Of a stretch of 33,291 bases of DNA, positions 1 to 33,291 are shown piece after piece (positions within the stretch are counted from its first letter, which is position 1; every line of letters starts with the position of its first letter). The DNA is from Bacillota bacterium (lineage in GTDB: Bacteria > Bacillota > Limnochordia > Darwinibacteriales > Darwinibacteriaceae). The translations under genes and the position numbers were made by a program. The stretch is from assembly GCA_012520315.1 (NCBI GenBank), contig JAAYOM010000062.1, forward strand, positions 1-33,291, given 5' to 3'. The notes beneath the pieces were generated by a model that did not search any database, was not told the DNA's origin, and saw nothing but the letters and a program-made list of their open reading frames with translations.

Positions 1-2
1 TG

Positions 3-197
3 GCATTAATTGGGGCTATGATCCACATGGGTTTTTCGTTCACTAGCCTCAAGCTTCTGCTGATCATCACCTTTATTTGGATCACCAGCCCCACAGCAGC
101 CCACCTGATTGGAAAATCCGCGTATCGCACAGGTGTTCCTGCCGCCTGCGGCAGTATACCTGTTAAAGATGTATCTGGAAGGGAGAACCAACAATGA
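3..197 (+). CDS. mnhG: Na+/H+ antiporter subunit G (MnhG/MbhC-like), C-terminal part, truncated by window start
   Basis: Open frame from nt 3 (ALIGAMIHMGFSFTSLKLLLIITFIWITSPTAAHLIGKSAY...) ending TGA 195-197; the 'TSPTAAHLIGKSAY' segment is typical of MnhG. Stop overlaps the start of the next gene. Confidence 0.8.
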   Translation, partial: ALIGAMIHMGFSFTSLKLLLIITFIWITSPTAAHLIGKSAYRTGVPAACGSIPVKDVSGRENQQ

Positions 198-430
198 CCC
201 TGGTACATTTCTTGCTCTTATTATTCTTGGTCGTCTGCGCTTTTTTTGTGGGGCGCACAAAGGATCTGATCAGTGCCACAATTGTTTTTTCCGCTTATTC
301 TCTCACTATGGCCCTGCTTTGGCAGCAGTTGGCCTCGCCTGATGTGGCTATTACAGAGGCTGCCATTGGTGCCGGAGTGACCACTTTGCTTCTTTTTGCT
401 GCAATCTCCCGCACAAGGAGGATGGAATGA
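194..430 (+). CDS. DUF4040 / MbhD-like subunit (MrpA C-terminal-type)
   Basis: 78 aa, two to three TM; '...SPDVAITEAAIGAGVTTLLLFAAI' is typical of DUF4040; overlaps neighbours by 4 nt. Confidence 0.8.
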   Translation: MTLVHFLLLLFLVVCAFFVGRTKDLISATIVFSAYSLTMALLWQQLASPDVAITEAAIGAGVTTLLLFAAISRTRRME

Positions 431-696
431 TGCGAGTTGCTCTAGAGGTGGTTACACTTGTCGTGATCGGGGTTTTGCTTCTGATGGTGGCCCAGGAAAT
501 GCCATCCTTTGGAGATCCAACAAACCCTGTGCATAACGAGGTTAGCCGGTATTATATAGAAAATACCGAGGAAGAAGCTGGTGTGCAGAATGTTGTAGCA
601 GCAATTATCACGGATTATCGCGGCTTTGACACCTTAGGCGAGCTGACAGTGCTCTTAACGGCAATTGCCGGTCTGCTGGCTGTCTTGCGCAGCTAA
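427..696 (+). CDS. MbhE-like membrane subunit of Mrp/Mbh antiporter module
   Basis: 89 aa; 'NEVSRYYIENTEEEAGVQNVVAAIITDYRGFDTLGELTVLLTAIAGLLAVLR' is typical of MbhE/MrpA C-terminal region. Confidence 0.8.
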   Translation: MMRVALEVVTLVVIGVLLLMVAQEMPSFGDPTNPVHNEVSRYYIENTEEEAGVQNVVAAIITDYRGFDTLGELTVLLTAIAGLLAVLRS

Positions 697-709
697 AGGA
701 GGGCGTACC

Positions 710-1147
710 TTGAGTGATATCATTGTACGGGTTGTAACTCGGCTGATGATTCCCTACCTGCAATTGTATGGTCTTTATATTATTCTCTATGGACACAACT
801 CACCAGGCGGAGGGTTTGCAGGTGGAACTGTAATTGCCTCAAGCCTGATTCTCTATGTCTTGGCCTTTGGGATTGACGATGAGGATCTCAGGCTCTCCCC
901 GTCTGTGGCGCGCATTATCGAAAGCTGCGGGGCCCTGGCCTATGTGGGCATTGGATTGGGCGGCATCCTTTTGGGTGCTAATTTCTTGAGCAACAAGGCT
1001 GCGGGCTTTCCTCTGGGGATACCCGGGCGGGTTTTCAGCGGAGGTACAATTGTGCTTTTGACAGTCTCCATCGGACTGAAGGTTGCGTCAACGATGATTA
1101 CCCTCTTTACAAACATAGCGGAGAAAGAGGGGGAGGACGAATCATAA
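710..1147 (+). CDS. mnhB: Na+/H+ antiporter subunit B (MnhB)
   Basis: 'LYGLYIILYGHNSPGGGFAGGTVIASSLIL' MnhB signature; TTG start at 710 preceded by AAAGGAGGG, preferred to the upstream ATG of the ORF track. Confidence 0.88.
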   Translation: MSDIIVRVVTRLMIPYLQLYGLYIILYGHNSPGGGFAGGTVIASSLILYVLAFGIDDEDLRLSPSVARIIESCGALAYVGIGLGGILLGANFLSNKAAGFPLGIPGRVFSGGTIVLLTVSIGLKVASTMITLFTNIAEKEGEDES

Positions 1148-1500
1148 TGGACAATCTCTTTTATGCGATGATCTTCATAATCTTTTTGACGGGTTTTTGG
1201 ATTATGCTGAGACAATCCAATTTGATCAAGAAGATTATCGGGATGAATATTATGGAAAGTGCAATCTTCCTCTTTCTCGTAGCAATGGGATACGTGAAGG
1301 AAGGGAGCGCGCCTATTGCGACCGAAGCGAATCCCGGCTTGGCTTATGTAAATCCGCTCCCGTCTGCCTTGGTTCTCACCGGAATTGTGGTGTCAGTCAG
1401 TGTGACTGCTTTTGCTTTAGGTCTTACTGTGCGCCTGTATAAACACTACGGAACTATGGATGTTGATGAGATTACGCGTATGAGGAGCGAGGAACTATGA
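1147..1500 (+). CDS. mnhC: Na+/H+ antiporter subunit C (MnhC/NuoK-like)
   Basis: 117 aa, NuoK-like; 'ALVLTGIVVSVSVTAFALGLTVRLY' MnhC signature; overlapping start/stop with neighbours. Confidence 0.88.
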   Translation: MDNLFYAMIFIIFLTGFWIMLRQSNLIKKIIGMNIMESAIFLFLVAMGYVKEGSAPIATEANPGLAYVNPLPSALVLTGIVVSVSVTAFALGLTVRLYKHYGTMDVDEITRMRSEEL

Positions 1501-2993
1501 TCACCGCGCACATAATGCCCTTGACCATCCTCCTGCCTTTAGTGGGTGCTTACCTGATTTTACTGGTGGGCTCGAAACACCGGTCCTTTGCCCGCAATTT
1601 TGGGCTGCTGACAACGGGGATAACCTTTGCTATGGTTTGTTATATTACCTACCTGGTTTCAAACCAAGGCAAAATGGCCTACTATCTAGGCGGCTGGGCT
1701 CCTCCCCTCGGGATTGAGCTGCGTGCGGATCCGATCACTGCTTTTTTGCTTTTGACCTTTGCCGGAGTATCTTTTTTTGTGCTCCTTTTTGCCTATGACA
1801 TTTTGCCAGGAGAAATCAATGGCAAGGTGATAACCCGTTATTATGCCCTGTACTTGGTTTTGCTCGGCTCACTCCTGGGGATAGTTCTCTCCAATGACTT
1901 TTTTAATATCTATGTATTCTTGGAAATATCCTCCATCGCCGCGGCAGCGCTGGTAGCCGTTAACGGGGACAAGCTTGCCATGGAAGCGAGTATAAAGTAC
2001 TTGGTGATGAGCACCCTCGGATCAGGTACTGTACTTATGGGTATAGCTGGCCTTTACATGGTCACAGGCTACTTAAGCCTTGACTTTCTCGCGGGGGCGC
2101 TCCCCCAGGCCTATGCCAGTCATCCCCTCACCGTTTTAATGACCTTGGGCATGCTGACGGTGGGCATAGCAGTGAAGGCTGCCCTTTTTCCTCTGCATGT
2201 ATGGCTGCCTGATGCCCATGGATCGGCACCCACGTCATCGAGCGCGATTTTATCCGGCCTGGTTGTGAAGGTGTATATCGCAGTTTTGCTGAAATTGCTA
2301 TACAGGGTTTTCCCATTGGATTTTTTAGCCGCTCTGCCTTTGCAGGGGAGCCTTTTGGTCATGGCAACTTTAGGCATCTTTATCGGATCAATCATGGCCA
2401 TTCGGCAGCGTGACATCAAAAAAATGCTGGCCTACTCTACAGTTGCCCAGATTGGCTATGTATTTTTGGGCATTGGCCTGTTTTCTGAAAAGGCCATGCT
2501 CGGCGCGGTCTATCACGTGTTTAGCCATGCCGTGATGAAAAGCATGCTCTTTCTGTCTGCGGGATTGTTGATAAAATATAGCGGGAAGAGGACGATTGCT
2601 GACCTGTCGGGATTAGGCCGGGTCTATCCAATCCCAATGATTGCCTTTTCGGTTGGGGCCCTTTCTATGGTGGGTGTCCCGCCTTTAGCGGGCTTTATGA
2701 GTAAGTGGTATCTTGGCTTAGGTGCCCTGGAAGCAAATCAGCTTCTGTTTTTACTCGTGCTCTTGCTGAGCAGCCTTTTAAATGGCTTTTATTATATGCC
2801 GATTGTGATTGGGGGATTTTTCAAGAAGGAGACAGTTGAGATTAGGCAGGAAAAGATCCCTTTAGGGGCCCAGATTTCCTTGCTGGTTCTGATTGCGGCC
2901 ACCTTTTTCTTCGGCCTGTTCTCGAATATCCCGATCAGTTTCTTAACCCCAACAGTTCAGGGAATTTTTTCAGCTTTCGGAGGGGGGATTTAG
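1497..2993 (+). CDS. mnhD: Na+/H+ antiporter subunit D (MnhD, proton-translocating antiporter family)
   Basis: 498 aa polytopic; 'PLHVWLPDAHGSAPTSSSAILSGLVVK' and 'KKMLAYSTVAQIGYVFLGIGL' ND2/4/5 family motifs. Confidence 0.9.
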   Translation: MITAHIMPLTILLPLVGAYLILLVGSKHRSFARNFGLLTTGITFAMVCYITYLVSNQGKMAYYLGGWAPPLGIELRADPITAFLLLTFAGVSFFVLLFAYDILPGEINGKVITRYYALYLVLLGSLLGIVLSNDFFNIYVFLEISSIAAAALVAVNGDKLAMEASIKYLVMSTLGSGTVLMGIAGLYMVTGYLSLDFLAGALPQAYASHPLTVLMTLGMLTVGIAVKAALFPLHVWLPDAHGSAPTSSSAILSGLVVKVYIAVLLKLLYRVFPLDFLAALPLQGSLLVMATLGIFIGSIMAIRQRDIKKMLAYSTVAQIGYVFLGIGLFSEKAMLGAVYHVFSHAVMKSMLFLSAGLLIKYSGKRTIADLSGLGRVYPIPMIAFSVGALSMVGVPPLAGFMSKWYLGLGALEANQLLFLLVLLLSSLLNGFYYMPIVIGGFFKKETVEIRQEKIPLGAQISLLVLIAATFFFGLFSNIPISFLTPTVQGIFSAFGGGI

Positions 2994-2994
2994 T

Positions 2995-5214
2995 TTGTCT
3001 GAGGCAGTCAGTATACTTCCTTTGGTTTTAGTACTCCTCCCCACTCTAGGGACAGGTGCTGTAGTGCTTGCAGCCCGCTATGGTCAGCACCTGCGCAGTC
3101 AAGTGACTAATTTTGTGATGTTTGCCACATTTGTGGCGGCCTGCTGGCAGTTCTACATTGTGCAGCAGGGCACGGAGCTGGTCTATGCCTTAGAAGGATT
3201 CATGGAGTTTGGCCTGCGCTGGCGAGTTGACTTCGTAGGTGCAACTTTTTCTGTGGTTGTGACTCTGGTCTGGTTTTTGGCAACGGTGTTTGCCAGGGAC
3301 TATATGGCCCATGAGCACCACCAGACACGCTTTTTCGCCTTTTGGACCTTTACCCTTGGGGGCACGGTCGGTGTTTTTGTAGCGGGTGATTTATTCAGTC
3401 TGTTCCTCTTTTTTGAGGCCATGACCTTTGCCGCCTACGTCCTGGTCATTCACGAACAGGATCGGGAATCCATGCGAGCAGGCAACGTCTACCTTTACCT
3501 AAGCATTGCCGGGGGACTGGCGCTTTTAGGCGTAATCTTCCTGCTGCAGTTTGTGGTGGGGGCCACAGGCTTTGAACCCGCACTTCATCTCATTGTTGCC
3601 AAAGGTATCAGCCCGTGGCTTATTCTGGTGATGCTAATTGGCGGCTTTGGCGTTAAAGCTGGCATGCTCCCCCTGCATATCTGGCTGCCAAAGGCCCATC
3701 CGGTAGCGCCGGCACCGGCTTCAGCAGTACTTTCCGCCATCATGATCAAAACTGGCGCCTATGGTTTCCTGCGCCTTTTATACGTGGTTCTAAGTGTACC
3801 CGATGGAAGTGCCTTGTTTGTCTATCAACAGAACTTCGGCTATCTTTTCATCTGGATTGGGGCCGTTACCATGTTTATTGGAGCCATCATGGGCATCCTG
3901 AACGATTCTATGAAAAGGGTGCTCGCTTACTCGAGCATCAGCCAAATGGGTTACATTCTCTTTGCTGTGGGCTCAGGGGTATTACTCGGTTCTCGGGGCG
4001 CTTTTGGTTTTGCCGGGGCCTGGATGCACATGATTAACCACGCCTTTTTTAAGTCCTTCCTCTTTTTGTTGGCTGGGGCAGTTTATTTGCACACCGGTGA
4101 ACTCGATTTAAACAAGCTCGGAGGACTGCGCAGGCAGATGCCAATTGCTCTGGGTTTTTTCCTGGTTGCAGCGGCTTCCATTACGGGCATTCCCGGATTT
4201 AACGGCTATGTAAGCAAGATTGTGATCCATGAAGCGATTCTTGAAGCATATCACCTTTTACATTGGCCATCACTGCTCTGGCTGGAGCGAATATTTGTCA
4301 TCACCGGAGGACTTACCGCCGCCTACATTTCCAAAATATGGTTGAAAACCTTCTTTGGCAAACCTAAAAAAGACTGGTCGGAAGTAAGGGATCTAAACCT
4401 GTCCCATCGCCTGGTCTTCGGTATTTATGTGGCTATTTCCCTGATCATAGGTCTTTCCGCCCAGGGGGCAGTGGATAGGCTGGTTCTTCCTGCCGCGAAC
4501 TTGCTGCCTTTTGATCAAGGGGATATCGCCCATTTAGGCCATGTACCCTTTTGGGGGCGGGCCGAACTTTTGAGCCCTGTAACTTCCTATGCGATTGCTG
4601 TAGCAGTGTTATTTCTACTGTGGAAGTTTGGCGACAGAATCAAGGTGCCCCGCTGGCTCAGCGTGGAATATCTTGTGTATCGCCAGGTTTACAATGGCTT
4701 TCGGGCGGGGATTCTTGGTTTGATTTATCTGGCAGAAACCTGGCTTCCTAGCAGGATATCTTCTTTGACTAGGGCCTGGCGGAGGGTTGATCAGGTGACC
4801 CAGGAAACCAAAGCGCAGATTAAAAGGTGGAAACCGCCCAAGGTTGAGTTAATCTCCGCTACTGACCTCATGAAGAAGCTTGAAGAAGCTCGCGCGCAAG
4901 AGCGGGAGCAAGTCAAAGTCTGGCGTGTTGGAGATGGGGAACTCAAAAGGCGAATTCAAAAGGTTAGGCAAGAATGGCAAGAGCGTGAAGAACGCCTGGA
5001 AGAACGCATTTACGATGTGGTAGAGGGGGTTCCTAGGGGAGAGGCTAAGGAGGAAGGGAAGAAGTCCCTCGATGAACGTGTCAGGGAGTTGGCCGATTGG
5101 GCAGCAACCAGGAAGTTCAACCCTTACTGGAATACGAAGAATTTAGGCTTTGATGCCTGGATTGTGGCTATTGTTATTGCTTTGATCCTCTTTGTGTTTT
5201 TGGTTTTGCGGTAA
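2995..5214 (+). CDS. NuoL/MnhA-N/MnhD-type antiporter subunit with long charged C-terminal extension and terminal TM helix
   Basis: 739 aa; 'LPLHIWLPKAHPVAPAPASAVLSAIMIKTGAYG', 'KRVLAYSSISQMGYILFAVG'; TTG start with GGAGGGGGGA upstream. Confidence 0.88.
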   Translation: MSEAVSILPLVLVLLPTLGTGAVVLAARYGQHLRSQVTNFVMFATFVAACWQFYIVQQGTELVYALEGFMEFGLRWRVDFVGATFSVVVTLVWFLATVFARDYMAHEHHQTRFFAFWTFTLGGTVGVFVAGDLFSLFLFFEAMTFAAYVLVIHEQDRESMRAGNVYLYLSIAGGLALLGVIFLLQFVVGATGFEPALHLIVAKGISPWLILVMLIGGFGVKAGMLPLHIWLPKAHPVAPAPASAVLSAIMIKTGAYGFLRLLYVVLSVPDGSALFVYQQNFGYLFIWIGAVTMFIGAIMGILNDSMKRVLAYSSISQMGYILFAVGSGVLLGSRGAFGFAGAWMHMINHAFFKSFLFLLAGAVYLHTGELDLNKLGGLRRQMPIALGFFLVAAASITGIPGFNGYVSKIVIHEAILEAYHLLHWPSLLWLERIFVITGGLTAAYISKIWLKTFFGKPKKDWSEVRDLNLSHRLVFGIYVAISLIIGLSAQGAVDRLVLPAANLLPFDQGDIAHLGHVPFWGRAELLSPVTSYAIAVAVLFLLWKFGDRIKVPRWLSVEYLVYRQVYNGFRAGILGLIYLAETWLPSRISSLTRAWRRVDQVTQETKAQIKRWKPPKVELISATDLMKKLEEARAQEREQVKVWRVGDGELKRRIQKVRQEWQEREERLEERIYDVVEGVPRGEAKEEGKKSLDERVRELADWAATRKFNPYWNTKNLGFDAWIVAIVIALILFVFLVLR

Positions 5215-5236
5215 CACTTTGAGCCCACGAATGCTG

Positions 5237-5266
5237 AAAACCGCCCTGGTTTAGGGGCGGTTTTTC
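5237..5266 (+). terminator. Rho-independent terminator after antiporter operon
   Basis: AAAACCGCCC-tggttta-GGGGCGGTTTTT inverted repeat followed by T-run. Confidence 0.85.
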
Positions 5267-5294
5267 CATAGTTCTTGAACGTGAGGCGCTAGAA

Positions 5295-5466
5295 TTAGGA
5301 CTGTTGCAGATAAGACGAAGTTTTTCTAATAAAGGCTTTAAGATCACCTAGATGCTCTTGAAGGATCGAGTAGACATGCTCATGATTGAGTTCCCAGTAC
5401 GTGTACGAGCTTGTTTCTGAGCTGGGCCATCCTCGACAATCTGAGTGCCTCATCCTCGCCCAAGAT
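5295..5466 (-). pseudogene. Degraded HepT-like (DUF86/HEPN) toxin C-terminal remnant
   Basis: Reverse-strand conceptual translation: ILGEDEALRLSRMAQLRNKLVH / (frameshift) / YWELNHEHVYSILQEHLGDLKAFIRKTSSYLQQS*. Joined across the shift it recreates the HEPN RX4HXY motif (RNKLVHxY). Confidence 0.65.
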
Positions 5467-5551
5467 CTATGTCACTAAGGGGGGTTAATGTTTGATGGCT
5501 CATTGACTCCGTTTTGATGCGAGATTAGGGGCCGGAATTTTTTCAAGAAAG

Positions 5552-5581
5552 TGCAACCTTTTAGAGTGTAATCTACTCTAA
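5552..5581 (+). promoter_or_regulatory. Putative ECF-type promoter upstream of sigma factor gene
   Basis: TGCAACCTTTT followed about 14 nt later by CTCTAA, about 20 nt before the sigma gene ATG; resembles the AAC-containing -35 of ECF promoters. Confidence 0.5.
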
Positions 5582-5601
5582 GTAAGTAAAGGGGGAATGA
5601 A

Positions 5602-6150
5602 ATGGAACCAATCGAAGCCCTCAAAAGAAGAGAAGAAGCGGCCATCCATTGGTTGGTGGATTCATTCTCCGATCGCCTGCTCAAAGCAGCAACGCTGATT
5701 CTCTCTGATCAGCATCTGGCGGAAGACGCTGTCCAGGATTGCTTTGTGGATGCTATTGCCAATCTGGAAAGCTTTCGGGGAGAATCATCTGTTTATACTT
5801 GGCTCTATACCATTTTGCTGCGCCGCTGCTATCAGTTGAGAAGAAAAAACTCCCAGCAGCTGATCCTTTCCACTGAAGTCATTGACGGGGTTTTGACCAG
5901 ACAGGGAACACACAGCTCCGGGCCTGACACAGAGGCAGACTGGGTTTTCCGGAATGCCGTAAAAAAGCTGAAGTACAAGTATCGAGAGGTTATAGTCCTC
6001 TTTTATTACGCTGAGTTTTCCATTAATGAAATTGCAAAACTCTTGGGCGCGCCGGAGGGTACAATAAAGAACAGGCTGTATCGGGCCCGTAGACAACTAA
6101 GAAATGTATTGGAGAAGGAGGATGGCCATGTCTTTAAAAGCGCGTTTTGA
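5602..6150 (+). CDS. ECF-type RNA polymerase sigma factor
   Basis: 182 aa; region 2 'AEDAVQDCFVDAIANLESFRGESSVYTWLYTILLRRC' and region 4 'YREVIVLFYYAEFSINEIAKLLGAPEGTIKNRLYRARRQL'. Confidence 0.93.
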   Translation: MEPIEALKRREEAAIHWLVDSFSDRLLKAATLILSDQHLAEDAVQDCFVDAIANLESFRGESSVYTWLYTILLRRCYQLRRKNSQQLILSTEVIDGVLTRQGTHSSGPDTEADWVFRNAVKKLKYKYREVIVLFYYAEFSINEIAKLLGAPEGTIKNRLYRARRQLRNVLEKEDGHVFKSAF

Positions 6151-6448
6151 TGAGGAGCTTCAGGACGTCGTTTTTTCCAAGGAAGATCGGGCCCGCTTAA
6201 AGGATCAACTAGTCCGTTTAGCCCGGGAGCAAAAGCGCCCTGGCCTACGGGAACGCTTGACCCAGTTTTGGCATGGCAGCACAGAGGTACCACTTCCCGC
6301 AGCTGTGGCGGTAGTCATTATTATGGGCTTGGGGCTCTGGACCGCTTATTCTAACCTCCTTGCGGTGGATCCAGCTGCAGCAGCTCTTTTTTTCAAGGCC
6401 GGCAGTGAAACCTATCAAGTCATTACTCAGGGGGTGAGCGTGCTGTGA
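6122..6448 (+). CDS. Small single-TM protein, probable anti-sigma factor
   Basis: Overlaps the sigma gene 3' end; one hydrophobic segment (VPLPAAVAVVIIMGLGLWTAY); GGAGAAGGAGG before ATG 6122. Function inferred from context. Confidence 0.6.
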   Translation: MAMSLKARFDEELQDVVFSKEDRARLKDQLVRLAREQKRPGLRERLTQFWHGSTEVPLPAAVAVVIIMGLGLWTAYSNLLAVDPAAAALFFKAGSETYQVITQGVSVL

Positions 6449-8280
6449 TGAAAATTCGGATAAAAAACAAGCACTTGATTTTATTTATCTTGCTTGTCGC
6501 AGTGTCATTTGGGGCTGTATCTCTCTTTGGCGGTGACTATCTTTTCTATAGAGCCCAAAAGGCAGAGCAGGCTGGAGATAATGTGAAGGCCCTTGCCTAC
6601 TACGATGCCTTGATTCAGCGTTATCCAGGGCATAGCCGCGTTCCGGACGCACTCTATTGGTCTGCTGAGCTTTTGCCCAGTTTTGACAGTTTTATTGCTA
6701 CATTCTATCCTCAGCGTTCTTCAATGACCCGTAGAGACGGCGGTATACCGGAACTTGCCGAGGGTTCTCTTACTAGGATTGAGCGTTATTTGCGCATCCA
6801 AGAAGAATTTCCCCGTCATTGGGCTGCAGCACATGTTCCCTATCGGTTGGCAGATGCTTACCATAGCCTAGGCGATCCTAGCAGTGAGGAGTTGTACCTT
6901 AAGGTTCTTGAAAATGAAAGGGCCACAGGAAGACTCGATGCTGCACTGCGTTTAGTCCAGATCTATGAGGGACAGGGCCGTTTTGATGAGGCTCTGGCTG
7001 TTCTGGAATACTGCCAGATTCATTTGCCCGATCACAGTCCAATTGAGGTTAAAATGAAGCTGGGCGATGTGTTGGGCTTCAAGGGCGACCACCAAGGCGC
7101 TCGGGAGGCCTATGCAGAAGTGCTGGTGATGGCGGAAGAACAAGAGCGGGAGCTGCGCAGTCGCAGGCAGGGGGAAACTCAGTTCGGCGTCCCTGTGGAA
7201 ATCAGTGTGCTTCCCCATTATCAGAGTCAGATCGAGGATAAGTTGGTTAGTTTGGATATGTATGAAGCGGGGGAGTTTGCTTTTGTAGAAGGCCGAGTAA
7301 CGTTGCGCGGTCAGCCTTTGGCAGGGATACATGTCTATGCTAACCCCATTTTCAATAATCAGCGTTCGTACTATGGCCGCAGTGAACCCGGACTGTGGGT
7401 TACAGGCCAGGATGGATCCTTTACTGGGGTTTTGCCGGCAGGCACCTATGAGTTTGGCATCGGCTTAAACTATCACCAGGCGAAGTTGGTGGAAGGAGCT
7501 CACCTTCAGATCATCCATGGGGAGCTTGACTTAACCGAGACAAAAGAGCTGCCACTGGTGGAGTTTCGCTTTGTGGAACCAGTAAAACTAACGGCGCCTC
7601 AGGCAGGCTTTGTCTACCGAGGCGAGCCCTTCACAGTCACGTGGGAGCCTTACCCTGGGGCCCATGAGTACAGCGTATCGGTATCAGGGGTCACTATAGA
7701 CAGTCAAGGAGGAACATCTTATGTAAGTGCACCTGATTTGGGCAAAATCGAGCAAACGAGTATGGTCTATGAGAGACGAACGGTAAATCAGTTTGGTGTT
7801 GTCGGCTACGATTCCGTCGGTGTTCACCCTGCTTACCTTGTGGGGCGGCCAGAGGGCTACGATCGCTTGAAAATATCGGTGAGGGCACTTGATGAAAAGG
7901 GAAACACCCTTGCCTCTAATGGAGGCCTGCATTTCGGAGGAGAAAGCCCTGCGCCAGGGGAGATTGCAGTTCAGGAGGGATTGCGAAATCGGGCTGAAGA
8001 ATTGCTATTTGACCGTAAGTATGACGAGGCTGTAACACTCTTGGAAAAACGAATTGCGGAAGATCCAGCGGATGTAGACACCCTTTGGACTTTAGCTCGC
8101 ATCTATTTTTCGGGCACCCACGCTAAGGGAGAGGATCCCTGGGATATCAAAAGTTTTAACCATCTTGATCCAGAAAAAAGCCTGGCTTTGCTGGAGAGGA
8201 TTCAAAGGATTGAGTCAACACCAGAGGTTGAAGAAGCTATCGAGACCGTGCGCAATAACTTAGTTAGATTCCGTCCCTAA
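6445..8280 (+). CDS. Membrane-anchored TPR protein with central carboxypeptidase-regulatory-like and Fn3-like segments
   Basis: 611 aa; N-terminal TM/signal (HLILFILLVAVSFGAVSLF), TPR-like repeats, 'VEGRVTLRGQPLAGIHVYANP...TGQDGSFTGVLPAGTYEF' CarboxypepD_reg-like, C-terminal TPR. Confidence 0.65.
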   Translation: MMKIRIKNKHLILFILLVAVSFGAVSLFGGDYLFYRAQKAEQAGDNVKALAYYDALIQRYPGHSRVPDALYWSAELLPSFDSFIATFYPQRSSMTRRDGGIPELAEGSLTRIERYLRIQEEFPRHWAAAHVPYRLADAYHSLGDPSSEELYLKVLENERATGRLDAALRLVQIYEGQGRFDEALAVLEYCQIHLPDHSPIEVKMKLGDVLGFKGDHQGAREAYAEVLVMAEEQERELRSRRQGETQFGVPVEISVLPHYQSQIEDKLVSLDMYEAGEFAFVEGRVTLRGQPLAGIHVYANPIFNNQRSYYGRSEPGLWVTGQDGSFTGVLPAGTYEFGIGLNYHQAKLVEGAHLQIIHGELDLTETKELPLVEFRFVEPVKLTAPQAGFVYRGEPFTVTWEPYPGAHEYSVSVSGVTIDSQGGTSYVSAPDLGKIEQTSMVYERRTVNQFGVVGYDSVGVHPAYLVGRPEGYDRLKISVRALDEKGNTLASNGGLHFGGESPAPGEIAVQEGLRNRAEELLFDRKYDEAVTLLEKRIAEDPADVDTLWTLARIYFSGTHAKGEDPWDIKSFNHLDPEKSLALLERIQRIESTPEVEEAIETVRNNLVRFRP

Positions 8281-8335
8281 GAAAAGACCATCAATTGGTA
8301 GTCTTTCTAGAGAGTTCGGCCAAAAACCAATGTTT

Positions 8336-8364
8336 TTGACATTTTCCAGCTTATGTGGCATACT
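8336..8364 (+). promoter_or_regulatory. Sigma-A-type promoter, extended -10
   Basis: TTGACA (8336-8341), 17 nt spacer, CATACT (8359-8364) preceded by TGG. Confidence 0.6.
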
Positions 8365-8383
8365 GAACCTGAAAAAAATATGG

Positions 8384-8508
8384 GAAAAGAAAAAGGCAAA
8401 GGTTCTGAAAGGAACTGACGCAAAGCTGCGGGTCTAAGGGAGCATTGCTCCTATGACGGCTGGGTTGCTCTTGTTGCCCGATGCAACATAGGTTACCTTT
8501 CTCTTTTC
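8384..8508 (+). ncRNA. Cyclic di-GMP-I (GEMM) riboswitch
   Basis: ggcaaaggttctgaaaggaactGACGCAAAGCtgcGGGTCTAAGGgagcattgctccTATGACGGCTGGGTTGC has the GEMM-I core (GACGCAAAGC, tetraloop-capped stem, GGTTGC end). Enclosed by 13-nt arms 8384-8396 / 8496-8508 that pair 12/13. Confidence 0.88.
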
Positions 8509-8535
8509 AGACATAGAAGAGGAGCCAGACCTATT

Positions 8536-9057
8536 ATGATAACACCCTTTGAAGCAACGTTATTGGGGATTGTAGCTCATAAGCCGATCAGCAGATATGG
8601 GGTTATGAAAGCTATTCAACAACAGAGCCTGTATTGGGCCGGCAGCCCTGGGGCGGTCTATTCAGCGTTGGGCCGCATGTTGGAAAAAGGGCTTATTGAA
8701 GTTGTGGAAAACACCGATCCAAAAATATATATAATTACTGACTTAGGCTTAGAAGTTGGGCACAGCTATTTGAAAACACCTGTTCCTGCCTCGAAACTCA
8801 TTCTTGATCCCAGTCTGATCCGAATTAAACTTAGGGGTATTCATGACCTGCCTGCTTCGGATCGCATTAGATTCTACGAAGCTCAGTTGGAAGAGTATCG
8901 CCAGGCAAAGCAGCTGGTTCATGATAAGCAATTGGGATTCTCTGGAACTGAAATTGTCAGGGAATTATCCACCTTGGCTTTACGGCAGCTAGGTTTAGAG
9001 GTTGATTTTATCCTTAAGCTTCTGGATAGGGTTCGGGGGGAGTCAACTAGCCTTTAA
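8536..9057 (+). CDS. PadR-family transcriptional regulator
   Basis: 173 aa; 'TLLGIVAHKPISRYGVMKAIQQQSLYWAGSPGAVYSALGRMLEKGLIEV' PadR winged helix. Confidence 0.85.
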   Translation: MITPFEATLLGIVAHKPISRYGVMKAIQQQSLYWAGSPGAVYSALGRMLEKGLIEVVENTDPKIYIITDLGLEVGHSYLKTPVPASKLILDPSLIRIKLRGIHDLPASDRIRFYEAQLEEYRQAKQLVHDKQLGFSGTEIVRELSTLALRQLGLEVDFILKLLDRVRGESTSL

Positions 9058-9075
9058 GCGAAAAGAGTGTGCTAA

Positions 9076-9107
9076 GAGTCTCACAGATTTCTGTGGGACT
9101 TTTTTTA
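9076..9107 (+). terminator. Rho-independent terminator
   Basis: AGTCTCACAGATTTCTGTGGGACTTTTTTT hairpin plus T-run. Confidence 0.85.
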
Positions 9108-9221
9108 TTGTTACCTTAAGTAATACTCCTTAGGAGAAGGAATTTTCTAATTTAGCGAGAATCACTATTATCAATCTAAAAAAGACACGTTTAGCTGGTT
9201 GAATAATGAAAGGGTAAAAAG

Positions 9222-11069
9222 GTGAAGAGTATAGCAGGTAAGGTAGCGCTTTATGCAGGGATCTTGGTTTTCATTATTTGCGCAGGTCTTGGCCTGTTTG
9301 CTTACTTCCAGAGCACTGCTGCAGTTCTGGAAGAGGCAGAAAAGGCGTTGACAATCCAGGCTGTGGAGGCGGCCCGTTATGTGCAGGCAACGGTTGAAGG
9401 ACATTTGGACAGTTTAGAAGCGATTGTGGCAAGACCTGAACTAGTGGCCATGGATTGGGGTATTCAGGAGCCTGTCTTACGTTCAGAGTTGGAGCGAATC
9501 GGCGAATTTTTAGCCTTTGGCGTAGTAGATCTAACAGGATTTGTTCGCCTAACTGATGGAACTACGGCAGAAGTGCAGGATCGTCCCTATTTTATCGAGG
9601 CTTTGAAGGGGATTAGCTCGGTATCGGATCTGGTAGTAAGCCGGGCCGATGGCACTCTAGTCTTGGTAAATGCAGCGCCGATCAAGGACAAAGGCCAGAT
9701 AGCCGGTGTACTAATCGCAACTCAGGATGGTGCAGTACTTGGCCAAATCACCGATCGCCTAGGCTTTGGCGAAAGTGGTTCAGCCTTCATTTTCCACCGG
9801 GACGGTACCCTCTTTGCCCATGAACACAAGGAATACATATTTGAGCAACGGAATATATTTGCCGAAGCAGACGGATTGGCGGCTATAGGGAAAGCAGTTC
9901 ACGGGCTGGCTGGAGACACCGGTGTGGTTAGCTATGCCCTTAATGGTTCAGCCTACATAAGCGGCTTGGCTCCCATTCCTGGCACTGATTGGATTATTGC
10001 AGTTGGGGCCAGGGAAGAGGAGATGCTGGGCAATATCGCCGAACTCGGCCGCCTTTTGGTTTTGATTTCCTTGGCTTTTGTAGTTGCAGGAGGGATCCTG
10101 GCAGTGCTGATCGGCAGGCGAATTGCTAGGCCGCTGAGAAAAATTCAAGTTGTTATTGAAGCCCTGGCCTCGGGTGATCTAACCGACACGGTGGATGTGG
10201 ACGGGAAAGACGAGGTAGGCAGGGTCGGTGATGCATTGAACGAAACCATTCTCAGTTTGCGCAGGGACCTCGGGATCATTACAGGCGTAACTAATGAACT
10301 GGCAGAAACCACTGAAGAAATGGCGGCAACCTCAGAGGAAATCAGCGCTTCCGTGGAAGAGGTGGCTAGCACCACCAATCAATTTGCTTCCACACTCGGG
10401 GGCATGAATGAAAATGCTCAGCAAATGAGCCATACTGTGCAGGGTATCTCAGGGCGGGCGGCCCACGGGGAATCTGCGATCCAGAATATTACCAGGCAAA
10501 TGGATGAACTGCGGGACAATACCCAAAGAATGGCTGAGGAGATCTCAGAGTTAGGCAGTTTATCTGATAAAATCGGACATATTGTGGATGTGATTGGCGA
10601 TATAGCGGAGCAAACCAACTTATTAGCCTTAAATGCGGCCATTGAAGCCGCCCGTGCCGGTGAGCACGGACGAGGATTTGCCGTGGTGGCAGATGAGGTC
10701 AGAAAACTTGCGGAACAGTCATCTGAAGCAACTACCGAAATCACCCACCTGATTCACCAGATTCAGGCAGGAATCACTACAGCTGTAACCGGCATGCAGG
10801 AAGGTTCTGTACAGACTGGAGAGGCCATGGCCAGCGTACATGAAAGCGGTTCTATCCTCAGCAGCATCTTGGAGGAGGTGGAGGGCATCGTAGGTGCCGT
10901 CCAGGGAATCTCTAGCGGTCTGGAGCAGACCAGTTCCGGGGCGCAGGAAATTGCCAGCGCCACAGAGGAACAGGCAGCTTCCATTGCCCACATTGCAAAT
11001 TCAGCTGAAAACCTGACAAATTTAGGAGCGAACTTAAGGCGACTGGTGCAGCAGTTTAAGCTGGAGTAG
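9222..11069 (+). CDS. Methyl-accepting chemotaxis protein with Cache sensor and HAMP
   Basis: 615 aa; N-terminal TM, Cache-like domain, HAMP ([23 protein letters not shown]), signalling tip '[47 protein letters not shown]'. Confidence 0.95.
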
Positions 11070-11201
11070 TAAATAGTTTGCATTCTGTCGCTAGTTGTTG
11101 CTTACAGCGGCCTCGCTCTGGATGGCCCAGATTTAAGCACGTTGGTGGATTGGCCTCCATCCTTCTACCTGCTCCTGCGCTTGGAGTTAGTAGCAGGATG
11201 T

Positions 11202-11239
11202 AACACTCCGTCCCTTTCAGAAAAAGGGTGCGGAGTGTT
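11202..11239. other. Strong inverted repeat (AACACTCCG-t-CCCTTT / AAAGGG-tg-CGGAGTGTT)
   Basis: 9-bp plus 6-bp arms around a short loop; no U-run follows. Confidence 0.7.
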
Positions 11240-11312
11240 CTCCTTGCAGGGGTTTTGAGAAAAATATCGAACTGAAGAAGTATATTAAATCTAACAAGCC
11301 GGGAGTGATTCC

Positions 11313-11735
11313 ATGCTTCAAGAATTTAAGAAATTTGCCATGCGCGGTAATGTGATCGACCTTGCCATAGGTGTAATTATTGGCGGTGCCTTTGGGAAAA
11401 TAACGACATCTCTGGTCAACGATGTGATAACGCCGCTTCTAGGTCTGATTGTGGGCAGGATTGACCTGACCTCGCTGAAGATTGTGCTGCGGGCGGCCAG
11501 TGAAACCGATGCTGGACTAGCCATAACCTATGGTGTTTTCCTGCAGAATGTCCTGGATTTTCTGATCATATCCTTCAGCATCTTTATGGTAATCCGCTTT
11601 ATCAATCGTTTTAAGAAGGATGAAGAAGAGGCGCCGGCAGCTCCGCCAGCACCGCCGGAGCCGTCCAGTGAAGAGAAGCTGCTGGCAGAAATCCGCGACC
11701 TCCTCAAAGAGCAAGGTGCAGATCGTCCAGCATAA
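11313..11735 (+). CDS. mscL: Large-conductance mechanosensitive channel
   Basis: 140 aa; '[42 protein letters not shown]' MscL signature. Confidence 0.96.
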
Positions 11736-11756
11736 GGACATAGTAAGGCAAATGGA

Positions 11757-11796
11757 GAAAAGACCTACTTAGGAGCAATCCGAGGAGGTCTTTTTT
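11757..11796 (+). terminator. Rho-independent terminator after mscL
   Basis: AAAAGACCT...AGGTCTTTTTT. Confidence 0.75.
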
Positions 11797-11909
11797 ATCT
11801 ACGAAATTCTCCAAATTGATCGAGGGACAGTCCCCCTCATTTGTGATACAATGTGTGGTGAACATGGTTTCAGGAAACAGCTTTCTGAAGTATTGGAGGA
11901 ACATTTAAC

Positions 11910-12962
11910 TTGAAAATAGGAATTATTGGCAGGCCCCAGGCGGGCAAAAGCACGTTGTTTCAGCTCTTGACGAATCACCATGCTGGTTTCGGCAATAAAA
12001 TACAAGTGGCCGTAGGGAAAGTTCCCGATCCCCGTATCGAAACGCTGATCGAATTGCACAATCCTCGCAAAGTGACGTACGCGGCTATTGACTTTTTGGA
12101 CCTTCCGGGCTTTTTGCCAGGTCAAAACGCCAACGGATTTCTACAATCGGTCAGCGATGTAGACGCTTTAGTCTTAGTTGTCCGGGCTTTTGAATCAGAT
12201 ACTGTAGCCAGCTATAACGGTATTCAGCCCTATGCTGACTTTAATGATATCCAGCAGGAACTGCTCGTTGCAGACTGGAGTCTTCTAGAGACTCGCCTCG
12301 AGCGTATTGCCAAACAAAGGATGAAAAATCCACAGGCAGCCGAGGAACTTGGACTTTTGGAAAAGTGTCAGGCCGTATTAGAACAGGATTTGCCCCTCCG
12401 CCAGTTGGAGCTGGATGAAGAGGAAGAAAAGAGCCTGCGCACCTATGACTTTTTAACTCGCAAACCCCTGATTGTCGCAGTTAACCTAGATGAAGAACAA
12501 ATGCGCAGCGGCTCCTATCCTCAAAAAGAAGAACTTGAAGCAGAACTGTCCAGACTCGATCTACCTTTGATCACTGTCAGCGCTCAGATCGAAAACGAAA
12601 TCAACGAGCTCGACGAAGAAGATGCTCGTCTGTTTATGGAAGAACTTGGTCTTTCAGATACGGGAATCTCCCGCCTCGCCCGCACGGTGTATCAGCACCT
12701 TGGCCTAATGTCCTTTTTTACAGTGGGGGAAAAGGAAGTTCGGGCCTGGACTATTAAGACAGGAACAAGAGCCCAGCAGGCGGCAGGAAAAATCCATTCC
12801 GATATTGAACGGGGTTTTATTCGGGCAGAAGTGATCTCGTATGAGGATCTACTTGTATGCGGCAATGTTCAGGCCGCCAAGGAGAAGGGGCGTTTTCGCC
12901 TGGAGGGTAAAGATTATATTGTCCAAGACGGTGACATCGTCACCTTTCGATTTAATGTCTAG
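11910..12962 (+). CDS. ychF: YchF/OLA1-like P-loop ATPase/GTPase with C-terminal TGS-like (DUF933) domain
   Basis: P-loop 'GRPQAGKSTL', 'DFLDLPGF', 'VAVNLDEE', C-terminal 'TVGEKEVRAWTIKTGTRAQQAAGKIHSDIERGFIRAEVISYEDL'. TTG start after GGAGGA. Confidence 0.85.
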   Translation: MKIGIIGRPQAGKSTLFQLLTNHHAGFGNKIQVAVGKVPDPRIETLIELHNPRKVTYAAIDFLDLPGFLPGQNANGFLQSVSDVDALVLVVRAFESDTVASYNGIQPYADFNDIQQELLVADWSLLETRLERIAKQRMKNPQAAEELGLLEKCQAVLEQDLPLRQLELDEEEEKSLRTYDFLTRKPLIVAVNLDEEQMRSGSYPQKEELEAELSRLDLPLITVSAQIENEINELDEEDARLFMEELGLSDTGISRLARTVYQHLGLMSFFTVGEKEVRAWTIKTGTRAQQAAGKIHSDIERGFIRAEVISYEDLLVCGNVQAAKEKGRFRLEGKDYIVQDGDIVTFRFNV

Positions 12963-12979
12963 CTGAAGGAGGTTGTACC

Positions 12980-13390
12980 ATGGATGTACAGAGAAAAGCG
13001 CAGGAACTAGCTGAAGCTATTGCCAGCAGCAGAGAATATACCAGGTTGAAGGTAGCCAGGGAGGAAGTGGATCAGCACCAGGCGGCCAAAGTTATGCTCC
13101 GGGATTTCCAAGAAAAACAGCTGCAGCTGCAGCAACAGCAAATGTCTGGTGAGGAAATCACTCCTGAACAGGAAGAGCAATTGCAGAATCTCTTCGGGGT
13201 CATTTCGGTGAACCCCTATATTCGGGAGCTGTTTGAGGCGGAGTTCGCCTTTAGTGGATTGATGATGCAGGTAAATGATGCTTTGGCTGCAGTTCTAGAA
13301 CTTAAAGAAGACGACGAAGACGAGGATGCTGAGGAACCTAAACTGGAGATCCCTCAGAAGAAAATCCTGATTCCGGGGCAAGATGGATAA
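12980..13390 (+). CDS. YlbF/YmcA family protein
   Basis: 136 aa helical; 'AQELAEAIASSREYTRLKVAREEVDQHQAAKVMLRDFQEKQLQLQ' typical of YlbF family. Confidence 0.8.
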   Translation: MDVQRKAQELAEAIASSREYTRLKVAREEVDQHQAAKVMLRDFQEKQLQLQQQQMSGEEITPEQEEQLQNLFGVISVNPYIRELFEAEFAFSGLMMQVNDALAAVLELKEDDEDEDAEEPKLEIPQKKILIPGQDG

Positions 13391-14222
13391 ACTTCGGATA
13401 GGAACCGCAGGCATTCCAGCGTCCACTAAACCGAGGAGCACCGCCAATGCAGTTAAGCGCTTGGCGGAACTTGGCCTTAGGCATATGGAAATCGAGTTTG
13501 TCCGGGGCGTTAGAATGGGCGAGTCTACGGCTGAGCAAATTAAGGCGCTGGCAGAGGAGCATGATATTTCCCTCACTGTCCATGCACCTTATTACGTGAA
13601 CCTAAACTCGGCTGAACCTGAGAAGATAGCAGCCAGCAAAGACCGGATCATTCAAGCCGCCAGGGCCGGGGCGTGGGCGGGGGCCAGAAGCGTCACCTTT
13701 CATGCAGCCTACTACCATGACGACGATCCCCAGAAGGTCTATGCCCGTGTCAAACACCATATGGAGGAGATGCTGGAGCGCCTAGAACAGGAAGGAATCG
13801 ATATCCGGCTCAGTCCCGAAACTACAGGCGGTCCTTCCCAGTTTGGCACCTTAGAAGAATTGGTGCGGCTTGGAGAAGATGTACCGGGGGTGTATCCCTG
13901 CGTAGACTTTTCCCACCTTTTTGCCAGAAGCATAGGGGAATACAACTCCTACGAACACTTTGCCGGTACCCTGCAGCTGATCCAGGACAAGCTGGGGAAA
14001 GGGGCCCTCAAGGAGCTGCATATTCATCTGTCTGGGATTGAATATGGGCCGAAGGGAGAAAAAAAGCATCTGCCCCTGGCAGAAACTGAGCTTAAGTACA
14101 AAGAAGTTATCCAAGCTTTGATAGATTTTGAAGCAGCAGGCTGGCTCACCTGCGAGAGCCCAATTCTAGAAGAGGATGCCCTGATTTTGCAGGGACTGTA
14201 TAACGAGCTGAAAAATACATAG
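13383..14222 (+). CDS. nfo: Endonuclease IV-like TIM-barrel protein (deoxyribonuclease IV family)
   Basis: 279 aa; '[13 protein letters not shown]', 'SVTFHAAYY', '[21 protein letters not shown]', '[11 protein letters not shown]', 'ELHIHLSG' AP-endonuclease 2 motifs. Confidence 0.85.
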
Positions 14223-14238
14223 AGTGGGAGGAAAATGG

Positions 14239-15531
14239 ATGGAACGTGTGTATCTCAAACACATCGGGGAACATGTAGGCAAAGAAGTAGAAATCAGAGG
14301 TTGGCTTTACAATAAGCGGTCCAGCGGGAAAATCCAGTTTTTGATCATCCGGGATGGCACCGATTTGATCCAGGGCGTGCTCGTCAAGTCGGAGGTTTCC
14401 GCCGAGGTCTTTGCCGCAGCCAAGACTCTCACCCAAGAATCATCCCTGATAGTAAGGGGAATTGTTCGGGAAGAACCAAGATCACTGAGCGGCTACGAGC
14501 TTTCCGTGACCGATTTAGAGATTCTGCAGATTGCAGAGGAATACCCCATCACCCCTAAGGAACATGGGGTTGAGTATTTAATGGATCACAGGCATCTGTG
14601 GCTGAGAAGTCAAAAGCAGCATGCCATAATGCTGATCCGCAATGAGATCATTAAGGCATCCAGGCAATTCTTTGATGATCGGGACTTTGTTCTCATTGAT
14701 GCGCCGATTTTGACTCCGGCCGCTGCCGAGGGCACTTCAACCCTCTTTGAGACCGATTACTTCGACGATAAAGCTTACTTGTCCCAGAGCGGCCAGCTTT
14801 ATATGGAAGCCGCGGCCATGGCCTTCGGCAAGGTCTATTGTTTTGGCCCAACCTTTAGGGCAGAAAAGTCCAAGACCCGCCGTCATCTCATGGAGTTTTG
14901 GATGATCGAGCCTGAAGTGGCCTTTTTGGATGTGGACGGCAACATGGATCTCCAGGAGGAATACGTCTGTTATCTTGTGCAGCAGGTTCTGCAAAACCGC
15001 CGCAAGGAACTGGAAATTATCGAGCGTGACATCAGTAAGCTTGAAACCATTGTCGCGCCCTTCCCCCGGATCTCTTATGATGAAGCAGTGGAGATTTTGC
15101 AGAAGAACGGAGTAGACTTCAAGTGGGGTGACGATTTCGGTGGTGGCGATGAAACCATAATCGCCAGCCAGTTTGATCGCCCAGTCTTCGTCCACCGTTA
15201 TCCAACGGACATTAAAGCCTTTTACATGCAGCCAGACCCAGAGCGGCCTGAAGTGGTCTTAGGCAGCGACCTTTTAGCCCCCGAAGGCTATGGGGAAATC
15301 ATCGGCGGCGGAGAGAGGATTTACGACTTGGACTTGATTCAGCAAAGGATCAAGGAGCATAATCTGCCAGAAGAGCACTATGAATGGTATACCGATCTAA
15401 GGCGTTTTGGCACCGTGCCCCATTCCGGCTTTGGCTTAGGCTTAGAGAGGACAGTGGCCTGGATTTGCGGCCTTCCCCATCTGCGGGAAGCTGTTCCCTT
15501 TGCACGGCTGATCAACCGGATCTATCCCTAG
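14239..15531 (+). CDS. asnS: Asparaginyl-tRNA synthetase
   Basis: Class IIb aaRS; OB-fold N-terminus, '[25 protein letters not shown]', '[16 protein letters not shown]'. Start moved to ATG 14239 after GTGGGAGGA. Confidence 0.95.
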
Positions 15532-15532
15532 G

Positions 15533-15799
15533 TTATCTAGTTCCTAAGAAGATCAAAAGCACTCCCAGTGCCGTTAATGCCAGTCTTGACCAGGAGAGTT
15601 CACTGCTCAGTCCAATGAGGCCGACGGTTCCCACGAGGGTTAAAATGATAGGTCCGATCAAGCCAAGGACAGAGTTGATTTTTAACGCGGTCTGCACGCG
15701 GCCGATTTTAAGCATGAGCAGACCCGCGCTAATCTCAATCGTTCCCGCAATGAGGCGGAGCAAAGTCATGGTCAGAACAGCCCTCAGTTCTGTAGTCAT
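15533..15799 (-). CDS. Small membrane protein, YqhV (DUF2619) family
   Basis: 88 aa; 'MTLLRLIAGTIEISAGLLMLKIGRVQTALKINSVLGLIGPIILTLVGTVGLIGL'. Confidence 0.75.
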   Translation of the reverse strand: MTTELRAVLTMTLLRLIAGTIEISAGLLMLKIGRVQTALKINSVLGLIGPIILTLVGTVGLIGLSSELSWSRLALTALGVLLIFLGTR

Positions 15800-15849
15800 A
15801 CAATCACTCCGTTTCGCAATAAATAATCCATAACGAAAGAGGCGAAGAC

Positions 15850-17091
15850 ATGTTTGAACACTTGAGCAAGACCGATGGACAGATTATGCAGGTAATCAAA
15901 GATGAAACCCGTCGCCAAAACAACAACCTGGAACTGATTGCTTCTGAGAACTTTGTCAGTCTCGCTGTTTTGGAGGCTATGGGAAGTCAGCTCACCAATA
16001 AGTATGCGGAAGGCTATCCTGGTAGACGTTATTATGGCGGCTGCGAATATGTGGACATAGCTGAAAACTTAGCTCGCGACAGGGCGAAGGAGCTCTTTGG
16101 GGCAGAACACGCCAACGTTCAGCCCAATTCGGGTTCTCAAGCAAATCAGGCAGTATTTTTTGCAGCTCTGCAGCCAGGGGATACCATTTTAGGCATGGAC
16201 TTAACCCATGGCGGTCACTTAACCCATGGCAGCCCGGTTAATCAGTCCGGTAAGTGGTTCAATGTAGTGCATTACGGTGTGCGCAAGGAAGACGAACGCA
16301 TCGACTATGATCTGGTCAGGGACATGGCCCTGAAACATCGTCCCAAGCTCATTATTGCCGGAGCCTCTGCTTATCCAAGGATTATTGATTTCGCAAAGTT
16401 CCGGGAAATCGCCGACGAGGTTGATGCTCTGTTTATGGTAGATATGGCCCATATTGCCGGTCTGGTGGCAGCTGGGCTGCATCCGAGCCCTGTTCCCTAC
16501 GCTGATTTTGTGACCACCACGACTCATAAAACTCTGCGAGGACCCCGGGGGGGCATGATTCTTACTACCAAAGAACATGCCAAAGATATTGATAAAGCCA
16601 TTTTCCCAGGTATCCAAGGCGGTCCTTTGATGCACATCATTGCTGCTAAAGCCGTATCTTTCCATGAAGCCCTCCAGCCCGAGTTTAAGACGTACCAGAA
16701 GAATGTGGTGGCCAATGCCCAGGCCCTGGCTGAAACTCTGCAAGGCCACGGATTCCCCTTGGTATCAGGCGGAACGGACAACCACCTCTTGCTGGTTAAT
16801 GTGAAGGCTAAAGGCTGGACCGGCAAAGATGCCGAGGCCAAGCTAGACAGCGTAGGTATTACTGTGAACAAGAACACCATCCCCTTTGAGACTGAAAGTC
16901 CCTTCGTGACCAGCGGAGTTCGCATCGGAACCCCTGCCTTGACCACAAGGGGGATGGGTGTAGAAGAAATGCGGATTATTGGTGATTTAATTGCTCAAAC
17001 CTTAGAGCATGATCGTACAGACTTTTCACCTATTCGGGAGCAAGTGGCTGAACTTGCCAAGCAACATCCGCTCTATCCAGAAATCAGTTAG
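15850..17091 (+). CDS. glyA: Serine hydroxymethyltransferase
   Basis: '[44 protein letters not shown]' and PLP-Lys motif '[16 protein letters not shown]'. Confidence 0.98.
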
Positions 17092-17102
17092 GGGAGACCG
17101 CC

Positions 17103-18398
17103 TTGTTCCGTGGAACAGCGGTGTCGAAAGACACCAAAAAAGCAATGGAATTAAATACTGTGGAAGGGGCCTTTGCGGTGGCTGCCGATAATCTGGCAGC
17201 CCCCTATTTAGGTCTGTTCGCCTTGGCGTTAGGGGCGACCCCGTCACAAATCGGTATGCTTACTGCCTTTCCCAACTTCATGGGCAACATTCTGCAAATT
17301 CCCGCAGCCTTGCTCACGGAAAGGCAGAGGGACAAAAGGATCCTCCCGATTATAGGGGGGATTTTGAATCGCTCTTCCTGGCTCCTTCTGGCCTTTCTGC
17401 CGTTTTTCTTTGAGCCCGAGTATAGGGTCCCCATCGTGATTTTGCTGGCCACATTTCGCATTATGGCGGCCAATCTCGGTGTCCCTGCCTGGACTGCTTT
17501 GCAGGCTGGCTTGATTCCACAATCGATCAGGGGCAAGTATTACGCCAATCGCAATGTGGTGCTGAATACCTGCGCCGTTTTTGCCACTATCTTGGCCAAC
17601 TTCTTGCTGCGCTTGAATTTCCCCGTCAGCTACCAGATCATCTTTGTGGTGGCCACGATTTTGGGCTATGTATCTGTCTATTTGTTCGGGCAAATTGCCT
17701 TTGAACAGGCTCCGCCCAAGGAGAAGGCAAACTCGAAACAGTCCTATCGGACAAAAATCAGAGCCTTTACCAGAGAGATTGGAAAACAGACGGACTTTCG
17801 TAATTATGTAATCAGCGCCATTGTCTGGAACTTTGGCATCCACATCGCAAGTCCCCTCTTTGTGGTCTATTTCGTAGAAGACCTAGGCGGCCCGGCAGGT
17901 TCGTGGGCACTTTTCTCCGCTGTCAATCTGGCTTCGATAGTGCTTTTACAGCGCTACTGGGGACGCCTGGCAGACTTCTTTGGGCAAAAAAGCGTGATGA
18001 TGGTCTCAGGCCTAGGCATCATAACCATGCCCTTGTGGTGGGTGATTGCCCCTAATACCTGGTTTCCTTTTATTATTCATATCATCAACGGGGTTTTCTG
18101 GGGAGGTTACAATCTGGCCGCCTTCAACTTACTTTTGGAAGTTACGCCTGATGCTAATCGCAGCGTCTATGTGGGTGTCTACAACACCATGATGGGTGTG
18201 GCCACCGCAGTGGGACCCCTTGTAGGCGGATTTGCAGCTGAGGTTGTGAATATGCGGCTTATTTTTGTAGCCTCATCTTTGGTGCGCGCCCTTGCCCTCT
18301 ATCTTTTTTACCGCAATGTGACCGATACCGGTACCAGGCGCCTGCGTATGAAAGATTTGGTTCCGGGGCAGAAGGGAAGAACCTTTCCGGGGGCTTGA
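17103..18398 (+). CDS. MFS transporter
   Basis: 431 aa polytopic protein with MFS-like two-half architecture; TTG start 11 nt after glyA. Substrate unknown. Confidence 0.8.
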   Translation: MFRGTAVSKDTKKAMELNTVEGAFAVAADNLAAPYLGLFALALGATPSQIGMLTAFPNFMGNILQIPAALLTERQRDKRILPIIGGILNRSSWLLLAFLPFFFEPEYRVPIVILLATFRIMAANLGVPAWTALQAGLIPQSIRGKYYANRNVVLNTCAVFATILANFLLRLNFPVSYQIIFVVATILGYVSVYLFGQIAFEQAPPKEKANSKQSYRTKIRAFTREIGKQTDFRNYVISAIVWNFGIHIASPLFVVYFVEDLGGPAGSWALFSAVNLASIVLLQRYWGRLADFFGQKSVMMVSGLGIITMPLWWVIAPNTWFPFIIHIINGVFWGGYNLAAFNLLLEVTPDANRSVYVGVYNTMMGVATAVGPLVGGFAAEVVNMRLIFVASSLVRALALYLFYRNVTDTGTRRLRMKDLVPGQKGRTFPGA

Positions 18399-18427
18399 CT
18401 ATCCAAAGGCAAAGGAGTGTGTTGGAA

Positions 18428-19666
18428 ATGGTTGCCAAAGGCGCTAATATGACCCATGTGAAAAGACAAAATCGGGCTTCGATCTTAAGGCTGATCTACA
18501 GCGCTGGCGGCCTTTCCCGCAAGGACATAGCCAGGCGGCTGAGATTGACTCCGGCCGCCATTACTGTCATTACAAATGAGATGATCAACGAGGGACTGCT
18601 CGAAGAGGCCGGCGAAGAACATAATCCTGGCAGAGCTGGCCGCAGAGAAATAATAGTTGATATCTGCTATAGTAAATTTCATGCTGTGGGCATCAACATT
18701 AATATTGATTATACGGTGGCAACTTGCCTTGACTTAAGGGGCCGAACTCTTTTTGAGGATCGCTTCAGGACAGATAACTCAAGCGCCCCCGAACAGTTCA
18801 TTAAACGTGTATGGGAAGTTGTGGAAGATAACCTCAGGGAAGTGAAGAAGGACAAGATTGTGGGCCTAGGTGTGGGCATTCGCGGAATTGTCGACAACCA
18901 AAGAGGCGTCAGCCTGGAATCCTATGGATTATGGGGCGAAACAGTAAATGTGCAAGAGATTTTCGCAGATGTTGCCAGGCTCCCGGTGGGTGTGGACAAC
19001 AATGTTAGAAATATTGCCAGAGGACAGTTGTTTTTTTCGAAGGACAGGCCCAGATCATTTCTCCTCGTCAAGTACGGGCCTGGGATTGGCGGGGCATTGG
19101 TGGTAGAGGACGGGCTCTTTACTGGACATAATTATCGGGCCATTGAGCTTGGTCACGTTGTAGTTGATGAGCGGGGCATTCCCTGCAGGTGCAATAGGCG
19201 CGGCTGCCTGGAGACAGTATCTTCGTATTACGCTATCAAAACGGCAGTACAAGAAGCCTATTCGGCAGAACGCACGCCCATTTTATATGAACGAACTGCC
19301 GGGAAAATTGCGAACATAGATCTCGACACGATTATGCAGGCGTATAGCGGAGGGGATGAACCGGTTATTGACATTGTCTCAAATTCGATGCGCCTTTTTG
19401 CCTTGGTGCTCAAAAACGTCGTTACACTCTTGGATCCTGAGAAAGTCATACTCTATGGATTAGCATTTGAAAATGATGATTTTCTCAATCTGGTTTACGG
19501 CTTCATGAACGAAGTTTCTCAGGTCCCCGATCTCAAAAAAATAGTTGTCAGAAGTGAATTTAATGGCCAATTGTCTTCCAGGGGGCCAGCTTCATTAGCG
19601 ATTCAAAACTTCTTTGACAACGGAGGTGTTGTCGCTTACCCTATCCCAGTCGAGTTGGGGGATTAA
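18428..19666 (+). CDS. ROK-family transcriptional regulator (NagC/XylR type)
   Basis: N-terminal wHTH 'GLSRKDIARRLRLTPAAITVITNEMINEGLLEE'; ROK domain with zinc motif 'CRCNRRGCLETVSSY'. ATG 18428 preferred to the ORF-track TTG 18395. Confidence 0.9.
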   Translation: MVAKGANMTHVKRQNRASILRLIYSAGGLSRKDIARRLRLTPAAITVITNEMINEGLLEEAGEEHNPGRAGRREIIVDICYSKFHAVGININIDYTVATCLDLRGRTLFEDRFRTDNSSAPEQFIKRVWEVVEDNLREVKKDKIVGLGVGIRGIVDNQRGVSLESYGLWGETVNVQEIFADVARLPVGVDNNVRNIARGQLFFSKDRPRSFLLVKYGPGIGGALVVEDGLFTGHNYRAIELGHVVVDERGIPCRCNRRGCLETVSSYYAIKTAVQEAYSAERTPILYERTAGKIANIDLDTIMQAYSGGDEPVIDIVSNSMRLFALVLKNVVTLLDPEKVILYGLAFENDDFLNLVYGFMNEVSQVPDLKKIVVRSEFNGQLSSRGPASLAIQNFFDNGGVVAYPIPVELGD

Positions 19667-19680
19667 AGAAAAAAACCGGG

Positions 19681-19707
19681 ATTAATTGGTTAATAAAGTT
19701 AATTAAT
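19681..19707. promoter_or_regulatory. Candidate ROK-regulator operator (inverted repeat)
   Basis: ATTAATT-N13-AATTAAT, perfect 7-bp arms, 3 nt upstream of a -35 element. Confidence 0.5.
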
Positions 19708-19710
19708 CTA

Positions 19711-19739
19711 TTTACAAAAGGGCATGTATTGTGTAATAT
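19711..19739 (+). promoter_or_regulatory. Sigma-A promoter for putative SQ catabolic operon
   Basis: TTTACA (19711-19716), exactly 17 nt, TAATAT (19734-19739). Confidence 0.65.
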
Positions 19740-19759
19740 GTTAATATAAGATTGTGATA

Positions 19760-19808
19760 GCAACATGGGTTAGCAAGTTTGTTATAGATGCTTGTGAGTT
19801 CATGTTGC
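19760..19808 (+). other. Leader hairpin in 5' UTR of the isomerase gene
   Basis: GCAACATG (19760-19767) / CATGTTGC (19801-19808), perfect 8-bp arms, with an imperfect inner helix tagcaag/cttgtga. Confidence 0.5.
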
Positions 19809-19872
19809 TTTTCAATGCAATCGGCAAGAGGATGTAGAGCTGTTACACGCAGCAGGTTCAGGAGGAATAGAA

Positions 19873-21192
19873 ATGCCACAAACAGTAAGGATTGGAGTTG
19901 TCTGCCTGGCCAGAAAGACTTACGATTTCCAAGCCGCGGCAGAAAAGTATGGGCAAACGAGGAGAAATTTGCAGAGCTTACCCAATGTAGACTGGGAGTT
20001 CATCGAGGAACTCGTGATCGAGCCTGAAGATGCCCATGCAGCGGCTAAGGTTTTATCTGCCAGGCATCTGGACGGCCTTGTGATTATCACTGGAACCTTT
20101 CAGCTCGGTCATTTAGCCCTGATACTGAAGAAGCAAATAAACAAACCGGTGTTGTTGTGGGCCTTGCAAGAGCCTCCCTACGATGGCGGAAAAATTCGCT
20201 TTAATTCAGTATGCGGTTTGAACCTCAACGCATCCAACCTTTACAAAGCAGGCTATGATGATGTCTCAACCGTGGTAGGCGATGACATTGACTTGGACTG
20301 GGTTGATGCTCTGAGGATGAAGGCGGCCTTAGAGAGTGCCCATTTAGGCATTGTTGGCTACCGTGCTGACGGCTTCTTTAACCTGGGCATTGATGAATTA
20401 GACAACTTTTCTCACACCGGCATCTTGGTGGATTATTACGAAATTGCTGAGATTGTGGCAGTAGACGTGTCGGCGGAAGAGACCAAGGATTTCTTGGCCA
20501 GGCTGACGGAGGATTTTGACTGTGCAGAGCTTACCGAGGAGCAGAAAGAAAAAGTTGCCGCCCTTTGTGTAAAGCTAAAGAGCTTTATGGAGAGGCACAG
20601 TCTGACCGCTTTAGCCATACGGTGCTGGCCCGAGTTTGCCAATATGTACGGAATATCGCCCTGCGCCTCCATGTCCATCCTCCAGTCGCAAGGCTATATC
20701 ATTGGCTGTGAGGGGGATATTCAAGGTGCCATGTCCATGCTTATCTGCGATGCGGTGGGCGAGGGGCAGACTCCATTCCTGGCAGACTTTTCTCAGGTAA
20801 ATGTGGAAGAAAATTATGCTCTCCTGTGGCATTGCGGCGTAGCTCCCCAGAATTTGTGGGACGGTCAATGTGCTCGCAGCCTTGACACCTATTTTGCCGG
20901 GGGGCGCGGAGTGACAGCGGGATTTGTGCTTAAACCGGGAGCCATTAATCTGGTGAGGATTGATTCTGCTAGAAGTAAAACTCGGCTGTATGTACAAAGA
21001 GGTACCGCGGTGCCTATGGACAAAGAACTTATGGGAACATATGCGAAGGTTGTCTTTGATAAAGACGTTGAAAAAGTATTTGACACAATATTGTCCCACG
21101 GTATTGCCCATCATTTCGCCATGATTTATTCGGAAAAGATAAGGGCGTTTAAACTTTTTGCCAAGATCATGGGCTATGAGGTAATAGAGTAG
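19873..21192 (+). CDS. L-fucose isomerase-fold sugar isomerase, proposed sulfoquinovose isomerase (SqvD/SftI-like)
   Basis: 439 aa; candidate metal ligands E280 (CEGDIQG), D305 (ADFSQVN), H320 (LWHCG), in the FucI/AraI-like C-terminal arrangement; AGGAGGA RBS. SQ assignment is from context. Confidence 0.75.
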   Translation: MPQTVRIGVVCLARKTYDFQAAAEKYGQTRRNLQSLPNVDWEFIEELVIEPEDAHAAAKVLSARHLDGLVIITGTFQLGHLALILKKQINKPVLLWALQEPPYDGGKIRFNSVCGLNLNASNLYKAGYDDVSTVVGDDIDLDWVDALRMKAALESAHLGIVGYRADGFFNLGIDELDNFSHTGILVDYYEIAEIVAVDVSAEETKDFLARLTEDFDCAELTEEQKEKVAALCVKLKSFMERHSLTALAIRCWPEFANMYGISPCASMSILQSQGYIIGCEGDIQGAMSMLICDAVGEGQTPFLADFSQVNVEENYALLWHCGVAPQNLWDGQCARSLDTYFAGGRGVTAGFVLKPGAINLVRIDSARSKTRLYVQRGTAVPMDKELMGTYAKVVFDKDVEKVFDTILSHGIAHHFAMIYSEKIRAFKLFAKIMGYEVIE

Positions 21193-21210
21193 TCTAGCGG
21201 AGGGTGTTGA

Positions 21211-23229
21211 ATGGACCTGATTCGTAAGGAAGACGGCTTTGCACTTCAAATTGACGGAAAACTTTTGATCCGCCACAGCTACGATGATCCTTGCGCCTAC
21301 CTTGGGCAAGGCAGTGAAAGGATCAAAATACACTTTGGCAATTTCAACATTAAAGATGAGATTATCACCCGCATTCCCTTGAAAAACTTTGAGATCAAAA
21401 AACATGACGGCGGCTATACCATTCTACTGTTTTACATCAACAAAAACATTGCCCTTGAAATAGAAGCATTTCAGGCAAATGGCAGGTACCGCCTTGTCAC
21501 CACGGGCAGCCATGATTACAACAGGTGCTGGCTGCGGTTCCACTCCTCTGCAGACGAGTATGTCTATGGGGGCGGGGAGCAGTATTCACACCTCAATCTC
21601 AAGGGTAAGAAGTTTCCGATCTTTGTGACAGAGCAGGGCGTAGGCAGGAATAAGAAGACGATGACTACCTTCTTAGCCGACTGTAACGATGGCGGAGGCG
21701 GCGATTATTGGACTACGTATTTTCCCCAGCCCACCTTTGTCAGCTCCCGCAAATACTATTGCCATTCAGCCAACTGCGAGTACCAGGAGCTAAACTTTGA
21801 GAACCGGGACTACCATGAGCTGCATATTTGGGGAACAGAGTTCGATCTCACCTTAGAAACAGCCCCTACGTTTACCGAACTGGTGTCTAAGCTAACCGGT
21901 CTTTTGGGCAGACAACCTCCCCTTCCCGAGTGGGCCTATAAAGGGGCTTGGCTTGGCATCCAGGGAGGCACAGACGCCTGCCGCAGCAAGCTGGCGAAAA
22001 TGAGGGAGGCAGGGGCCCAGGTCAATGTGATCTGGGCCCAGGACTGGGTTGGCCACAGGTTTACCTCCTTTGGCAAGCGCCTTATGTGGAACTGGGTCTG
22101 GAACAGGGAACTCTATCCTGACCTGGACAGGCAAATAAGGGAATGGAAACAGGAAGGCGTGCACTTCACCGCCTATGTAAACCCCTATCTGGCTGTTGAA
22201 GGCTCTCAGTTTGCAGAAGCAAAAGCAAGGGGCTACCTTGTCAAGAACCGGAACGAAGATGCTTACCTTGTGGATTTCGGGGAATTTCAGGGCGGCATAG
22301 TGGATTTAACCAATCCTAAGGCTTTCGACTGGTTTAGCGAGCTGATCATCACTAATCTGATAGATTTGGGTATTTCCGGGTGGATGGCGGATTTTGGCGA
22401 ATACTTGCCCACCGATGTTGTGCTTTTCAGCGGTGAAGGTGCAATTGCCATGCATAATAAATGGCCGGCCCTGTGGGCGAAGGTAAATTATGAAGCTCTG
22501 GTCAAGGCGGGCAAGCTTGGAGAGATCGTGTTTTTTATGCGGAGCGGGTTTACAGGCTCCCAGAAATATTCTACCGCGATTTGGGCAGGGGATCAAAATG
22601 TAGATTGGAGCCTCGACGATGGCCTGGCATCGGTTATACCGGCCGCATTGTCCTTAGGCATGTCCGGCTATGGCATACACAGCAGCGATATAGGGGGCTA
22701 CACCACCCTCTACGGCATGAAACGAACGAAAGAGCTCTTTCAGCGCTGGACCGACTTTGCCATCTTTACGCCGATTATGAGAACCCATGAAGGCAATCGC
22801 CCCGGCGACAACTGGCAGTTCGATTCCAATGCAGAAACTGTCTCCCACTTTGCCTGGGCTACCGTTATTCATGCCAAACTCAAAGCTTACATAAAAGATC
22901 TTCTGCAGGAAAATGCAGAAAGGGGAATTCCTTTGATGCGCCCCCTGTTTTTGCATTATGAAGACGATGAGAATACCTATGACCTTAAATATCAGTACCT
23001 GTTCGGCAGGGATTTGCTCGTTGCTCCTGTCTATGAACAAGGCCAGACAGTGCAAAAGCTGTACCTGCCTGAAGACGAATGGGTCTATCTCTGGGATGAT
23101 CAACAGTTTAAACAAGGCGTGGTTGAAATTGAGGCCCCCATTGGCCAGCCGGCTGTGTTCTATCGCAAGCATTCGCCGTATCAAGAAATTTTCGCAGATA
23201 TAAAAGGCTGCGGCGCCTGGCGGAAGTAG
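21211..23229 (+). CDS. yihQ: GH31 sulfoquinovosidase (YihQ-like)
   Basis: 672 aa GH31 without signal peptide. Q251, Q277, R290, W293, D394, D461, Y497 match YihQ Q262, Q288, R301, W304, D405, D472, Y508 at a constant offset of -11 (QQRWY sulfonate motif plus nucleophile and acid/base). Confidence 0.9.
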   Translation: MDLIRKEDGFALQIDGKLLIRHSYDDPCAYLGQGSERIKIHFGNFNIKDEIITRIPLKNFEIKKHDGGYTILLFYINKNIALEIEAFQANGRYRLVTTGSHDYNRCWLRFHSSADEYVYGGGEQYSHLNLKGKKFPIFVTEQGVGRNKKTMTTFLADCNDGGGGDYWTTYFPQPTFVSSRKYYCHSANCEYQELNFENRDYHELHIWGTEFDLTLETAPTFTELVSKLTGLLGRQPPLPEWAYKGAWLGIQGGTDACRSKLAKMREAGAQVNVIWAQDWVGHRFTSFGKRLMWNWVWNRELYPDLDRQIREWKQEGVHFTAYVNPYLAVEGSQFAEAKARGYLVKNRNEDAYLVDFGEFQGGIVDLTNPKAFDWFSELIITNLIDLGISGWMADFGEYLPTDVVLFSGEGAIAMHNKWPALWAKVNYEALVKAGKLGEIVFFMRSGFTGSQKYSTAIWAGDQNVDWSLDDGLASVIPAALSLGMSGYGIHSSDIGGYTTLYGMKRTKELFQRWTDFAIFTPIMRTHEGNRPGDNWQFDSNAETVSHFAWATVIHAKLKAYIKDLLQENAERGIPLMRPLFLHYEDDENTYDLKYQYLFGRDLLVAPVYEQGQTVQKLYLPEDEWVYLWDDQQFKQGVVEIEAPIGQPAVFYRKHSPYQEIFADIKGCGAWRK

Positions 23230-23358
23230 ACTTCAGTTAGGGGCAGGCCATGTATAGGAGGTGTTTGCCGAAACGCAGGACAACTGACAGGTGTTCAGTC
23301 TCGCAGGTGTACAGATGTATGGGGGGAGAATGATTGAACGGACGATGGTGATGTTTAG

Positions 23359-23379
23359 CATCTAGGCAGCGCCTGGATG
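23359..23379 (+). other. Intercistronic hairpin upstream of SBP gene
   Basis: CATCTAGGC-agc-GCCTGGATG, 9 pairs (one G-U), no U-run. Confidence 0.55.
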
Positions 23380-23413
23380 ATAGGCAAATCTAGAAATACG
23401 AGGGGGAAGTAAC

Positions 23414-24658
23414 TTGAAGGTTTTCAGGAAGACGCTTGTGCTGTTTTTGTGTACTCTCTTTGTGTTGTCGTTCGTCGGTACTGTTGCAGCACAAAAGGTA
23501 ACCCTTACCTGGCCCTGCATTTGGGTGGGCGTAGACTCTAAGGCAGAGACGATCAAGAAGTTTGTTGATGAGTTTAATAGGGAATACGCAGGTGAAATCG
23601 AGGTCATCATCGAGGAGAACTCTGACTATCAGGCTTATCGGGACAAGTTGAGAACAGCCATATCAGTAGGCCGTGTTCCAGATATCTTTACGATTGATGC
23701 GGATATTCCACTTTATCTGGAAAGCGGCAGGCTCCTGGATCTCACCAATGCCTTTAAGGATGGATGGGAGGCTGACTTTGTCGAGGGAGCACTTGCCAAT
23801 AGCACAGTGAACGGAAGAATTGTGGCCATCCCCTACGAAATGGGGCCCACTCCTGTGATGTATAACAAGAGGCTGTTACAGGAAGCAGGCTGGGATCATT
23901 TCCCCGCAACCTTTGATGAGTTGTGGCAGTGTGCCGAGGATCTCAAGGCCGCAGGCATTATTGCATTTTCCCAAATGACCGGCGAAAATGCCTGGACTTC
24001 AATGCTGTGGTACTCCCAGCTGGTGGTAGCCATTGGCGGTCCAGATGTTTACGATAATCCGAATCATCCCGCTTTTGTAGAAGCAGCAAGGGTTCTGAAG
24101 AAGATGTACGACTATACGACCATTGACGCAGTGGGCGCAGGAGCCGCTGTATCCGGCGGTCATTTCTTGGCAGAAAGAACCGCCATCTTCATGAACGGTC
24201 CCTGGTACATCGGCAGGCTGGAAAGGGAAGGCTCAAACAATATGTATGAACATGTAGCCATTGCCCCTTGCCCAGTCTATGAAGGGGGCGCGGGCAGCCA
24301 GGGCGGTTATATCGGCAACCCGCAGGCGCTTTTGGCCGCAGGCGCAACAGACGATGAGGCCAAGGCCGCTGCAGCCATCAAGTTCTTGAAGTATATTACT
24401 GATCCAGACAGGGTGGCAGAACTGAGCGCAGCATCGGGAGCGCTGTTCTATGTAAAGAGCGGTGAATTAGAATTCGAAATGGAAAGACTGCAGGCTGAGA
24501 TGGTTGAGCAGGTCAACCAGGCACCCTATATTGTCGGCCATTTCGAGTACATGAGTCCTGCCAGAGTTTATAATGAGTTCCCCATGGCCCTGTCCGGGCT
24601 TGTGCTGGGTGAATTGACACCGGAAGAGTTTGTAGAGCAGCTGAACGCCAAGAGATAG
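23414..24658 (+). CDS. ABC transporter extracellular solute-binding protein (family 1)
   Basis: Signal peptide then 'KVTLTWPCIWVGVDSKAETIKKFVDEFNREYAGEIEVII', 'PYEMGPTPVMYNKRLLQEAGWDHFPATFDELWQCAEDLKAAGI'. TTG start. Confidence 0.93.
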   Translation: MKVFRKTLVLFLCTLFVLSFVGTVAAQKVTLTWPCIWVGVDSKAETIKKFVDEFNREYAGEIEVIIEENSDYQAYRDKLRTAISVGRVPDIFTIDADIPLYLESGRLLDLTNAFKDGWEADFVEGALANSTVNGRIVAIPYEMGPTPVMYNKRLLQEAGWDHFPATFDELWQCAEDLKAAGIIAFSQMTGENAWTSMLWYSQLVVAIGGPDVYDNPNHPAFVEAARVLKKMYDYTTIDAVGAGAAVSGGHFLAERTAIFMNGPWYIGRLEREGSNNMYEHVAIAPCPVYEGGAGSQGGYIGNPQALLAAGATDDEAKAAAAIKFLKYITDPDRVAELSAASGALFYVKSGELEFEMERLQAEMVEQVNQAPYIVGHFEYMSPARVYNEFPMALSGLVLGELTPEEFVEQLNAKR

Positions 24659-24667
24659 AACGGACAG

Positions 24668-24690
24668 CCCTTCCCCCTAGCGGGGAAGGG
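24668..24690 (+). other. Intercistronic hairpin downstream of SBP gene
   Basis: CCCTTCCCC-ctagc-GGGGAAGGG, perfect 9-bp arms, no U-run. Confidence 0.75.
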
Positions 24691-24720
24691 CCCTAATCAA
24701 GCTGGAAGAGGAGGCAGGCC

Positions 24721-25590
24721 ATGAATGTAAAGCGAGAAGACAGGGTGGGTATAGCAGTCTTCCTCACACCGGTTTTGGTGCTCTTTACCTTGTTTTTCAT
24801 CTTCCCAATCATCTACTTGATCATAGTAAGCTTTGTGGAATGGTCCGGTTTGGACACTCCAGCCTTTGTCGGTTTCCAGAACTATCTGCGCATATTTAAC
24901 GATAAAGTCTTCATTCGATCCATTAGCAATAACTTGATCTGGGCACTTTGCGCCGGCTTTATCCAGGTGCCTCTAGCGGTGTTGGCGGCCCTGATGCTGT
25001 CATACAGACCGAGGGGCTGGAAAATTTTCAGGACAGTCTATTTTTTCCCTAAAGTGATCTCCGCAATCGCCTTGGCCACCCTCTGGTCGGCGGTCTATAA
25101 CGCACAGTACGGTCTGCTCAACGGGCTGTTGAGAGTGATCGGCCTTGGGCATTTGCAGACCAACTGGCTGGGCACCTTGAAAACAGCGTTTCCCTCGGTG
25201 CTGATTTATTGGCTCTTTTACATTGGCTACTACATGATCATTGTCCTCGCCGATATCCAGGGCATACCGCAAGACTATTATGAGGCGGCGGAAATTGATG
25301 GGGCTGGCCGGATTCGCCAGAGCCTGAATATTACGCTTCCCCTGGCCAAAACATCCATAGTAACTTGCATCCTCTTGGCTATGATCGACGGCCTCAGGCA
25401 GTTTGCAGAAGTGTACATTCTGACCAACGGAGGACCGGCCAACAGGACATCTGTGATGGTGCTCTATTTGTACAAAGAGATGCAGAACTATTCCTACGGC
25501 ACATCTAGCGCCGCAGCAGTAGTGCTGATAGCTATTGGAACTGTGGTCATCTTGACGATCAAAAACACGCTAGGCCGGGAAAACTTGTGA
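24721..25590 (+). CDS. ABC sugar transporter permease (MalF/UgpA type)
   Basis: 289 aa; EAA loop 'YYEAAEIDGAGRIRQSLNITLPLAK'. Confidence 0.93.
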   Translation: MNVKREDRVGIAVFLTPVLVLFTLFFIFPIIYLIIVSFVEWSGLDTPAFVGFQNYLRIFNDKVFIRSISNNLIWALCAGFIQVPLAVLAALMLSYRPRGWKIFRTVYFFPKVISAIALATLWSAVYNAQYGLLNGLLRVIGLGHLQTNWLGTLKTAFPSVLIYWLFYIGYYMIIVLADIQGIPQDYYEAAEIDGAGRIRQSLNITLPLAKTSIVTCILLAMIDGLRQFAEVYILTNGGPANRTSVMVLYLYKEMQNYSYGTSSAAAVVLIAIGTVVILTIKNTLGRENL

Positions 25591-25606
25591 GTTGGGGGGA
25601 TGCACT

Positions 25607-26452
25607 GTGAGGTTCAGAAACGTATCAGCAGGCTCTTTCTTGCTAAACCTGGTAAAATGGGCAGTTTTGCTACTATTATTTGTGTACGCGGTCTTTCCTG
25701 TGCTCTGGCTTGCTGTTGCCTCTTTGAAAACGAACGGCGAGCTAATGGCAAATCCTTTTTCATTGCCGGAAATATGGCAGTTTCAGAATTACAAAAAGGC
25801 CCTTACAGTTTCCGGTATAGCTAGGCTGATGTTGAACTCAGTCATTATCTCTTCCTTGGCTACACTTCTTAATATCTTAATTGCGTCCATGGGCGCTTAC
25901 ACACTTTCAAGATTCAAGTTTAGGGGCAATCAGTTCTTAAAGGTATTGTTTTCATCTGGAATACTTATTCCCCTCAATGCGTTGATGATACCCTACTTTG
26001 TTCTGGTTAACAGCATCGGCCTCTATAACACTATGGGAGGGCTGATCCTGGTTTACACCGCAATTGGCATACCGATTTCCACCTTCATTATTATGGGATT
26101 TATGGCCTCGGTGCCAGACGAATTGGAAGAGGCAGCGATAATAGATGGAGCCTGTTTCTACAAAAGGTTTTTCACAATAGTTTTCCCCCTTTCTCGGGCC
26201 GGTGTTGTAACCGCGGGAACATTCCAGTTTTTAACCTGCTGGAATGAGTTTGTCTACGCTAATCTGCTGACTTCTTCACAGGCGGTGAGAACAGTTCAGC
26301 TGGGGATCCGCTATTTCACCAATCAGTTTGCCACTGACTATGTATCCATGTATGCTGCCATCATCATCAGTATCCTGCCCAGCATATTAGCTTATGTGCT
26401 CTTCCAGAACCAAATAATTGCCGGGCTCACAAGCGGTGCTGTCAAAGGCTGA
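25607..26452 (+). CDS. ABC sugar transporter permease (MalG/UgpE type)
   Basis: EAA loop 'ELEEAAIIDGACFYKRFFTIVFPLSRAG'; GTG start after GGGGGGA. Confidence 0.92.
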   Translation: MRFRNVSAGSFLLNLVKWAVLLLLFVYAVFPVLWLAVASLKTNGELMANPFSLPEIWQFQNYKKALTVSGIARLMLNSVIISSLATLLNILIASMGAYTLSRFKFRGNQFLKVLFSSGILIPLNALMIPYFVLVNSIGLYNTMGGLILVYTAIGIPISTFIIMGFMASVPDELEEAAIIDGACFYKRFFTIVFPLSRAGVVTAGTFQFLTCWNEFVYANLLTSSQAVRTVQLGIRYFTNQFATDYVSMYAAIIISILPSILAYVLFQNQIIAGLTSGAVKG

Positions 26453-26473
26453 TTTGAAGAGGAGTGATTTCAG

Positions 26474-27295
26474 GTGATTAAAGATAAAAGCTTCTTTGCA
26501 GAAAAAAGCAGGGAAATCCGGAGGCTGACTGTGGAATGCATCGGGGATCTGGGTGTTGGCCATTTAGGCGGATGTCTGTCAGTGATAGATGTTCTAACAG
26601 TACTATATTATTCGGTTATGAACGTAGATCCCAAGAATCCATGTAGGGAGGGAAGGGATCGCCTGGTGTTATCGAAAGGGCATGCTGGGCCAGCCTTGTA
26701 TTCTATTCTGGCTGACAAAGGATTCTTTCCTAAAGAAGAATTGTTTACGTTAAATAGGGCCGGGACTAATCTGCCCAGCCATTGCGATATGTTGCGAACT
26801 CCTGGTGTGGATATGACAACTGGCGCTCTTGGGCAAGGTTTTTCCTGTGCGGTGGGAATCGCCATTGGTTCGAAGATCAAGAAAGACAACGCTACTGTCT
26901 ATGCCGTCATCGGCGACGGCGAGAGCCAGGAGGGCCAAATTTGGGAAGCTGCCATGTATGCCGCCCATCGGAGGCTGGATAACCTGATCGCTTGTACTGA
27001 TTATAATAAACTGCAGATTGACGGTCCGACTGAGGAAATCAACACCTTGGGGGACTTAGGCGCGAAGTGGGCCAGTTTTGACTGGTTTGTTCAAAGGGTA
27101 GACGGCCATGATCACCTTGCCATATTAACAGCCATTGAAAGGGCGAAGACAAACAGCGATGGTCGGCCTTCCATGATCATCCTGGATACGGTTAAAGGCA
27201 AGGGAGTCTCCTTTATTGAGGAGGCGGGAGCGAACAATCACAATATGCCCATAACTTCGGAGCAGGTACAAATCGCTTTAAAGGAACTAAGTTAG
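26474..27295 (+). CDS. Transketolase N-terminal (ThDP-binding) subunit, proposed SqwG-type
   Basis: 273 aa; 'LSKGHAGPALYSILADKGF', 'TTGALGQGFSCAVGIAIG', 'GDGESQEGQIWEAAMYAAHRRLDNLIACTDYNKLQIDG'. Confidence 0.92.
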   Translation: MIKDKSFFAEKSREIRRLTVECIGDLGVGHLGGCLSVIDVLTVLYYSVMNVDPKNPCREGRDRLVLSKGHAGPALYSILADKGFFPKEELFTLNRAGTNLPSHCDMLRTPGVDMTTGALGQGFSCAVGIAIGSKIKKDNATVYAVIGDGESQEGQIWEAAMYAAHRRLDNLIACTDYNKLQIDGPTEEINTLGDLGAKWASFDWFVQRVDGHDHLAILTAIERAKTNSDGRPSMIILDTVKGKGVSFIEEAGANNHNMPITSEQVQIALKELS

Positions 27296-27306
27296 GGGGT
27301 GTCGAG

Positions 27307-28239
27307 ATGGAAATGCGTGCCATTTTTGCGGCAGAACTGGATCAAATGATGGAAAAGGACGAGCGGGTGGTAGTAATAGATGCGGATCTATCTAAAGCCA
27401 ACGGAACACTCTTTTTAAGGGGGAAATATCCAGAGAGGGCCTTTGATGTCGGGGTTGCGGAGCAGAACATGGCATCGATTGCCGCAGGCCTTGCCTCTTA
27501 TGGATTTGTTCCTTTCATTACTTCCTTCTGCCCCTTTGCAACCCGGCGAATTTGTGATCAGCTTGCCGTTTCCATTGCCTATGCTAGGCAAAATGTGAAA
27601 ATTGTCGGTTCCGATCCGGGAATCTCTGCCGAACTCAACGGCGGAACACACATGGGTATGGAAGACATAGCCATTATGCGGTCTATACCTTCCATGGTGG
27701 TTTTCGAGCCGGTGGACGGCATTCAGCTCAAGAAAGCGATGCCGCAAATCCTCAAGCATGAAGGCCCTGTGTATTTAAGGCTTTTCCGCAAAAAGCGTCC
27801 GCAAATATTCAATGAAGATTATGAGTTCGACCTCTTTAAGGCCGATGTATTAAAGGAAGGCCGCGACGTGTCAATTATAGCATCGGGAATTATGGTAGAA
27901 GAGGCCCTCAAGGCCCACGCGGAACTCAAGAGCCAGGGCATTGAAGCGGAAGTCATTAATGTTCATACGCTCAAGCCCCTGGACAGCGAGGTAATATTAA
28001 AGTCGGTACAAAAGACCGGCTGTGCAGTCACGGCGGAAAATCACAACATTATTGGCGGCTTGCGCAGCGCCGTAGCGGAAACAATTTCGGAATATTTCCC
28101 CGTACCCCTCAAGAGTGTGGGGGTTCAGGATGTTTTCGGCGAAGTGGGCAGACTGGAGGAACTCAAAGACATCTTTGGGCTTACGGCTGAGACCATAGCA
28201 GTGCAAGCCCGTAAGGCAATAGCCGCAAAAAACAGCTAA
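27307..28239 (+). CDS. Transketolase C-terminal (Pyr plus C-domain) subunit, proposed SqwH-type
   Basis: 310 aa; 'VVVIDADLSKANGTLF', 'FDVGVAEQNMASIAAGLASYGFVPFITSF', 'THMGMEDIAIMRSIP'. Confidence 0.92.
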   Translation: MEMRAIFAAELDQMMEKDERVVVIDADLSKANGTLFLRGKYPERAFDVGVAEQNMASIAAGLASYGFVPFITSFCPFATRRICDQLAVSIAYARQNVKIVGSDPGISAELNGGTHMGMEDIAIMRSIPSMVVFEPVDGIQLKKAMPQILKHEGPVYLRLFRKKRPQIFNEDYEFDLFKADVLKEGRDVSIIASGIMVEEALKAHAELKSQGIEAEVINVHTLKPLDSEVILKSVQKTGCAVTAENHNIIGGLRSAVAETISEYFPVPLKSVGVQDVFGEVGRLEELKDIFGLTAETIAVQARKAIAAKNS

Positions 28240-28256
28240 AGACTGGAGGACGAGCA

Positions 28257-28739
28257 GTGAAAGTAGTGATTGGTTCCGACAAGTCCGGTTTTGTTCTTAA
28301 GGAAGCTGTCAAAGCATACCTCAAAGAACAGCAATACGATTTTATTGAAATTGGCACAACTGATCCAAGATCCCCTGTTCCCTTTTTTGAAGTTGCACCA
28401 CAAGCGGCTGAACTGATTCAGGCAGGGGAAGCGGACAAGGGGATCTTAATTTGTGGAACCGGCATGGGCATGGCCCAGGTTGCCAATAAGTACAGGAGCA
28501 TTCGTGCCGCCTGTGTTGAAAGTGTGTATGCTGCCCGTATGTGCCGCGCAATTAATGATTCTAACATGCTTTGCATGGGCGGGTGGCTGATCGGGGCAGA
28601 AATGGGCATAGAAATGAGCAAAGTTTTTCTGGAAACCGAGTTTACGCAGGGTCTGGAGGAGTGGAGGCAAAAGCACCTAGAGAATGCCAAGAAGCAGTTT
28701 GCAGCTCTGGAAGGGCGAATCTATTTGGAAGAAAAATGA
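28257..28739 (+). CDS. RpiB/LacAB-family isomerase, proposed 4-deoxy-4-sulfoerythrose isomerase (SqwI-like)
   Basis: 160 aa; RpiB-family fold motifs 'GSDKSGFVLKEAVKAYL', 'GILICGTGMGMAQVANKYRSIRAA', 'CRAINDSNMLCMGG'. Catalytic C66/T68 kept, other active-site positions altered. Confidence 0.85.
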   Translation: MKVVIGSDKSGFVLKEAVKAYLKEQQYDFIEIGTTDPRSPVPFFEVAPQAAELIQAGEADKGILICGTGMGMAQVANKYRSIRAACVESVYAARMCRAINDSNMLCMGGWLIGAEMGIEMSKVFLETEFTQGLEEWRQKHLENAKKQFAALEGRIYLEEK

Positions 28740-28740
28740 C

Positions 28741-28769
28741 TTGATCTTGCCCGACTAATAGACTATAAT
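28741..28769 (+). promoter_or_regulatory. Sigma-A promoter for T-box/serS
   Basis: TTGATC (28741-28746), 17 nt, TATAAT (28764-28769). Confidence 0.7.
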
Positions 28770-28779
28770 GATGTTTAAT

Positions 28780-30301
<1,522 letters not shown>

Positions 30302-30363
30302 GGAACTTCCCAAAATAGCCACTTGTTATTAGCAGAAAGTTACGATATAATGTATCAAGTTAA

Positions 30364-30453
30364 GGAAGGGTGCCAGAGCGGACGAATGGAGCGGTCTTGA
30401 AAACCGTCGAGGGTTTGCGCCCTCCGTGGGTTCAAATCCCACCCCTTCCGCCA
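30364..30453 (+). tRNA. tRNA-Ser (anticodon UGA), CCA encoded
   Basis: GGAAGGG/CCCTTCC acceptor arms, anticodon loop around TTGAAAA (TGA), long variable arm, T-loop GGGTTCAAATCCC, discriminator G plus CCA. Confidence 0.93.
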
Positions 30454-30471
30454 TTTTTTGGAGTGTTATTA

Positions 30472-30867
30472 ATGAAATCGAAAACAAAAGTTAAAGGAGA
30501 TTTCATTCTAATTGTCGTAATACTACTTATGGGCTTAGGTACCCTTGCTTATAACCGCATTACAGCGACAAAACAGGGTTTTGGCACAAGGGTTCTCATT
30601 GAGGTTGAAGGTCAAGTCATTAACGAGTTCGATCTTTCAGTGAACATGTCGCCGCTCCGCATTGAAACTAAGCATGGATACAATGTCGTTGAGATTGCTG
30701 ATGGACAAGTTAGAGTGTCTGAAGCAGACTGCCCCGATCTTTTATGCGTGCATACTGGCTGGCGGCAGCATGCAGGGCAGGTAATAGTCTGTTTACCTCA
30801 CTATTTTGTGGTAAGGATTGTTGGTGACGAACACGATCAGGGGAATTTGGATGGCTTTACCTATTAA
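30472..30867 (+). CDS. NusG domain II-containing small membrane/secreted protein
   Basis: N-terminal TM (DFILIVVILLMGLGTLAY), 'VRVSEADCPDLLCVHTGWRQHAGQVIVCLPHYFVVRIV'. The ORF-track start lies inside the tRNA, so ATG 30472 is used. Confidence 0.8.
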   Translation: MKSKTKVKGDFILIVVILLMGLGTLAYNRITATKQGFGTRVLIEVEGQVINEFDLSVNMSPLRIETKHGYNVVEIADGQVRVSEADCPDLLCVHTGWRQHAGQVIVCLPHYFVVRIVGDEHDQGNLDGFTY

Positions 30868-30887
30868 CTGATGAAGGTGGCGATGAT

Positions 30888-31571
30888 ATGGTTAAACAAA
30901 AGATACTAATTGTGGACGATGAAGTCTCTATTCAAGAGTTGATCCGTTTTAATCTCGATCAGGCAGGATTCGACACAGAGGTAGCAGGTGACGGCCTGGA
31001 GGCTTTGGAGATGTTTGAATCCTACAAGCCGGATCTAATTGTCTTAGATCTAATGCTGCCAGGTAAAGATGGCTATGATGTATGTAAGGAGATTAGGCGT
31101 ACGAGCAATGTACCCATTATTATGCTCACCGCCAAAGAAACCGAACTCGAAAGGGTACTTGGTTTAGAGCTCGGTGCAGACGACTACATGACTAAGCCCT
31201 TCAGCCCCTTGGAGCTCGTGGCTAGAATCAAGGCAGTGCTGCGCAGGGCCAGCGGACAAGAAACCCAAGATGAGAATGAGTACAAAGTGGGCAACATCTT
31301 CCTGCAGGTTGACACCAGGGAAGTTACCGTCCATGGTGAACCAGTGGATCTGACCCGCAAGGAATTTGACCTGCTGCACATCTTCATGCAGAATATGGGT
31401 AAAGTTCTGACCCGCGAAGTCCTGCTGCAAAAGGTATGGGGCTATGAGTACGAAGGCGAAACCCGCACGGTTGACGTGCACATTCGCCATTTGCGCCGCA
31501 AACTGGGTCCCGAAGGCGAAACTCGCATTGAGACCATCCATGGTGTAGGGTATAAGTTGAGGGGGAACTAG
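30888..31571 (+). CDS. OmpR/PhoB-family response regulator
   Basis: Receiver 'KILIVDDEVSIQELIRF...DLIVLDLMLPGKDGYDVCKEIR', C-terminal wHTH 'RKEFDLLHIFMQNMGKVLTREVLLQKVWGYEYEGETRTVDVHIRHLRRKLG'. Confidence 0.95.
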   Translation: MVKQKILIVDDEVSIQELIRFNLDQAGFDTEVAGDGLEALEMFESYKPDLIVLDLMLPGKDGYDVCKEIRRTSNVPIIMLTAKETELERVLGLELGADDYMTKPFSPLELVARIKAVLRRASGQETQDENEYKVGNIFLQVDTREVTVHGEPVDLTRKEFDLLHIFMQNMGKVLTREVLLQKVWGYEYEGETRTVDVHIRHLRRKLGPEGETRIETIHGVGYKLRGN

Positions 31572-31572
31572 C

Positions 31573-33027
31573 TTGAAGAAGTGGAGCTTCACCAAGCCAT
31601 TACTTCTTAAGTTAACATTGTTAGCATTAGTGGTAACCTTACTTTCTGTTGGGGTTACCACGTTTTTTGTCGCGCACTATGCGAAAATCACCCTGCTGGA
31701 GAGGGCTGGGACAGAGGCTATCACCGAAGCTCAGATCAAAGACATCCATTCTGATCTGATCAGAGGTTCGATGCAGATCGGCCTTTTTGTCGCCGCCCTA
31801 GCTGTTGCAGTAGCTTATGTGCTGAACCGGGCCATCACCAATCCTTTGCAGGATCTTCTGGTCGCAGTGCGGCGTCTGCAGGAAAGGGAGTTTGGACGCA
31901 AGGTTTTAGTCCAGCGTACTGACGAGATCGGCCAGTTAGGTAAGGCCTTCAATGAGCTTTCGGAAACTCTGGAGGAGCTTTTTTCCACCGTCAGTGACAG
32001 GGAAAGCACTTTGGATACAGTTCTATCCAGCATGGATGACGGGGTAATCGCAGTTAATATGCGCCGGGAAGTAATCTTGGCCAATCGGGCGGCTGCGGAT
32101 CTTTTTCAGCATGAAGTGGCTGAAATGATCGGCAAGAACCAATTTGAAGCAACCCGCAATGAAGAGCTGGCCCGCCTTTTAGAGAAGACTATGGATGATC
32201 GGGTTTCATTTAGTCAGGAAATGCGGCTGCGCCCCGGCAGCGAGCGGACTATTGCAGTTACCTGCAGTCCATTGGAGGATCAACGGGGCAGAATTCAAGG
32301 GACGGTAGCGGTAATGCGGGATGTAACATCCCTCCGTCATTTGGAACAGATGCGCCAGGAGTTTGTGGCCAACGTTTCCCATGAGCTTCGCACTCCGCTG
32401 ACATCGATCAAGGGTTTTTCTGAGACTTTGCTGAACAGCAATTTTGAAGATAGGGCACTCTCCGAAAGGTTCCTGAAGATCATCAATGATGAGACGGATC
32501 GCATGATTGCCCTAATCAACGATCTGTTGGACTTGTCCCGCATTGAAAGCGGCAAGCAGCCTCTGAAAAAAGAACCTGTAGACATGAAGCGTGTATTTGA
32601 AGACACTGTGCTGATGCTGCAGGGCAAGGCGAACGCCAAGGGCATTACGCTGGAGAACTATGTTTACACTTCTGCAATTGTCGAGGGCGATGAGAAACTG
32701 CTCAAGCAGGTGGCATTGAATCTTGTGGACAACGGAGTGAAATATACTCCAGAAGGCGGCAAGGTGTGGATTGAGGCGGAACAGGGGCTAGACAGCATCG
32801 AATTTATTATCGGCGATACCGGCCTGGGCATTGCTACCGAACATTTAGATCGCCTTTTCGAGCGCTTTTATCGGGTGGATAAGGGACGGGCACGCCATAT
32901 GGGCGGAACAGGCCTGGGCCTGGCCATTGTCAAGCACATCATCGACAAGCATAAAGGCACTATTGCTGTAGAAAGCAGAGTTGGCAAGGGCACGAAAATA
33001 AGGATCACGTTAAAGAAAATGAATTGA
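31573..33027 (+). CDS. Sensor histidine kinase (two TM, HAMP, PAS, HisKA, HATPase; PhoR/WalK-like)
   Basis: H-box 'FVANVSHELRTPLTSIKGFSETLL', N-box 'LLKQVALNLVDNGVKYTPEGG', G-box 'GTGLGLAIVKHIIDKHKGTI'. Confidence 0.95.
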   Translation: MKKWSFTKPLLLKLTLLALVVTLLSVGVTTFFVAHYAKITLLERAGTEAITEAQIKDIHSDLIRGSMQIGLFVAALAVAVAYVLNRAITNPLQDLLVAVRRLQEREFGRKVLVQRTDEIGQLGKAFNELSETLEELFSTVSDRESTLDTVLSSMDDGVIAVNMRREVILANRAAADLFQHEVAEMIGKNQFEATRNEELARLLEKTMDDRVSFSQEMRLRPGSERTIAVTCSPLEDQRGRIQGTVAVMRDVTSLRHLEQMRQEFVANVSHELRTPLTSIKGFSETLLNSNFEDRALSERFLKIINDETDRMIALINDLLDLSRIESGKQPLKKEPVDMKRVFEDTVLMLQGKANAKGITLENYVYTSAIVEGDEKLLKQVALNLVDNGVKYTPEGGKVWIEAEQGLDSIEFIIGDTGLGIATEHLDRLFERFYRVDKGRARHMGGTGLGLAIVKHIIDKHKGTIAVESRVGKGTKIRITLKKMN

Positions 33028-33031
33028 TACC

Positions 33032-33059
33032 AAACCGGACTTGCAAGGTCCGGTTTTTT
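33032..33059 (+). terminator. Rho-independent terminator after histidine kinase
   Basis: AAACCGGAC-ttgcaag-GTCCGGTTTTTTG. Confidence 0.88.
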
Positions 33060-33241
33060 GTGCCATGGGCAGAATTTAACAATAAATTCACATAGATCGC
33101 GGGCACTGCGGGTTGTTTCCGTTGGGCAATTATGGTAAATTAAGTACTGCTGGGAATTTTTCCCGTACGGATACAGTGCTATACATATTTGACTGTTTTC
33201 TAGTACATCTGCATTAGACTTCAAACCACAAATAGAATATT

Positions 33242-33291
33242 TGGCAAACCGTGAGAAATCGCGGGACGCAAAGCTACAGGGACTAAGCACA
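33242..33291 (+). ncRNA. Cyclic di-GMP-I (GEMM) riboswitch, truncated by window end
   Basis: tggcaaaccgtgagaaatcgcgGGACGCAAAGCtacagGGACTAAGcaca matches the 5' half of the GEMM-I core. Confidence 0.82.

Follow-up and report, generated by a model that had tools for sequence, protein, structure and literature searches.

Sulfoquinovose (SQ) is an abundant plant sulfur-sugar. The window analyzed here, a stretch of 33,291 nucleotides that constitutes the entire contig C117 of a draft Bacillota genome (2.33 Mb, 142 contigs, 88% complete), carries nine genes at 18395-28739, which raise the question of whether they encode SQ degradation and, if so, by which of the known routes. An earlier note on this DNA had proposed the sulfo-transketolase (sulfo-TK) route together with an ABC importer. 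Both parts of that proposal are well supported by our analysis, whereas the chemistry that the note named and its inclusion of SqwF are not. Judging from the sequence features described below, the cluster is very probably an SQ catabolic operon of the sulfo-TK type with an ABC importer.

Gene content and conservation of the cluster

We assigned the nine cluster proteins to families with Pfam and NCBIfam models, and searched the genome of the window one family at a time. The gene content and co-directional order read in the earlier note were recovered in full, with a family assigned to each of the nine genes and all nine on the + strand:

18395..19666, +, ROK-family transcriptional regulator, probable local repressor (PF00480 + HTH)
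19873..21192, +, putative SQ to sulfofructose isomerase, SqvD/SftI-like (Fucose_iso_C, SftI model)
21211..23229, +, GH31 sulfoquinovosidase, YihQ (GH31, PRK10426/YihQ model)
23414..24658, +, ABC importer solute-binding protein, SBP (PF13416/PF01547)
24721..25590, +, ABC importer permease A (PF00528, BPD_transp_1)
25592..26452, +, ABC importer permease B (PF00528, BPD_transp_1)
26474..27295, +, predicted sulfofructose transketolase N-terminal subunit, SqwG-like (PF00456, Transketolase_N)
27307..28239, +, predicted sulfofructose transketolase C-terminal subunit, SqwH-like (PF02779/PF02780, Transket_pyr, Transketolase_C)
28257..28739, +, RpiB-like protein, predicted SqwI-type (LacAB_rpiB, residue signature, tree)

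The intergenic gaps are, in order, 206, 18, 184, 62, 1, 21, 11 and 17 bp, and a search of these gaps for inverted repeats and promoter patterns returned nothing noteworthy. The start codon of the ROK ORF is uncertain, and the ORF overlaps the stop of the upstream MFS gene by 4 bp; five related loci (L054, L055, L057, L061 and L063) likewise have ROK regulators. The importer components have close counterparts in related Clostridial clusters, with identities of 48-93% for the SBP (to SBPs of sulfo-TK clusters), 60-95% for permease A and 59-90% for permease B. No ATPase gene for the importer occurs within the cluster.

Gene order is kept in two related MAGs, with all nine genes present in L054 and eight in L106, where the contig is cut. 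Purifying selection on the L106 orthologues is strong (dN/dS 0.04-0.09). Because the order recurs in related MAGs and these orthologues are under purifying selection, the cluster is not a chance arrangement.

Signatures of the core enzymes

The GH31 protein scores 963 bits on the PRK10426/YihQ model (cut-off 553) and matches E. coli YihQ (5AED) over its whole length (E = 1.3e-262). Its set of sulfonate-binding and catalytic residues is complete (Q262, Q288, R301, W304, Y508, D405 and D472).

The isomerase was placed in the AraA/FucI fold by both profile search and fold search (predicted structure, TM 0.86, pLDDT 94), and a PDB sequence search returned only a weak arabinose-isomerase match. It does not match the NCBIfam equivalog models of true fucose or arabinose isomerases, as it scores 32 bits on the AraA model (cut-off 622) and has no match to the FucI model. 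Its best NCBIfam match is SftI, at 202 bits, close to the 204 bits of the isomerase from the sulfo-TK/TAL cluster of Ruminiclostridium papyrosolvens, both scores being below the cut-off of 700. The protein is 48-74% identical to a clade of mostly YihQ-adjacent isomerases, and its putative metal ligands E280, D305 and H413 are invariant across 42 isomerase homologues. We considered the SftI score as proof of SQ specificity and rejected it: two homologues without a nearby YihQ (L122 and L131) outscore the clade of the window on this model, and the score alone therefore does not establish specificity.

The split transketolase carries A383 and D466, as in SqwH, in place of S383 and H466. In alignment numbering, A31, D103 and R161 of the C-terminal subunit correspond to A383, D466 and R525; of the RSFHR to RAFDR signature, which also includes R356 and F434, these three positions were placed by formal numbering. 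Among 22 SQ-linked C-terminal subunits, A and D are each found in 21, while the S/H pair is the pattern of 6YAK and of 27 among 29 homologues drawn from other genomes. The Faecalicatena SF transketolase is reported to carry the same substitution (PMC11659671). In the tree of C-terminal subunits, the window protein falls within a seven-row Clostridial SQ set (SH-aLRT 99), grouping with SQ-linked transketolases instead of housekeeping enzymes; the SqwG-like subunit is 60-88% identical to its homologues in Clostridial SQ clusters. A separate full-length housekeeping transketolase is encoded on contig C107. A second split transketolase (contig C36) was considered as an alternative and rejected, given its S383 and its position in an inositol-like operon.

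The RpiB-like protein keeps C66 and T68 and has K in place of H10 and I in place of H99, and the GGR phosphate motif is lost. H10, H99 and GGR are missing from all 27 SQ-linked RpiB-like proteins, whereas H10 and GGR occur in every one of the 32 comparison RpiBs, and H99 in 27 of them. The SQ-linked proteins, that of the window included, form a clade cleanly split from the comparison RpiBs (support 100), and an ordinary housekeeping RpiB is encoded on contig C100. The predicted structure is that of an RpiB fold (TMt 0.94 to 3HE8). Loss of these residues fits a substrate that is an unphosphorylated, open-chain sulfo-tetrose unable to close a ring via O4. Direct measurement of SqwI activity was hampered by spontaneous isomerisation (PMC9594981).

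Proposed route and alternative readings

The sulfo-TK reading is strongly supported at the sequence level, because the transketolase and the RpiB-like protein group with SQ-linked homologues and carry their residues, and housekeeping copies of both are encoded separately. We infer all reactions of the route from characterised homologues. SQ or sulfoquinovosyl-glycerol would be imported by the SBP and two permeases, with the ATPase supplied from elsewhere, and SQ would be freed by the YihQ-type GH31. The SqvD-like isomerase would convert SQ to 6-deoxy-6-sulfofructose, from which the split transketolase would transfer C1-C2 to glyceraldehyde-3-phosphate, giving xylulose-5-phosphate and 4-deoxy-4-sulfoerythrose. 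The RpiB-like isomerase would then form 4-deoxy-4-sulfoerythrulose, and the same transketolase would take a second C2 unit from it, releasing sulfoacetaldehyde. Until SQ or one of its derivatives is present, the operon is probably held repressed by the ROK protein.

Sulfolactaldehyde and DHPS are products of the sulfo-TAL and sulfo-EMP pathways. The earlier note had the second transketolase step yield sulfolactaldehyde, which is wrong: in sulfo-TK the transketolase acts twice and releases the C2 compound sulfoacetaldehyde, which is converted to isethionate or sulfoacetate (PMC9594981, PMC12890257). The note was right that the cluster has no gene of the sulfo-TAL, sulfo-EMP, sulfo-ED or monooxygenase routes.

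A bifurcated pathway as in Faecalicatena, in which a transaldolase acts beside the sulfo-TK route and yields sulfolactaldehyde, is a first alternative; several relatives that share the core enzymes (L057, L058 and L061) do have a transaldolase of the SqvA type inside the cluster. We consider this pathway improbable here, given that neither the cluster of the window nor the examined stretches of L054, L055 and L106 contain a transaldolase gene; for SF transaldolase (SqvA/SftT), the cluster and flanking proteins gave no PF00923 match and no other ORF fits. The Faecalicatena sp. DSM22707 cluster (PMC11659671) shares transketolase A383/D466 and an ABC importer with that of the window. The gene set of R. 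papyrosolvens C7 (L061) matches the one described for the SQ-induced Faecalicatena cluster; its core proteins are 48-60% identical to those of the window (ROK, 39%), but it also has two transaldolases, a glycerol dehydrogenase, a DHA kinase, a SqwF-like ADH, an EamA transporter and SqvB.

Alternatively, the same chemistry may act on another sulfosugar, such as an SQ isomer. Isomerase and transporter specificity come from inference, and R301 is replaced by Q in about half of the YihQ-like proteins from related loci; however, the YihQ of the window retains R301 together with Q262, Q288, W304 and Y508, as well as its full-length match to the E. coli enzyme. We consider this reading slightly less probable still. 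The least probable is an operon for unsulfonated sugars, comprising an alpha-glucosidase, an arabinose/fucose-type isomerase and pentose-phosphate enzymes. Several of the products would receive the NCBIfam names 'alpha-glucosidase', 'transketolase' and 'ribose-5-phosphate isomerase', just as the earlier note expected of automated annotation, but this reading is already contradicted by the YihQ residues, by A383/D466, by the loss of phosphate and ring-opening residues in the RpiB-like protein, by both trees and by the separate housekeeping enzymes.

The terminal step and comparison with known systems

In accounts of Clostridium sp. MSTE9 (Liu et al., 2021, as summarized in PMC9594981 and PMC12890257), the sulfo-TK system comprises SqvD, SqwGH, SqwI, SqwF and SqwE. 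Compared by description, MSTE9 and the window each group YihQ, a FucI-like isomerase, an RpiB-family isomerase and a split transketolase in a single cluster, but the window cluster lacks SqwF, SqwE and SqvB (DUF4867), for which no orthologue was found in the draft genome. A sulfoacetate-ending variant (SqwD, SqwKL) is described from Spirochaetes, Firmicutes and Tenericutes (PMC12890257). It has the same core enzymes, and related Spirochaete loci such as L109 have an aldehyde dehydrogenase and a CoA ligase after SqwI, whereas no SqwD homologue was found in the genome of the window or in two sister MAGs. Sulfo-TAL of Priestia megaterium/aryabhattai shares YihQ and, putatively, the FucI-like SQ isomerase; the window cluster differs in having the transketolase/RpiB-like pair and neither a transaldolase nor an SLA reductase. 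A literature search on Asgard SQ degradation found nothing relevant.

In R. papyrosolvens and other Clostridia, the enzyme set of the window cluster occurs next to SqwF-like reductases, and sister locus L055 has it together with SqvB, TauE and, two genes past SqwI, a SqwF-like ADH that is 57% identical to the SqwF-like protein of L063. In the window cluster the sulfoacetaldehyde-handling module (SqwF/E or SqwD/KL), an accessory that varies between known clusters, is absent, SqwKL genes included. SqwF, which the earlier note had named in its route, has no orthologue in the cluster, and none was found elsewhere in the draft genome, whose best Fe-ADH reaches 36% identity versus 57-59% in control genomes; SqwF/SqwE and SqwD were also not found in the two sister MAGs (G399 and G401), these genomes being incomplete drafts. 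All five Fe-ADH genes of the genome were considered as SqwF and rejected, none being an orthologue; the best of them (contig C105) sits in a sugar/polyol operon. A glycyl-radical enzyme on contig C53, followed by an activase-like gene, was set aside, on its sequence, as a probable pyruvate formate-lyase. In the draft genome, Xsc gave sub-cut-off matches only, no TauE exporter scored above cut-off, and DUF4867 was not found, a weak absence given that the control genomes gave no match either. Tentatively, the lineage of the window, including the L054 and L106 MAGs, may run the sulfo-TK core without a known terminal module, with sulfoacetaldehyde handled by a non-orthologous, unrecognised enzyme or excreted, although we consider this doubtful.

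One of the five Fe-ADH genes, on contig C52, adjoins a MATE gene and is kept in both sister MAGs. On that tentative reading, this conserved stand-alone gene would be a candidate for the non-orthologous sulfoacetaldehyde enzyme.

With this cluster, the known carriers of sulfo-TK would gain an uncultured anaerobic Bacillota lineage. Automatic annotation calls such genes generic sugar enzymes, and two markers may serve to recognize them: transketolase A383/D466, and an RpiB-like protein that lacks H10, H99 and GGR, a residue pattern that would provide a handle on SqwI.

Gene cluster and its chromosomal setting

All nine genes between 18395 and 28739 were found on the + strand at the sites given in the earlier note, with intergenic gaps of 1-206 bp, and family-model matches bore out the families it had assigned. 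The window spans an entire contig from a draft genome of 2.33 Mb, estimated at 88% completeness, and the cluster is flanked as follows:

5′ flank (upstream): an asparaginyl/aspartyl-type tRNA synthetase gene, a serine hydroxymethyltransferase-like gene and an MFS gene
3′ flank (downstream): a seryl-tRNA-synthetase-like gene and tRNA-Ser

Since the related MAG L054 carries the identical nine-gene set within identical flanking genes, the cluster appears to sit on the chromosome and to have been passed down vertically in this lineage. Eight cluster genes are present on the cut contig of a second relative, L106, with 82-95% protein identity to the window and dN/dS of 0.04-0.09. The MFS transporter gene (17103-18398), which runs into the beginning of the ROK ORF, is also a neighbour in L054, not in the sister locus L055. 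The tRNA-Ser (tga; 30364-30453) lies just 3′ of the seryl-tRNA-synthetase-like gene, and a listed ORF (30370-30867) starts within it.

Sulfoquinovosidase and isomerase

The GH31 protein aligns with E. coli YihQ along its full length (E = 1.3e-262), scores well above the NCBIfam YihQ cut-off and keeps 7/7 residues (Q262, Q288, R301, W304, Y508, D405 and D472; E. coli numbering, anchored on D472). In about half of the YihQ-like proteins adjoining related isomerases, the sulfonate-binding R301 is replaced by Q (e.g., FGKQLMWNW; L056, L059, L060, L062, L064, L069, L075, L096, L107 and others), and these may act on a different glycoside or sulfosugar.

The top family model for the isomerase was SftI, at 202 bits against a cut-off of 700; AraA gave only 32 bits. 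In R. papyrosolvens the cluster matches, in gene set, the one described as sulfoquinovose (SQ)-induced in Faecalicatena; the R. papyrosolvens isomerase also reached only 204 bits, so the cut-off leaves out this whole branch. Isomerases lacking a nearby YihQ gene outscored both, and the specificity of the window protein is therefore judged from context. When one genome per species was scanned, a clade at 48-74% identity to this protein emerged; its members, found in Clostridia, Spirochaetes and Asgard MAGs, mostly adjoin YihQ genes. The AlphaFold model has the AraA/FucI fold (pLDDT 94), and E280, D305 and H413, invariant across 42 homologues, probably coordinate the metal, as the analogy to FucI suggests.

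Isomerases 53-55% identical to that of the window occur on contigs, possibly misbinned, assigned to these Asgard MAGs:

Lokiarchaeota: L070, L107, L110, L113
Sigynarchaeota: L077, L111

Most have a YihQ-like GH31 gene (791 bits in L113; cut-off 553) and an SqvA-type transaldolase gene beside the isomerase gene, and L107 and L111 have an SLA-reductase-like gene. These loci make up a sulfo-TAL-like cluster; according to a 2026 review, archaea have no characterised SQ pathway (PMC12890257).

Split transketolase and RpiB-like protein

The 6-deoxy-6-sulfofructose (SF) transketolase (TK) is reported to carry A in place of S383 and D in place of H466 (Borusak et al., PMC11659671). The window C-subunit has A383 and D466, each found in 21/22 SQ-linked C-subunits, while homologues from other genomes had S383 (28/29) and H466 (27/29). 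In the TK tree the window grouped with L106, L054 and L055 (support 99), nested in a seven-row Clostridial SQ set (support 99); the SQ-linked L104 fell outside this set on a long branch. The window's own genome encodes a second split TK (contig C36, 16049-17838; L195), 57%/51% identical to the window's subunits, combining S383 with D466, which indicates that D466 by itself is not SQ-specific. This second TK belongs to an inositol-like operon whose other members include, on inspection by eye, IolB/IolD-like and PGK-like genes; it is possibly a transketolase for an unphosphorylated substrate of another pathway. A similar arrangement occurs in G051 (L199). Contig C107 encodes an ordinary full-length TK. 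Five related loci (L060, L062, L094, L100, L102) have SqwI-like genes near SQ isomerase and YihQ genes; no TK gene was found within the stretches examined, and their TK may be encoded elsewhere.

In RpiB, H10, H99 and the GGR motif serve sugar-ring opening and phosphate binding. The RpiB-like protein of the window retains the active-site loop residues C66/T68, has K for H10 and I for H99, and lacks GGR. All three features were absent from SQ-linked homologues (0/27 each), whereas comparison RpiBs had H10 and GGR in 32/32 and H99 in 27/32; the two sets split at support 100. Because 4-deoxy-4-sulfoerythrose has neither a phosphate nor the ring-closing O4, we infer that the loss of these residues would be expected of an enzyme for the sulfo-TK step. 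An ordinary RpiB is kept on contig C100.

Terminal step and pathway assignment

The earlier note placed the end-point at sulfolactaldehyde. This was wrong: in the published sulfo-TK pathway, transketolase works twice, first with SF and then with sulfoerythrulose as substrate, to yield sulfoacetaldehyde, which is converted to isethionate via SqwF or to sulfoacetate via SqwD and SqwKL (PMC9594981; PMC12890257). DHPS, which the note had named as a product to look for, is likewise not expected. Genes for SqwF, SqwD, an exporter and DUF4867 are missing from the cluster, as are SqwKL genes, for which the cluster itself was the stretch covered. An SqwF-like ADH query found 57-59% orthologues in the L055 and L057 genomes, in L055 two genes 3′ of SqwI; no orthologue was found in the window's own draft genome (best 36%) or the sister draft MAGs G399 and G401 (≤32%), nor was SqwD found in these three. 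TauE, in the own draft genome, and Xsc gave sub-cut-off matches, and DUF4867 was not found there in a search that had no positive control. The sole glycyl-radical enzyme, considered as a terminal-step candidate, reads from its sequence as a pyruvate formate-lyase. As all three genomes are drafts, we do not take the missing terminal module as a new pathway. Sulfo-TK clusters without DUF4867 are already known (PMC11968277), as are ABC importers adjoining SQ genes (PMC11659671; PMC13219744).

Gene content, residues and phylogeny agree in identifying the nine genes as a predicted sulfo-TK sulfoquinovose cluster, the individual reactions being assigned by homology to known enzymes. Judged from its sequence, the core gene set places the cluster in the known sulfo-TK family and is predicted to work as that family does.
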